52,624 bases of DNA from Nanoarchaeota archaeon (GTDB lineage Archaea > EX4484-52 > LFW-46), in the NCBI GenBank assembly GCA_018897155.1, contig JAHILE010000024.1, positions 1 through 52,624 on the forward strand, read 5' to 3'. The translations under genes were made by a program, and so were the position numbers. The number at the start of each line of letters is the position of its first letter. The stretch's first letter is position 1. Positions 1-52,624 of the stretch are shown in pieces. The notes under the pieces were generated by a model. That model ran no database searches and was not told the DNA's origin. It saw nothing but the letters and a program-made list of their open reading frames with translations.

Positions 1-54
1 GATCCCGTAAATGCGCCATCTTTCAATGCCATACTCAATGTTGAAAAATGACAT
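1..54 (-). CDS. Possible N-terminus of a protein cut by the window edge
   Basis: An ATG at 54 on the minus strand opens a frame of 18 codons that reaches the window edge without a stop (begins MSFFNIEYGI). An AT-rich TATA-like stretch at 60-77 lies just upstream on that strand, as expected for a leaderless archaeal gene transcribed divergently from the gene at 442. There is too little sequence to name a family. It could be chance. Confidence 0.3.
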   Translation of the reverse strand, partial: MSFFNIEYGIERWRIYGI

Positions 55-441
55 TTATAAATCTTTAAATTATAATCTCTGTAAAGTAGTTACAACTTCT
101 TAACTTCTGGACAATTCTAACTTAAGTAGCCATTTACGATATTTAAGCTTTCTTTTGCCATTCTTTACAATCGGGTAACGTAATTACGACAATTTAGAAC
201 CCGTTAAATCTCAAACTTCTGTTATTTCTATGCGTATTCCCTAAAAAGTCAAAGAAACGGGCATTTAATGAAATACGGATAACTGCATGTGTGTAATCGT
301 AAAACATTGAGTATCGCAATCATATTGCAACCTTGTTTGCACAAATATAGATTTATATTATTTGTCAATAAAGTGAACATCAAAGTATCACAAACAGATT
401 TATGATACGATCAATAGGATACCTAAATATATGGCGATACT
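55..441. other. AT-rich intergenic region before the glycan locus
   Basis: No convincing gene is visible on either strand. TATA-like strings occur at 60-77 (minus orientation) and around 351-358 (TTTATATTA, plus orientation), so this is most likely a divergent promoter region. Just before the first gene the sequence GGCGAT lies three bases ahead of the ATG at 442. Confidence 0.5.
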
Positions 442-1545
442 ATGGAATCTCAAAAATTAAAAACCGCAGAAGCAAGCAATAGGAACAAGTTAAAAGAAGC
501 GAAGCCACAGGTTTATGAAAAAATCATGAAATTTAACGAAAAGATTAAAAGAGGCGAAAGCATTGCCATTATTCAGTTTCAGTATAATTATACTTGCAAT
601 TTCCGCTGCCAACACTGCTCTGTAAAAGGGTTTCAAGGCAAAAACGATAAAAGGCAATTCACCATAGCGGATGTAAAAGAACTATTCCGGCAGGCTGATG
701 AATTGGGGCTTGCGCGCGTTACAATTACCGGCGGAGAGCCTTTGGTATTCAAGGATTTTGATGAATTGGTAAAAGCTATTGACCCACAAAAATTCTATAT
801 CAACTGCGATACTAATGGATGGCTATTGGATGAAAAGAGAGCCAATCATCTAAAGAGCATTGGTGTTGATAGGATTCAATTAAGTCTGGACAGCTTTGAT
901 GCTGATGAACATGATGCCTTTAGAAACACCATGGGTGCGTATGACCGGGCAATGAAAGCAATTGATATAGCTCAAGAGGCGGGCTTAGGCATCTTCGTAC
1001 AAACCGTAGTTACCAAACAAAGGCTTCACTCAGAGGAGTTTATAAAATTTCTAGAATTTTTCAATAAAAAGGGCATAGGCGTATTTGTGACCTATGCAAA
1101 GCCTGTTGGTGCATGGGAAGGTAATTTTGAGGCCCTTGTTAATAAGGATGACATGAACTATATGCGGGAGCTTGAGAAAAAGTATAATGTGTTTACGCAT
1201 TTAACACCCGCCTATGGACTTAATATGGGTTGCATTGCGATTAAAGGAATGTTTTCTGTAACACAGTATGGGGATGTACTACCGTGTCCTTATATTCACG
1301 TATCAATCGGAAATGTCTTCGAGGAGCCCCTGAAAGACATCCTTCAAAGAGGAATGAATATCAAATTCTTTGGAGAACGTATCGAAACATGCCTTATTGC
1401 AGAGGATAGGGATTTTATTAACAAATACATAGTAAAAAGGGTTTATGGAAAACCTCTTCCAGTTCCCTGTAATGAAGTTTTTACTGAAGAAGACAAAACG
1501 CAAAAGCCATTCAACAAAGAAAAGAGCTTATTCCAATCAACATGA
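442..1545 (+). CDS. Radical SAM protein with a SPASM/Twitch-like C-terminus
   Basis: The 367-residue protein has the radical SAM cluster motif CNFRCQHC (Cys52, Cys56, Cys59) that binds the 4Fe-4S cluster used to cleave S-adenosylmethionine. A GGEP motif follows at 97-100, and a later cysteine-bearing stretch (GCIAIKG ... LPCPYIH ... NVFEEPLKDI) is typical of SPASM/Twitch auxiliary domains. The substrate is unknown. In this setting (Nudix, SDR, methyltransferases, NeuB) a sugar or a small modified metabolite is likely. It starts at ATG 442, three bases after GGCGAT, and is the first gene of a plus-strand series running to 9705. Base composition is more AT-rich than the genes after 9.8 kb. Confidence 0.85.
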   Translation: MESQKLKTAEASNRNKLKEAKPQVYEKIMKFNEKIKRGESIAIIQFQYNYTCNFRCQHCSVKGFQGKNDKRQFTIADVKELFRQADELGLARVTITGGEPLVFKDFDELVKAIDPQKFYINCDTNGWLLDEKRANHLKSIGVDRIQLSLDSFDADEHDAFRNTMGAYDRAMKAIDIAQEAGLGIFVQTVVTKQRLHSEEFIKFLEFFNKKGIGVFVTYAKPVGAWEGNFEALVNKDDMNYMRELEKKYNVFTHLTPAYGLNMGCIAIKGMFSVTQYGDVLPCPYIHVSIGNVFEEPLKDILQRGMNIKFFGERIETCLIAEDRDFINKYIVKRVYGKPLPVPCNEVFTEEDKTQKPFNKEKSLFQST

Positions 1546-1570
1546 TATTTACGTGAATCGTGTGGGGCTT

Positions 1571-2065
1571 ATGAACATTACAAACGCCATAGACTTTCTT
1601 GAAAAACATGTTCCTAATCCATCAGCGGGTTTGCCTGATGAGTTATTCTATTATATTAGCAAAACAACGCCGCTAGTTAATGTTGATCTTTTAATAAAAG
1701 ATGAAAAGGGGCGCACACTTTTATCGTGGAGAAACGATAAATATTGCGGAAAAGGATGGCATGTGCCTGGCGGAATTGTCCGGTTTAAGGAAACATTAGA
1801 AGAAAGGGTAAAAAAAGTAGCTGAAACAGAAATAGGAGCTGGAGTTACTTTTGAAACAACTCCAATAGCAATAAATCAGTGCATACTTCAAGATAGGGAC
1901 ATACGCGGTCATTTCATTTCGATTTTATACAAATGCCATATACCCGGCACATTCATCCCAAAAAACAAAGGATGCTCTCGCGATGATGCGGGCTATCTTA
2001 TGTGGCATGATTCTAGTCCTAACAACTTAATAAAATTTCATGAAAGGTATAGAAAATATCTATAA
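1571..2065 (+). CDS. Nudix hydrolase, GDP-mannose mannosyl hydrolase-like
   Basis: The protein carries a Nudix box in altered form. The leading Gly, the Glu of TLEER and the GA ending are kept, but the usual REUxEE helix reads KVAETE. GDP-mannose mannosyl hydrolases (Gmm) are known for just this kind of altered box, and the N-terminal part (short helix, LVNVDLLIKDEKGRTLL, GKGWHVPGG) also resembles Gmm. It may cleave a GDP-sugar or act as a housekeeping control on a nucleotide-sugar pool. A longer frame opens at 1445 inside the previous gene. The ATG at 1571, preceded by GTGGGG, gives the family length of about 164 residues and is preferred. Confidence 0.75.
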   Translation: MNITNAIDFLEKHVPNPSAGLPDELFYYISKTTPLVNVDLLIKDEKGRTLLSWRNDKYCGKGWHVPGGIVRFKETLEERVKKVAETEIGAGVTFETTPIAINQCILQDRDIRGHFISILYKCHIPGTFIPKNKGCSRDDAGYLMWHDSSPNNLIKFHERYRKYL

Positions 2066-2092
2066 AAATTTCACAATTTAAGAGGTTTGATA

Positions 2093-3109
2093 ATGAAAGC
2101 AAAAGATCTTAGTGGACATGCGCCGGGTGGACAAAGAACAAAACTTGCGGAGGTACTTCCTTTGAATACGCCATTTGTTGTACAGATATTTCCCATATAC
2201 GCATGTAATTTTAAATGTAAATATTGTATCTTTCCATTAGATATTTCCAAGAGAGGATTTATCTCGGACAAGGTTATCATGGACTTTGAACTATTCAAAA
2301 AATGTATGGATGATTTCGCCAAATTTCCCGATAAAATAAAGGTGTTGCGTTTTGTAGGTATAGGAGAACCACTATTGCATAAAAACATCGTAGATATGAT
2401 TAAATACGCGGTTTCAAAAAAGGTAGCAAATAAAGTGGAACTTCTAACAAATGCATCACTTTTGACTCCAGAAGTGTCAGATTCTCTTATCTCGGCAGGG
2501 CTTTCGAGATTAGTTGTATCGTTACAAGGAACTTCAAAAGAGAAATACAAAGATATTTGTGGAGTAGATATTGACTTTGAGAAATTCGTTAAAAATATAG
2601 CCTATTTTTATAAAAATAAGGGAAATGCGCACGTTTATCTTAAAATCGTAGATACGGCATTAGATAATAAAGAAGACGAGCAGAGATTTTACAAAATTTT
2701 TGGAGATATTTGTGACAGCATTGCAATTGAACATGCCGTTCCTATTCATTCAGGTGTGGACTATAAGAAAGTATTGAAAAATAAAGACATAACAGTCACT
2801 CAATTCGGGTTGCCTATTTCTGAAGTTCAAATTTGCCCGCAACCATTTTTCCACATGCAGATCAATCCTGATGGAAAAGTAGTTCCTTGTTATTCTTTTG
2901 AATATCCTGAAATAATGGGAAACTGCAATGAACAATCAGTACTTGAAGTTTGGAACGGTAAGACTTTCCAACGCTTTAGGAGAACTATGCTTGATGGAAC
3001 CAAAACAGTGTGCAAAACATGCGCAGAATGTAGTATAATTAAGTATAGATTATTTCCCGAAGATGTCTTGAATAACGATGCTGAAAGGCTTAAAAAAGCA
3101 TATGAATAG
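2093..3109 (+). CDS. Radical SAM/SPASM protein
   Basis: The radical SAM motif CNFKCKYC lies in the first 50 residues. The C-terminal region has the cysteine pattern of a SPASM domain (VPCYSFEY, then CKTCAEC), which normally binds one or two extra 4Fe-4S clusters. The strand following the motif (RFVGIGEPLLHKNIVDM) corresponds to the SAM-binding GGEP region. The ATG at 2093 is preferred over an in-frame TTG six bases earlier because AGAGG lies at a normal distance. The product is unknown. It is the second SPASM-type enzyme of the same transcription unit and sits 8 bases before a sugar C-methyltransferase-like gene, so a deoxysugar modification is possible. Confidence 0.85.
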   Translation: MKAKDLSGHAPGGQRTKLAEVLPLNTPFVVQIFPIYACNFKCKYCIFPLDISKRGFISDKVIMDFELFKKCMDDFAKFPDKIKVLRFVGIGEPLLHKNIVDMIKYAVSKKVANKVELLTNASLLTPEVSDSLISAGLSRLVVSLQGTSKEKYKDICGVDIDFEKFVKNIAYFYKNKGNAHVYLKIVDTALDNKEDEQRFYKIFGDICDSIAIEHAVPIHSGVDYKKVLKNKDITVTQFGLPISEVQICPQPFFHMQINPDGKVVPCYSFEYPEIMGNCNEQSVLEVWNGKTFQRFRRTMLDGTKTVCKTCAECSIIKYRLFPEDVLNNDAERLKKAYE

Positions 3110-3117
3110 GTGCACTG

Positions 3118-4299
3118 ATGAAAAAACATAAAAAAAATGAAAGAGTTTGTCCAATATGTAAGTGCTCAGAAAAGACTCATCTCTATAAACAGAATTTTAA
3201 TAACGACGTTATTTCTCCAATAACGGGTTATGATGTTGTCGTATGCAAGAAGTGTGGATTTGCCTATGCAGATAACATACCCCAGCAAAACAAATTCAAC
3301 GATTATTATGCGTTACAATCAAAATGGGAATTTAATTATAGAAAGGGTGTTGTTTCAAATGAGTATATCAACCACTTCACAAAAATTTTTAACTTTTTAA
3401 ATCCGCATTTAAAAAACCACAACGCAAGAATAGTGGATATTGGATGTTCGACAGGCGGTTTATTATCAATATTTAAAACAAACGGATATTCCAATCTTTT
3501 AGGACTGGACCCATCGCCGTCGTGTGCAAAAACAACAATGGAATTATACAATATTAAAGCAATCGCCAATAATATTTTTGATTTTAAAACTGATGAAAAA
3601 TTCGATTTGATTACTTTATCTGCGGTCTTGGAACACTTGGTTGACCTTGACAATTCGATGCAAAAAATCAAGTCATTATTAAAAGAAGATGGTTTATTAT
3701 TCTTAGAAATTCCTGATGCTGAAAGATTTGAACAGCATATCATCCCTCCATTTCAACATTTCAGTACGGAACATATTAATTACTTTTCCAAAGAATCCAT
3801 AAGAAATTTATTAGCTATGCATTCTTTTAAAATACTGGAGCTGCAACAAACAGAAAATAGAACTAATAGGTCCATAGATCCAGATATTTTTGTTCTATCA
3901 AAAAATACAAACGCTGAGAAGTTTAAACTGATCCATGAGGATGTTTCTGAAATACATTTGAGAAATTACATAACCAAAAGTAATAAATATGATTTAGAAA
4001 CAAAGAAATCCATCCATGATAAGCTATTGAACAAAGACAAAATAATTGTTTGGGGTGTGGGAACGCATACTCAAAGACTATTAAGTTCTGGATTAGATTT
4101 ATCAAAGATAGTATATTTTGTCGATTCAAACGCAAAATATAGCGATAAAAAGCTAAAAGGAATAGAAATAAAGACACCGGGCGATATCCGGGAGGAAGAC
4201 ATTCCAATATTGATATCCTCTTATTCCTATCAAGAAGAAATTGCTCATCAAATCAAAGAAGTTCTGAAATTAAATAACGAAATAATAAAACTATATTAA
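3118..4299 (+). CDS. Sugar C-methyltransferase-like protein (three-part Methyltransf_13/SAM/Methyltransf_14 layout)
   Basis: The N-terminus has a zinc-ribbon-like site (CPIC at 11-14, CKKC at 43-46). It is followed by a class I SAM-binding fold (IVDIGCSTGG, about 105-114) with LEHL in the acceptor part. A C-terminal Rossmann-like domain follows (VWGVGTHTQRLL ... YFVDSNAKY ... KTPGDI). This three-part layout is that of NDP-hexose C-methyltransferases such as those making branched deoxysugars, which act on 4-keto-hexoses bound to a nucleotide. GGTG lies just ahead of the ATG. The enzyme fits a locus rich in SDR and nucleotide-sugar genes. Confidence 0.8.
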   Translation: MKKHKKNERVCPICKCSEKTHLYKQNFNNDVISPITGYDVVVCKKCGFAYADNIPQQNKFNDYYALQSKWEFNYRKGVVSNEYINHFTKIFNFLNPHLKNHNARIVDIGCSTGGLLSIFKTNGYSNLLGLDPSPSCAKTTMELYNIKAIANNIFDFKTDEKFDLITLSAVLEHLVDLDNSMQKIKSLLKEDGLLFLEIPDAERFEQHIIPPFQHFSTEHINYFSKESIRNLLAMHSFKILELQQTENRTNRSIDPDIFVLSKNTNAEKFKLIHEDVSEIHLRNYITKSNKYDLETKKSIHDKLLNKDKIIVWGVGTHTQRLLSSGLDLSKIVYFVDSNAKYSDKKLKGIEIKTPGDIREEDIPILISSYSYQEEIAHQIKEVLKLNNEIIKLY

Positions 4300-4395
4300 G
4301 AAGGAAATAATTCCATAGAAACATATATTATGTGGAATCCCTCTTCAAGATAAAAATTAAAAACCATGCGCACAAAATAATTACGAGATGACCCA

Positions 4396-5451
4396 ATGAT
4401 TACAAAAATTATGCAAGAAGATCTGGAATTCATTATCCGTCAAAAATTACCGTGGGAAATGTTAGATAATTCTACAATTTTAATTGCCGGTGCAAATGGC
4501 TACGTACCTGCATATATGCTGGAAACGCTCCTTTATTTAAACGACAAGTGCAATAAAAATATAAAAGTTATCGCGTTAGTTAGGAACAAAGAAAAGGTCC
4601 TAAAACGGTTCTGTCACCATAAGAATAGAAAAGACTTGAAATTTATCGTTCAGGACGTTAGTCAGCCAATCATCCTGAAAAAAAACGAGAAGATCAACTA
4701 TATAATACATGCAGCAAGTCAGGCAATTCCGAAATATTACGATACCGATCCGATAGGAACTCTAAGTGCCAATACGCTCGGAACAATAAACCTATTAAAA
4801 CTTACAAACAAAGAAGATTTTAAAGGGTTTTTGTTTTTCAGTACCGGAGGAGTTTATGGAAGAGTTGAAGATAAAAACATTCCGATGAATGAAGATGCTT
4901 ATGGGTACTTAGACCCGACGGATGTTAAGTCGTGTTATAATGAGAGTAAGAGGATGGGCGAAAATATTTGCGTCGGTTGGTTTCACCAGTACGGCATTCC
5001 AACGAAAATAGTCCGAATATCTTACGTTTATGGTCCGGGAATGGATTTAAATGATGAACGGGCATTTCATTCATTTGTTTCAGACATAGTTAATAATCGG
5101 GATATTTTAATGGAAAGCAGCGGCAATGCTACGAGATCATTTTGTTATATTGCCGATGCTACTTTGGCATTTTTTACTGTTTTACTGAAGGGCGGCAACG
5201 GAGAAGCGTATAATGTAGGAACCGAAAAAGAGACAAGTATTTTTGAGTTAGCACGCACTTTAGTAGGGCTATTTCCTGAAAGAGGTATTAAGATTATAAA
5301 AAAACAGGATGTAAATACGTTCGATGTTGTTAAAAGCTCAACACGAAGAAGTTGTTTTGACATATCAAAAATCAAATCACTTGGTTGGAAGCCTGTTTTT
5401 GATTTAAGCGAAGGTTCTAAGAGAACCATATTAAGTTTTTTAGAGGAATAA
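4396..5451 (+). CDS. NAD-dependent epimerase/dehydratase (extended SDR)
   Basis: This is a 351-residue extended short-chain dehydrogenase. The nucleotide-binding turn reads AGANGYVPAY, so the last Gly of the usual GxxGxxG is replaced. The active-site Tyr and Lys lie in YNESK, preceded by FFSTGGVYG. The C-terminal part (FCYIADAT, YNVGTEKE, RRSCFDISKIKSLGWKP) is standard for nucleotide-sugar SDRs and resembles dTDP-glucose dehydratase and UDP-glucuronate decarboxylase families. The exact sugar cannot be read from the sequence. It is followed after one base by an FkbM methyltransferase, so the two are probably co-translated. Confidence 0.8.
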   Translation: MITKIMQEDLEFIIRQKLPWEMLDNSTILIAGANGYVPAYMLETLLYLNDKCNKNIKVIALVRNKEKVLKRFCHHKNRKDLKFIVQDVSQPIILKKNEKINYIIHAASQAIPKYYDTDPIGTLSANTLGTINLLKLTNKEDFKGFLFFSTGGVYGRVEDKNIPMNEDAYGYLDPTDVKSCYNESKRMGENICVGWFHQYGIPTKIVRISYVYGPGMDLNDERAFHSFVSDIVNNRDILMESSGNATRSFCYIADATLAFFTVLLKGGNGEAYNVGTEKETSIFELARTLVGLFPERGIKIIKKQDVNTFDVVKSSTRRSCFDISKIKSLGWKPVFDLSEGSKRTILSFLEE

Positions 5452-5452
5452 T

Positions 5453-6373
5453 ATGGAATCAAATTTGTTAGAAATCAGAGCAAAATATCTGTCAGGGATA
5501 TTAAATAAAGTAGATTATGCCAAACAATGCCAGGCTCATCATGCTCAACTATTTGATTATTCGGAATTTATGAAAAATACGGATATTCGTTCCATTGAGA
5601 TAACCGATAACGGCGTTTGCATGACCACTAGAGAAATGGGGATAAAGATGATGGCAAATCGCATTGACCGAGGAATTGCCCCCGTAGGTATTCTTAACTC
5701 GCTAGAATCTGAAGAAAACGAAGTTAAGGTATTAAAAAATCTTTTAAAAAGAAATTACGAAGATAAGTTCGTAATGATCGATGTCGGAGCAAATATTGGC
5801 TGGTATGGCATGAACTTCGCTAAATCATTTCCAAAGTCACAAATATATTCATTCGAACCAATTCCGGAATCTTATGCCAACATATTATCTAATATTGCAC
5901 TAAATAACTTAACCAATATCACAACAATTCACTCGGGTGTATCGGATCATGAGGGTGTTGAAACGTTTTATTATGACACCGAACTTTCAGGAAATGCATC
6001 ACTAACCAATCTCAGTGAAAAGAAAAATGTATCAACCGTAAATGCACAGTTAATCACTTTGGATAACTATTGCTCTCAAAAATCAATTAAGCCGGATTTT
6101 ATCAAAGTTGATGTAGAAGGTGCAGAATTATTTGTTTTTAAAGGTGCTCGAAAAATAATATCCGATAACCACCCGATTGTTTTTGCAGAGATGCTTCGGA
6201 AATGGTCTTCAAAATTTGGATATCACCCAAATCAAATTATAGCGCTTTTTAAAGAACTCGATTATAAATGTTATACCTTATGCAAAGAACAACTAATTCC
6301 GCTTGAAATTATGACCGATTCAACTGAGGAAAAGAATTTCATTTTCCTCAATCAAAAATACCATAAGATTTAA
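5453..6373 (+). CDS. FkbM family methyltransferase
   Basis: The SAM-binding core VMIDVGANIGWYG, then SFEPIPES and DFIKVDVEGAE, are diagnostic of FkbM-type O-methyltransferases, which often methylate sugar hydroxyls on glycolipids and surface polysaccharides. About 100 N-terminal residues precede the core and may bind the acceptor. GAGGA ends the preceding gene and places this ATG at a good distance for translation. The SDR gene before it and the radical SAM gene after it suggest the target is a sugar assembled by this cluster. Confidence 0.85.
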   Translation: MESNLLEIRAKYLSGILNKVDYAKQCQAHHAQLFDYSEFMKNTDIRSIEITDNGVCMTTREMGIKMMANRIDRGIAPVGILNSLESEENEVKVLKNLLKRNYEDKFVMIDVGANIGWYGMNFAKSFPKSQIYSFEPIPESYANILSNIALNNLTNITTIHSGVSDHEGVETFYYDTELSGNASLTNLSEKKNVSTVNAQLITLDNYCSQKSIKPDFIKVDVEGAELFVFKGARKIISDNHPIVFAEMLRKWSSKFGYHPNQIIALFKELDYKCYTLCKEQLIPLEIMTDSTEEKNFIFLNQKYHKI

Positions 6374-6450
6374 AAATGATTTAACTAACGATATAATTAA
6401 AAAACAAATAACGTAATGACATAAAGCTCATTTGATAAAGAGATGAAATA

Positions 6451-8103
6451 ATGGATAAAATATTATTTATAATTCCGCCGTATATGAATTTTGATAGTTT
6501 TGTAAATCCTGCTTTTAATGAGCGCACAACCGTCAAAAAATCAGGTATTTATGGACGCATTATTGCTGAAATGCCGCTAGGAGTGATCTCCATGAGCGCA
6601 TATTTGAAGAAACACATCACGGTTGAAACAAAACTCATTGATTTCAATATTATTCTAAACAATATGGAAGCTTTTAAATACGAATCATTTTCAGAAATGT
6701 TTCAGGATATTCTCTCGACAAAAGAATGGAGCGACTATCAACCAAACATAATAGCGATATCCACTTTGTTTGCCCCCGCATATTATAACATGTTAGATGT
6801 TGCAAAAATACTACGAAATCTATTTCCTAATGCTTTGATAACTGCGGGTGGTGGTGTGCCCACCAATATGTATAAAGAAATATATGGGGCTAGCACATGT
6901 TTTGACGCTCTTTGCTATGGCGAAGGAGAAAAACCACTGTTGGGACTTGCAAAGGCGACAGACAAAAAAAAGTTCCTGAAAACAAATTCGTCGTGGATTA
7001 CAAAAGAGAAGATAGAAAACAAAGAGTCTTTTCAACATGATTTCATCGAAAACCTTGATGAGATACCATTTTTTGATTATGATATTTTGAATATGGAGGG
7101 TTACAAACAAACATCTCTCCTGTCTTTATTCCCGCTTGAGAAAGAAAGAGGAAGAAAAGGAATGCCAATCATGACATCAAGAGGTTGTATTCATCATTGT
7201 TGTTTTTGTTCGTCGCACACAGTCCATGGAAGGAAAATGCGATATAATAGTGTGGGGCGAGTAAAAGAGGATTTCGAGCGCCTAAAAAAACAATATGGAG
7301 CGGAAACAATAGTTTTTTTCGATGATCATTTGATGTCTAATAGGCAAAGAGTTTTTAAAATTATTAATCTCCTAAATGACCTGAAATTGACGGCATTTTT
7401 CCCATCGTCCTTAGCCCTTTATGCTCTGGATAGAAAAGTTCTTGAAGCTCTAAAAAGCGTTGGTGTAGATAATCTTGTTTTGTCTGTAGAGTCTGGCAGT
7501 AATAGGGTTTTAAGGGAAATAATGCACAAGCCTCTTGACCTATCCATAGTAAAACGTGTAATTGCAGACTGTCGGGAATTAGGAATAGCTTCGGATGTGT
7601 CGATACTTATAGGGCTTCCGGGAGAAACAAAACAAGACATAGAAGATGCCAGAGTATTTTTAAAAACACTTGACGCAACGTGGTTCAGAATCAGTATGGC
7701 AACTCCGCTTGTTGGCAGCGAAATGCTTGATATTTGCATCAAAAACAACTATATTAAAGGAGATTACATAAATTGTGATTTCAAAAAAGCGGTTGTTGAA
7801 ACTAAAGATTTTACAGCAGAATACATACAAGAAAAAGCATATTTACTAAATCTTGAACTTAATTTTGTATCCAATAGTGATTTTAGATTGGGAAATTACG
7901 AAACAGCATTAAAAGGATTTGAAAACGCAATAAAAACAAAGAGCGATCATGCATTTGCCTATTATTTTGCGGCCAAGTGCTATGAGATGATGAATTTAGA
8001 AGAAAAATACGAAGAATACAAAACGAAGTATCAAGAAATAATAAAAGAATCTGAATTTTGGAGAAACTACGCCAAACAATTTAACCTGGCTGAATTAAAA
8101 TGA
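6451..8103 (+). CDS. B12-binding-domain radical SAM protein with C-terminal TPR-like helices
   Basis: A Rossmann-like N-terminal domain of the cobalamin-binding type (starts ILFIIPPYMNFDSF; GGGVPTN; YGEGEKPLL) is followed by a radical SAM domain with CIHHCCFC (Cys246, Cys250, Cys253). The C-terminal 90 residues hold a TPR-like pair (GNYETALKGFENAIKTK, HAFAYYFAAKCYEMM). No DxHxxG motif is visible, so cobalamin would be bound without a lower His ligand, or the domain has lost it. Such enzymes methylate unactivated carbons or rearrange lipids and sugars. It is one of four members of this class in the window (also 17.4, 22.7 and 28.8 kb). Confidence 0.85.
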   Translation: MDKILFIIPPYMNFDSFVNPAFNERTTVKKSGIYGRIIAEMPLGVISMSAYLKKHITVETKLIDFNIILNNMEAFKYESFSEMFQDILSTKEWSDYQPNIIAISTLFAPAYYNMLDVAKILRNLFPNALITAGGGVPTNMYKEIYGASTCFDALCYGEGEKPLLGLAKATDKKKFLKTNSSWITKEKIENKESFQHDFIENLDEIPFFDYDILNMEGYKQTSLLSLFPLEKERGRKGMPIMTSRGCIHHCCFCSSHTVHGRKMRYNSVGRVKEDFERLKKQYGAETIVFFDDHLMSNRQRVFKIINLLNDLKLTAFFPSSLALYALDRKVLEALKSVGVDNLVLSVESGSNRVLREIMHKPLDLSIVKRVIADCRELGIASDVSILIGLPGETKQDIEDARVFLKTLDATWFRISMATPLVGSEMLDICIKNNYIKGDYINCDFKKAVVETKDFTAEYIQEKAYLLNLELNFVSNSDFRLGNYETALKGFENAIKTKSDHAFAYYFAAKCYEMMNLEEKYEEYKTKYQEIIKESEFWRNYAKQFNLAELK

Positions 8104-8175
8104 TTTGCCTCGTGAACTCAATAAAAGATTTGATAACTTATTAAAAACATCCAAAGCATAGTCAAGAGGGTCTAA

Positions 8176-9705
8176 ATGGTTAAAAACGACATATTTAAAA
8201 AATTATTCATTTTTGAAATGGCTAACAACCATATGGGCAGCTTGGAACATGGCTTGAAGATAATAAGAGAATTCCACGAAGTCAGCAAAAAGTTTGATTT
8301 CAAATTTGGCTTTAAGCTTCAATACAGGGATTTAGATACATTCATTCATCCGGATTTTAAAAATAGGATGGATATTAAATACATAAAACGCTTCTCAGAA
8401 ACAAGATTGAAAGAAAGTGAATTAAAAATACTAAAAGACGAGATTAAAAAACACGGCTTTATAGCCATATGCACGCCTTTTGATGAAAACTCGGTTGACT
8501 TAATCGAAAAACACGATTTCGATATAATAAAAATCGGCAGCTGTTCATTCACAGACTGGCCATTATTGGAAAGAATAGCGAAAACTGAAAAACATGTAAT
8601 TGCCTCCACAGCTGGCGCGTCACTGGAAGAAATAGACCGCGTAGTATCGTTTTTTGAGCACAGGAAGAAAGATTTCTGCTTAATGCATTGCGTAGGCGAG
8701 TATCCAACCCGCAATAAGGTATTGGAATTGAATCAAATAGATTTTCTGCGCGAAAGATACCCCGACATCGCCATAGGTTATTCAACGCATGAAGAACCCG
8801 GTAATTTAGATGCAATTAAGATAGCAGTAAGTAAAAGGGCAGCTGTTTTTGAAAGGCACGTAGGTATTAAAACAGACAAATATGCTCTCAATACATATTC
8901 ATCCACACAGGAACAAATCAATAACTGGCTGTTATCCGCACAAGATGCATATGCTATGTGCGGGGTTTCGGACATAAGGAGAGATTGCTCGGAAAAGGAA
9001 AAAGCAGACTTATGCGGCCTGAAAAGAGGGGTCTTTGCCAAAAGAAACATAAAAAAAGGCGAAAAACTGGATATGGCGAATACATTTTTTGCGATACCCA
9101 ATGTTAAAAACCAGATACTTGCCAATGATTTTTCCAAATACATGGAATACTGTGCAAACAAAGAAATAACCCTGAATAAACCCATATTGTTTAATGAAGT
9201 CGTAATGAAAAATTTGAGAGAAAAATTTTTACAGATCATCCAGCGCGTCAGGCAAATTCTCATCGACAGCAAGATAACTCTTCCAAACAAGATTGAATTT
9301 GAATTGTCCCACCATTACGGCATTGAAAAATTCGATGAATATGGGGCAGTAATAATCAGCTGCATAAACAGGGAGTACTGCAAAAAGATAATCATAATGC
9401 TTCCCGGGCAAAAGCATCCGGTACATTACCATGAAAAGAAAGAGGAAACATTTCATGTTCTCTATGGAGATATTACCATAACACTTGAAGACGTCGAAAA
9501 GGAATACAAGCCAGGTGAGCTAATTATTGTTGAAAGGGGCGTCAAGCATAGTTTCAGATCTAAAAACGGCGTGGTTTTTGAGGAAGTCTCAACCACACAC
9601 TATAAAAACGACTCGTTCTATGAAGACGCACAAATAACACAAAATAAGAACCGTAAAACCGAAATGACATTTTGGTCCGACTGGTTAGTTAAGCCAATAG
9701 CATAA
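8176..9705 (+). CDS. N-acetylneuraminate synthase-family protein fused to SAF and cupin domains
   Basis: Residues 1 to about 270 form a NeuB-type TIM barrel (FEMANNHMGS, IIKIGSCSFTDWPLLE, LMHCVGEYPT, IGYSTHE, FERHVG), the fold that condenses phosphoenolpyruvate with an amino- or deoxy-sugar to give a nonulosonic acid. An SAF antifreeze-like domain follows at about 280-345 (RGVFAKRNIKKGEKL). A further domain ends in a cupin at about 405-470 with metal ligands in HYHEKKEETFHVLYG and VKHSF. Family members normally stop after SAF, so the cupin is an extension. It might epimerise or isomerise the sugar substrate. No CMP-sugar synthetase gene is seen nearby. GAGGGT precedes the ATG. Confidence 0.85.
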   Translation: MVKNDIFKKLFIFEMANNHMGSLEHGLKIIREFHEVSKKFDFKFGFKLQYRDLDTFIHPDFKNRMDIKYIKRFSETRLKESELKILKDEIKKHGFIAICTPFDENSVDLIEKHDFDIIKIGSCSFTDWPLLERIAKTEKHVIASTAGASLEEIDRVVSFFEHRKKDFCLMHCVGEYPTRNKVLELNQIDFLRERYPDIAIGYSTHEEPGNLDAIKIAVSKRAAVFERHVGIKTDKYALNTYSSTQEQINNWLLSAQDAYAMCGVSDIRRDCSEKEKADLCGLKRGVFAKRNIKKGEKLDMANTFFAIPNVKNQILANDFSKYMEYCANKEITLNKPILFNEVVMKNLREKFLQIIQRVRQILIDSKITLPNKIEFELSHHYGIEKFDEYGAVIISCINREYCKKIIIMLPGQKHPVHYHEKKEETFHVLYGDITITLEDVEKEYKPGELIIVERGVKHSFRSKNGVVFEEVSTTHYKNDSFYEDAQITQNKNRKTEMTFWSDWLVKPIA

Positions 9706-9807
9706 TTTAGAATAATTCCCGTCAAGCGTCGTCTTTTAATTTATAAACAATAAGAAACTCATAAATATCTCTAGAGGCACCAGCTACAATGCCTATCGAG
9801 GGTCAAA

Positions 9808-11136
9808 ATGCGAACAAAAGAAGAGATAAAAAAAGAAATTTTTGGCAAAGTAAAGGAATACTGCCTGCTAGCCCACAAAAAAGACGAATTTATTCCCGGC
9901 AAATCAAAGATAAACTATGCCGGCCGCGTTTTTGACGAAAAAGAAATTATATCCCTTGTTGATTCTGCGCTCGAATTCTGGCTCACGGCAGGCAGATTTG
10001 CAGCGCAGTTTGAAAAGGAATTTGCAGATTTTCTGGGCGTAAAATATTGCCTGCTGACAAATTCCGGCTCATCAGCCAATCTTCTTGCAGTTTCTGCCTT
10101 GACTTCATCGGCTCTTGGAGACAAGCAGCTAAAACCCGGAGACGAAGTAATAACCGTTGCTGCGGGATTTCCAACAACCGTAAATCCTATTGTGCAGAAT
10201 GGGCTTGTTCCTGTGTTTGTGGATGTTGCTCTTGGCACATACAATATTCAGCATAACAGAATTGAAGATGCCATCACTGAAAAGACAAAAGCCATAATTG
10301 TCGCGCACACAATGGGCAATCCGTTCAATTTAAATGAAGTTGCAAAAATTGCAAAAAAACACAACCTCTGGCTTATAGAAGATTCATGCGACGCATTGGG
10401 CTCAAAATACGATGGAAAATATACCGGAACTTTCGGAGACATAGCGACATTCAGCTTCTATCCGGCCCACCATATCACTATGGGTGAAGGAGGCGCGCTT
10501 GTAACAAATAATCCTCAACTAAAACAGCTAATAGAATCATTTAGGGACTGGGGGCGGGACTGTTACTGCGGGCCGGGATGCGACAATACGTGCGGAAAAA
10601 GATTCAGCCAGCAATTGGGCACACTTCCGTTCGGGTATGATCATAAATACATGTACTCGCACATAGGATACAACCTAAAAGTCACTGACATGCAGGCTGC
10701 CATCGGAGTTGAACAGCTCAAAAAACTCCCGGAATTTATTGATGCGCGCAAAAGAAATTTCAAATTATTATACAACGGGCTGAAAAAGTACGATAAATAT
10801 TTCATTATGCCTGAAACTGAAAAAGGGGCTGATCCGAGCTGGTTTGGATTTCTCCTGACAATCCGTGAAGGCGCAGGATTCACAAAGAATGATATCGTAA
10901 AATACCTTGAAGATAATAAAATAGCGACAAGGATGCTGTTTGCAGGCAATATTACGCGCCAGCCAAGCTTTAAGAATATTAACTATCGCATATCCGGCGG
11001 CCTTGAAAACACTGACAATATAATGAATAACACGTTTTGGATTGGAGTTTATCCCGGAATGACTGAAAGCATGATTGATTATATAATAAGTAGTTTTGAT
11101 AAATTCATGTGCGACAAAATCTCGCAAGAAAAATAA
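9808..11136 (+). CDS. rfbH: CDP-4-keto-6-deoxy-D-glucose-3-dehydrase (E1)
   Basis: This is a PMP/PLP-fold enzyme of the DegT family whose PLP lysine is replaced by histidine ([12 protein letters not shown], His221/222). It also has cysteines at 194, 252, 254 and 262, giving the spacing C-x57-C-x1-C-x7-C. As recalled from the literature, this is exactly the 2Fe-2S signature of the Yersinia and Salmonella E1 enzyme (DdhC/AscC/RfbH), which removes the 3-hydroxyl on the way to CDP-3,6-dideoxyhexoses. The N-terminus is also of the RfbH type. The reductase partner (E3, DdhD) and the CDP-glucose enzymes are not in the window. The epimerase-like SDR at 12860-13885 fits the same pathway. A TATA-like sequence lies at 9738-9748. 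Confidence 0.93.
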
Positions 11137-11153
11137 TTCATGGAAGTGTAGCT

Positions 11154-12050
11154 ATGTGGAGTGATAATGTAACTGTTTGCCTTCTTTGTCGTAATGAAGA
11201 AAAAAGAATCGAAAATGCAATCAGGAATTTCAAAGACAAATTCAAAATACTGGTTATAGACGACATCCCGCCAAGCACGGATCGCACTCATGAAATCTGC
11301 AAAAAGCTTTGCGTAGAGTATACAAATGTAAACAGAGGCAACCGCGCTGAGCAGCCTGATTTAATGAATAAATTTTGGAAAAAGGTTAAAACTGAGTATA
11401 TGCTTTTTGCGGCATGCGGCGAATATATTCCGGACGAATTACTGCAATTATATGCAAAAGTTGCAAACGAAAAATCATACGATGTTGTGCGCGCATGGAG
11501 AATAAGCATCACTGCCGGAAAGCATCTTTTGGTGTGGGGCGATGCCCGTAAATTCACAAAAAGAACAAAAGGCATAGGGCATTTACGATTCATGCGACGG
11601 GGAAGCATAGACTACAAAGGCAACATAATACACCGTGAAGGGAAAATGGTCAATCCGGAAAAATCATTAGCACCGTCAATTGATCCGCACCTTATGTTTT
11701 ATCAGTTCAGGGATTATGACTCTTCATGGACCGAAATCAAACACGCAGGATACAACGATATCAATGCGATACAGCTTTATGAAAAAGGGGAAAAATATTC
11801 ATTGTTTAAAATGCTGTACAAGAGCATAGGAGCATTTTTTGTCTGTTATTTTGTACGGGGGGCATGGAAACAAGGGCACCTGGGATTCATGCACTCATAT
11901 TACCGGTTTACACACTACATGGGACTGTATCTGCGGCTTTGGGATATTGAACACAACCTGCAAAAAAAAGATATAGAAAAAATACATAACGACCTTCGAT
12001 CAAAGCTGATATCAAAAGAAATCACGGTTGATGATTTATTAAAATATTGA
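11154..12050 (+). CDS. Glycosyltransferase family 2-like protein
   Basis: The protein starts VTVCLLCRNEEKRIENAI and has VIDDIPPSTDRTHEI, a divergent form of the GT2 nucleotide-binding region. FAACGEYIPDELL takes the place of the usual DxD segment. The rest is unlike the common GT2 pattern but shares its helical C-terminus. A frame reaches back to 11109 inside the previous gene. The ATG at 11154 puts the first beta strand at the right distance and is preferred. It probably transfers a sugar made in this locus, but the altered DxD means donor use is uncertain. Confidence 0.65.
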   Translation: MWSDNVTVCLLCRNEEKRIENAIRNFKDKFKILVIDDIPPSTDRTHEICKKLCVEYTNVNRGNRAEQPDLMNKFWKKVKTEYMLFAACGEYIPDELLQLYAKVANEKSYDVVRAWRISITAGKHLLVWGDARKFTKRTKGIGHLRFMRRGSIDYKGNIIHREGKMVNPEKSLAPSIDPHLMFYQFRDYDSSWTEIKHAGYNDINAIQLYEKGEKYSLFKMLYKSIGAFFVCYFVRGAWKQGHLGFMHSYYRFTHYMGLYLRLWDIEHNLQKKDIEKIHNDLRSKLISKEITVDDLLKY

Positions 12051-12122
12051 TGACAAAGTTGAAACCCTCCATATGCGAGTAGACAAACTCATAGAACAGT
12101 ACCTAACATTTGGTGATTATTT

Positions 12123-12827
12123 ATGAATGAAATAAAAAACACAGCAAATAAAGGAAGCATTATTCCGGGCGACAGCAGAGCCAGAAAAATAATCAGAAAG
12201 CCGGCTAATTTTTTATTGTACCACTACCGCAAAATATTCACGTCAGGGAAAACATTTGAAATCAACGGAAAGCAATATCCATACTTTTATCACATCCATA
12301 ATGTGACCTGGAAAAATGAGCGCGCAGTAGAACTTTCAGTCGCCCTTGAATCCTTGAAAAAATATGAGGGTAAGAAAATACTTGAAATCGGAAATGTTTT
12401 ATCGCACTACATCCCGATCACACATGATGTTGTTGACAAATATGAGATTGCAGATGGCGTCATAAATGAAGATGTTGTGGATTACAAGCCGTCAAAAAAA
12501 TATGACCTGATTTTAAGCATATCGACTATGGAACACGTGGGATGGGATGAAGAGCCAAAAGACCCGAATAAAATACCTAGAGCAATTGAAAACCTTAAAA
12601 AATGCCTTTCGCCGGGCGGAGCAATTATTGTTACAATGCCTCTTGGCGAAAATCCCTATTTGGATGAATTGATTAAAAAGAGAAAAATACAGTTCAAAAA
12701 ACAATATTTCCTAAAACGGGTCTCTAAAAATAATGACTGGGTACAGGTCGATTTGAAAGATATTGAGAATGTGAAATACGACAGCCCTTACCGCAATGCA
12801 AACGGAATAATCATAGGCATTATTTAA
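12123..12827 (+). CDS. Class I SAM-dependent methyltransferase-like protein
   Basis: The SAM fold is seen in KILEIGNVLSHYIP, an acidic end of strand 2 (EIADGVINEDVVDY), YDLILSISTMEHVGWDE and LKKCLSPGGAIIVTMP. The glycine-rich loop is short and not canonical, as in several families next to glycosyltransferases. GGTGAT five bases ahead of the ATG supports the start. It is plus-strand, behind the GT2, and converges with the epimerase gene at 12860. The acceptor is unknown. Confidence 0.65.
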   Translation: MNEIKNTANKGSIIPGDSRARKIIRKPANFLLYHYRKIFTSGKTFEINGKQYPYFYHIHNVTWKNERAVELSVALESLKKYEGKKILEIGNVLSHYIPITHDVVDKYEIADGVINEDVVDYKPSKKYDLILSISTMEHVGWDEEPKDPNKIPRAIENLKKCLSPGGAIIVTMPLGENPYLDELIKKRKIQFKKQYFLKRVSKNNDWVQVDLKDIENVKYDSPYRNANGIIIGII

Positions 12828-12859
12828 AAAATAACTCCGCCTCATGAACGAGGTATAAC

Positions 12860-13885
12860 TTATTCTTGCAACACCGCATTCTCCTTAGCCCATGCGTAAA
12901 GCTCTTTTATCCCTTCCTTCGGCGAAACTTTCGGCGCCCACTTCAGAATTCTTTCCGCCTTCCTTATATCGCTGTAATAGACTTTCTGGTCCGCAGGCCT
13001 CCATTCGTGATGGCTTATTGGCGGAAGCAGCTGATTGCGGCCGATTTCTTCAAGGCATTCCTTTACTGATATGACATTTTTCGGCCCTCCGCCGATGTTA
13101 AAAACATTTCCCTTTGCCTCAGTGATATTCTCTATTTCTTTTATGCAAAGCGCGGCAACATCGCTTGCAAAAAGCACGTCCCGGACCTGTTTTCCGTCGC
13201 CGTAGATGCTCATCGCCTTTTTGCGCAGCGCAGAAATAACAAAGTGTGCTATCCAGCCCTGGTCCTCGTTGCCGTACTGATTTTTCCCGTACATGCAGCT
13301 GCAGCGGTTGACTACTGTCGGCATCTTGAAAACCTGGCTGTAATCCTGCATGTAGATGTCTGCAGCAAGTTTTGAGCATCCGTAAGGCGTGTGCTCCCGC
13401 GCATCTATTGAAAAGTTCTCAGGAATCCCCTTTCCTTTCAGTTCGCCGGCAAAATCATATCGCGTCTTCTGCTCTTGGAGAGGAACTGCATTGACATTAT
13501 CGCCATATACTTTGTTGGTTGAAAAGAATAAGATTGCCTGCGCTTTTCCATACTTTCGCGCGGCTTCAAGAACATTTAAAGTGCCGTCGATATTTGTAGC
13601 CTTGTCCAGCATAGGATCTGCAATAGATGTGGTTACAGCCACCTGGGCGGCGGCATGGACTATAGCGTCCTTGTTTACAACAGCATCTTTAACAGCATCA
13701 AAATTCCTTACATCAGCCTCGATTATTTTGACATCAGGGTAATTCTTCTTTATGAACGCCCTGTTTTTTACAGAAGTCTCTCTTGAAAAGTTGTCAAATA
13801 TTGTAACATCAAAGCCTTTTTTTGAGAATGCTTCCACAAGGTTTGTTCCTATAAATCCTCCGCCACCAGTAATTAAAATTTTCAT
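12860..13885 (-). CDS. CDP-paratose/tyvelose 2-epimerase-like extended SDR
   Basis: The N-terminus (ITGGGGFIGTNLVEAF) is the NAD-binding turn, and YGCSK holds the catalytic Tyr and Lys. The stretch MYGKNQYGNEDQGWIAHFV and SIYGDGKQVRDVLFASDV is the pattern found in CDP-paratose 2-epimerase (RfbE-like) proteins. That family makes CDP-tyvelose from CDP-paratose, both 3,6-dideoxyhexoses, which matches the E1 enzyme encoded 1.7 kb away. The sugar specificity remains an inference. The gene is transcribed towards 12827 and lies downstream of the glycosyltransferase at 13950-15047 on the same strand, with a small hairpin repeat between them. Confidence 0.78.
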   Translation of the reverse strand: MKILITGGGGFIGTNLVEAFSKKGFDVTIFDNFSRETSVKNRAFIKKNYPDVKIIEADVRNFDAVKDAVVNKDAIVHAAAQVAVTTSIADPMLDKATNIDGTLNVLEAARKYGKAQAILFFSTNKVYGDNVNAVPLQEQKTRYDFAGELKGKGIPENFSIDAREHTPYGCSKLAADIYMQDYSQVFKMPTVVNRCSCMYGKNQYGNEDQGWIAHFVISALRKKAMSIYGDGKQVRDVLFASDVAALCIKEIENITEAKGNVFNIGGGPKNVISVKECLEEIGRNQLLPPISHHEWRPADQKVYYSDIRKAERILKWAPKVSPKEGIKELYAWAKENAVLQE

Positions 13886-13911
13886 TTTGAATCCCCATAA
13901 TCTTGAAAAAT

Positions 13912-13947
13912 GAAAAGCTTCGAATAAGCGAAGCGAAACGAGATGAT
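13912..13947 (+). repeat. Dispersed hairpin repeat, short copy A
   Basis: This copy contains AAGCTTCGAA, GCGAAGCGAA and the terminal CGAGATGAT box. It lies between two minus-strand genes and ends three bases before the stop codon of the glycosyltransferase. It shares both end boxes with the copies at 16.6, 17.3 and 35.4 kb but lacks their leading hairpins. Confidence 0.65.
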
Positions 13948-13949
13948 TC

Positions 13950-15047
13950 TCATATCAATTCACCATAAAAAGATTCTATATCCCCTGCTGTTTTAGCCCA
14001 ATCATATTCCTTTGCGGTTTTCTTTGCAGCGGCTTCAATCCTATTGCGTATATTCAAAGGCAAGTTATTTATTTCTATTATTCTTTCAGCAGCCTTCTTT
14101 GCATCCGAGAAATCGACAATAAATCCGTTCTTTCCGTCATTGATAAATGCGCGAAACGCTTGGATATCATTCAAAACCGGTATGCAGCCCGCTGCCATGG
14201 CTTCAATTGCAGATATGCCAAAGCCCTCATAACTTGATGCAAGCACAAAAATGCCTGATTTTTTGTAGTATTCAAGAAGTTCTTTTCCATGCTTTTCGCC
14301 TTCAAAAAATACGTTTTTTTCGACACCTAGGGACTTTGCAATAGCTTGCGCCTCTTTTTGTCTGCCCCAGTCGCCGCCCACAACAAACAGCTTTATGCCC
14401 GGGATTTTTTTCCTGGCTTCTGCAGCGCATTTTACCAAATTGTCGACGCGCTTGTTCTCTGAAATCCTTCCGACAAAAAGCAATGTACTTTTTTCCGGCT
14501 TGCGCGCAATGTCAAAAAAATCATAGCGTATGGAATAAGGCACATATGCGCACTTGTTTTTTGATATTTTTGAAAACAGCTCAAGGTCGTTTTTGCTGTG
14601 CGCAAATATCTTGCTTATGCCGGATGAAACAAGCCTGAACCATCCGAAAAAATAGAATTTCTTAAGAACAGACAAGTTTTTTGTATGAAATATTCCGCCG
14701 TGCGTCGAAAGAACAAGCGGCTTTCCGTGCAGCCATTTTGTAAGGGAAAAATAATCTGAAAAGAAACCGACGCCATGTATGTGAATCACATCATAGTTTT
14801 TGGCGAATTTCAGGACAGAAGGCGCGATTTTGTAATATTTCAGATTAGAATATGGAAGCCGGTAAATGTTTATGCCTTCAAAAATATCCCTTGCAGGAAG
14901 TTTTTCGCTCGCGTATGCGCAGGTATTCAAGCATGCGACATCGCTCGTATGTCCGCGCGAAATAAGCTCCTTGCACAGGTCAAGAACATAGCTTTCAATT
15001 CCGCCGGTGCATGGATAAAAATGCCCGCAAACATGAAGAATTCTGAT
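13950..15047 (-). CDS. GT4 family glycosyltransferase with an apparent ATC start codon
   Basis: This is a GT-B enzyme with LLFVGRISENKRVDNLV, FFEGEKHG and the GT4 donor-site motif SSYEGFGISAIEAMAAGCIPV (EX7E), which retains the alpha configuration of the transferred sugar. The frame from the first ordinary start (TTG at 14930) would lack the first beta strand and the acceptor loop. Reading further back, the frame continues as ILHVCGHFYPCTGGIE, the normal N-terminus of the family, and an in-frame stop lies only seven codons before 15047. The only start that fits is ATC at 15047-15045, three bases after a perfect GGTGAT. Full length is then 365 residues. A sequencing error in the start codon is the alternative. 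Confidence 0.8.
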   Translation of the reverse strand: MRILHVCGHFYPCTGGIESYVLDLCKELISRGHTSDVACLNTCAYASEKLPARDIFEGINIYRLPYSNLKYYKIAPSVLKFAKNYDVIHIHGVGFFSDYFSLTKWLHGKPLVLSTHGGIFHTKNLSVLKKFYFFGWFRLVSSGISKIFAHSKNDLELFSKISKNKCAYVPYSIRYDFFDIARKPEKSTLLFVGRISENKRVDNLVKCAAEARKKIPGIKLFVVGGDWGRQKEAQAIAKSLGVEKNVFFEGEKHGKELLEYYKKSGIFVLASSYEGFGISAIEAMAAGCIPVLNDIQAFRAFINDGKNGFIVDFSDAKKAAERIIEINNLPLNIRNRIEAAAKKTAKEYDWAKTAGDIESFYGELI

Positions 15048-15126
15048 AAAATCACCAAACCGCGTTAATTAACTTATAAACAAAAGCTTAAAAAATACAA
15101 TATTCCTCCAATACGTGTGTGATTAT

Positions 15127-16065
15127 ATGTCAAAAGAACTCGTAACCGGAGGATTCGGATTCATAGGGACTAACCTGGTCAGGCGGCTTGTAGCCGATGG
15201 ACGGGATGTCGTGGCTGTTGATAATCAATTTCTTGGCCGCGTCGAAAATCTCGACGGCGTAAACTGCGAAAAAATTGTATGCGATATCTGTAATTTCCAG
15301 AAGCTTAAAAACATAGTTGAAACGCACGACATTAAAAAAATATACCATCTGGCCGGATTCTCGAGCGCGCCGATGTTTAAAGACCATTCAGAACGCATAA
15401 TAAGCAACCTCACCGGATTCAAAAACATTCTTGAGCTTGCCGCAACCCGTAAAATAAATGTAGTCTACGCAACTACGAGCTCTCTTTATGCGAGATGCCA
15501 AAAACCATATACGGAGGATATGAAAATTGTCCCGGGAACACCTTATGAACTCAGCAAATACCTGATGGAAATCACAGCGCAGATGTACCTCCAGTATTTT
15601 GGCGTTTCTGCAAAGGGCGCGCGCTTCTTTTCCGTATACGGGCCATACGAATCGCACAAAACGCAGTATGCAAATAATGCGACCCAGTTTCTTTGGGACC
15701 TCCGGGCAGGGCGCGCTCCAATAATTTATGGCGACGGAACGCAGACGCGCGACTTCACATATGTGAGCGACGTTGTTGAGGCGCTCATGAATATCATGGA
15801 AAAGGGAAAAGATGCCGAAATCTACAATGTCGGAACAGGAATTGAATACTCATTCAATCAGCTTGTAGGGATTTTAAACAAAAAGCTTGGCACAAACATA
15901 AAGCCGACATACGTAAAAAACCCGCTTAAAAATTACGTGCAAAGCACGCTTTCGGATATCTCAAAAATAAAGCGCGAAATCGGATGGGCTCCTAAAATGC
16001 CTTTTGAAGATGGGCTTAAAAAAAGCATAGAATTCTATTCAAAGAATCCGCAAAAAGAGCTTTAA
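15127..16065 (+). CDS. NAD-dependent nucleotide-sugar epimerase (UDP-glucose 4-epimerase-like)
   Basis: TGGFGFIGTNLV is a complete NAD-binding turn, YELSK carries the catalytic Tyr and Lys, and TTSSLYA holds the Ser/Thr of the triad. The pattern YGDGTQTRDFTYVSDVV, YNVGTG and EIGWAPKMPFEDGL is that of archaeal GalE-like and UDP-GlcNAc 4-epimerase-like SDRs. The ATG at 15127 is preferred over 15115 because it gives the normal short lead to the first strand. The gene diverges from the GT4 gene, and TATA-like sequences lie between them (15073-15080 for the minus gene, 15080-15095 for this one). Confidence 0.8.
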   Translation: MSKELVTGGFGFIGTNLVRRLVADGRDVVAVDNQFLGRVENLDGVNCEKIVCDICNFQKLKNIVETHDIKKIYHLAGFSSAPMFKDHSERIISNLTGFKNILELAATRKINVVYATTSSLYARCQKPYTEDMKIVPGTPYELSKYLMEITAQMYLQYFGVSAKGARFFSVYGPYESHKTQYANNATQFLWDLRAGRAPIIYGDGTQTRDFTYVSDVVEALMNIMEKGKDAEIYNVGTGIEYSFNQLVGILNKKLGTNIKPTYVKNPLKNYVQSTLSDISKIKREIGWAPKMPFEDGLKKSIEFYSKNPQKEL

Positions 16066-16101
16066 AGCCAATTAGTTAAATCGACATCAAATAGGGTATT
16101 T

Positions 16102-17244
16102 TCATTTTTTAAGCCTCCTAAATACATCATCCGCAAAACCGCGGAAAACACCAAAACCAGTTGCAAATGCTCTGAACAGTATTATAACAAATGCCCAAAA
16201 TCCAACCAGAATATCTCTTTTGAATATGTGTATTAGCAAAGGTAAAGAAAGAAATAATATTGCTATTGTTGGAATTATTTGATATATTACAATCCATGAA
16301 AATGGCGGCATCTTTTGAAAAATAATCCAACGCACAACATCACTAAGTGCAGAGGAAAAAAATAGTCCTGCAAAAAAGATTTCCAAAAAGGCGCTCTTTG
16401 GCGTATATGAATGCCCTTTTTTGAGCGTTTTTTCTCTTTTTTGGTAAACTCTGTATCTCCATCGCGCGTTTCTGTATTTTTGGCGCAAGTACTTCATTAA
16501 AGTGTTAGGGTGTGTGTGGTAAACAATGGCTTTAGGCGCGAAAACCATTTTTGGGGCTGTCAAAGTCCCAAAATCCTTGCGCTCCGCTTTAGGCTTTTCA
16601 GACGATGTCTGAAAAAGCTTCGAGCCTTGCGAGATGATCCTATAGCCCGACTCGGCAATTCTAAATGAAAGCTCAGGGTCCTCTCCGGCGGATGTTGAAA
16701 ACGACTCGTCAAATCCGCCGAATTTTTCAAATATATCCTTGCGGTACCCTGCAGAGAACGTCCCGATAAAATCAATAGATTTCATTCCCGCCATTTTCGC
16801 GTGCCTCTCCTCGATTTCATACTGCGCAAATCTTGCGATAATTTCCTTCTGGCGCGTCCTGTAAGTGCCTGAAACTCCGACAACAATTTTATCCGAGAAA
16901 GGCGCGGCCATTTCCGCAATCCAGTTCTCCTCCGGCTCGCAGTCGGAATCCGTAAATAATAGTATGTTTCCGCGCGCCATTCTCGCGCCGAAATTGCGCG
17001 CAGATGCCGGGCCTTTGTGCTGGCGCTTAAAGAACTTAACATTTTTGAAAGATTTGACAATATCTACAGTTTTATCAATTGAGCCGTCGTCGACAACAAT
17101 AATCTCAAATTTCTGGCTTATATATGCAGTGCTTCCTTCTTTATCAACAACCTCGTAATTTTTAATGCTCTGCAACTGAAGCGCCTTGATGCAGTTGCCT
17201 ATTGTCTTCTCGGAATTGTAGGATGGCATTATTACAGAAATCAT
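16102..17244 (-). CDS. GT2 glycosyltransferase with C-terminal membrane segments and an in-frame repeat insertion
   Basis: It has the GT2 core IVVDDGSIDKT, ASARNFGA, LFTDSDCEPEENW and GEDPELSFRI, and about three hydrophobic segments near the C-terminus (about 290-370), so it is probably membrane-anchored and acts on a lipid-linked acceptor. Between GYRI and VFAPKAIVYHTHP, which are normally joined, there are about 29 extra residues (204-232). Their DNA (16549-16637) is a copy of the dispersed hairpin repeat. A second odd stretch of about 16 residues (29-45, NYEVVDKEG ... YISQ) splits the first strand from its usual position and looks like a diverged partial duplication of the following KFEIIVVD. 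The reading frame stays open through both. Confidence 0.82.
   Translation of the reverse strand: MISVIMPSYNSEKTIGNCIKALQLQSIKNYEVVDKEGSTAYISQKFEIIVVDDGSIDKTVDIVKSFKNVKFFKRQHKGPASARNFGARMARGNILLFTDSDCEPEENWIAEMAAPFSDKIVVGVSGTYRTRQKEIIARFAQYEIEERHAKMAGMKSIDFIGTFSAGYRKDIFEKFGGFDESFSTSAGEDPELSFRIAESGYRIISQGSKLFQTSSEKPKAERKDFGTLTAPKMVFAPKAIVYHTHPNTLMKYLRQKYRNARWRYRVYQKREKTLKKGHSYTPKSAFLEIFFAGLFFSSALSDVVRWIIFQKMPPFSWIVIYQIIPTIAILFLSLPLLIHIFKRDILVGFWAFVIILFRAFATGFGVFRGFADDVFRRLKK
16549..16637 (+). repeat. Dispersed hairpin repeat, copy C inside a coding region
   Basis: Two hairpins are visible: TTTTGGG at 16549-16555 pairs with CCCAAAA at 16567-16573, and TTTTCAGAC at 16595-16603 pairs with GTCTGAAAA at 16607-16615 over a GAT loop. 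They are followed by AGCTTCGAG and the CGAGATGAT end box. The same order of parts is seen at 35315-35426. The element is in frame in the GT2 gene and adds about 29 residues. Confidence 0.7.
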
Positions 17245-17275
17245 TTTTTATCATCTCTTCATGCATTGGATTAAG

Positions 17276-17349
17276 ATCATCTCGTTTGCTGCTCGCAAAC
17301 TCGAAGCTTTTGAGGGCTCCAACCTCAAAAAGCTTGGCGCAAAATGCCA
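17276..17349 (-). repeat. Dispersed hairpin repeat, copy D
   Basis: On the minus strand this reads: a TTTTGAGG/CCTCAAAA hairpin, then AAGCTTCGAG, then a TTTGC/GCAAA hairpin, then CGAGATGAT. It lies between the start of the GT2 gene and the end of the radical SAM gene. The last hairpin is TTCGC/GCGAA in copy B, so both sides of the stem changed together, which argues that the folded form matters. Confidence 0.65.
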
Positions 17350-17390
17350 TGATTTTTTATCATTCTCCTTTTTCTTTGGATAAAAAACCA

Positions 17391-18815
17391 TTATTTCAGA
17401 TGCTTGACAAACGTCGCGCCTGCCTTGATTATCCGCGCCATTTCCTTTGGATTTTTCACTCCCTGGACAAGCTTTCCTGCAATATATTTTGGCCGCAGGT
17501 AAAACTGCCTTCGCGCCTTATTGCAAATCTTAACAAGCTCGGCTCCGCTCAATCCGGGTCTGTCAACAACGCAATTATGCAACCCCTCAGGAGTCAGCCA
17601 TTTTGAATAATCTTCTGTTGTAAGATACCCTTTTGCTTTTGCGCGCTTGTAATCCTCAGTTATCGGATAAACCATGAGCGGATAAAACTGTGCAGTATCC
17701 GGATGCAGTTCCTTTGAAAAATCAATAGTCTCCTGTATGCTTTCTTTTGTGTCGCTGTCAAGGCCCAAAACAAAGCAGCCATTAACAAGAAGCCCTGCGC
17801 GTCTTGCATTGTTCATGAACTCAAGCTGCATATCTCTCGTGGTCCTTTTATGTATTGATTCGAGCACCCTTGCGTTCGGGCTTTCAAAGCCAACGCACAT
17901 GAGCCTGCATCCTGCGGATTTCATCACATTAAGTGTTTCCATGTCAGTATTTACGCGCGCGTTGCACGACCACTTGATTTTTATGCCGCGCTTTTTCATA
18001 AGCTCGCAAAGCTCAATAGTCCTTTGCTTGACTGCGGGAAATGTCTCATCCTCAAACATGATTTCCTTAACTTCTGGCAGTTCTTTCTGGATGTATTCAA
18101 GCTCTTTGACAACATTTTCAATAGAGCGCGAGCGGTATGATCCCTTAAAAGGGCTGTTGCAAAAACTGCATGAATAAGGGCATCCGCGCGCGGTAAGTAT
18201 TGTCACTTGCGGAAAAGTCAGCGATGCGTAGAAATAATCGCGCACATTCAGGTGCTTCTTGTAAACTTCAGAGACAAACGGCAGCTCGTCAAGATTTTTG
18301 ATTAATTCGCGCGGCAGATTATCAACAATTTTTTTGCCGCTCGCAAAGCTCAGCCCTGCAACGCTGTCAAGCTTTTTCCCCGCTTCAAGGGCTTTTGCAA
18401 GGTCTCTTACAGTGTAATCATATTCGCTGCAACAGACAGAATCGATTTTGCCAAGCGCAATAGTCTCGTGCGGCATCGCAGTAGGGTGCGTTCCGACAAG
18501 ATTTATGTGAGCCGTTGGCACTGCCTCTTTTATTGCATCTGCAACAGCCACATCATTATAGATGCTTGGCGTGCTTGTGTCAATCACAACAAGAGCGGGA
18601 TTCTCGCGCTTTGCAAGTTCCATGACTTGATCGCGCGACATATTCTTTGCAACGGCATCGATGAGCAACACGTCAAAACCTTCTTTTTCAAGAACGCCCA
18701 CCATATACGATAAGAAGTAAGGCATGTATAATGTTCCGCTCTTTGTAACACAGGGAGAGCGCGATTGTCTCGAAAACCCTTTAATATAAGGTGGATTTAC
18801 TGCCAATATTTTCAT
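17391..18815 (-). CDS. B12-binding-domain radical SAM protein
   Basis: The N-terminal half is a cobalamin-binding-type Rossmann domain (ILAVNPPYIKGF, VLLIDAVAKNM, NLVGTHPTAMPHE). The radical SAM motif is CPYSCSFC (Cys212, Cys216, Cys219). SFASGKKIVDNLPRELIKNLDELPF is the linker typical of the class. The DxHxxG motif is absent (DAVAK in its place). The start codon overlaps the stop of the upstream homing endonuclease gene as ATGA. The substrate is unknown. Related genes in archaeal glycan loci suggest lipid or sugar methylation. Confidence 0.85.
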   Translation of the reverse strand: MKILAVNPPYIKGFSRQSRSPCVTKSGTLYMPYFLSYMVGVLEKEGFDVLLIDAVAKNMSRDQVMELAKRENPALVVIDTSTPSIYNDVAVADAIKEAVPTAHINLVGTHPTAMPHETIALGKIDSVCCSEYDYTVRDLAKALEAGKKLDSVAGLSFASGKKIVDNLPRELIKNLDELPFVSEVYKKHLNVRDYFYASLTFPQVTILTARGCPYSCSFCNSPFKGSYRSRSIENVVKELEYIQKELPEVKEIMFEDETFPAVKQRTIELCELMKKRGIKIKWSCNARVNTDMETLNVMKSAGCRLMCVGFESPNARVLESIHKRTTRDMQLEFMNNARRAGLLVNGCFVLGLDSDTKESIQETIDFSKELHPDTAQFYPLMVYPITEDYKRAKAKGYLTTEDYSKWLTPEGLHNCVVDRPGLSGAELVKICNKARRQFYLRPKYIAGKLVQGVKNPKEMARIIKAGATFVKHLK

Positions 18816-19957
18816 ATTTGACCCCTCAACTTCTTTGTTTCTTGTGTTGTTCTTCGCGGGATGTTGAGTTTTTTCATAATTTTTATGATCCCTGCATGGC
18901 TATAACTAAGTTTTTTACCAATCTCTGAGATGGTTAAGCACTCATCATGATACATTTTTTTTATAGCCCCCCCCATTTCCCTAAGTTTTTCTAATTTCTC
19001 CTTCTCTCTTATTTCTCGCCTTTTCCTTCTCCATGCCCGCTTATATTCATTCTTTTCCTTGCGAGATAATGTTATTCTGTCTTTATTTCCTTCCCATAAT
19101 GCACCCAGTTTATAAAACACGCAATTTGGGACCCCATATTTTTCGAAAATTACCTTAAAAATTGCTAAAAGTTTTTTAGAGTCAGTACTATTAAATTTAA
19201 TATAATATGTATTGTTCCTTCTGCATATTTTTGGGTTTACATTCCATTTTTTTATGAACCAGTCTTTTATTATGGTGTGTTCTATATAGGTAAACGAATC
19301 GGTGGAAAAATTTACTAAATTTTCTAATATTGTGACGTGTCCATCATCTAGATACCATACTGCTAGACCTAGTTCATTTATTTGGTCTAAAATCTCCGAG
19401 GTTATTCTTTTTTTTCTATCAAAATAAAATATTTTATGATACTCGCTTAGTAAAGGAAGTGAAGATGTTTTAATTATGACTTGGGGGTATTTCTTGTTTA
19501 ATTTATAATTCATATATTCTTTATCCTTTAACTTACACCCGAAAATTTTCAGGATCTTGTCTTTCCATATTAAGTAGTCTCTTTGTTTTGATGAGTGCGT
19601 TTCCTCAAGATAATAATTTGTTCCATTACCGTGTGATAAGCTACCATCCCCTAATAAACTACCCAAAAGCACCTGCTTGCAATCTTCAGTAAACAATATA
19701 TCCAAATATTCAGGATTCTTATTTAAGTTTGCCAGAGATATTTTTAGTTTCGTTTGTTCTGAACGGGGCTTTCCGTAGAACGGATGGTTTTTACCGCTCA
19801 TTGCTTTCGACATCTTCTGTTTTGTTTCTTCGGATCGTTTTTTGCCTGTTTTAGACTCTGCGATTTTTCTTACTCGTTTGTCTGTTTCCTTTGTCAAACC
19901 TCTATTCCAAGGGATGTTGCTTTTCCTCGTAAAATCATCATTGTTCTGGTCTTTCAT
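18812..19957 (-). CDS. Free-standing LAGLIDADG homing endonuclease with NUMOD3 repeats and a C-terminal HTH
   Basis: Residues 14-75 hold NUMOD3-type DNA-binding modules (GKKRSEETKQKMSKA, GKNHPFYGKPRSEQTKLKIS). Two LAGLIDADG motifs follow at 97-105 (LLGSLLGDG) and 197-206 (LGLAVWYLDDG), each with the catalytic acidic residue. The C-terminal 45 residues form a helix-turn-helix (LTISEIGKKLSYSHAGIIKIMKKL). NUMOD3 is usually found with GIY-YIG enzymes. No intron or intein surrounds the gene, so it is free-standing and is probably a selfish mobile gene that cuts and copies itself into an empty site. It is more AT-rich than its neighbours. Its stop overlaps the next gene's ATG. Confidence 0.87.
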   Translation of the reverse strand: MKDQNNDDFTRKSNIPWNRGLTKETDKRVRKIAESKTGKKRSEETKQKMSKAMSGKNHPFYGKPRSEQTKLKISLANLNKNPEYLDILFTEDCKQVLLGSLLGDGSLSHGNGTNYYLEETHSSKQRDYLIWKDKILKIFGCKLKDKEYMNYKLNKKYPQVIIKTSSLPLLSEYHKIFYFDRKKRITSEILDQINELGLAVWYLDDGHVTILENLVNFSTDSFTYIEHTIIKDWFIKKWNVNPKICRRNNTYYIKFNSTDSKKLLAIFKVIFEKYGVPNCVFYKLGALWEGNKDRITLSRKEKNEYKRAWRRKRREIREKEKLEKLREMGGAIKKMYHDECLTISEIGKKLSYSHAGIIKIMKKLNIPRRTTQETKKLRGQI

Positions 19958-20110
19958 CTTATACCGAAACTACTTAGTTACTAATATATTTAAAGGTCCC
20001 ATATTTTGTAACACATCACATGACGCACGGCGAGCGGCTCTGCCTTGAATATTTCGGAATAAATGGCGGATTTAATAATAAAACTTTCATACAAGACGTA
20101 TTTTGCAGAT

Positions 20111-20124
20111 AAATATATATAAAC
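20111..20124 (+). promoter_or_regulatory. TATA box of the membrane protein gene at 20147
   Basis: The sequence AAATATATATAAAC is centred about 29 bases before the ATG at 20147. This spacing predicts a leaderless or nearly leaderless transcript. Confidence 0.55.
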
Positions 20125-20146
20125 TGCTTTTAAATGTCTGAATATT

Positions 20147-21964
20147 ATGAATGAAACGCCTGGCAAACCCGAATCAATTCTTAACAAGATGTCGGAAAAT
20201 TACAAAAAAGACAAGCTGCTATTCACTGCAATTGTTTTAATCCTCGCGCTAGGTATTTTTTTCAGAGTGTACCAATATAATGCTGAAGGTGCTCTTGAAG
20301 GGGATTCTCCGGGCGTAGTGGCCGGAAGCCTTAAATGGTATTATCCGCACGACTACTTTCCAGGCCTGATGCACACATACCCTCCTTTGGGAAACATAAT
20401 TTTTGGTGCAGGGTGCATGCTTTCTGGCGCTGACTTCTCTCCAATAATCCAGCAGCCACAAAACTTCTATCCGTCAATATTTCCGTTAATCGGAGAGCCG
20501 TATAGCCGGGCAGAAAAATACTGCGTAGCGCCATCATACCTCGCATCCATCCTGTTATTCCTGGGTCTTGTTGTTTTCTCTTTTTCAATTCTTGACAAAT
20601 ATAGTGCAGCGTATTCAATTGCTTTTTTTGCATTCTTTGGCATTATTATCCAATGGGGTCGCGTAATATACTATGACGTGATTTTGTGGACATTAACAAT
20701 ATACGGGCTCTTATTTTTATGGCGGGCATACAAGGCAGAAAAAGGAAACAAAAAAGAATATTATTGTTTTCTAATTTCTGCAGCCTTTTTCGGGCTTGCG
20801 ACTGCGACAAAATATACGGCCGTTATATTTCTTCCATTTGCGATATTTATCATATTGGAAAAATACTCATTCGGTTTCTTTAAGCATTTTTCCAGCATGG
20901 CAAAGATAAACTTAAAGACGCTCAGCAATCCGGAAAAAGAAGAAGAGGGCTACTCTTTTTTCATATCTGCAAAATACATGATAATGTCAGTTATTGCATT
21001 TTTATTCGCCATGCTTCTGCCATACAAATTCAGCCTGACTGACTTTTTTGATGTGAAAAATACATTTTTTACATTTTACCCTAATCTTGGAAAAGTTGTC
21101 ATCAGCGGATCGTTTCCAAAATTCTTCATCGATTTCCTGTTCAATATCTCTTTATTTGACGCAGCCATCGCAATTTTTTCAATAAGCACATTCATAATAT
21201 TATTGAAAAAGACTGCAATAACAAGAAATGCATCTAATAATGAACGCTTCATACTTTATCTAGTCGTATTGTTAATTGTGTCTTTAACAATATCCGCTGC
21301 TTTTGATTACAGCATAAATAGCGGGCTCGGGCGCAGATTGATTCTTTATGTTTTTGGATTAGTCTTCCTTATGTCTCTGGCATTTTCAGATGCAGAATAC
21401 TCTATTTTTAGCGCTTTGAACATCAAAGATTCTGATAAAAAACGCGCCGTCTTCTTCATATTTTTATCCATTTATATAGTGTTTTCCGCAGCATCGCTCT
21501 TTTCTGCCGCACCGTATTATGCCCAAACAAAGGGGCCGCTATGTAAACTTGATGAGGCTCAATGTATAACATACCCGTGGCCCATACACAAACTCGTTTC
21601 AGACACTATGAAAAACATGCTAAAAGAAAATGAGACATTTTACGGAATTAATTTGCACATGTACCTCAGGCAAAAAGACGACTTTATAATATGGCAGATA
21701 GAATCGCAATTCCAGCAAAAATACGGGCGCCCGCCGACAATTACTGAAGTATCCAATATATTCGATTTTGAAGGCAGGCACATCAGGTATTTCATTATGT
21801 CCTCTTTTGAACCTGTTTTTGAAGGGACAATTGAAAATAAAAAAGAAATATTCCGCAATTACGAGCCCAAAAAAGTCATTCTAATAAACAACATTGAAGC
21901 CGCATACATATATGATCTTGAGGATCTCGTGCCTCGCAACGCAACAAAAAGCAGAACAGGATAA
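20147..21964 (+). CDS. Polytopic membrane glycosyltransferase-like protein (GT-C fold)
   Basis: The 605-residue protein has a hydrophobic segment at about 25-42, then an extracytoplasmic loop with acidic residues (GALEGDSPG, Glu51 and Asp53), then many membrane segments and a soluble C-terminal part of about 110 residues. The acidic loop after the first helix and the TYPPLGNII stretch resemble ArnT/PMT-type enzymes that use polyprenyl-phosphate-linked sugars. It probably transfers a lipid-linked sugar on the outer face of the membrane. The next gene is a DPM1-like GT2, which would make the polyprenyl-phosphate donor. Confidence 0.7.
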   Translation: MNETPGKPESILNKMSENYKKDKLLFTAIVLILALGIFFRVYQYNAEGALEGDSPGVVAGSLKWYYPHDYFPGLMHTYPPLGNIIFGAGCMLSGADFSPIIQQPQNFYPSIFPLIGEPYSRAEKYCVAPSYLASILLFLGLVVFSFSILDKYSAAYSIAFFAFFGIIIQWGRVIYYDVILWTLTIYGLLFLWRAYKAEKGNKKEYYCFLISAAFFGLATATKYTAVIFLPFAIFIILEKYSFGFFKHFSSMAKINLKTLSNPEKEEEGYSFFISAKYMIMSVIAFLFAMLLPYKFSLTDFFDVKNTFFTFYPNLGKVVISGSFPKFFIDFLFNISLFDAAIAIFSISTFIILLKKTAITRNASNNERFILYLVVLLIVSLTISAAFDYSINSGLGRRLILYVFGLVFLMSLAFSDAEYSIFSALNIKDSDKKRAVFFIFLSIYIVFSAASLFSAAPYYAQTKGPLCKLDEAQCITYPWPIHKLVSDTMKNMLKENETFYGINLHMYLRQKDDFIIWQIESQFQQKYGRPPTITEVSNIFDFEGRHIRYFIMSSFEPVFEGTIENKKEIFRNYEPKKVILINNIEAAYIYDLEDLVPRNATKSRTG

Positions 21965-22006
21965 AGGGATTATAGGATTATAAAGATTGGCAATTAAAAA
22001 AATTGC

Positions 22007-22681
22007 ATGAAAGTAACCCTTGTCCTTTTAACACTGAATGAAATCATTCCGGTAAAGGAAATGTATCCGAAAATACCGTTTGATGCAGTTGATGAAGTGA
22101 TTGCGGTTGACGGAGGCTCGAAAGACGGCACAATAGAATTCTTCAAAAAACAGGGAATAAAGGTTGTTGTCCAGAAAGAGCGCGGCCGCGGAAGAGGTTT
22201 CATGTACGGTCTCCAAAATGCAAAGGGAGATTATATTCTTTATTTCAGCCCGGACGGAAACGAAAATCCCAAAGACATCCCACGGCTTGTAGCAGAAGCA
22301 AAAAAAGGATATGACATTGTGGCGGGATCCCGCTTCATGGATGGCGGAAAAAGCGACGACAGCGATGATCCGCTGCATGTGCGAAATCTAGGCAATCATT
22401 TTTTTACTGCGATAATAAACCTTTTTTACGGCTCAAAATACACTGATGCAGTCAATGGATTCCGGATAGTCAAAAAAAGCGCGCTTGAAAACATGAAACT
22501 TGATGCAACCGAATATGAAATAGAATTCCAGATGTCGATTCGCGCGGCAAAAAATAAGCTCAAAGTCGCAGAGATTCCGACAATAGAAATGGAGCGGATA
22601 GGCGGTGCGCGCAAAGCGCAGACATTTCGGATGGGCTGGAGATTCTCAATATTTTTCTTAAAAGAGCTTTTTAAAAAATAA
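22007..22681 (+). CDS. GT2 glycosyltransferase, dolichyl-phosphate-sugar synthase-like
   Basis: It begins VTLVLLTLNEIIPVKEMYPKI and has AVDGGSKDGTIEF, an RGRGRGFMYGLQNAKGDY segment, FSPDGNENP at the metal-binding position and NGFRIVKKS. These are the features of DPM1/DPG synthase-like GT2 enzymes that load a sugar onto polyprenyl phosphate. It is about 225 residues long and has no C-terminal membrane domain. It follows the GT-C-like gene by 42 bases and probably feeds it. Confidence 0.82.
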   Translation: MKVTLVLLTLNEIIPVKEMYPKIPFDAVDEVIAVDGGSKDGTIEFFKKQGIKVVVQKERGRGRGFMYGLQNAKGDYILYFSPDGNENPKDIPRLVAEAKKGYDIVAGSRFMDGGKSDDSDDPLHVRNLGNHFFTAIINLFYGSKYTDAVNGFRIVKKSALENMKLDATEYEIEFQMSIRAAKNKLKVAEIPTIEMERIGGARKAQTFRMGWRFSIFFLKELFKK

Positions 22682-22700
22682 ATAGTGACTGCATACAAAC

Positions 22701-22710
22701 TTTTTAAAGG
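22701..22710 (+). promoter_or_regulatory. TATA box of the radical SAM gene at 22731
   Basis: The sequence TTTTTAAAGG, preceded by ACAAAC, is centred 26 bases before the ATG at 22731. No ribosome-binding site is visible, so a leaderless transcript is likely. Confidence 0.55.
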
Positions 22711-22730
22711 TATTCTCTTCAATAAATACT

Positions 22731-24185
22731 ATGCGAATTCTCTGCCTCAATCCTGGGCCTTCCGGCAGCATTGACAAAAAAGAGCTGTTTGTGAAAGAAG
22801 GCAGGTGTATGGAGCGAAGCGGCGCGTGGAGCAATCTGCGCATGCCGATAAGCCTTGCGTACATATCAAGCATACTCAAAAAAGACGGACATGAAGTCCG
22901 GCTTATTGACGATATTGCAGAATATTCCTTAAACGACAAAACAAAGCTTGACTCAATCCTTGAAAAATTCCAGCCGGACCTGGCAATAATAAACACATCA
23001 CTGCCTTCTGTGCTGACCGAAGACATGTTTGCAGTCAAAAAAATCAAGGAGAAATACCCGAAAGCAATTATTGCAATGATTGGCGTTGCTCCCACGCTCA
23101 TCACAGGCGAAATACTGAAAGCAGGCCCTGTTGATATCTGCATAAGGAAAGAGCCGGAAATGATATCAAAAGAGATTTCTGCCTGTATCGCATCCGGAAA
23201 AGACTGGAAAAGAGTATTGGGCATAAGCTTTGTCCATAACAAGGCAATAGTAACGAATCCGGACGCGCCTCTTGTTGATATAAACGCGCTTCCGATGCCG
23301 GATTTTGATTCTCTTCCTCTTGATGCTTATAGAACTCCGATAGACAGGAAAAAACAGGTATTAATAGATGTTTCAAGAGGATGCCCCTACAAGTGCATCT
23401 ATTGCACTGGAACAAAATTTTACGGCCACGATTTCAGGTACAGGAATCCGGAAAAGGTTCTTGAAGAAATAGAGCATGTAAAAAAACTGGGTGTTCGAAA
23501 AATACTCTTCTGGGCAGATACTTTCACATTCAATAAAAAATTCGTGATTGATTTGTGCAATGGAATGGTTGAACGCGGGCTTGAAAAAGACATGTCCTGG
23601 GTTGTTAATTCGCGCGTGAACACAATCGACCAGGAAATGCTAAAGCATATGGATGAAGCAAACTGCTTCCTTGTAGCTTTCGGAGCTGAAAGCGGCAACC
23701 AGGAAATACTGAATTATGTGAACAAGGGCATAACTCTCGAGCAGACGCGAAATGCCTTCAAGTGGGTTCATGAAACCAATATAGAGAGCGCTGCGCATAT
23801 CGTATTCGGCCTCGCGCCCTTTGAGACTGAAACGACAATCAAAAAAACTCTTGATTTTGTAAAAGAGATAAAGCCCAATTACGCGAATTTCCACATAGCG
23901 ACGCCGTACCCGGGAACAGAGCTTTACGCGCGCTACGACAAGGAAGGATACATAATAAACAAGGAATACACGCGCCTCGAATCGCCCAAGGCAAACATAA
24001 CGCTTCCGAATCTTTCAAACAACGACCTTGAACACTGGCGCGACAAGGCCTTTTTCGACTTTTATGTTACTCCAAGAATCGCAATTCAGGAATTGAAAAA
24101 AGTGCGGTCGTTTCCGCATCTGTACAATCTTGTCACTAACGGATTATGGTTTATGCAGGGATGGATGAATGCAAGAAAACTCTAA
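22731..24185 (+). CDS. B12-binding-domain radical SAM protein
   Basis: It shares its layout with the gene at 17391-18815: a cobalamin-type Rossmann domain (ILCLNPGPSGS, VRLIDDIAEY, IGVAPTLITGEIL) and a radical SAM motif CPYKCIYC (Cys218, Cys222, Cys225). HIVFGLAPFETETT and ATPYPGTELY follow near the SAM-binding edge. The DxHxxG motif is absent. The last 17 bases overlap the next gene, a membrane protein, so the two are translationally coupled. Confidence 0.85.
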   Translation: MRILCLNPGPSGSIDKKELFVKEGRCMERSGAWSNLRMPISLAYISSILKKDGHEVRLIDDIAEYSLNDKTKLDSILEKFQPDLAIINTSLPSVLTEDMFAVKKIKEKYPKAIIAMIGVAPTLITGEILKAGPVDICIRKEPEMISKEISACIASGKDWKRVLGISFVHNKAIVTNPDAPLVDINALPMPDFDSLPLDAYRTPIDRKKQVLIDVSRGCPYKCIYCTGTKFYGHDFRYRNPEKVLEEIEHVKKLGVRKILFWADTFTFNKKFVIDLCNGMVERGLEKDMSWVVNSRVNTIDQEMLKHMDEANCFLVAFGAESGNQEILNYVNKGITLEQTRNAFKWVHETNIESAAHIVFGLAPFETETTIKKTLDFVKEIKPNYANFHIATPYPGTELYARYDKEGYIINKEYTRLESPKANITLPNLSNNDLEHWRDKAFFDFYVTPRIAIQELKKVRSFPHLYNLVTNGLWFMQGWMNARKL

Positions 24186-25836
24186 TTTTAAAGACATAAT
24201 CAAAAGCGAACGATTTATTGAAACAGCAATCCTCATCTTATTCGTATCCATTTTCATTTTTCTGAAACTCGCGCAGCCGTTGAATTACGAGCTATCTCAC
24301 CAGTATCCGACGTTTTATAATGCGAATGATAACTTCGGCAACGGATATTCGATGCCCCAATACGTAAAAGAAGTGGGCAATTTTAAATACGAACCTCCAA
24401 ACACAGTTTCCGGATTTAAGGATGTTGTGGGATATTATCCGCCGCTTCAATCTCACTTAGGCGCAATGGCTTCCATAATTACCGGTGTCGAAACATATGA
24501 TGCAACAAACATAATAGCCATTTTATTTTCAATACCACCTTTCATTTTAATTTATTTTGTCATACGAAGATATTCCAAAGAACTCGCCATATTGAGCCTG
24601 CCATTCATGCTAGGAATTTTTAACTTTAATTTTGAAGTAGAGCGTGCTTTTGGGCAGTGGATATACATTACGGGCGCGCTATTTCTTGCATCTGTTGTAT
24701 GGCTTGCAGATCGCCTGCATGCAAAATATTCCAGCATATTCCTTGCAATATTATTAACCGGCGCGGCACTGGGGCACATGTCCGAAGCAATATTCTCGGC
24801 AGGATTCTTAGCAGTCTTCATGGCATTAAGATATCTGAAAGAAAAACAATTGGATATGCCCGCCCTTAAGAACGTGATTATTGGATTTACGATGTTCGCC
24901 ATCATCGCTTCATACTACCTGATTATTTTTAAGAATAGCTGGATGGTGGGATTTCAGCAATTCTCATTCGAAGTAATGTCAGTGTCGCCGATTGCCGCAA
25001 GCCTCGGGGTAAAAATAACTGACTTTGGAATTGTTGTCCTATTGGTGCTTGCTGGCCTTTTGATTGGAATCAAACAGCTGGCATTCAGGAAAAAAGAAGA
25101 GTTTCCGTTTACTGCAGTTATTGCCGGAATATATATCTTGATTATAGGTTATGGAAATTATTTCGGCCTCGGCTTAAGAGCATGGCAATCGCGGCATGCA
25201 TGGCCCATTTATTTTTCGGTTTTTTGCGGAATTGTAATTTATTCTTTAGGCGCAAAGTACTTCAAAAACTGGAACTATAAACACTACGCCATACTGAGCG
25301 TCACACTTATCATATTATTTTCATACACACATATAGGGATGTTAAAAGGTGGTGGACTTATTGATCAAGATGGATGGAATGCACTGATGTGGATAAAAAA
25401 TAACACTCCGGAAGATGCAAATATAGGATATTTTTATGGAACCCTGCCATCACAACCGATGAGCCTTTGGTCAACGAATCGAATTGCATACATAGTTGAT
25501 TTGGAAGATTATTCGGACGGGATTAAAAAAGGAATAGTAAAAGACAATTACACAATGATGCAAACAAATGAGATAGTTAATGCATATTATCCATACAGAA
25601 AAACATTGTTCAGTTACGGATATCATAACGACACGTCAACATACTTTTTGTATTCAAATGATCTGAATTATTATGTGTTTCCGCTGGCTATTTCCGCAAC
25701 AAACAACCAATATGTTTCACAATACAATCTTATGATACTTCAAGAGCTGTTAAAACAAGAAAAGATTAAAGAGACATATAAAAACGGAGCGTATGCAATA
25801 TTTGAAGTGATAAAACTCAATGATACCGCAGCCTAG
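24169..25836 (+). CDS. Polytopic membrane protein, probable GT-C-type glycosyltransferase
   Basis: The 555-residue protein has a first helix at about 18-36, an outer loop of about 75 residues (NANDNFGNGYSMPQYV ... GYYPPLQSHLGAMAS) and then about ten further membrane segments, ending in a soluble tail. The layout resembles oligosaccharyltransferase- and PMT-like GT-C enzymes, but no diagnostic motif is certain. It starts within the previous gene. It could equally be a flippase-like or polymerase-like protein of the glycan pathway. Confidence 0.6.
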   Translation: MQENSNFKDIIKSERFIETAILILFVSIFIFLKLAQPLNYELSHQYPTFYNANDNFGNGYSMPQYVKEVGNFKYEPPNTVSGFKDVVGYYPPLQSHLGAMASIITGVETYDATNIIAILFSIPPFILIYFVIRRYSKELAILSLPFMLGIFNFNFEVERAFGQWIYITGALFLASVVWLADRLHAKYSSIFLAILLTGAALGHMSEAIFSAGFLAVFMALRYLKEKQLDMPALKNVIIGFTMFAIIASYYLIIFKNSWMVGFQQFSFEVMSVSPIAASLGVKITDFGIVVLLVLAGLLIGIKQLAFRKKEEFPFTAVIAGIYILIIGYGNYFGLGLRAWQSRHAWPIYFSVFCGIVIYSLGAKYFKNWNYKHYAILSVTLIILFSYTHIGMLKGGGLIDQDGWNALMWIKNNTPEDANIGYFYGTLPSQPMSLWSTNRIAYIVDLEDYSDGIKKGIVKDNYTMMQTNEIVNAYYPYRKTLFSYGYHNDTSTYFLYSNDLNYYVFPLAISATNNQYVSQYNLMILQELLKQEKIKETYKNGAYAIFEVIKLNDTAA

Positions 25837-25869
25837 TCATTGACTTGTACATATTCAAAGTGATAGGAT

Positions 25870-26238
25870 ATGAAACTAGACAATCATTCAGAATTTGAAA
25901 AAATTATTTTAAGCATTGTACTCGGCACACTCATCATCAGAATCATATTCTTTGACGAAGGCTGGGCAGTGGTGCTTAAGATATGCATGATGATATACGG
26001 TATGTTTATTCTTCCGGGAATTGGAATAACGTATCTTCTCAAAGACATAAACTTTTTCGAACGGCTCGCATTATCCGTTGCAATCAGTGCGGCACTGCTT
26101 GGCACATCCGCATACTATCTGGGCATTCTTGGCGTCCATGTGAAATATTCTGCAATAGCCCTACCAGTATTTTTCAGTATTATCTCGTTGACGATAATGC
26201 TCAAAGAATTAAAAAAGATTGATAATAACACGCCATAA
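25870..26238 (+). CDS. Small membrane protein, DUF1616-like
   Basis: This 122-residue protein has about four hydrophobic helices. The segment LPGIGITYLLKDINFFERLALSVAISAALLG follows the pattern of the N-terminal part of DUF1616 proteins, where a glycine-rich turn is followed by an ERLALS box. DUF1616 proteins are common next to archaeal surface-glycan genes and have no assigned function. The last 30 bases overlap the end of the GT2 gene on the other strand. It is shorter than usual for the family and may be a truncated form. Confidence 0.55.
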   Translation: MKLDNHSEFEKIILSIVLGTLIIRIIFFDEGWAVVLKICMMIYGMFILPGIGITYLLKDINFFERLALSVAISAALLGTSAYYLGILGVHVKYSAIALPVFFSIISLTIMLKELKKIDNNTP

Positions 26239-26877
26239 ATAAATGGGCCCCATCTTCAATACATTTATTCCGGATTTTCCGTAAACACGGCTCAATTCCT
26301 TGCTCGGAACCTCAAGAATGCGATATTTGTTCTTTGCACATTTCATTGTCATTTCAGTTTCAATGTCAAAAATATTGGCTTTTAGTCCGAGTTTTTTTGC
26401 AACGTCTTTTTTTATTGCCCGAAAGCCGTTCTGGCTATCGGTTATCCTGACTCCAAACCGGTAATTGATTATAAGCGTTATGATGGCTGAAAAACACATC
26501 CGGATAAACTGAGAAATTGTTCCGTGAAGCTCTTCACTGCCTCCAAGCATTCTTGAAGCAATTACCATATCTGCAGAGCCGCTTTTAATCGGAGCCACTA
26601 TTGCCGGAATATCTGCAGATATATGCGAGCCGTCGGCATCGATAAAAACGAGTATGTCGCCCTTTGCCGCGTCAATTGCAAGTCGCATTGCCGCGCCTTT
26701 TCCCCTTCCGTTGTCAATGAGAGTTCTCGCGCCAAGGGATTTTGCTATTTGAATAGTATTATCGGTTGATTTTTTTGCGCCGACAACAAGAATTTCAGCC
26801 CCATGTTGTTTTACGCCAGAAATTATTTTTTTTATTGTTTTTTCTTCGTTATATGTGGGGATGATTATCGTAATCAT
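26209..26877 (-). CDS. GT2 glycosyltransferase, dolichyl-phosphate-sugar synthase-like
   Basis: It has the core ITIIIPTYNEEKTI, GRGKGAAMRLAIDAAKGD, VFIDADGSH at the DxD position, and TDSQNGFRAIKKDV. It should load a sugar, most likely mannose or glucose, onto polyprenyl phosphate on the cytoplasmic face. A GTG start at 26883 is possible, but the ATG at 26877 places the first strand at the normal distance. VVGAKKSTDNT replaces the usual VVDDGSTD, so an acidic residue in the nucleotide-binding region is missing. It converges with the DUF1616-like gene, overlapping it by 30 bases. Confidence 0.8.
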   Translation of the reverse strand: MITIIIPTYNEEKTIKKIISGVKQHGAEILVVGAKKSTDNTIQIAKSLGARTLIDNGRGKGAAMRLAIDAAKGDILVFIDADGSHISADIPAIVAPIKSGSADMVIASRMLGGSEELHGTISQFIRMCFSAIITLIINYRFGVRITDSQNGFRAIKKDVAKKLGLKANIFDIETEMTMKCAKNKYRILEVPSKELSRVYGKSGINVLKMGPIYLWRVIINLF

Positions 26878-26890
26878 ACACACTTTTGAA

Positions 26891-26900
26891 ACTTTTAAAT
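26891..26900 (+). promoter_or_regulatory. TATA box of the methyltransferase gene at 26921
   Basis: The sequence ACTTTTAAAT is centred about 25 bases before the ATG at 26921. A second AT-rich string, TTATATAATA, is too close to the start codon to be the TATA box. A leaderless transcript is predicted. Confidence 0.45.
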
Positions 26901-26920
26901 TTATATAATAATGTAGCCAT

Positions 26921-27607
26921 ATGCCGTTTGAAGCTATAACAAAAGAAGAAACAAAAAAGCACTATAACGCTCTTGAAGAATTCACAAACAAATCAGACCC
27001 GTATTATTTTAAAAGGCGCGCGGAGCATTTATTGCAGTTCTTAAGCAAAATGCCAAAGTCTTCCAAAATCCTAAATCTTGGCTGTGGAGACGGCAGATTC
27101 ACTAGGCTCATTAAAGATTGCGGATTCAGAGACATCGTTGATGCAGACATTTCATCATCCCTTTTAAAATCAGATACCTGCCGCAAACGGGTTCTGGGAG
27201 ATGCTGAAAATATTTCATTCAAAAAAGAGATGTTCGATGCAATAATCATGACTGATGTAATTGAACATATCGAAAACAGGAATAGGGCCATAAACGAACT
27301 GCAAAGAGTTCTCAAAAAGAACGGAGAACTATTCATAACTTATCCAAATTCCTTATGGGTGCCTGCACTCAACGCTCTTGGAAAAATCGGGATTAAGGTT
27401 GATGCAAAAGACGGCAGGATACCGACAAAACAGTTCGAAAAAGAAATAGAGCCTTATTTCAAAATAAGCTCATTTACAACAATAATTATAATGTCAAAAC
27501 TCCCTTCCAAAATACTAACCGCTTTTGAAAAAATTGAGGTGAATATTCCGAAAAAAATAATCAACCGTTTAGGGCTTATGCATGTCTATATAATAAAAAA
27601 GAGATGA
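26921..27607 (+). CDS. Class I SAM-dependent methyltransferase
   Basis: The SAM-binding motif ILNLGCGDGRFT, the acidic strand end DADIS, the strand DAIIMTDVIEHI and LQRVLKKNGELFITYPNS form a complete Methyltransf_11/23 fold. The C-terminal 60 residues form a lid that normally selects the acceptor. It is leaderless. It is followed by a DUF457-like membrane protein after 7 bases, and the two probably form a small operon. The acceptor is not known. Confidence 0.8.
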   Translation: MPFEAITKEETKKHYNALEEFTNKSDPYYFKRRAEHLLQFLSKMPKSSKILNLGCGDGRFTRLIKDCGFRDIVDADISSSLLKSDTCRKRVLGDAENISFKKEMFDAIIMTDVIEHIENRNRAINELQRVLKKNGELFITYPNSLWVPALNALGKIGIKVDAKDGRIPTKQFEKEIEPYFKISSFTTIIIMSKLPSKILTAFEKIEVNIPKKIINRLGLMHVYIIKKR

Positions 27608-27614
27608 ACAAAAA

Positions 27615-28100
27615 ATGGTTTCAACACTCATGCATCTCGTATGGTCTCTAACGTTCTCAAAAATACTGCGCATAAAAAATGTTGCGCGCTTTTTATTCTT
27701 CGGGATACTTCTTGATTTTGATTTCATACTGGATTTTTTCTGGAAACGGCCGATTGACCACCGCGACTATTTTCATAACATCTTTTTCATAATTTTCCTG
27801 CTTTCCGCATTGTGGCTATGGAACCGGAAGAAGAAAGACAATGAACTGATGAAATCAGCAGCTTGGGCGCTTTCTCTTCACACATTCCTTGACTTATTTG
27901 ACGGTGTCGGAGTTCCTCTTTTCTTCCCGATTTGGTCTGAGCGGATTCTTCTATACCCTCTAGGCCAGAATTACATATTTCCGCTAAAGCTGATTTGGGA
28001 GGGAAACATCTATTTTACAGTAATTTCCCTTGTAATATTATTCATAGTACTGCACACGTACAAACATAAAAACAAGGAAATGGACAAATCAGAATTGTGA
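27615..28100 (+). CDS. DUF457/YdjM-like membrane-bound metal-dependent hydrolase
   Basis: The protein has about four membrane helices with the histidine and aspartate pattern of the family: MHLVWSLTF near the N-terminus, LLDFDFILDFF, HRDYFHNIFF and LHTFLDLFDGVGVPLFFP. These residues would form a metal site at the membrane surface, as in YdjM-like proteins thought to act on phospholipids. The function here is unknown. It follows a methyltransferase gene and converges with another at 28105. Confidence 0.7.
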   Translation: MVSTLMHLVWSLTFSKILRIKNVARFLFFGILLDFDFILDFFWKRPIDHRDYFHNIFFIIFLLSALWLWNRKKKDNELMKSAAWALSLHTFLDLFDGVGVPLFFPIWSERILLYPLGQNYIFPLKLIWEGNIYFTVISLVILFIVLHTYKHKNKEMDKSEL

Positions 28101-28104
28101 ATAG

Positions 28105-28716
28105 TTACTTCACGGATTTAATGATTAAGCCATCACCGAATGTTGTCGGAGTTAAACTGCGGGGAAATACTTTCTTAAATCTTACATATATGCCGTTTGT
28201 TGTCGTTACTTTTATCTTGAATCCTTTGGAAATAAGCAATCTTTTTATCAATTCAAGGTTAAAATCCTTCACATGGCCCGAATAATCTGCTAATTTTATC
28301 CATTCATCTGTATCCGCACAATATGTTGGTAATTTACCAAACAATACTTTTATACGATTCTTGAAACACACAACATTTGGAATAGATAGTATAAATTCGC
28401 CATCTTTTTTAAGCACCCTATGGACCTCTTCCAAGAAAAAGTTAGTTCCGTACAGATGTTCTAAAACCTCTCCTGCAACCACACAATCCACGCTGTCGTT
28501 TTTTAACGGGATTTTTTTATTCAAATCGCTGATAATATCCGCATCTCCGGCAAGATTTAGTGTTTTAACTAGAAAGCCTTCGTCTCTCTCTCTCTCTCTC
28601 AATTTTGTTGGCACATATTCTTTGTTTGAATCACCCAAAATAAGAATCTCTTTTTTATCCTTAGATATTAATGACATTGTTATGTCCATCCGATCTAGAT
28701 AAAACTTATCAGTCAT
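28105..28716 (-). CDS. Class I methyltransferase with an (AG)9 dinucleotide tract
   Basis: The fold is seen in ILILGDSNKEYV, LAGDADIISDLN, VDCVVAGEVLEHLYG and HRVLKKDGEFILSIPNVV, close to archaeal glycan-locus methyltransferases. The start at 28716 follows GTGATTAA. At residues 40-45 the gene reads RERERD, encoded by a run of nine AG units. One slipped unit would shift the frame and stop the protein early. The gene stands alone, facing the DUF457-like gene. Confidence 0.75.
   Translation of the reverse strand: MTDKFYLDRMDITMSLISKDKKEILILGDSNKEYVPTKLRERERDEGFLVKTLNLAGDADIISDLNKKIPLKNDSVDCVVAGEVLEHLYGTNFFLEEVHRVLKKDGEFILSIPNVVCFKNRIKVLFGKLPTYCADTDEWIKLADYSGHVKDFNLELIKRLLISKGFKIKVTTTNGIYVRFKKVFPRSLTPTTFGDGLIIKSVK
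28583..28600 (-). repeat. Dinucleotide microsatellite (TC)9 inside a coding region
   Basis: On the plus strand the tract is nine uninterrupted TC units (AG on the coding strand). It encodes alternating Arg and Glu in a methyltransferase. Comparable uninterrupted tracts were not noticed elsewhere in the window. Confidence 0.85.
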
Positions 28717-28837
28717 TTAATCACAACTATTTTTAGCATGTTGATTTTATAAGACTATTCCACCTTGATAATTAGCAAATATCCCTCCATTAGGTACTAA
28801 TATAAAGATTTTAAATAAAATTATAATTGGCGATATA

Positions 28838-30103
28838 ATGAAAGTAGTTCTGATAAATCCTCCGCATCCTTATCTCACTGACCAGAAAAGAAACCAGCCT
28901 CTGGGAATAATGTACCTGGCAGCGGTGCTTGAAAAAGAGAATTATGACGTGGCTTTGGTTGACCTGTGCTATGTTGAAGAGACTGACTGGTTAAAAAAAA
29001 TTCCTGAAGCGGACGTCTACGGCATAAGCGCGACAACCATAGATTATCTTAGGTCTATAAATATTGCCAAAAAAATAAAAGAAGCCCGCAAATGCATAGT
29101 AGTGCTTGGTGGCGCTCATGCAACTGCAACGCCAAATACAATTGACACCATATTCGACAAAATAGTTATCGGCGAAGGAGAACTCGCTTTTCTGGATTTA
29201 TTGAATGATCATAAAAACAAAATCAATAAAAGAATATATCAAAGGGAACCGATAAGCAACCTGGACACGATTCCGTTCCCTGCAAGGCATCTTCTTCCTG
29301 AAGATTCAATAATCAGCTACAGCCTCGTAGAAAAAGGAAAGCCTGCAACATCCCTTATCACTTCAAGGGGCTGCTGCAATGCATGCTCGTTTTGCGCAAG
29401 CAAAACAATGTGGGGGCGAAAGGTAAGGTTCAGAAGCCCTGACAATGTTATCGAAGAATTAAAAAAGATAATTCAGGACTACAAAACATGCCACTTCAGG
29501 TTCCATGACGATACAATGACCCTGAACAAATCAAGACTCTTGGAATTGTGCAAAAAAATGGAGCCACTGAAAATACACTGGCGCGCGCATACCCGCGTAG
29601 ACTGCTCGGACATTGAAACGCTCACCGCAATGAAAAAGGCAGGCTGTGATGAAATAGGATATGGCATAGAATCTGCGTCGCAGGCTGTTCTTGACCTTAA
29701 CAAAAAAAATATAAAAGTAGAGCAGGCAAAACAGGCTGTAAAAACTGCCAAGGAAGTTGGCCTAAGAGTGAGATTATTCTTTATTGTCGGCCTGCCGGGC
29801 GAAACAAAGGACACATATAAAAAGAACATAGAATTCATTGATGCGGTCCAGCCTGACGGAGTGGATGTTTCTACATTAGTCCCTTTCCCGGGATGCGACA
29901 TATATAATAATCCGAAAGACTACGGAATAGAACTGTTAACAGAAGATTATGAAAGATTCGTGATGACTCTCGGATTGCGCCAGGGTGAGGAAGAAACCGA
30001 CTTCATTTACAAGCATCCAAATCTATCAAATGAAGAGCTAAAAGCGAGCAGAAAGGCTATGCTTGATTACATAGTTAAAAGAAATATGGCGCTGAATAAG
30101 TAA
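28838..30103 (+). CDS. B12-binding-domain radical SAM protein
   Basis: This is a compact member of the class: a cobalamin-type Rossmann domain (VVLINPPHPYLTDQ, LVDLCYVEE, VLGGAHATATP, IGEGELAFLDLL) and a radical SAM motif CCNACSFC (Cys179, Cys183, Cys186). IVGLPGETKDTY and LVPFPGCDIY follow. The GGAHAT pattern is that of BchE-like and lipid-modifying members. The DxHxxG motif is absent. Translation is supported by GGCGAT three bases ahead of the ATG. It is followed by a convergent GT2 gene. Confidence 0.85.
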   Translation: MKVVLINPPHPYLTDQKRNQPLGIMYLAAVLEKENYDVALVDLCYVEETDWLKKIPEADVYGISATTIDYLRSINIAKKIKEARKCIVVLGGAHATATPNTIDTIFDKIVIGEGELAFLDLLNDHKNKINKRIYQREPISNLDTIPFPARHLLPEDSIISYSLVEKGKPATSLITSRGCCNACSFCASKTMWGRKVRFRSPDNVIEELKKIIQDYKTCHFRFHDDTMTLNKSRLLELCKKMEPLKIHWRAHTRVDCSDIETLTAMKKAGCDEIGYGIESASQAVLDLNKKNIKVEQAKQAVKTAKEVGLRVRLFFIVGLPGETKDTYKKNIEFIDAVQPDGVDVSTLVPFPGCDIYNNPKDYGIELLTEDYERFVMTLGLRQGEEETDFIYKHPNLSNEELKASRKAMLDYIVKRNMALNK

Positions 30104-30156
30104 ATCAGGATTCAAATTCTATACTTGCCCGATTTCTATTAAATCCTCAGCCGCGC

Positions 30157-31044
30157 CTAAAGCAAAAGCTTTCCATACTTTACGCTGCCGTAAAGCCTTG
30201 TAAGCTTCACAGCAAAAACATAGCAGATGCCAAGAATAATAATAACTATTGCATGTATTGGCGTCTTGTTCTCAATTATCTTTACGCCCTGGGGGCTGGA
30301 CAGTTCTAGCTTATTTCCTTTCCATAATCCTGTCGCAGTCTTAAAATCAAGAAACGGATTCCTCAAAAATCCCCACCAAATGTCAAGCATTTCTTTTGTT
30401 CTTTTTGGATGATTCTTATAAAGAAGCGGATCATATTTGTGGACTTTGACACGGGAAATCGCATATTTTATTTTTCCTTTGAATGTCGCAGGAACCGGAT
30501 GCCTATGCTCATATCCAGTTCCTGTGATTCGTTTTATTTCGTATCCTGCATCAAGTATCTTGAACATCATGTCAGTATCATGCCGAAGCCCGGAGCCCAT
30601 CTCATTATAGGTTCCGTCAAACAAACCCATTTTTTTAACGATATCAGTCCTGTAAGTGCTGCTCGCGCCTTCAGAAAGCGTTGTGGTTTTTGTAACTGCA
30701 ATGTTATCGCCGGTAAATCCCGCCATCAGCAAACGAAGCCAGTTTTTTTCAGGAATGCAATCCGCATTCATCTCTACGAAAAACGGCGTATTGCATTTGT
30801 TTATCGCAATATTAATTGACTTCACATAACCTAGTCGGTAATCGGTTTTTATGTATTTTACAATCTCCTTGTCTTTTTTGGCATACTTCATAACGATTTC
30901 TCCCGTGCGATCTGTCGAGCAATCATCGATTACAAGTATCTGATATTTCTTTTTATCATAATCTTGATCCAAGCAAGCATCAAGGCAATTTGGCATGTTT
31001 TTCTCTTCATTGCGCGTAGTTATCAGTATAGTAACTTCCTTCAT
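30157..31044 (-). CDS. GT2 glycosyltransferase with a C-terminal membrane segment
   Basis: The core is ILITTRNEEKNMPNCLDACL, VIDDCSTDRTGEI, VEMNADCIPEKNWLRLL at the DxD position and ETTLSEGASST-like acceptor loops, with GSGLRHDTDMMFKI as the catalytic acidic segment. A hydrophobic stretch near the C-terminus (AIVIIILGICYVFAV) suggests a membrane anchor. It is the last gene of the GDP-sugar group on the minus strand, 11 bases after the GDP-fucose-synthase-like gene. It may transfer the sugar made by that group. Confidence 0.82.
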   Translation of the reverse strand: MKEVTILITTRNEEKNMPNCLDACLDQDYDKKKYQILVIDDCSTDRTGEIVMKYAKKDKEIVKYIKTDYRLGYVKSINIAINKCNTPFFVEMNADCIPEKNWLRLLMAGFTGDNIAVTKTTTLSEGASSTYRTDIVKKMGLFDGTYNEMGSGLRHDTDMMFKILDAGYEIKRITGTGYEHRHPVPATFKGKIKYAISRVKVHKYDPLLYKNHPKRTKEMLDIWWGFLRNPFLDFKTATGLWKGNKLELSSPQGVKIIENKTPIHAIVIIILGICYVFAVKLTRLYGSVKYGKLLL

Positions 31045-31054
31045 ATAGAATCCC

Positions 31055-31999
31055 TTACTTCATGTTCTTATAATACCATTCAATTGTCTTTTTTAACCCT
31101 TCGTTGAAATCAGTCTCTGCAGAAAAACCGAACTCTTTTTTTGCGCGCGAAACATCAAGATATCTTCTCGGCTGGCCGTCGGGCTTTGACGCATCCCATG
31201 TTATTTCGCCTTTGTATCCGACCAGACCCGCAATTTTGTGCGCAAGATCTTTTATCGTGATTTCTGTGCCTGAGCCGATATTCACTGGAGCCGAGCTGTT
31301 GTATTGCTCTGCTGCAAGCATTATCGCTTTCGCGCCGTCCTCAACATAAAGGAATTCCCGCGATGCATTTCCTGTGCCCCACAAAACAACGCTTTTTAGG
31401 CCGTTCTGCTTTGCTTCGAAAAACTTTCGAATCAATGCAGGAATGACGTGCGATGATTCCAGGTTGAAATCATCATTCGGTCCGTACATATTTACAAAAA
31501 GAAGATGTATGCCATTCATGCCGTATTGCGCATGATATGCCTCTGTCTGCACAAGCATCATTTTCTTTGCAAGCCCATATGGCGCGTTTGTTTCTTCGGG
31601 ATAGCCGTTCCAGAGGTCTTCTTCCTTAAAAGGCACTGGCGTGTATTTTGGATAGGAGCAGACAGTCCCTATGCCGACGAATTTCTTTGCGCCAAACACC
31701 CTGCACGCTTCAACCACATTGGTGTTCATTGTAATATTGTCATAATATATCAAGCCGGGATTTGCGCGCATGTGCCCTATTCCACCGCCGTGGGCTGCGA
31801 GGTGTATCACTATTTCGGGTTTTGCGTTTTTGAATAATTTTTCAACATCCTCGCGCGCGCGAAGATCGCATTCAGAGCCCCTTAGAAGGATTAGGCTTGC
31901 TTTTTTTGATTCCAGTAAAGGCACTAGGCTCTTTCCAAGAAAGCCGTGCGCTCCTGTAACCAGCACTTTTTTTCCATTCCAGAAATCTTTAGCGCTCAC
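31055..31999 (-). CDS. GDP-L-fucose synthase-like SDR (possible colitose synthase)
   Basis: The NAD(P)-binding turn is VTGAHGFLGKSL. GTVCSYPKYTPVPFKEEDLW carries the Ser/Cys of the GDP-fucose synthase active site, and YGLAKK has the catalytic Tyr and Lys. VNMYGPNDDF and SSHVIPALIRKF complete the family pattern. These enzymes epimerise and reduce GDP-4-keto-6-deoxymannose, and the related ColC acts on the 3-deoxy form. The start chosen is a GTG whose first bases overlap the stop of the preceding gene (GTGA), with GAGG six bases upstream. A longer frame begins at 32020. The H-type DegT enzyme next door makes a GDP-colitose-like product possible. Confidence 0.82.
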   Translation of the reverse strand: MSAKDFWNGKKVLVTGAHGFLGKSLVPLLESKKASLILLRGSECDLRAREDVEKLFKNAKPEIVIHLAAHGGGIGHMRANPGLIYYDNITMNTNVVEACRVFGAKKFVGIGTVCSYPKYTPVPFKEEDLWNGYPEETNAPYGLAKKMMLVQTEAYHAQYGMNGIHLLFVNMYGPNDDFNLESSHVIPALIRKFFEAKQNGLKSVVLWGTGNASREFLYVEDGAKAIMLAAEQYNSSAPVNIGSGTEITIKDLAHKIAGLVGYKGEITWDASKPDGQPRRYLDVSRAKKEFGFSAETDFNEGLKKTIEWYYKNMK

Positions 32000-33207
32000 A
32001 GTAAAACCTCGGAAAAACATTTTGCCATATACTCCAAATCATCCTCTGAAAGATACTGATGGCACCCGATATAAAATGCATTTTCCCCAAGATATTCTGC
32101 ATTCGGAAGCTTTCCTTTATAATCATTTTTAAGATGCGCAAAAGCAGGTTGCTGTGTTGGGATGCATCCGAAAAGCGGCCGCGTCTCAACCCCGAGCTTC
32201 TCAAGATTTTCACGAAGCTTTTTGCGGGAAATAATCCCGGGTTTTTTTATAACCAGAGGATATGCAAGATAGCTTACATCTAAAGAGTGTTTGGGAAGCT
32301 GAATGATTCCCGAATGCTTCGCAAGCAAATCATTAAGATGCTTAACATTCTCATTCCTTTTTTTGATTATCTGCTCAACTTTTTTCAGCTGTTCAAGTGC
32401 TATGGCTGCCTGAAACTCCATTGTCTTAAAATTATAACCTATGACTTCGTGGGTAAATCTCGGGTCCAGATCTTCTTCGCCTTTGAAGCTTTTGGGGCAT
32501 ATGCCTTCACTTCTTGTGCATCTGAAACAATCGCATGCTCTTCCGTTTGCCTTTATTTTCGTCACCATCCTGCGTATTTCTGGATCATCAGTAACCAGCG
32601 CACCCATTTCACCGGCCTGAACATTATGCGCGATATAGAATGAAAAATCAGACAACAAAGACATATTCCCGGCGCGCTTACCGCGATACACTGTTCCAAG
32701 CGCCTGGGCAGAATCCTCAAAAACAACAGAGCCTCCCTTTTTTGAAAGAGCATTTATTTTTTCCATATCGCAGGCATAGCCCATTAGGTGCACCGGAAGA
32801 ATTACTGATGTTTTTTGGGCGTTATCGCCAAATTCAAGATATTCTTTAATCCGATCCGGAGTTATCACAAATGTCTCGGGATCCACATCAACATACACAG
32901 GAGAAAACCCTGAAAGCGCTATTGAGCTGCTTGTTGATATATAGGTCACAGGCGTTGTAATTATGTTGGTGTTCTCTTTTACAATGCCAAGATATTTTAA
33001 TGCAGTAAGCCCGGCAATAAGCGCGCTTGTTCCCGAGTTAAGCGCAACCGCATATTTCGTGCCGATATAAGATGAGAAATTTTTTTCAAAATCGCGGACT
33101 TTAGCACCCTCAGTAATCCTTCCGGAATCAAGCACTGCATTTATTGCCTCGCGCTCCTCTGCGCCAATTTTCAGGTCCCCGACCTGTATTGTCTTGTGCT
33201 TAATCAT
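31996..33207 (-). CDS. DegT/DnrJ/EryC1-fold sugar enzyme with His in place of the PLP lysine
   Basis: The fold is that of PLP-dependent nucleotide-sugar aminotransferases (LNSGTSALIAGL, FEDSAQALG). At the lysine position the sequence is SFYIAHNVQAGEMG, with His194 where an aminotransferase has Lys. A missing lysine is the mark of 3-dehydratases such as GDP-4-keto-6-deoxymannose 3-dehydratase (ColD) and E1. A cysteine-rich loop follows (ACDCFRCTRSEGICPKS, Cys225, 227, 230, 237). It sits where E1 holds its 2Fe-2S ligands but lacks the fourth, upstream cysteine (Ala167 there). It lies between gmd and the GDP-fucose-synthase-like gene, so a GDP-linked 4-keto sugar is the likely substrate. Confidence 0.8.
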   Translation of the reverse strand: MIKHKTIQVGDLKIGAEEREAINAVLDSGRITEGAKVRDFEKNFSSYIGTKYAVALNSGTSALIAGLTALKYLGIVKENTNIITTPVTYISTSSSIALSGFSPVYVDVDPETFVITPDRIKEYLEFGDNAQKTSVILPVHLMGYACDMEKINALSKKGGSVVFEDSAQALGTVYRGKRAGNMSLLSDFSFYIAHNVQAGEMGALVTDDPEIRRMVTKIKANGRACDCFRCTRSEGICPKSFKGEEDLDPRFTHEVIGYNFKTMEFQAAIALEQLKKVEQIIKKRNENVKHLNDLLAKHSGIIQLPKHSLDVSYLAYPLVIKKPGIISRKKLRENLEKLGVETRPLFGCIPTQQPAFAHLKNDYKGKLPNAEYLGENAFYIGCHQYLSEDDLEYMAKCFSEVLL

Positions 33208-33232
33208 AGCAATTCACGATTTGCGCGCTCAG

Positions 33233-34276
33233 TTAATCTGTTCCCCACCAGCGATTGGGAAATTTTCTTTTCAGGATTTCATCGCCTTCTCCTATCGGCT
33301 TTTGCCCCGCAGCCCGCATATCCGCGTCAACCATGATTTTTACGAGGTCATTAAACGCTATTTTAGGCGACCAGTTTAGCGCTTTTTTCGCTTTAGATGT
33401 ATCTGCCCGCAGGCGCTCTACTTCTGTAGGGCGATAATATCTGGAATCTATAGAAACGTGCTTTTCGTAATCCATGCCGGCATATTTGAATGCCGCTTCA
33501 ACAAAATTCCTCACGCTGTGAGTCTCTCCTGTTCCAAGAACAAAATTATCAGGATTTTTCTCCTGAAGAATTGCCCACATACCTTCCACATACTCGGGAG
33601 CATATCCCCAATCCCTCTCAGCATCCAGGTTTCCAAGATAAAGCTTATCCTGCTTTTTTGCAATTATTGCGGCTATTGCGCGCGTTATTTTCCTTGTTAC
33701 AAATGTCTCGCCGCGCCTGGGACTTTCGTGATTGAAAAGTATCCCGTTTGAAGCGAACATCTTATATCCGTCGCGATAATTAACCGCCATCCAGTATGCA
33801 TAAACTTTTGCCGCTGCATACGGACTCCTTGGCATAAATGATGTTGTTTCGCTTTGCGGCGGCGGGGACGCCCCAAACATTTCACTTGATGATGCCTGAT
33901 AGTATTTTATGGGATTGCCGCTTCTTCGTATTGCTTCAAGTATGCGCGTTGTGCCTAAAGCAGTTATGTTCCCTGTGTATTCCGGGATGTCAAAACTTAC
34001 GCGCACATGGCTCTGCGCCCCCAAATGATAGACTTCATCAGGCTTTACATTATATATCAGATTTGATACTTGTTCCGTATCCGCAAGATCCCCATAGTGC
34101 ATAAATAGCCGTGTCTTAGGATCGTGAATATCCGAATAAATGTGGTCAACCCGTATAGTATTGAACGTGCTTGCCCTGCGTATTATCCCGTGCACAACAT
34201 ATCCTTTGCTCAAAAGAAGCTCTGCAAGATAAGATCCGTCCTGTCCGGTTATTCCGGTTATTAATGCCGTTTTCAT
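33233..34276 (-). CDS. gmd: GDP-mannose 4,6-dehydratase
   Basis: The sequence follows the family closely: [17 protein letters not shown] at the NADP-binding turn, [29 protein letters not shown] with the catalytic Ser/Glu, [10 protein letters not shown] with Tyr and Lys, [39 protein letters not shown] and the C-terminal [11 protein letters not shown]. It converts GDP-mannose into GDP-4-keto-6-deoxymannose, the branch point for GDP-fucose, rhamnose, perosamine and colitose. It is followed on the minus strand by the DegT-fold enzyme and the SDR that would carry the product further. Confidence 0.95.
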
Positions 34277-34279
34277 AAT

Positions 34280-34780
34280 TTATACCCTCCTCCCTAAAAT
34301 ATCACCAATACCGATCTCAGCAAGATATTTTCTAAGATATTCCACCATCTTGCTACTTCCCTCTTCTTGCTGCAGTTTTTTAACTCTTTCCAGCGCGTCA
34401 AGAAGCCCGTTAATATCATACAGCACAACTGCCTTTCCTTTTTTGTCAAGCGCTGCTGCAAGGTCGCATTGATGGTCGTTTACATGCTCTCCAAACTTCT
34501 TGTATCGCGGAACAATAATCAGGGGTTTTTTGAATTGCATTGCAGTCAATATGCAGCCAGCTCCTGCATGCGTTATAACTATATCGGCGGTTCTATTCAA
34601 TTCAAGAATGTGCTCAAAGCTTTCAAACCTGAATCCTGCGCAGTTTTTCGGCTCATATTTCGTATTGCCTATCTGCACAGTAACAGGTTCATTAATCAGC
34701 CCCTGACCTACAAGACTATCCACAGCCATGATAAGCCGCTCAAATCCCTGTGTATGAGTTCCAACAGTTACAAATATCAT
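34280..34780 (-). CDS. Alg13-like glycosyltransferase catalytic subunit (GT28 C-terminal type)
   Basis: It starts MIFVTVGTHTQGFERLI and has FEHILELNRTADIVITHAGAGCILTAM and KPLIIVPRYKKFGEHVNDHQ. This is the nucleotide-sugar-binding half of a GT-B enzyme, as in Alg13, PssE and EpsF-type proteins, about 165 residues long. It needs a membrane partner of the Alg14/PssD type, which is the gene directly upstream on the same strand. Together they would add the second sugar to a lipid-linked monosaccharide. Confidence 0.88.
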   Translation of the reverse strand: MIFVTVGTHTQGFERLIMAVDSLVGQGLINEPVTVQIGNTKYEPKNCAGFRFESFEHILELNRTADIVITHAGAGCILTAMQFKKPLIIVPRYKKFGEHVNDHQCDLAAALDKKGKAVVLYDINGLLDALERVKKLQQEEGSSKMVEYLRKYLAEIGIGDILGRRV

Positions 34781-34820
34781 AAAAACATCTCCCTCTCTAG
34801 CTCATTCAATTAAATTAAAA

Positions 34821-35261
34821 CTAAAATACAGCGCCCCAGTATTTTGCCTTTTTTCCATAATGCGAAAGCATCTCTTCCCATTGGACAAGGAATAGATCAG
34901 CTATCGGATATATTAGTTTTCCCGAAAGCGATGGCTTATTTACCCTGCAAAAGCTTTCTACAAATACCACTCGTTTGCCCATAAGTTTTGCAAAATAACA
35001 TGCAGGAATTGCAACTCCCGCGCCCGTTGTAACAATCATGGCAGGATTTTCTTTTTTCAAAATAGAATATGACTGGAAAATTGTTTTAATGAAGAGCAGC
35101 GGATTGCGTCTTGGATCTTCGACAAAATAAGCGTTTTCCAGGTTTTTTGAATCTTCGCGCAAAAATGTGATGAAAAAAGTCTTATGCGTTTTAAAAGCAG
35201 CCATTATTTGCTGAATTTCTGTAAGATGGCCTCCTGCGGAACATGCAAGACAAATTTTCAT
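34821..35261 (-). CDS. Alg14-like glycosyltransferase membrane/acceptor subunit
   Basis: It has the Alg14/PssD pattern: KICLACSAGGHLTEI at the N-terminus, IVTTGAGVAIPACYFAKLMGK, VFVESFCRVNKPSLSGK and a closing FLVQWEEM ... YWGAVF. It provides the acceptor half and membrane contact for the Alg13-like protein encoded downstream. A frame reaches to 35276, but the ATG at 35261 lies six bases after GGTGAT and matches the family start. This is the first gene of the minus-strand GDP-sugar group. A multi-hairpin repeat lies upstream. Confidence 0.88.
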   Translation of the reverse strand: MKICLACSAGGHLTEIQQIMAAFKTHKTFFITFLREDSKNLENAYFVEDPRRNPLLFIKTIFQSYSILKKENPAMIVTTGAGVAIPACYFAKLMGKRVVFVESFCRVNKPSLSGKLIYPIADLFLVQWEEMLSHYGKKAKYWGAVF

Positions 35262-35301
35262 TTTTGAATCACCCACAACCTACAAAAATGAAATCCTTTC
35301 G

Positions 35302-35426
35302 CAAGCTTTGCTTGTTTTGGGATTTAATATTCCCAAAAGCTTGAAAAGCCATAGGCTTTTCAGGACTCTAGACTTTTCGGCATTCTGCCGAAAAAGCTTC
35401 GAATTCGCAGCAGCGAACGAGATGAT
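35302..35426 (+). repeat. Dispersed multi-hairpin repeat, longest copy B
   Basis: Five small hairpins follow one another: CAAGC/GCTTG (35302-35314), TTTTGGGA/TCCCAAAA (35315-35338), GAAAAGCC/GGCTTTTC over ATA (35343-35361), TTTTCGGCA/TGCCGAAAA over TTC (35374-35394) and TTCGC/GCGAA over AGCA (35404-35417). The end box CGAGATGAT is at 35418-35426. The copies at 13.9, 16.6 and 17.3 kb are built from subsets of the same parts. Confidence 0.75.
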
Positions 35427-35461
35427 TTTCATATAATATCTTTTTGTTTAAAATATATAAG

Positions 35462-35662
35462 CGCTGGGAGTGAGATTTTCAGTTTCTTTCTCTTTTGTAA
35501 AAGAGAAAGACAAATCTGGGTAGAAAGAGAAAACCGCCGACCTCGACTTCGTCGAGGGCGAAATAAGGATTTAGTTCTCCATTCAGCCAGAAACATTTGA
35601 ACTCACGAGGGCAGAACCCACTAGCTTAGCAGGCTAGCGCCATACCACTAGGCGATCCCAGC
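35462..35662 (-). tRNA. tRNA-Ser (anticodon GCU) interrupted by a T-loop intron
   Basis: The 5' exon is 35662-35596 and the 3' exon 35475-35462. The acceptor stem GCTGGGA/TCCCAGC pairs fully, the D stem is GCC/GGC, and the anticodon stem CTAGC/GCTAG encloses the loop CTGCTAA (anticodon GCT). A variable arm with GGG/CCC marks a class II serine tRNA. The T stem is GTGAG/CTCAC and the discriminator is G. CCA is not encoded. The mature tRNA has 81 bases before CCA. The T-loop TTCAAAT is split after its sixth base (between positions 59 and 60) by 120 bases. The perfect stems on both sides rule out a decayed gene. Confidence 0.95.
35476..35595 (-). other. Archaeal tRNA intron (120 bases) with a canonical bulge-helix-bulge
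   Basis: On the minus strand the T stem GTGAG/CTCAC is followed by a 4-bp central helix TTCA/TGAA, two 3-base bulges (AAT and AAT) and an intron helix GTTTC/GAAAC. That is the full hBHBh layout cut by the archaeal splicing endonuclease. Cutting after the second bulge base on each side restores TTCAAA plus T, a normal T-loop. Inside the intron are an 11-bp stem (35485-35495 with 35500-35510) and a 7-bp stem CCTCGAC/GTCGAGG over TTC (35541-35557). No reading frame is seen in the intron. Confidence 0.92.
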
Positions 35663-35867
35663 ACGTTAGATAAACTAATTTTGAAAACCAATAAAATTTA
35701 AGCTTTTCAACAGTTATTCAAAATCAGATAATACGGAAGTAATAACCATTAAAAATGTAAAGTATTTAAGCTTTAAATGACATTTAAGTAGTATAGTTTT
35801 GTGGTGTTTAAAATCATGCCGCTAATGCGGCAAGCTTTTTAACCCAGAGAAAAGGAGATGGTTAAAA

Positions 35868-36143
35868 ATGGTTGTTAATGAACGCGTCGTAAGCGACATA
35901 CGAGGAAAAGACATTTTCACGGACAAAGGTCTGTATTGCGGAAAAACAGAGGATGTTATTCTGGATTTAACAAAATTCCGTGTTCATGCAGTTGTGATAA
36001 ACGTTGCTAAAGGCTCTTATCTTTCTGAAGTAGTTGGCGGAAAAAGAGGGGTTATTGTGCCATACCCGCTAATAAAGGCGGTAAATGACATAATACTCAT
36101 AAAACACATTTCCGCACCCATGGCTGAAACAACGCAAGAATAA
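35868..36143 (+). CDS. PRC-barrel domain protein
   Basis: This 91-residue protein is a single PRC-barrel: the VVSDIRGKDIFTDKGLYCGKTEDVILDL strand pair and the VIVPYPLIKAVNDIILIK end are typical. In archaea such small PRC-barrel proteins are widespread; some are linked to RNA metabolism or cell division (CdvA has one), and most have no assigned role. It has a strong ribosome-binding site (AAAGGAGATGG) and an AT-rich promoter-like region at about 35760-35795. It stands alone between the tRNA and the mevalonate cluster. Confidence 0.88.
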   Translation: MVVNERVVSDIRGKDIFTDKGLYCGKTEDVILDLTKFRVHAVVINVAKGSYLSEVVGGKRGVIVPYPLIKAVNDIILIKHISAPMAETTQE

Positions 36144-36250
36144 TGCGCGTAATGTTGCTTTGCTTAACAAGTATTAGCGGATGCTTTAAAAACTATCACT
36201 AAATTTCCTAAGTAAAAGCATCCGATGCCAGATCGTCAGTATGAACAAAC

Positions 36251-36258
36251 ATATAAAT
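36251..36258 (+). promoter_or_regulatory. TATA box of the mevalonate cluster
   Basis: The sequence ATATAAAT is centred 26 bases before the ATG of mevalonate kinase at 36281. There is no ribosome-binding site, so the first gene is probably leaderless. Confidence 0.6.
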
Positions 36259-36280
36259 TGTTTGCAACCCAAGTAATTCT

Positions 36281-37276
36281 ATGAATGGCAACACGATTAA
36301 AGCATCTGCGCCCGGCAATCTATTTTTCTTTGGAGAACATGCAGCAGTCTATGGAAGGCCTGCGATATGCGCAGCCGTAGACCGAAGGACATATGTCGAG
36401 CTTGCCGAACGAAACGACTCAAAAATTCTCGTATATTCTGACAGCTTTGGCAGTGGAAGCGCGCAAATTTCAGAAACCGGCCTCTCGAACAAATCGTTCA
36501 AGGCGCCGGAACTCTCGACAACATTTGATTTTATCGACATGCTTGCCGCAAAATTTAAGATGGCGCGCGGCTTTGAATTAAAAATACGCTCGGAGGTGCC
36601 TGTAAATTCCGGAATGAGCAGCTCAACTGCGCTTCTCTCAGCAATATTTAAGGCTGTAAGCGGATTTGAAGGGCAAAACATCCCAGCTGAAAAATACTTC
36701 GACTATCTTTATCCGATACAGGTAAAAGTCCACGGCGGCCATGCATCAGGCTCTGAAATCATCTCAAGCGCGCTCGGAGGCTTCAACAAGGTGCACAAAA
36801 TCGAAGCCGAAAGCAAAACAAATTTAAAATTCAAGCATCTGGGCGTGCATAAATTCTCAATCATTGTCGGAAACACAAAAGTTTCCTCCCCAACCTCGCT
36901 TACCGTAGGTTATCACATTCCAAGCCTGATTGCCCGAAACAAAACGTTTGTATTCAGTGTTTTTGACAAGATTGCGGCAATCTCTGAAAAGGCAGAAGCA
37001 TTGCTTACAAAAAACGATGAAGCAAAACTGGGAAAACTGATAAACAAGAATCAGGAATTGCTATCATCACTTGGCCTGTCGCATCCAAAGCTTGACGACT
37101 GCATTGACGAGGCGCGCAAAGCAGGAGCCCTTGGCGCAAAGCTTTCCGGCTCGGGCTGGGGCGGGATAATGTTTGCGCTGACAAAAAGAGAAGATGCTGA
37201 AAAAGTATTGCGCGCGATACAAACAACAGGCGCGGATGCTTTCAAAACAGAAGTCGGTGGAAGCGGGGTTTTATGA
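36281..37276 (+). CDS. mvk: Mevalonate kinase
   Basis: This is a GHMP kinase with all three family motifs: APGNLFFFGEHAAVYGRPA at the N-terminus, the ATP-binding PVNSGMSSSTALLSA at about 107-121 and KLSGSGWGGIMFAL at about 286-299. The length of 331 residues is normal for archaeal mevalonate kinases. It phosphorylates mevalonate to mevalonate 5-phosphate, the substrate of the dehydratase encoded downstream. Its stop overlaps the HAD gene start (ATGA). It has its own TATA box and begins the cluster. Confidence 0.93.
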   Translation: MNGNTIKASAPGNLFFFGEHAAVYGRPAICAAVDRRTYVELAERNDSKILVYSDSFGSGSAQISETGLSNKSFKAPELSTTFDFIDMLAAKFKMARGFELKIRSEVPVNSGMSSSTALLSAIFKAVSGFEGQNIPAEKYFDYLYPIQVKVHGGHASGSEIISSALGGFNKVHKIEAESKTNLKFKHLGVHKFSIIVGNTKVSSPTSLTVGYHIPSLIARNKTFVFSVFDKIAAISEKAEALLTKNDEAKLGKLINKNQELLSSLGLSHPKLDDCIDEARKAGALGAKLSGSGWGGIMFALTKREDAEKVLRAIQTTGADAFKTEVGGSGVL

Positions 37277-38040
37277 ATGACGACATCAAAGCGATTGTAT
37301 TTGACGTTGGCGGCGTTCTAAGAAACAGCTCGAAAACATTTGACTTCACTTTCAGGAAAGTCTTTGAAGAATTCGGGCTGAACTATTCATTCTCAACAAT
37401 TGATGTCTGGCACTTGCGCGGCTTCCGGGACTGGAACCCTCGGCGAGGTGCCTTGCGCGCGCTTTTGTGCGTATCGCGCTCGAAAACTGATCTTTCAGAA
37501 ATCATGAAAATGCCGGATGCCGAGGAACTGATTGCCGGGCTGATAAAAAGCCATGTGAAACCCGGCGATGACGAACTCATCGAAAAAATGGCTGCGCGCT
37601 ACGTGTTCTGGTTCTATGAAAATACAGAGTCGCGCAAATACACAAAAATCATGCCTCATGCAGCAGAGGCTGTTGAAGAACTTTCAAAAAAATACACTCT
37701 CGCAATCCTTACAGACAGCAGGCTTTCGCTTACGGACGACTGGCTTAAGGCCATCGGAATTAGAAAATACTTCAATTGCCTCATAGGGGGAGAACAGCTG
37801 AAAAACAAAAAACCGAATCCTAAAGGCTTATTTTTGATATCTGAAAAACTAATGATGGCACCTAACCAAATTCTTTATGTCGGAGATTCTGCACACGACA
37901 TAATCGCTGCAAAAAACGCAGGCTGCAAATCAGCGGCAATACTTACTGGAATGGGTATGAAGCATGTGCTTGAAAAAGAAAAACCCGATTTTATCTTTGA
38001 AAATTTAGCCGAACTTGCAGAAGTCTCTTCGGACAGATAA
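37273..38040 (+). CDS. HAD-superfamily hydrolase
   Basis: FDVGGVLRNS carries the nucleophilic Asp11. The second Asp of the DxD motif is Gly, as in several HAD subfamilies. ILTDSRLSLTDDWL is motif II, and KNKKPNPKGLF with YVGDSAHDIIAAKNAG are motifs III and IV. It is translationally coupled to mevalonate kinase through an ATGA overlap, which suggests a linked role. No phosphatase step is known in this mevalonate route, so its job is open; removal of phosphate from a side product such as isopentenyl phosphate is only a guess. The unusual segment RGFRDWNPRRGALRALL sits in the cap domain. Confidence 0.82.
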   Translation: MNDDIKAIVFDVGGVLRNSSKTFDFTFRKVFEEFGLNYSFSTIDVWHLRGFRDWNPRRGALRALLCVSRSKTDLSEIMKMPDAEELIAGLIKSHVKPGDDELIEKMAARYVFWFYENTESRKYTKIMPHAAEAVEELSKKYTLAILTDSRLSLTDDWLKAIGIRKYFNCLIGGEQLKNKKPNPKGLFLISEKLMMAPNQILYVGDSAHDIIAAKNAGCKSAAILTGMGMKHVLEKEKPDFIFENLAELAEVSSDR

Positions 38041-38211
38041 TAGTTTTAAACCATAACTTAAGCTCTTCAGATTGCAAAAATAAACTAAAAAGACGCCATC
38101 CAAAGGTGTTGTAATAATATTATGCCACATTTGCAAATTTTATGAACAATGGTCCGACAATCAAATGGATAAAAATCATTTAAAAAGCAAAAAATCAAAT
38201 AGGATATATTA

Positions 38212-38238
38212 TCAGCTAACTTGCTGATTACTGGCGAT
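38212..38238 (+). promoter_or_regulatory. Short hairpin and GGCGAT site ahead of the UbiD-type gene
   Basis: ATCAGC at 38212-38217 pairs with GCTGAT at 38224-38229 around TAACTT, and GGCGAT at 38233-38238 lies three bases before the ATG. AT-rich strings at 38176-38186 and 38199-38209 could be TATA boxes, so the second half of the cluster may have its own promoter in the 200-base gap. The hairpin could influence access to the start. Confidence 0.4.
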
Positions 38239-38241
38239 AGT

Positions 38242-39549
38242 ATGGATTTGCGCGAATTATTAAATGCTTTGAAAAAGGACGGGGAACTGATCGAGATTGA
38301 AAAAGAAGTAGATGCGAATCTTGAGATAGCAGGCATCATAAAAAAGCTTGATGGAAAGGCAATCTTGTTCAAAAAAGTGAAAAATTCTGCATATCCCGTT
38401 GTCTCAGGAATTGCTTCGCAAAGAAAATATTTTGCGCTAGGTCTAGGCATAAAAGAAAGTGAAATTCTTCAGGCAATGGCAAAAGCAGCAGAAAAGCCAA
38501 AGCAATACAAAATCGTGGAAACCGCAGCATGCCAGGAAGTCGTTGAAAAAAATGTCGATTTGAATAAGCTTCCGATTCTTCTTCACACAAAGGATGACGG
38601 CGGAAGATATATTTCATCAGGCGTTGCGATTATCAAAGACAATGAATTCGGTCCGAATATATCATTTCACCGCATGATGCAGATTGGAAAAAATAAATTC
38701 ACCGCGCGACTTGTAGAAAACCGCGGAACCGATGCCGCGCTGAAAAAGTCCGTTGGCGACCTCCAAATCGCAATATGCATTGGAAATCCAATACAGATTC
38801 TTCTTGCAGCGGCAATGTCTGTTCCGCGTGGCATTGACGAAGCAAAAATCGCAAACGCACTTTCCCCGACAAATTTTGTCAAATGCAAAACAAAAGATCT
38901 TTATGTTCCCGCGGACTCCGAATTCATTCTTGAAGGCAGGATAACACACAAAATAACAAAAGAAGGCCCGTTTGTAGACCTTACAGAAACAATGGACTTT
39001 GCGCGCGAACAGCCCATAATTGAAATCGACTGCATAACGCATAGAATTGATGCGATGTATCACGCGCTTTTGCCTGGAGGGCTTGAGCACAAGCTGCTGA
39101 TGGGGATGCCGCGCGAGCCGACGATTTTCAACGAAGTGAACAAAGTCGCGAAATGCACTGACATAACAATCACAACAGGCGGATGCTCCTGGCTACATGC
39201 AATTGTGCAGATTGAGAAGAAATGCGCAGACGACGGCAGAAAGGCGATTGAAGCAGCTTTTCGCGGGCACGGCTCGCTGAAGCAATGCATTGTTGTTGAC
39301 ACGGATATCGACATCCGAAATCCTGCAGAAGTAGAATGGGCGATTGCTACAAGATTCCAATCAGGGCGCGGGCTTGTTGTACTAAAAGATGCGGACGGTA
39401 GCTCTCTTGACCCGTCTGCGCGCCACGAACCCGGAAAGAAAAGCAAGACCGACAAACTGGGAATTGATGCAACGATTCCGTTTGGCGCAGATAAAAATGA
39501 TTTCAAAAAAGTGAAATATCAGGACGTAGATATTAAAAAATATCTTTAG
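38242..39549 (+). CDS. UbiD-family decarboxylase, probable anhydromevalonate phosphate decarboxylase
   Basis: The protein has the UbiD layout: an N-terminal mixed domain, then the prenyl-FMN-binding core (YISSGVAIIKDNEFGPNISFHRMM, FTARLVENRGTDA, AMSVPRGIDEAKIA, EGPFVDLTE) and a C-terminal alpha/beta tail. Of about 435 residues, it has the size of archaeal members. In archaea carrying phosphomevalonate dehydratase, this family decarboxylates trans-anhydromevalonate 5-phosphate to isopentenyl phosphate. The nearby mvk, acnX subunits, ubiX and ipk make that role very likely. An in-frame TTG at 38221 is rejected in favour of the ATG three bases after GGCGAT. Confidence 0.9.
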   Translation: MDLRELLNALKKDGELIEIEKEVDANLEIAGIIKKLDGKAILFKKVKNSAYPVVSGIASQRKYFALGLGIKESEILQAMAKAAEKPKQYKIVETAACQEVVEKNVDLNKLPILLHTKDDGGRYISSGVAIIKDNEFGPNISFHRMMQIGKNKFTARLVENRGTDAALKKSVGDLQIAICIGNPIQILLAAAMSVPRGIDEAKIANALSPTNFVKCKTKDLYVPADSEFILEGRITHKITKEGPFVDLTETMDFAREQPIIEIDCITHRIDAMYHALLPGGLEHKLLMGMPREPTIFNEVNKVAKCTDITITTGGCSWLHAIVQIEKKCADDGRKAIEAAFRGHGSLKQCIVVDTDIDIRNPAEVEWAIATRFQSGRGLVVLKDADGSSLDPSARHEPGKKSKTDKLGIDATIPFGADKNDFKKVKYQDVDIKKYL

Positions 39550-39592
39550 AAAATAATCTAAAATGAAAGTACTGACTTGATTTGGAGGCGCT

Positions 39593-40090
39593 ATGAACCC
39601 TAAGAATATTTTAGAAGAAGTAAGAAAACGAATATTCGATAGATTAGATTCTCTATTGGTATTAGATAAAGACAATTATAAAAATTGCGGACTAGGCTTC
39701 GAAGCATGGTTTAAAATTGAGGTACTTAAGGCACTTGAATCGCTAAACTATGATGTCAAGGTACGGAATATGGGACCTGATTTAGTTTTAAATAGTGTGA
39801 ATGAAAAAACAATTTATATCGAACTTAAAAGCAGTAACGAATCTAACAACTACGCTTGGATTAAAAGTGGTTTAAAACAGAAGCACTCGCATAATCATAA
39901 AGCAGATATGTGTCTCTTCTTAATGAGATATCCAAATAATACAAACCCTAATGAAGTTCGTAAGTGGGAAAATAAATTAAAAGGAAAAAATGAAAACGAC
40001 CTAATTTATTTGCCCGTTAATGACACGACAGGCATTACCGACATCTCAAAAGAATGGGTGGTGGGAATAATAGAAAAAAAGCAAAAATGA
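39593..40090 (+). CDS. Orphan PD-(D/E)XK nuclease-like protein
   Basis: The 165-residue protein has a helix-rich start, then GFEAWFKIEVLKALESLNYDV, GPDLVLN and a strand ending IELKSS. Glu, Asp and the E-x-K triad are spaced as in PD-(D/E)XK nucleases, followed by a helix with HNHKADMCLFLM. No family name can be given. It is far more AT-rich than the flanking isoprenoid genes and interrupts ubiD and acnX, while its stop overlaps a possible acnX start (ATGA). It may be a single-gene mobile or defence insertion, or a remnant of a restriction system. Confidence 0.6.
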   Translation: MNPKNILEEVRKRIFDRLDSLLVLDKDNYKNCGLGFEAWFKIEVLKALESLNYDVKVRNMGPDLVLNSVNEKTIYIELKSSNESNNYAWIKSGLKQKHSHNHKADMCLFLMRYPNNTNPNEVRKWENKLKGKNENDLIYLPVNDTTGITDISKEWVVGIIEKKQK

Positions 40091-40095
40091 TTTTT

Positions 40096-41286
40096 ATGCA
40101 ACTGACAAAAGAAGAAACCGAAATGCTTGCCGGAAAGCACGGGCGCGCGGCCCAAAAGTCAATGGAAATACTTGTCGCGCTGGGCGAGATTTTCGGCGCA
40201 AAAAGGCTTGTGCCGATAACTTCTGTGCAAGTGGCCGGGGTTTCTTACCATAATTTAGGCGATGCAGGGCTTGAATACTTATCAGAGCTTGCAAAAGACG
40301 GAAAAGTCCGCGTAAAGACAACGCTGAATCCCGCAGGCATGGATTTAATTGACTGGAAAAAGCTCGGCATAACTAAAGAGTTTGCACAAAAGCAATTGAA
40401 AGTGATTGATTCTTTCAAAAAGCTCGGGATTGAAATCACAATGACATGCACACCGTACCTTGCGGGAAATACGCCAAAAACCGGCGAGCACATTGCGTGG
40501 TCGGAATCATCCGCAGTTTGTTTTGCAAACTCTGTTCTTGGCGCGAAAACAAACAGGGAAGGCGGACCGTCTGCTTTGGCTTCCGCAATTGTCGGAAAAA
40601 CAGCAGAGTATGGACTGCATCTTGACAAAAACCGGCAGGCGCAGATTACTGTCTTTGTTGATGCGCAGGTAAAATCAGTTGATGATTTCAGCGCCTTAGG
40701 ATGCGCAATCGGGAAAAAGATTGGCGAGAAAATCCCATACATCAAAGGAATAAAGAAAGAAAATGCAACTCTTGACAATCTTAAAAATTTCTCGGCATCA
40801 ATTGCGACATACGGCGGAACCGCGCTATTTCATATCGAAGGAATCACGCCGAACAAAACAACAGTTCCTAAAGAAAGTACAATAATCACCGGAAAAGATA
40901 TTGATAATGCGCGTGCATTTCTTTCCGACGGCGAAGACGTTGACTTTGTCGCGCTCGGCTGCCCGCATGCTTCTTTGGAAGAATTGAAGGAAATCGCGAG
41001 CATGCTTGACGGGAAAAAAGTAAAGATAGAAACATGGATTGCAACATCGCGCTTTGTGCGCGACATAGCAGAGAAAAAAGGCTACATCGGAAAAATAGAA
41101 AAATCAGGCGCGCTCATTGCAACAGATACCTGTATGGCGGTCGCGCCATTAAAAGGGAGATTCAAATGCATGGCAACAAACTCTGCAAAAGCATGCTTTT
41201 ACGGGCGCGGTTCAAACGGATTCAAAACGCGATTCGGAAGTTTGAAACAGTGCATTGAGGCGGCGGTGAGTGGAACGTGGAGATAA
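40096..41286 (+). CDS. Phosphomevalonate dehydratase large subunit (aconitase X type)
   Basis: The protein matches the aconitase X catalytic domain: LTKEETEMLAGKHGRAAQ, VQVAGVSYHNLGDAGLEYL, TMTCTPYLAGNTP, ESSAVCFANSVLGAKTNRE, ATDTCMAVAPLKG and AKACFYGRGSNG. The conserved cysteines bind the iron-sulphur cluster. In archaea this subunit, with the small AcnX subunit, dehydrates mevalonate 5-phosphate to trans-anhydromevalonate phosphate. The ATG at 40096 fits the family start. An ATG at 40087 that overlaps the preceding stop is also possible. The small subunit gene, normally next to it, is displaced by 2.7 kb. Confidence 0.9.
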   Translation: MQLTKEETEMLAGKHGRAAQKSMEILVALGEIFGAKRLVPITSVQVAGVSYHNLGDAGLEYLSELAKDGKVRVKTTLNPAGMDLIDWKKLGITKEFAQKQLKVIDSFKKLGIEITMTCTPYLAGNTPKTGEHIAWSESSAVCFANSVLGAKTNREGGPSALASAIVGKTAEYGLHLDKNRQAQITVFVDAQVKSVDDFSALGCAIGKKIGEKIPYIKGIKKENATLDNLKNFSASIATYGGTALFHIEGITPNKTTVPKESTIITGKDIDNARAFLSDGEDVDFVALGCPHASLEELKEIASMLDGKKVKIETWIATSRFVRDIAEKKGYIGKIEKSGALIATDTCMAVAPLKGRFKCMATNSAKACFYGRGSNGFKTRFGSLKQCIEAAVSGTWR

Positions 41287-41290
41287 ATCA

Positions 41291-42439
41291 TCAATATGTT
41301 TTTTTATCGGATTTTTCCAAATCTTCTGCATCAATTAGATTAAACTCTACTTTACTTTGAATCATGATCTCATGAATAATCGACTTTAGATACCCGTTCT
41401 TAATCGCAATGTCAAGACAGTCCATCAATTTTGGAATGTTTACAACTTCCTCTATACAATCCATGTACTTTTTCACGATTGCCTTCACAGAATATATTTC
41501 TTCTGCGTTTTCTTCCATTTTTTGTAATAATACATCAACTTTACTTTCGGATTTTATTACAAATGTAATCGGATATCTTTCGATCTTATCTATATCCAAC
41601 AAAAATTTATGCACATCCGTTGTTTCTGTAACTTGAAAGAACCTACCAAGCGGTTTCATAACGAAATCTATTCCACCATCATTAGCGTTAGTTCTTCCAG
41701 TTTTATACAAAACTAAATTTTGTTTTTTAAGATTGCTCAAATTAAATCCAAAATATATGATTTGATCGTGATAATAATACTTCAAAATACTGTAACTTGC
41801 AATCTCAAAAAGTCTTGCATCAACATTGGGTGCTAATAAACCCTTGATGAAAATAATCGCTTTCCCGTTTTCTGCTCCTTCCAATTGAATAATCTCCTCA
41901 CATGATTTGATAAAACTTTCAAAGGATGACTGTTTTGCAGCCATGTAATTATCAATGATTTTAATAACGGTTTCAGCAATATTGATCTTTTCTTTCCCAC
42001 TAGAAACAATAAGGAGCTTTTCATTAAACCAATAACGACGTGTTGTAACATCGCTAATTATCGGAGGATATTTAGCTGCGGGAAAATATTTTTTAAATTC
42101 TCCATTTAATCTATTATTGAATGCGTGATTTTGTAACTTTTGACCAAAGGGTAATTCTCTTTGCCGCCTGAATAAATCCGTGAATATTGCCCCTTCATAG
42201 TCTTTATAACCTCCATTTTTATGAAAGTCATTTTTAAGGTAGTCCTCTACTAAAACATAAATTACATAAATGTTAGCAAAACTACTCCTTGATTTAGAAC
42301 CACTATGTGCTGATCGTGTTTTAATATTCAAATACTGAATCAGAAGAGATTTATCGAAGATATCCTCATAGGCCTCCCCAAAATCTTCTTTTAAAATTGC
42401 AATAATTTTCTCCGTAAATGAATTAGATTTATTGACCAT
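41291..42439 (-). CDS. Probable type II restriction endonuclease (PD-(D/E)XK-like)
   Basis: The 382-residue protein overlaps the end of a DNA methyltransferase gene by 11 bases, as expected for its cognate nuclease. A possible catalytic core is TNANDGGIDFVMKPLGRFFQVTETT (about 245-270), where Asp, Asp and Gln-x-Thr could be a variant of the PD-(D/E)XK strand pair. I do not recognise the enzyme family or its target site. The ATG at 42439 lies six bases after AGGTG; a GTG at 42448 is the alternative. It converges with acnX, leaving only four bases between the two stop codons. The coding sequence is AT-rich. Confidence 0.68.
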   Translation of the reverse strand: MVNKSNSFTEKIIAILKEDFGEAYEDIFDKSLLIQYLNIKTRSAHSGSKSRSSFANIYVIYVLVEDYLKNDFHKNGGYKDYEGAIFTDLFRRQRELPFGQKLQNHAFNNRLNGEFKKYFPAAKYPPIISDVTTRRYWFNEKLLIVSSGKEKINIAETVIKIIDNYMAAKQSSFESFIKSCEEIIQLEGAENGKAIIFIKGLLAPNVDARLFEIASYSILKYYYHDQIIYFGFNLSNLKKQNLVLYKTGRTNANDGGIDFVMKPLGRFFQVTETTDVHKFLLDIDKIERYPITFVIKSESKVDVLLQKMEENAEEIYSVKAIVKKYMDCIEEVVNIPKLMDCLDIAIKNGYLKSIIHEIMIQSKVEFNLIDAEDLEKSDKKTY

Positions 42440-43367
42440 GAAGCACACCTAATTTTTGTTGTTTTTGGTTATTATTTATAGATTTATTAATATTTTGAAG
42501 TCGATTAACACCCGTTTCAAAATAATCTTTGTCTAATTCTATACCAATTGATTTTCTGTTTAATTTCATAGCAACAGCAGATGTGGTGAACGTTCCTGAA
42601 AATGGATCTAACACAACATCACCAACGTTACTACTTGCTAAAATGATCCTATTTAATAAAGATTCCGGTTTTTGCGATGGATGTGTTTCATATTCGGACA
42701 TTTTAAAACGAACTCTTGGAAAATACCACACATTACCCGGAACTTTTTTGCTGTTATAGATTGTCGGTATCGATTTTCTATAATCGATTAATTTTCGTTT
42801 TGCGCCGGTTTTTGCCTCCACAAGTATATCTTTAGAATTAAATACATAATCACCCTTACCTTTGACTGCAAAAATAATTGGTTCGTATAATGAACCATAG
42901 AACTTCTTTGCTTGAACTCCCGAACTATCATAATGCCAAATAATTCGTGCAAGAATATCCATTTTTTTCCTTAAATATGTGTCAAAATAAGGCATAAATT
43001 GAGTTGCACCCATCAAATACATAGAACCATTATCTTTTAGCTTTTGAATACATAAATCAATCCACTCGTAGCACCATGACATATATTTTTCATCGTTTTC
43101 CCATTTATCTTTATATCCATTAAAATTTTTCCCGATATTATACGGCGGATCCACAAATATCAAATTAACAGAATTATCTGGTATCGTTCTTAAAATTTTG
43201 AGCGCATCACCCCTCATTAAGTTATGACCGTTTAACTCAAAAAAATTTAGAACATTCGTTGTTTGATTCAATACATCATTATGTTTTTCGATTTGTTGGA
43301 TCGAAATATTTGCAGTATTAAAATTAAACGTTTGTCTATTTTCCTGAAAAGATAAAGAATCATTCAT
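42429..43367 (-). CDS. Site-specific DNA methyltransferase (adenine-N6 type, beta class order)
   Basis: DPPYNIG at 73-79 is catalytic motif IV, found before the SAM-binding motif DPFSGTFTTSAVA at 254. That order defines the beta class. HPSQKPESLLNRII and IGIELDKDYF are also typical. DPPY points to adenine-N6 methylation. It would protect the host DNA from the nuclease encoded just downstream. Between it and the TBP-like gene lies a palindromic TATA-like sequence, GTTATATAAC at 43407-43416, about 40 bases ahead of its start codon. Confidence 0.9.
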   Translation of the reverse strand: MNDSLSFQENRQTFNFNTANISIQQIEKHNDVLNQTTNVLNFFELNGHNLMRGDALKILRTIPDNSVNLIFVDPPYNIGKNFNGYKDKWENDEKYMSWCYEWIDLCIQKLKDNGSMYLMGATQFMPYFDTYLRKKMDILARIIWHYDSSGVQAKKFYGSLYEPIIFAVKGKGDYVFNSKDILVEAKTGAKRKLIDYRKSIPTIYNSKKVPGNVWYFPRVRFKMSEYETHPSQKPESLLNRIILASSNVGDVVLDPFSGTFTTSAVAMKLNRKSIGIELDKDYFETGVNRLQNINKSINNNQKQQKLGVLHGQ

Positions 43368-43406
43368 TTTATTCCCCGCCCATCATTATTTTTTATCAGA
43401 TTATGC

Positions 43407-43416
43407 GTTATATAAC
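43407..43416. promoter_or_regulatory. Palindromic TATA-like element ahead of the methyltransferase gene
   Basis: GTTATATAAC is a perfect 10-base palindrome in the 79-base gap between the TBP-like gene and the methyltransferase gene. It could be the TATA box of the methyltransferase and, being symmetric, also a binding site for the TBP-like protein. A second AT-rich string (ATATATAT) lies at 43432-43440. Confidence 0.45.
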
Positions 43417-43446
43417 ATTATCTTGTTGGACATATATATCTAAGCT

Positions 43447-43797
43447 CTATGAGTTGCCGATAGACGACTTCACACCTAAAAACTCCTTTGCGCCAAAGTC
43501 AAGCTTTTTTAGCATTGAAATTTCAGTAACAACGACGTCATAGTATTTTTTTGCCTCATTTAAACTTAATACGCCAACAATATTTACACTTCCTGAAGTC
43601 CAGATAGAAACGCAAATCTTCTTTCCATTCTCCCTTGGAAAGGTAAATGCCAAAATTGGTGAGCAGTCTTCGTTATTCACCACGCAATAATATTTAGATG
43701 ATTTAACAATCTCGCGAAAATTAATGGGTAATATCGTTTTAGGTAATTTGCCAGTACAAACCATATTTGTAATTCTTAAACTTTCTTGTTTTACCAT
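43447..43797 (-). CDS. Single-repeat TBP-like protein
   Basis: The sequence aligns by eye with one repeat of archaeal TATA-binding protein: LRITNMVCTGKL for the first strand, SSKYYCVVNNED for the SKYNP-like turn, PILAFTFPRENGKK, then ICVSIWTSGSVNIVGVLSLNEAKK for the strands and last helix (compare LLIFSSGKLVVTGAKS in true TBP). TBP has two such repeats; here there is only one, in about 116 residues, so it would need to dimerise to form a saddle. It is the first gene of the minus-strand module with the methyltransferase and nuclease. A frame extends to 43833, but the ATG at 43797 matches the TBP start. Confidence 0.7.
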   Translation of the reverse strand: MVKQESLRITNMVCTGKLPKTILPINFREIVKSSKYYCVVNNEDCSPILAFTFPRENGKKICVSIWTSGSVNIVGVLSLNEAKKYYDVVVTEISMLKKLDFGAKEFLGVKSSIGNS

Positions 43798-43813
43798 ATA
43801 ATTCAACTCAAAA

Positions 43814-43841
43814 AGAGTCAGAAATGCTTCCAAGTGACTCT
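43814..43841. promoter_or_regulatory. Inverted repeat upstream of the TBP-like gene
   Basis: AGAGTCA at 43814-43820 and TGACTCT at 43835-43841 form a perfect 7-base inverted repeat with a 14-base spacer, 17 bases ahead of the ATG at 43797. A TATA-like sequence (GGTATATTTA on the minus strand) lies about 65-75 bases ahead of the start. The position suits an operator for self-control of the module; no binding is shown. Confidence 0.45.
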
Positions 43842-44001
43842 AATAGACGTTAAAAGCAAACCTAAATATACCGCTCTATTTACCATTAACCCCTCAAATA
43901 TTTAAGCTCTACCCTTCTGTCAAGCCGAAAAAATTGAGTGAAGCGAAGCAAACCCATTTAGCGCCACGTTAGATGAGCGTCTCAATATAATAAAAAAACC
44001 C

Positions 44002-44009
44002 TATATAAA
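44002..44009 (+). promoter_or_regulatory. TATA box of the dehydratase small-subunit gene
   Basis: TATATAAA is centred 27 bases before the ATG at 44033, so the downstream half of the isoprenoid cluster appears to have its own leaderless promoter next to the inserted restriction-modification module. Confidence 0.6.
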
Positions 44010-44032
44010 CCTTCTCCCAAATAGGTATTTTT

Positions 44033-44425
44033 ATGGAGCTAAAAGCGCGCATCATATCCCGCGGCACTGCCTCGGGCGAATTATTAATCAGCAAAGACGC
44101 GATTTCGTTTTACGGAGGCGTTGATCCAAATACAGGCATTGTTGTTGAAAAGGGACACGCGCTTCTCGGAATTTCAATTGCAGGAAAAGTGCTTTATTTC
44201 CCGCGCGGCAAAGGCTCTACAGTTGGCTCTTATACATTATATCGCTTAAAGAAAAACAACAAAGCACCAGTTGCAATAATAAATTCCGAATGCGAGCCCA
44301 TAGTTGCAGTAGGCGCCATAATTTCTGATATTCCTTTAATTGATAAAGTTGAGATTAAAAAGATAGAATCATACAACGGCAAAACTGTTAAAGTAGATGC
44401 AAATAAAGGCGTCTTAATAATATGA
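44033..44425 (+). CDS. Phosphomevalonate dehydratase small subunit (AcnX small, DUF126)
   Basis: The 130-residue protein fits DUF126/AcnX swivel domains: ARIISRGTASGELLIS, YGGVDPNTGIVVEKGHALLGISIAGKVL and FPRGKGSTVGSYTLYRL, with the conserved Ser of GKGSTVGS near the active site. It pairs with the large subunit encoded at 40096-41286 to dehydrate mevalonate 5-phosphate. In many archaea the two genes are adjacent. Here the restriction-modification module lies between them. The next gene, ubiX, follows after 15 bases. Confidence 0.92.
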   Translation: MELKARIISRGTASGELLISKDAISFYGGVDPNTGIVVEKGHALLGISIAGKVLYFPRGKGSTVGSYTLYRLKKNNKAPVAIINSECEPIVAVGAIISDIPLIDKVEIKKIESYNGKTVKVDANKGVLII

Positions 44426-44440
44426 AAAAGTGATTCAAAT

Positions 44441-45004
44441 ATGAAAATTATCGTAGCAATCACAGGCGCAAGCGGCGCAACAATCGGCGCAAAGATAGTC
44501 GAAGCTCTGCACGATAAAAAAATCGAGACGCACGTCATTGTTTCTGAAGGCGCGAAAGTTGTCTTAAAGCACGAAACAAACAATTCTGAAGAAGTTCTGA
44601 ACAAAATCAAAAAGAACGCATCATTTTTCTACACCGAAAAAGACCTTGCCGCACCCATAGCATCAGGCTCTTTCAAAACCGACGGCATGATTGTCGCGCC
44701 GTGCAGCATGAAAACCCTTGCCGCAATTGCGCACGGATATTCTGATAATTTAATAACGCGCGCGGCAGATGTCTGCATAAAGCAGAAAAGGAAATTAGTA
44801 ATAGTTCCGCGCGAAACCCCGTTCAGCTCGATTCATCTTGAAAATATGCTCAAACTCTCGAATCAGGATGTTTGGATAATTCCTGCAGTATACGGCCTTT
44901 TTTTCAAGCCGAAAAATGCCGATGATATAGAATATTATATTGCAGGAAAAGTGCTTGAAGCATTTGACATAGCGCACAATCTTTACAAAAGGTGGCAGGC
45001 ATGA
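44441..45004 (+). CDS. ubiX: Flavin prenyltransferase UbiX
   Basis: This 187-residue protein has all UbiX hallmarks: VAITGASGATIGAKIVEAL at the FMN-binding turn, APIASGSFKTDGMIVAPCSMKTLAAIAHGYSDNL and KLVIVPRETPFSSIHL, near the dimethylallyl site. It joins dimethylallyl monophosphate to FMN to give prenyl-FMN, the cofactor of UbiD-type decarboxylases. Its presence beside the UbiD gene of the cluster supports that cofactor need. Its stop overlaps the start of the kinase gene (ATGA). Confidence 0.95.
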   Translation: MKIIVAITGASGATIGAKIVEALHDKKIETHVIVSEGAKVVLKHETNNSEEVLNKIKKNASFFYTEKDLAAPIASGSFKTDGMIVAPCSMKTLAAIAHGYSDNLITRAADVCIKQKRKLVIVPRETPFSSIHLENMLKLSNQDVWIIPAVYGLFFKPKNADDIEYYIAGKVLEAFDIAHNLYKRWQA

Positions 45005-45798
45005 AAGAAGTAATTTTGCTTAAAATCGGCGGCTCATTAATAACTGACAAAGCGGCGAAAGTTCCGAAAGTAAATCAAAAGAATCTTGCGCGAATCTCCA
45101 AAGAAATCTCGCAAGGATTCAATCCCGAAAAGCAAATTCTTGCCATAGTCCACGGAGCAGGCTCATTCGGGCATGTTATTGTCAAAGAAACTGGAATACA
45201 TAAAGGCATATCAAACAAAGAGCATTTGCTTGCTTTTGCCGAAACCCAGAGGCTACAGAACGAACTAAACTCCGACGTCTGCAAAGAGCTGATAAAAAAC
45301 AAAATTCCTGCAATGCCGTTTGAGCCGGCATCAACCGCAGTAATGGATGAAGGCAGGCTCATCTCGCTTGATACCGGCGCGCTTGAAGGAATGCTTAAAA
45401 TCGGGCTTGTGCCTGTGCTTTACGGCGTTCCGGCATATGATATTGCGCAAGGCTGCTCAATTCTATCCGGAGACCAGATAATAACCTATCTTGCAAAAAG
45501 GCTGAAAGCTTCAAGAATAATACTTGCAACTGATGTTGACGGAGTATTTGATGCAGACCCGAATAAAAATCCGAAGGCAAAACTGATAAAGGAAATAAGC
45601 CGCGCAAATTTCGCAGAAATTGCCCGAAAAATATCCGGCTCAACAAACACGGACGTTACCGGCGGAATGTTTGCAAAAGTCAAAGAAATTTTTGAGATTA
45701 ACGGGCTAACAGGTGAAATAATAAACGGCAATAAACAAAATAATATAAAGCGCGCACTTCACGGAGAAAAAGGCATTGGCACATTAATAAAAGCGTAA
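45001..45798 (+). CDS. ipk: Isopentenyl phosphate kinase
   Basis: This is an amino-acid-kinase-fold protein with LLKIGGSLITDK and the signature VHGAGSFGHVIVKETG, whose His in GSFGH marks isopentenyl phosphate kinase. LSGDQIITYLAKRL, LATDVDGVFDADPNKNP and STNTDVTGGMFAKVKEI complete the family pattern. It converts isopentenyl phosphate to isopentenyl diphosphate, the final step of the route encoded here. A frame extends to 44992, but the ATG at 45001 overlaps the ubiX stop and gives the normal start. Confidence 0.95.
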   Translation: MKEVILLKIGGSLITDKAAKVPKVNQKNLARISKEISQGFNPEKQILAIVHGAGSFGHVIVKETGIHKGISNKEHLLAFAETQRLQNELNSDVCKELIKNKIPAMPFEPASTAVMDEGRLISLDTGALEGMLKIGLVPVLYGVPAYDIAQGCSILSGDQIITYLAKRLKASRIILATDVDGVFDADPNKNPKAKLIKEISRANFAEIARKISGSTNTDVTGGMFAKVKEIFEINGLTGEIINGNKQNNIKRALHGEKGIGTLIKA

Positions 45799-45813
45799 CA
45801 CCCAATAATTCTT

Positions 45814-46338
45814 ATGATAACCGTCCTTCGCCTCAGCCACCGCTGCGCGCGCGATGCGCGCGCAACAACGCACGTCTGCCTTGCAGCCCGCGCACTTGGT
45901 GCTGATGAAGCAATAATATCCGGCGAGCATGACGAGCATATTCTAAAATCCGTTTCTTCGCTGTCCTCGCGCTGGGGCGGGAATTTCAAAATCCGCTACG
46001 AAGAAAAAGGAAATAAAATAATCAAAAAATTCAAAGGCGTGAAAGTGCATCTTACTATGTACGGCATGCCTGTGCAGGAAAAAATCAGCGAGATAAAAAC
46101 TGCGGCAAAAGGAAAAAACCTGCTGATAATCGTTGGTGGAGAAAAAGTTCCGGGCGAAATATATCACGCCGCAGACTACAACATTGCAGTAACCAGCCAG
46201 CCGCATTCAGAGGTTGCCGCACTTGCAATATTCATGCATGAATTCTTCGAAGGCAAGGAGCTTCTGAAGAAATTTACTCGGGCAAAACTTGCTGTTATGC
46301 CGATGGAAAAGGGAAAAAAGGTTCTGGGGAATATGTAA
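45814..46338 (+). CDS. tRNA (cytidine-56-2'-O)-methyltransferase (archaeal Trm56)
   Basis: The start VLRLSHRCARDARATTHVCLAARALGA is the signature of archaeal aTrm56. LLIIVGGEKVPGEIYHAADYNIAVTSQPHSEVAALAIFMHEF forms the trefoil-knot SAM site of the SPOUT family. It methylates C56 in the tRNA T-loop. The gene follows isopentenyl phosphate kinase after 15 bases and is probably co-transcribed. In the tRNA-Ser of this window C56 lies in the central helix of the intron motif, so methylation would have to wait for splicing there. The 3' end overlaps an antisense frame (46207-46710). Confidence 0.93.
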   Translation: MITVLRLSHRCARDARATTHVCLAARALGADEAIISGEHDEHILKSVSSLSSRWGGNFKIRYEEKGNKIIKKFKGVKVHLTMYGMPVQEKISEIKTAAKGKNLLIIVGGEKVPGEIYHAADYNIAVTSQPHSEVAALAIFMHEFFEGKELLKKFTRAKLAVMPMEKGKKVLGNM

Positions 46339-46710
46339 TTCTTGGTTCATCTGTTTTGAATTGATTCTCACTTCTCTCGGCTCAAACTCGAAATAATGCA
46401 AGTTGTCGAACTGCGCGCATCGGAAAGTATCAAGCTTTATTCCGGTCCTGAAGGATAAGCCGGACGCATAAAAGAACAATTGGCTTGCGACTTTCTGCTC
46501 ATCTTCTTTTTCCGCTTCGGGCTTGAAATCAAGGAGGTAAATCAATCCGTTTCTTACTTGCAGAAGATCTATGTGCCCGCAGATCCCTGCATTACGATTC
46601 TTTTCCCAGAACCAGACAAGGACTTCGCATGCGACTGTTGAGGAATCGTTTATCAGCATAAAGTTTTCGACAAACTTGTGGCGCTCTGCGTTTCTTTCAG
46701 ATGCTTTCAA
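46207..46710 (-). pseudogene. PD-(D/E)XK nuclease-like fragment
   Basis: The frame holds CGHIDLLQVRNGLIYLLDFKPEAEKED followed by QLFFYASGLSFRTGI. Asp and the D-x-K pair, with a following Gln-containing helix, are typical of PD-(D/E)XK proteins related to Cas4 and RecB nucleases. Only about 120 residues match that pattern. The protein starts abruptly just after an in-frame stop at about 46748, and its last 44 codons run antisense through trm56. It is probably a truncated gene, but a small real protein is possible. No CRISPR array or other cas gene is seen. Confidence 0.45.
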
Positions 46711-47122
46711 AGCGAAAACGCCAATTTGCAGGCAAGGTTATGTGTTCTCTGAGTTTTAATTTGAATGCTTGATGATGCTTCGGAGCACCTGTTTTTTATT
46801 GTGCTGAAATAATCCGGGCATCCACTCTCGAAGCTTTTGAAACCAAAGCGATTTGTGGATCCATTCACTCCGCTTACGCTCCGTTCTTGGCTTTTTTATC
46901 TGCTTCGCATCCAAAAAATGGTTCGAAATCATGTCTAGGGGGGGTCGGTTTTTCAAAAATTGCAAGCATTTATATATGCGTTCACAGACAATAAAAAAGC
47001 ATAGGGAATAAAACAATCGTACTGGCAGTTATCAGGCTATGAACTGATGCTTTTGTTTGATACTGTAGCATTTGCATAGTTGGGTACAGTAAATATAACG
47101 AGATATTATTTGAGGGATTGTT
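46711..47122. other. Repeat-rich intergenic region before the giant surface protein gene
   Basis: The region holds pieces that recall the dispersed hairpin repeat (CTCTCGAAGCTTTTGA around 46827-46842) and several GCTTCG or CGCTTACG-like short inverted pieces. A frame of 86 codons on the minus strand (46756-47016) has no recognisable family. A TATA-like TTTATATATG lies near 46970, and a second, GTAAATATA, near 47088. GAGGG at 47112-47116 is the ribosome-binding site of the next gene. Confidence 0.5.
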
Positions 47123-50100
47123 TTGGTTTCTAAGGCGTATTCTGGAAAAAAGCTGTGGATTTTAGCGCTTATTGCCTTCCTTATTGTATCAGCAACTGCT
47201 TCTGCATTTTCTTTTTCGGATTTGTTTTCTCTTTTTGGTATTGGAGCAATGGCGGATGCGCCGATTCATCATACAGTGTATCTTGTTTCTCCGTTGAACA
47301 ATTCGTATACGAACCAGAACAACGACACTTTGCAGTTCGTGTATAATCACACGGGCTCTTTGACAGGCGTTGTAAACTGCACTCTGCTTCTTGACGATGT
47401 TGAAGTAAATTACACTGCCGCTGTTGCGGCAGATACGAACACCGCCGTCCTTTCGAACCAGACGATTTCTGAAGGCGCGCATAACTGGTGGGTGAACTGC
47501 ACGAACGGGACTGCGAGTGAATCGAGTTTGGATGTTGGGTGGAATTTTACGTTTACGAAATCGCCCATGTGTTCCAATGGCACATACTATTGGAATACGA
47601 CCGGAGGATACAACATAACTGCTCAAATGGAATGCATAAACGCAACAATCTATTATTCTGTTGACGTGTATGTAAAAAATGGCGCCAATTGGACGTGCAA
47701 TAACTGCACCCTCATATCGAACCAGACCGCATCATTTGAAGATGAAATACATTGGACGTCAGGATCTTACACCCATTACAACAAAACAGTATTTACATAT
47801 ACGGGTTCTTTTGGCAGCAAACAACACGTTTCTGAAGCAGGCAGCAGGATAATTTTTCACAACTCTGTTTCACCTGCAACAGATAGTTTTTATTATATGG
47901 ACGGTGATATTGATGTAGTGAACTCCACATTCAAGTACACTTTTCAATATCAAGGAGGGCTTGGCAAAACGCTGACGATAAGCAACTCAAACATGACTAT
48001 TTTTGGAGACTGGTATTCTAAGGGTACGATAAATATGACCGCTCCAGCATCAAACCTCAACTGGGTGGTTTTGCGCGGCGATAACAGCAGTATTTATGGT
48101 TACGCAAATATCACGGATACTGGAGGCGCTTGGATTGCAACTGCCACTACAACAAGGCATTATCCAATTTGCATATACAATGACACACTTAACAGCACAA
48201 ACGTGGGCTCTGGAAAATATGTTGCCATATACTACAACGGAACGAAACTATCAAATTCAACAACTGATTCAAATGGGTGTATTGAGGTATCACGTGAGTT
48301 TGCCCAATCGACATACAACAAAACCCACAGCATTATTGCCTGCGGATCCGAAAGACAAGCAAACCTGAATTTCTTCACAAACACTATGCAAAAAGATAAT
48401 TCCGGCTCTGTCAAAGGTATTATTTACAGCAATATAACTGATTGCGGCATAAACCATGCGCCTTTCATAGACAACGCATCCGTTTCACCGGCAAACGGCA
48501 CAGCAAATATTGAAAGCACTAATATCACTCTGAGTGCCAGCTTCGGCGACTGGGATGGAAATATGATGAATATTACATTTTATGATGCAGATACCAATTT
48601 TGTGATCTGTGAAAAGACGGAAATTGCGGATGGAGGCAACACATCTTGTGTATGGGCAGTAAATTATTCAACCTCATATCGCTGGCGCATAAATGTGTCT
48701 GATGGAACAAATATAACCCAAAGCGACATATATAATTTCTCAACAAGCGAATATCCGACATATGTCTCTTTCGATGTCAAGGGATATTGGGTTAGTGCCG
48801 GAAAGATTGAGATTTACCTGAATGACACATTGAAGTCGACAATCAACCCGACAGATTTTACCAACGACAACTACCGCGCCCCAACCAATTTGCCTGAGAA
48901 CGTTAGCAAATCTCTTGGCGTAGTAAACACAAGCAATAATTATGTTGTAAAAATAAGGGTCATCAATACGAATGCAGGAACCGCATTATGGGTGAGGCTC
49001 ACAAACATACACGTAAAAAAGAATGGGGAATATCTGCGGTCTGCCAATTGGACAATTACCAAAACCAATGAATCATTTATTGCAAAGAACGTATATGGAC
49101 GCCAACAGACACTAACAGTAGTCAAGAATGTTTACGACAGCATACCAACAAACAACTATGTTGAATATTCATCACAAATTCTTGCGCAGTATCCCGAACT
49201 AAGCATAACGCCTTCGGGCATTATTTTCGGCCCCGAGAATCCCCAAAACAAATCCAGTACGATTAACATAAGCGCAACTGTCTTTAATATCGGCTCTGCA
49301 AATGCCAGCAATGTATCCTTGGACTTATATGTGGATGGCATAAAAATGAACAGTTCACAAGATTTTAGTTTGGCAAAAGGAAAAAATAAAACGGTTATAC
49401 TCTATGAGAATTATGCGTATTTAGACGGCGCGAAAAAAATCGATGTCCGGATAAACAGCACGAATGACTCAATACCCGATAACAACAATGCTGTAAGGTA
49501 CATAACACCGAACCACCCGTACATGGTTGTCAATAATTTTACTGAATCGCCGCTATATGTTTATCAATCAATTTCGCCATATTCTGGATTGAAAACCGCC
49601 CTTAAATCAACATGCGATTTGCAGTTAAACGTAAATTTAACCAATAATACACTCAAAGCCAGATACGCTACGTATTTTACTGCATGTGCGGATCTCTACA
49701 CTAATCAAACATACCGGGATAAAGCTAAGGAAATATTATTGACTGCAAACGATGAGTTTTCAAATGTTGGCTGGAGCTGCGGCGGAGTAATGGACTACTA
49801 TTATAATGTGGAATATCTCCAGGAGTATTTTCTGGCTTTTGACATGCTCAGAGGGTATCTAAATTCTACAGAATACGAACTTATCGAAGATCGTTTGGTT
49901 GAACAAGCACTAGATATTAAAGAATTCCGGGACAACTACTTTGTAGGCGCCGGAGGTTACGAAGGCATTCCAAGAACACGTGGCAACTGCACCATTGTTG
50001 GGGACACCAACAATGCAGGATACCTTGCAAACGGAGTCTCCATGACTGCATCTATAGGTCTTATGGGATATACCGGAACAAAAATAGATGAATTGGATCC

Positions 50101-52624
50101 ATATAATTTTGCCCGAGATAGCTTCAGAAACGAGTTTGTCGAAGATATGAATGGAGATTCACAACCTCAGGCACGCATCAATTCCGAAGCCGGAGGTTTT
50201 CAATATCAGGGCGGTTACAGACTTCAGACAATAGCTTATCTTGCAAACGGTCTGGCAGTATATGGCAAGTTTTTCGGACCAGCAGAGTTTCAGGGAAATG
50301 CCTTGGCTAAAGGTGTCCTGCTGCAGCCAGTATATCATATTACACCAATATGGACTGAACCGGCAGGAAAGGGAGAATCTTCGGGGCACGCAACATATGG
50401 AGAAATGTGGTTGCTTACAGACCTTTTCTCAGGACTGGAGAGAAAAAATGTGGCATGGTATGCTGCTGAAGTACTAAACAAAACACCAACTCTTGCAAGA
50501 GCTGAAATCACCCAGTCCACACACTTTACGAAAGGGCTTTTCTGGAACTATTCAGAAAGTTATACTCTTCCGTTATGGAACGGTTCTTACACCTATGTTG
50601 AAGAAAACAATCTCAATCCAATCGTAATTTTTAGAAGCGGTCCGGGACATTATGATAAATGGATGAAAGTTTACGGCATAAACGAATCAAGCGCCGCGAA
50701 TGCAGAGACAACAAGAACGTATCAGGGGGCGTACACCATCTGGAGCGACAGGGCATACCTTGTTGTCGAACGGGCAGACGAACGCGGATGGGTAAACACC
50801 ACTGCAGAAAACGAACAGGAAGGCGGGATGGGATTTTCATCATTCATATTCAATAACACATTAGTACCCTCTCGACATGAGACGTATTCGCCATTGACAA
50901 ACCCCGCTGAATTAGTCAGACACTACACTTCAAGCCAGATAGATTATTCAAAGCACAGAATAACTTTGAGCAAATTCAGGGATCTATCCACAGATACTGA
51001 ATCAATAAAACCCGCAATAAATTGGAACCGGACAGTGCTATTTCCGAAGGATTATTTTATTGTATTGGATAGCTTAGCATCCACATCACCATATGATTTT
51101 GATATGACTATACATTATGGTGGAACAGAAGCAGACACTTCCGAGGTAACGAACACAGATGACCCTGCAGACAGAAACCTTCCTGTTAAAGGCGAACTAA
51201 ATATTGGAAATGAAAGTGTTTCATGGTACGGCGGATGGAATCAGACAAACGAGACAGTTACAATAGAAACGAACACCATCAATTGGACAACCGAGAGCGT
51301 AAAACGTGTTTACATAAATCCGTTATGGGGCACAAATGATAATGTTAGTATCCGGACATATATTGCGCCATCCACCAATATTACTAACGACAGAACAGGG
51401 CACCAGACAGGAGAGCTCTCAAATAATTCCCGAGATCATATGTGGCACCCCTACATAAAATCCCGGCAAGTTGGGAACAATGTAAAGTACATCACGATCC
51501 ACGACACATTTAACACCACTCTTGGAAGTATAAAAAACGTAACAACCGTATCGGTTTCCGGAGGTTCTGGCAATGATTATGCAGTCAAGGTTGTAAATTC
51601 TACATTCATAGACAGAATAACAAATACTGATGGCGAATACATAACATTTGATTCTTCATACGGCTCAAATGCGGAGCAATCTTACAGCAGAGGATACGCA
51701 AACGGCACACTTCAAAGCATATTCATGATATCTGGATCCAATTACACATTCAACGGCATAACTTACTTGGATGCAACCAAACGCTTAACATATCTTCATG
51801 CAAACGTAACCTCGGGCAACTGGACAATCAATGCTGAAGGATTTAATGAGACAAACCTGACGGTGTATGCAACATGCAATGGAGCTACAACTATCCTTCG
51901 GCAAAGCATACTCCAAACCAAAGATGTCGATTGGGGCTGTTCTGGCGCATCTTTCGTCTGGATAAACATGACGTTTGACAGCCCGACAACCTATGATATA
52001 CTTGGTAGTATGGAGTCAGATACAATGCCTCCATCAATAACCTTTGTTTCTCCAAAATGGCTAAACAATTCGCAAAGGCCGGAGAATTGGGCATATGTAA
52101 ATATCACGCTTAACGAGCAGGGGAATGTTTCATTGCTGGAATGGAACAATGGAACGTTAGCAAATTACACAATGCATGGCTCAGGGACAAATTTCTACAT
52201 TAACATGACAGATCAGAATGGGACGATAACCTACAAAGTTTATGCAAATGACACTGCAGGGAACATGAATGTCTCGGAGACGATGACCGTGACTTTGAAC
52301 TATACGTCCGCCAACACTTTGACAGCATGCCAGGATCTGACGATAGCAGGAGGCAGCTACATTCTGGTGCAGAACGTAACATCGAACGGGACGTGCTTCA
52401 ATATTCTAGCCAACAACATAATCCTAGACGGCGCAGGATTTATGGTGAATTATTCGCAGGAAGTGACGGGGTACGCAATCAATAATACCGGCGGCTATGA
52501 TAACATCACCATAAAGAACCTAAATATTGTTCAGGGGAATTCATCCGTATCAGCCGCCCACGCAATCGAGGCATACGGCATGGCAAACAGCCTCATAGAA
52601 AATAACGCCATAACTACTTCCGGC
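47123..52624 (+). CDS. Giant secreted surface protein with CARDB-like, lyase-like and beta-helix regions, C-terminus outside the window
   Basis: One frame of 1834 codons stays open to the window edge. The TTG at 47123 is the first usable start after an in-frame stop at 47111, six bases after GAGGG. Residues 9-30 form a signal peptide or anchor (KKLWILALIAFLIVSATASAF). A CARDB-like domain lies at about 690-790 (SATVFNIGSANASNVSLDLYVDG). It is followed by a helical toroid-like region at about 880-1120 (MDYYYNVEYLQEYFLAFDML, GESSGHATYGEMWLLTDL) and a beta-rich region to about 1490, together resembling heparinase II/III or alginate-lyase folds. A right-handed beta-helix starts at about 1730 (IILDGAGFMV, NITIKNLNI). 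Dozens of N-x-S/T sequons suggest heavy N-glycosylation. Confidence 0.8.
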   Translation, partial: MVSKAYSGKKLWILALIAFLIVSATASAFSFSDLFSLFGIGAMADAPIHHTVYLVSPLNNSYTNQNNDTLQFVYNHTGSLTGVVNCTLLLDDVEVNYTAAVAADTNTAVLSNQTISEGAHNWWVNCTNGTASESSLDVGWNFTFTKSPMCSNGTYYWNTTGGYNITAQMECINATIYYSVDVYVKNGANWTCNNCTLISNQTASFEDEIHWTSGSYTHYNKTVFTYTGSFGSKQHVSEAGSRIIFHNSVSPATDSFYYMDGDIDVVNSTFKYTFQYQGGLGKTLTISNSNMTIFGDWYSKGTINMTAPASNLNWVVLRGDNSSIYGYANITDTGGAWIATATTTRHYPICIYNDTLNSTNVGSGKYVAIYYNGTKLSNSTTDSNGCIEVSREFAQSTYNKTHSIIACGSERQANLNFFTNTMQKDNSGSVKGIIYSNITDCGINHAPFIDNASVSPANGTANIESTNITLSASFGDWDGNMMNITFYDADTNFVICEKTEIADGGNTSCVWAVNYSTSYRWRINVSDGTNITQSDIYNFSTSEYPTYVSFDVKGYWVSAGKIEIYLNDTLKSTINPTDFTNDNYRAPTNLPENVSKSLGVVNTSNNYVVKIRVINTNAGTALWVRLTNIHVKKNGEYLRSANWTITKTNESFIAKNVYGRQQTLTVVKNVYDSIPTNNYVEYSSQILAQYPELSITPSGIIFGPENPQNKSSTINISATVFNIGSANASNVSLDLYVDGIKMNSSQDFSLAKGKNKTVILYENYAYLDGAKKIDVRINSTNDSIPDNNNAVRYITPNHPYMVVNNFTESPLYVYQSISPYSGLKTALKSTCDLQLNVNLTNNTLKARYATYFTACADLYTNQTYRDKAKEILLTANDEFSNVGWSCGGVMDYYYNVEYLQEYFLAFDMLRGYLNSTEYELIEDRLVEQALDIKEFRDNYFVGAGGYEGIPRTRGNCTIVGDTNNAGYLANGVSMTASIGLMGYTGTKIDELDPYNFARDSFRNEFVEDMNGDSQPQARINSEAGGFQYQGGYRLQTIAYLANGLAVYGKFFGPAEFQGNALAKGVLLQPVYHITPIWTEPAGKGESSGHATYGEMWLLTDLFSGLERKNVAWYAAEVLNKTPTLARAEITQSTHFTKGLFWNYSESYTLPLWNGSYTYVEENNLNPIVIFRSGPGHYDKWMKVYGINESSAANAETTRTYQGAYTIWSDRAYLVVERADERGWVNTTAENEQEGGMGFSSFIFNNTLVPSRHETYSPLTNPAELVRHYTSSQIDYSKHRITLSKFRDLSTDTESIKPAINWNRTVLFPKDYFIVLDSLASTSPYDFDMTIHYGGTEADTSEVTNTDDPADRNLPVKGELNIGNESVSWYGGWNQTNETVTIETNTINWTTESVKRVYINPLWGTNDNVSIRTYIAPSTNITNDRTGHQTGELSNNSRDHMWHPYIKSRQVGNNVKYITIHDTFNTTLGSIKNVTTVSVSGGSGNDYAVKVVNSTFIDRITNTDGEYITFDSSYGSNAEQSYSRGYANGTLQSIFMISGSNYTFNGITYLDATKRLTYLHANVTSGNWTINAEGFNETNLTVYATCNGATTILRQSILQTKDVDWGCSGASFVWINMTFDSPTTYDILGSMESDTMPPSITFVSPKWLNNSQRPENWAYVNITLNEQGNVSLLEWNNGTLANYTMHGSGTNFYINMTDQNGTITYKVYANDTAGNMNVSETMTVTLNYTSANTLTACQDLTIAGGSYILVQNVTSNGTCFNILANNIILDGAGFMVNYSQEVTGYAINNTGGYDNITIKNLNIVQGNSSVSAAHAIEAYGMANSLIENNAITTSG

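Follow-up and report, generated by a model that had tools for sequence, protein, structure and literature searches.

In two related uncultured archaea, a small hairpin repeat is inserted in frame in a GT2 family glycosyltransferase gene and in at least 10 other genes, among them several housekeeping genes. The glycosyltransferase gene lies in the window, by which we mean the whole 52,624-nucleotide stretch of DNA analysed here, and its insert is one copy of a repeat family dispersed through the window's own genome (G000). We consider it very probable that this is a non-autonomous family of palindromic repeats that spreads as short DNA units and is read through where it lies within genes. The earlier note suggested that the repeat may serve to expand proteins, a role that is not needed, as tolerated insertion is enough.

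The insert in the glycosyltransferase gene

The claim that a repeat copy sits in frame in the GT2 gene is borne out by an intact open reading frame and a 90-bp gap relative to the ortholog at locus L029 of G001, the only other species of the same genus compared. The gene and its insert are placed as follows:

16102..17244, minus strand: host gene, GT2 family glycosyltransferase, 380 amino acids; PF00535, E=1e-31 (Pfam); intact open reading frame
16552..16641 (ends +/- 1-2 bases), minus strand: 90-bp in-frame insert, 30 residues; empty site in the G001 ortholog (L029), absent in G024 and G027

Forty relatives were searched for the GT2 ortholog, and that of G001 was matched as two aligned parts that meet. 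In blastn, the query up to position 604 and from position 694 onward abut at one base of the relative; because both halves of the alignment meet at this same base, the insertion is a precise one of 90 bp at about 16552-16641, within a few bases of the interval 16549-16637 first proposed. The G001 protein reads GYKMVFAPKAFVYHTHP at the site, and the window protein reads GYR, 30 extra residues and then MVFAPKAIVYHTHP. These residues are IISQGSKLFQTSSEKPKAERKDFGTLTAPK (within a base or two); the insertion suspected after GYRI is real, but comprises 30 rather than about 29 residues and lies between GYR and MVFAPKA. The alignment with relatives lacking the insert that the earlier note had suggested thus yields a clean empty site in G001, and the 30 residues are absent also from the G024 protein (54% identical) and the more distant G027 protein. 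The A-rich target is TATAAAATGG in G001, and the final A's of the second hairpin of the insert coincide with it. Judging from the fold, the site is presumably a loop, since it follows the helix behind the ED motif and precedes the next strand; matches to solved GT2 structures either fail to reach the insert or are too weak to place it.

On the coding strand the insert reads linker A, hairpin 1, linker B and hairpin 2, that is, two linker-hairpin units:

16617..16638, minus strand: linker A, ATCATCTCGCAAGGCTCGAAGC (coding strand); dispersed repeat, 13 exact genome matches, control 0
16595..16615, minus strand: hairpin 1, 9-bp perfect stem and 3-nt loop, TTTTTCAGAC-ATC-GTCTGAAAA (coding strand), from folding; 16595-16603 pairs with 16607-16615
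16573..16594, minus strand: linker B-like, GCCTAAAGCGGAGCGCAAGGAT (coding strand); similar sequence at the same position in the KsgA, nucleotidyltransferase and MiaB-like copies
16549..16573, minus strand: hairpin 2, 7-bp stem TTTTGGG/CCCAAAA, from the sequence, folding within the insert; 16549-16555 pairs with 16567-16573

Because the insert folded together with its flanks (131 nt) gains no stability over its shuffles (z = -1.04), the case for a hairpin element here rests on the repeat family and not on the folding energy of this copy.

The same gene holds a second in-frame insert absent from G001, of 48 bp (window 17100-17161, residues VVDKEGSTAYISQKFE), which has no hairpin and looks like its neighbour duplicated in tandem and since diverged (NYEVVDKEGS / KFEIIVVDDGS). 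It was rejected as a repeat copy, as no further copy occurs in the genome.

A dispersed family of linkers and hairpins

Each unit of the family joins a conserved linker, ATCATCTCG-n-CTCGAAGC, to a perfect hairpin of the form TTTT…AAAA behind it, and units occur singly, the shortest being 42 bp, or chained. With the insert as query, G000 returned 27 matches, the weakest of which are chance-like. Three further copies lie in the window:

13875..13947, minus strand: linker A and hairpin, whose right arm extends over the start codon of the epimerase gene at 12860-13885
17276..17349, plus strand: copy in the gap that separates the GT2 gene from its neighbour, with linker A, hairpin TTTTGAGG/CCTCAAAA, then AAGCTTGGC..GCCATGAT
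35354..35426, minus strand: intergenic copy, linker A and hairpin TTTTTCGGCA/TGCCGAAAA

A fuzzy form of linker A matched 34 times in a 384-kb sample of G000, against once in the reversed sequence. Dropping two chance-like matches and two contig-end duplicates leaves 30 distinct copies, whose density is specific to the sample because the stretches were picked around matches of a coding copy. Behind the linker, a hairpin with T's at its start and A's at its end is stronger than in shuffles of the copy's own downstream sequence in 26 of the 30 (p<=0.05). The mean perfect stem measures 8.2 bp, falling to 5.0 bp when left arms are swapped between copies, and 29 of the 30 copies carry a distinct left arm; the hairpin sequence is therefore free to vary while its pairing is retained. 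Subfamilies of hairpins do exist, such as GAACCCAA…TGAATGGTTC at L056, L057 and L058.

The extra GT2 residues could instead be an ordinary loop indel whose likeness to a hairpin is coincidental, a reading to which the unremarkable fold of the whole GT2 region and the non-repeat 48-bp insert in the same gene might lend some colour. Its probability is close to nil: the same linker recurs at unrelated sites far above chance and a hairpin adjoins nearly every copy, which for the linker family already refutes an explanation by indels and coincidence.

Chains of linkers and hairpins are also found between genes (L046). At L059 (18590-18900) five or more hairpins with GATTAA-type stems follow one another in a chain, and the linkers between them vary (A, B and a GCCGAGAGC..GCAAACGGAT type). 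An identical linker-hairpin chain stands at the ends of three contigs, C46, C23 and C2 (L014, the end of L046 and the start of L073), and because the same chain ends all three, a longer repeat holding it probably broke the assembly; the genomes compared here are metagenome bins split over many contigs.

The exact linker GCTTCGAGC-N(0-14)-GCGAGATGAT has 13 matches in G000, 4 in G001 and one in G029; it gave no match in the other 31 genomes of the phylum that were searched, and the reversed control gave none. A stricter linker pattern, run against a public genome collection that may omit records of G000 itself, matched two contigs only, both archaeal: one from LFW-46, which contains the exact G001 locus, and one from CSMAG_334, which contains the G029 locus. 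Viral contigs held no match to the exact linker, and an Rfam scan of the window returned no described RNA family, only a weak tRNA call elsewhere. As far as these linker scans reach, the family appears restricted to one genus, apart from a single copy in a different family of that order.

Open reading frames cover 0.89 of the 384-kb sample and hold 12-16 of the 30 copies (binomial 2e-10 to 1e-6), and genes are therefore strongly avoided by the repeat. Several copies lie directly at gene starts (window 13875-13947; L061 12162-12235; L064 17162-17225), where the right arm over the start codon (ATGAAAAT) could affect translation initiation. At L110 (390-480), an RpiB-like gene has an apparent N-terminal extension made of AAAATCATGAAAATCAATGATTTTCAAGC and a hairpin TTTTCAG..CTGAAAA, adjoining CTGAAAATCGCAATAGC, where the start ATGAAAATCGC might be expected.

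Such placements raise the question of whether the repeats are a selected structural element (a terminator, a REP-like nucleoid site or a start-codon control of translation), the genic copies being a by-product. Most copies are placed at the ends of genes or between them, an arm overlaps the start codon in three or four cases (window 13875-13947; L061 12162; L064 17202), and complementarity is retained despite sequence variation, all of which would suit selection on structure. Copies in the middle of open reading frames in both species argue instead for insertion activity, as does the fact that none of the 11 genic sites compared below is common to both; we regard a selected structural element as an unlikely explanation of the family.

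Copies within other genes

At least 12 of the 30 copies in the 384-kb sample lie within genes and in frame, with a few more at gene ends. The host genes in G000 include those for UvrA (near the C-terminus), UvrC (two tandem units), KsgA/Dim1, a type IA topoisomerase, a class I aminoacyl-tRNA synthetase, PEP synthase (PpsA), a methyltransferase, GatA, a nucleotidyltransferase and the GT2 enzyme; only the last was named by a Pfam scan, the other names being read from the sequence.

Empty sites are found in both directions. Eight of the 11 compared sites are occupied in G000 only, with inserts of 42 bp in the topoisomerase, the aminoacyl-tRNA synthetase and PpsA, 57 bp in the methyltransferase, 108 bp in UvrC, 105 bp in KsgA, about 48 bp in GatA and 90 bp in GT2. 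The other three are occupied in G001 only (GluRS, 57 bp; a small helical protein, 51 bp; an S1/P1-like protein, 45 bp), so no site is common to the two species. The G000 inserts are absent from the orthologs in G001, G003 and G029 (UvrC was compared with G001 only), and the units in GluRS and the small helical protein are absent also from G029 and G003 (the S1/P1-like gene was compared with G000 only). Gain over loss is supported by the outgroups G003 and G029 at most sites and from G024 and G027 for GT2, the UvrC and S1/P1-like sites having no outgroup.

All 11 inserts are multiples of three and free of stop codons (chance (1/3)^11 = 6e-6), and among the 30 copies we found no evidently broken gene. 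Being divisible by three and open in frame, genic copies would be read through, and the encoded proteins would gain 14-36 residues. In KsgA the insert follows the helix behind motif I and precedes the next strand, presumably in a loop, judging from the fold. At surface loops such as these the effect is probably near neutral, the host protein tolerating the addition.

We also weighed whether the inserts are removed from the message by archaeal bulge-helix-bulge splicing, or skipped by the ribosome as in Magnusiomyces mitochondria, leaving the proteins unexpanded. The hairpins do sit in essential genes, and palindromic bypassed elements are described from yeast mitochondria (PMC6649704). Neither process would require inserts to keep the frame and exclude stop codons, as 11 of 11 do, and the junctions share no common extra motif beyond A-runs; removal or bypassing seems to us very improbable.

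The earlier note expected coding copies to favour the same frame. They do not: all three forward frames are used (IISQ-SKLF, NHLA--RSF, SSRS-SKL), which rejects a single favoured reading frame and means that no one peptide is favoured. The bias is rather in orientation, the linker lying on the sense strand in 13 of 15 genic copies. Units offer 1.9 of 3 open frames in the linker-sense orientation versus 1.07 of 3 in the other, so that open frames largely explain the bias, with only a borderline effect beyond stop codons (p about 0.05).

Proposed mode of spread and relation to known palindromic repeats

In the mechanism we favour, linker-hairpin units would move, probably by copying, as small non-autonomous elements, the hairpin being recognised by an enzyme acting on single-stranded DNA. 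Units would enter A-rich sites. Most copies lie between genes; those entering genes would persist only where they are divisible by three, the frame is open and the host protein tolerates the added loop. At the compared insert ends there is no consistent target-site duplication, only shared A/AATC runs.

A narrower form of the same explanation assigns the mobilisation to an IS200/IS605-type Y1 transposase (TnpA/RAYT), with the units as REP- or PATE-like elements. G000 has three Y1 genes and G001 one, and hairpin ends together with the lack of a clear target duplication suit single-strand transposition. The linker is, however, absent beside the Y1 genes at all four of these loci (flanks read by eye). 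Y1 genes also occur in genomes of the phylum that lack the repeat, and conversely G029 carries one repeat copy and no detected Y1. Y1 as the obvious mobiliser is therefore unsupported, the two distributions failing to match, and we hold this form possible but doubtful.

A more radical variant has each new unit build its own hairpin on insertion, for instance by fold-back copying beside the target, with only the linker inherited. We think this improbable; if true, the palindrome would be renewed at each insertion, a mode of spread undescribed for elements like the Rickettsia palindromic elements (RPEs). The related idea that the target serves as template for the right hairpin arm seemed plausible at gene starts and was rejected, as mid-gene empty sites show A-runs only.

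Palindromic repeats of this kind have precedents. The RPEs of Rickettsia are dispersed palindromic repeats found between genes and in frame in unrelated housekeeping genes, whose proteins keep an open frame; they are about 105-150 bp long and conserved in sequence per family (PMC10969869, PMC2229807). The archaeal family is likewise dispersed and palindromic, in frame in unrelated genes with empty-site relatives, but its single units measure 42-57 bp and reach 90-108 bp only as two chained units, it couples a conserved linker to a copy-specific hairpin, and it belongs to another domain of life. No relation to RPEs by sequence was found in the exact linker scan, which matched two archaeal contigs alone. 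The RPE analogy proposed in the earlier note holds for the mode of action, an in-frame, mobile-looking palindrome at 11 lineage-specific sites, always divisible by three in length and with hosts that are unrelated and in part essential, but not for RPE identity by sequence, length or taxon.

As far as the papers citing them describe, palindromic repeats with coding potential also lie inside protein genes of the archaeon Methanocaldococcus jannaschii (Suyama et al. 2005, cited in PMC2229807 and PMC2996958), and protein-coding palindromic repeats of Wolbachia form in-frame insertions in genes, there in a bacterial endosymbiont (cited in PMC2996958). Both were compared by the exact linker scan only, and M. 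jannaschii is not among its two matching contigs.

Mosaic construction has its own parallels. Neisserial NIME, BOX and BIME are mosaic repeats in which conserved and variable palindromic blocks alternate in chains, mainly between genes; the archaeal units are chained in the same way but occur in frame within genes as well. In the comparison with MITEs, which have terminal inverted repeats with a target-site duplication and a related autonomous transposon, the repeat ends share A/AATC runs with the target and show no consistent duplication; among possible autonomous elements the Y1 transposases were examined, and no linker was seen in their flanks. The family differs from REP/RAYT systems in that we found no Y1 gene flanked by the repeat at the four G000 and G001 loci. 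By its sequence features, this would be a new family of protein-coding palindromic repeats, short and mosaic in build, that works like the RPE, Wolbachia and M. jannaschii precedents. The literature we searched contains no earlier description for this archaeal lineage, weak evidence given that subscription papers lay mostly outside the search.

Taken together, these observations add an independent archaeal case to the RPE-like insertion known from Rickettsia, Wolbachia and M. jannaschii. Hairpins that are copy-specific yet nearly always complementary point to a mobiliser that recognises structure. With insertions on both sides, in genes as well known in structure and activity as those for KsgA, topoisomerase and GluRS, the two species can be compared with each other, and the tolerance of proteins for abrupt insertions of 14-36 residues can be tested directly.

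Follow-up and report, generated by a model that had tools for sequence, protein, structure and literature searches.

A T-loop intron in the tRNA-Ser(GCU) gene of an EX4484-52 archaeon is very probably an inverted copy of a small mobile element

How might an archaeon make tRNA-Ser(GCU) when the one gene found for it is split by 120 bases inside the T-loop, and where did those bases come from? Archaeal tRNA introns that form a bulge-helix-bulge (BHB) motif occur at non-canonical positions, including 59/60, and have been reported as concentrated in Crenarchaeota, Thaumarchaeota and Nanoarchaeota (PMC4090602, PMC8450103, PMC3218864). In crenarchaea, T-loop introns at 59/60 and the transposition of introns between tRNA genes are both known; the mechanism of archaeal tRNA intron gain has been described as unknown (PMC4090602).

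The locus studied here lies in a contig of 52,624 nucleotides (JAHILE010000024.1, assembly GCA_018897155.1; hereafter the window). The sister species, LFW-46 (genome G001), belongs to the same genus. LFW-46 has been placed in the DPANN phylum EX4484-52, sister to Nanohaloarchaeota, and was reported with 18 tRNA types, introns being unmentioned (PMC8561730). We consider it very likely that the only tRNA-Ser(GCU) gene found in the window's genome is interrupted at 59/60, in a BHB, by a flipped copy of a mobile element restricted to one family.

Results

The minus strand of the window from 35662 to 35462 encodes a tRNA-Ser(GCU) that is complete only once 120 bases between T-loop positions 59 and 60 are removed. 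On that strand, the 5' exon (35596-35662) holds tRNA positions 1-59, the intron occupies 35476-35595, and the 3' exon (35462-35475) supplies T60, the 3' strands of the T and acceptor stems, and G73; CCA is not encoded. The gene reads GCTGGGA, T, C, GCC...GGC, anticodon arm, variable arm, GTGAG-TTCAAA, 120 bases, T-CTCAC-TCCCAGC-G. Pairing is complete in the acceptor stem (GCTGGGA/TCCCAGC, 7/7) and the T stem (GTGAG/CTCAC, 5/5). The anticodon stem CTAGC/GCTAG carries the loop CTGCTAA (anticodon GCU), the variable arm is long (GGG/CCC), and the discriminator base is G73. With the predicted exon junction GTGAGTTCAAATCTCAC, the minimum free energy fold of the spliced 81-mer is a perfect cloverleaf (-35.6 kcal/mol).

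At the joints, TTCA (T-loop 54-57; 35598-35601, minus strand) pairs with TGAA near the intron 3' end (35478-35481, minus strand) to form the central helix, which is flanked by bulges AAT and AAT, with a predicted cut at AA|T on both sides, and then by GTTTC/GAAAC. A finder that demanded acceptor, T-stem and central-helix pairing returned exactly this gene, with an intron of 120 bases and four of four central pairs. ARAGORN reported no tRNA in the window and missed the gene, and the Rfam tRNA model matched its 5' part alone (35585-35662, the first 78 bases; 30.7 bits). The intron matched no Rfam family.

Is this a textbook BHB, as originally claimed? The TTCA/TGAA helix and the two AAT bulges stand. 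The intron-side helix was slightly overstated: in the unconstrained fold of the unspliced transcript, the T stem and TTCA/TGAA form and GTTTC/GAAAC does not, and forcing the textbook BHB gives -68.7 against -73.1, a cost of 4.4 kcal/mol. The sister species, however, has a different yet complementary inner helix at this place (CGGTTT/AAACCG), and because complementarity is kept while the sequence differs, the BHB reading is supported.

The orthologous tRNA-Ser(GCU) of the sister species (G001:C29:16732-16929) is similarly interrupted. The exons are identical at 80/81 bases; the introns are identical at 97 of 131 aligned columns. Moreover, T-loop base 57 covaries with the intron: across T-loop introns, the opposing intron base is C in 4/4 TTCG loops and in 1/28 TTCA loops (Fisher p=1.4e-4). 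Since the exons are conserved over a diverged intron and base 57 covaries with it, the intron is not a chance reading. The original prediction of a 120-base BHB intron at 59/60 was thus confirmed in sequence and pairing, and we looked, without finding one, for the intact tRNA-Ser(GCU) elsewhere in the genome that would have spoken against it.

Genome-wide statements here come from covariance and BLAST searches of draft genomes. The tRNA sets were pieced together from such searches, so genes may be missed, and anticodons in genes with several introns were assigned by eye. Within this scope, searches of the draft assembly of the window's genome found no second tRNA-Ser(GCU) gene. About 10 kb from the interrupted gene, the window encodes aTrm56, the 2'-O-methyltransferase of tRNA T-loop C56 (45814-46338, plus strand).

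Does the intron have relatives? By BLAST it matches other places in its own and the sister genome, most of which are introns of other tRNA genes, and nearly all of the tRNA matches lie at T-loop 59/60 with a TTCR/YGAA helix. A core covariance model (R2) finds 26 copies scoring at least 48 bits in the two genomes: 18 lie in tRNA T-loops, 1 in an anticodon loop and 7 outside tRNA genes. The tRNA genes of the window's genome with an element-type intron in the T-loop are Ser-GCU, Ala-CGC, Ile-GAU, Thr-GGU, Asp-GUC, Pro-GGG, Pro-CGG and Leu-GAG; short T-loop introns (20-45 nt) interrupt Arg-CCU, Gln-CUG, Leu-CAA, Arg-UCG and Glu-CUC, and at least 13 tRNA genes there have T-loop introns. The sister genome carries the element in ten T-loops and, in tRNA-Ser(CGA) (G001:C65:33271-33460), in the anticodon loop at 37/38. 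The window's genome has a Ser(CGA) orthologue whose anticodon loop is interrupted by a different intron. Homologous introns are thus found in unrelated tRNA genes, in hosts of several isotypes and at two positions. Among 32 T-loop introns, all four central pairs are present in 28; the other four lack at least one, including Ile-GAU, which has an A-C mismatch.

The Ser(GCU) copy differs from its relatives in orientation. The full covariance model (R1) matches the plus strand of the window at 35478-35586, opposite to the tRNA, with 61 bits (E 2.8e-12) against 19.6 bits, from a short match, on the tRNA strand; R2 gives 52.6 against 28.5. The sister's Ser-GCU copy is inverted likewise. We ruled out other tRNAs carrying the element antisense, all others being sense. 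What the original prediction overlooked is that, judged by homology, the intron is an inverted copy of a dispersed mobile element family. The simplest history is probably an inversion in place, between the inverted repeats of the closing helix, before the species split, because YGAA-AAT keeps its place at the 3' joint. A target-site duplication, as AAT at both bulges might suggest, was not adopted: the intron-side bulge bases vary (AAT, AAA, AAC, ATT).

Eight un-nested introns gave a consensus fold with a three-way junction, in which a closing helix P1 holds a hairpin P2 and a helix P3 that encloses a hairpin P4; 15/34 of its pairs show changes on both sides. The element is about 110 bp long, has near-terminal palindromes (P2 and P4) and lacks coding capacity. 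P2 (TCTTTCTCTTTT / AAAAGAGAAAGA; 35485-35510, plus strand) is a 12-pair helix supported by covariation: over 25 copies, 97% of cells are paired, with 53 double changes against 18 in shuffles and 0/500 shuffles reaching the observed value. P4 (CCTCGAC TTC GTCGAGG; 35541-35557, plus strand) shows compensatory changes. The original prediction was also right about extra stem-loops inside the intron.

After P2 follows a purine tract (AGAAAGAGAAAA; 35522-35533, plus strand) that exactly mirrors the 3' arm of P2 and is a possible triplex strand. For four sequence types, the best example of each shows an exact mirror (14/14, 13/13, 13/13 and 14/14), in a test that used one example per type; several copies have a mismatch. 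Among 24 possible assignments of the tract, mirror symmetry ranks 1 and Watson-Crick pairing with the P2 5' arm ranks 3; we rejected the latter as fitting less well. The mirror tract would fit an intramolecular triplex, which we offer as a hypothesis only; for the inverted Ser intron this would hypothetically make the tract, as RNA, the pyrimidine strand, lying parallel to the purine arm.

Another dispersed family consists of two hairpins linked by AAGCTT. It is nested inside element introns at six loci and also lies in intergenic DNA; it occurs near 17304 and 35337 of the window as well.

The seven copies outside tRNA genes share one address. Each is in sense orientation and begins immediately 3' of a TAA stop codon, as TAA-T-N-C, and none was found elsewhere. 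Three lie in the window's genome (G000 C35:2775, C23:4881 and C6:1443) and four in the sister genome (G001 C13:6463, C18:1648, C63:95 and C48:11667). Their hosts encode TFB, AtpF, deoxyhypusine synthase, rpS15, an M48 protease (HtpX-like) and two unknown proteins. Orthologues without the element end at the same residue in TFB (TGA), rpS15 (TAA) and the two unknown genes (TAG, TAA). The rpS15 copy alone ends GGTGAAAT; most stop-codon copies lack the intron 3' end. An AAT-type target alone does not predict this pattern, because only about 8/99 intergenic TAAT sites in the window (~8%) are stop codons, and 7/7 would arise by chance with a probability of ~2e-8. These copies also rule out tandem duplication of tRNA genes as the source of the family.

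Has the element moved recently? Positions filled in both species are Ser-GCU, Ala-CGC, Asp-GUC, Pro-GGG and Pro-CGG. The window's genome has the element in Ile-GAU and Leu-GAG, whose sites are empty in the sister (for Ile-GAU, GGGAGTTCAAATCTCCC); conversely, Pro-UGG and Ser-GGA are empty in the window's genome and filled in the sister. In the sister, Thr-GGU has an unrelated T-loop intron of 41 nt. From these orthologous empty and filled sites, at four tRNAs and four genes, we infer that the element has probably moved recently.

Running R1 over 34 genomes of phylum EX4484-52 gave strong matches in only two genomes of one GTDB family and none in the 32 other genomes, where the best match had E = 0.003. 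Two exact core patterns had no match in the viral collection IMG/VR, and a virus origin was accordingly rejected. Six genomes, drawn from two other EX4484-52 families, have short introns of 24-58 nt at T-loop 59/60 of Ser-GCU, where the helix reads TTCA/TGAA or TTCA/TGGA; Ser-GCU is intact in most other genomes of the phylum that were examined. Introns at this site had originally been described as known mainly from Thermoproteales. They are not confined to that group, since Ser(GCU) of two other EX4484-52 families has shorter introns there, and the window's genome alone has T-loop introns in 13 or more of its tRNA genes.

Two further loci of the window deserve mention. On the minus strand, 18812-19957 holds a free-standing LAGLIDADG_2 homing endonuclease with a NUMOD3 motif, in a 4-base overlap with the next, radical-SAM-like open reading frame. 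At 41291-43367, also on the minus strand, an N6/N4 DNA methylase lies beside a 385-aa protein without a Pfam match, a possible restriction-modification pair.

Discussion

We propose that the T stem and the invariant T-loop TTCR would pair with YGAA at the intron 3' end, and that EndA would then cut within the two 3-nt bulges. Ligation of the exons (by RtcB in archaea) would restore a normal T-loop and release a 120-nt intron. The T-loop would suit insertion well because half of the splice motif, TTCR, is present in every tRNA beforehand; a copy that brings YGAA would be removed from the RNA. On this proposal, the non-coding element of about 110 bp, whose hairpins P2 and P4 belong to a three-way junction that P1 and P3 close, would have spread in one GTDB family.

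Can the host splice such introns? The genome encodes one EndA, of 285 aa (PF02778+PF01974), whose N and C domains are those of the a4 type. The BHB, together with essential tRNAs found only in interrupted form, suggests that this single EndA splices the introns. Asp-GUC, needed for Asp codons, was found in interrupted form only in both species; if the tRNA sets are complete, splicing must therefore work. Smooth splicing is called into question by a predicted BHB 4.4 kcal/mol above the free fold, by the incomplete central helix of 4/32 introns and by a plain a4-like EndA. The a4 enzymes are connected mainly with strict BHB substrates, and in the ARMAN-specific loop Tyr160-Lys161 is needed for activity on diverse substrates (PMC12397907). 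At the site of that loop, the EndA found here has a slightly longer loop (GKWIDEEKV) than Methanocaldococcus jannaschii EndA; the Tyr-Lys pair is not evident.

How does the element move? Our leading guess, held with a little less than even confidence, is that it is a palindrome-associated type of non-autonomous element (PATE) with subterminal hairpins, moved in trans through single-stranded DNA by an IS200/IS605 Y1 transposase that inserts it 3' of a short AAT-like target without target duplication. The genome has three IS200-type Y1_Tnp genes. The palindromes near the element's ends and its lack of coding capacity fit, as does the nested insertion of other small repeats, which has been described for PATEs (PMC3119063). 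No clear target duplication was seen, but AAT at both bulges leaves the empty sites ambiguous on this point. On the other hand, neither element-like ends nor an R2 match was found beside the three Y1 genes, and the closing inverted repeat of the tRNA copies is no PATE feature. AAT is too common to explain the exclusive use of stop codons and T-loops, and a DNA transposase gives no reason for the seven non-tRNA copies all to begin at a stop codon.

The stop-codon copies are what a second, rather unlikely route would explain. Here RtcB would join the excised intron, with 5'-OH and 2',3'-cyclic phosphate ends, either into another tRNA loop that had been cut or to an mRNA cleaved at the stop codon, and a copy back into DNA would follow. 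The start of every non-tRNA copy, TAA|T N C..., coincides with the intron start at the 5' splice site; all seven are sense, chance is a poor account of their placement, and the empty tRNA sites are clean. Against this, a search of both genomes found no reverse transcriptase family (PF00078), the intron's 3' end is missing from most stop-codon copies, and a retro-copy requires a further recombination step. The broader idea that targets are set at the RNA level (T-loops, and the codon that a ribosome has just read at termination), that the element spreads as excised intron and that splicing hides the tRNA copies from selection strikes us as doubtful.

Alternatively, perhaps the core is kept because intron and element are a functional RNA, such as a guide, a protein-binding RNA or a 3'-end signal, with the stop-codon copies serving as 3' UTR elements? 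The core AGACAARTCYGGGTA is conserved beyond pairing across two diverged species, an exact mirror purine tract is kept in four sequence types, and the mRNA copies are all sense and immediately 3' of a stop codon. However, the host genes have no common function, orthologues manage without the element, Rfam holds nothing like the intron, and the Ser copy would be transcribed antisense. We regard this explanation, too, as improbable.

It is much harder still to maintain that the introns are old and vertically inherited, alike through tRNA gene duplication or gene conversion rather than mobility. Several positions are indeed common to both species, but the host isotypes are unrelated, the element also lies in the Ser-CGA anticodon loop of G001 and behind stop codons, orthologous genes differ in its presence, and the rest of the phylum lacks strong matches. 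Finally, that the Ser(GCU) copy is disabled and a normal gene sits in a gap of an assembly ~96% complete is scarcely credible, given that both species have this gene interrupted alike, in a shared neighbourhood and with nearly identical exons.

Insertion of a mobile element remains our reading, and it matters in two respects. Recent gains with matched empty sites, an inverted copy and stop-codon copies make DNA and RNA routes experimentally separable. The results also suggest that DPANN tRNA sets are under-called: LFW-46 was reported with its 18 types, and some standard tools miss T-loop-interrupted genes.

How does this case compare with known systems? As in other archaeal BHB introns, removal leaves a well-paired tRNA, the motif has a 4-bp helix and 3-nt bulges, and the genome encodes EndA. 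The 59/60 site and the occurrence of multiple introns per gene are likewise shared with non-canonical BHB introns; here, in contrast, the lineage is phylum EX4484-52 and the intron is long, structured and inverted. Transposable tRNA introns of the Thermoproteales type likewise recur as homologues at more than one position and in tRNA genes unrelated to each other. The present family differs in lineage, in lying also behind stop codons, in its one inverted copy and three-way-junction fold, and in its empty sites in a sister species.

With the PATEs and small mobile repeats of Haloquadratum (PMC3119063), the element shares its short, non-coding form, near-terminal palindromes, nested smaller repeats and strain- or species-specific insertions. 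We do not file it as a PATE: the shared IS605-type ends were not found here, its hosts are spliceable tRNA loops and stop codons, and its tRNA copies should be removable from RNA. Intron gain by integration in Caldiarchaeum tRNA-Thr(GGU) (PMC3293823) offers the same presence and absence in natural relatives and the same link to mobile elements, but that model invokes an integrase attachment site and larger elements, whereas the element here is of ~110 bp. As far as our search of the open-access literature shows, the DPANN lineage, the stop-codon copies, the inverted copy, the fold with its mirror tract and the matched empty sites are new.
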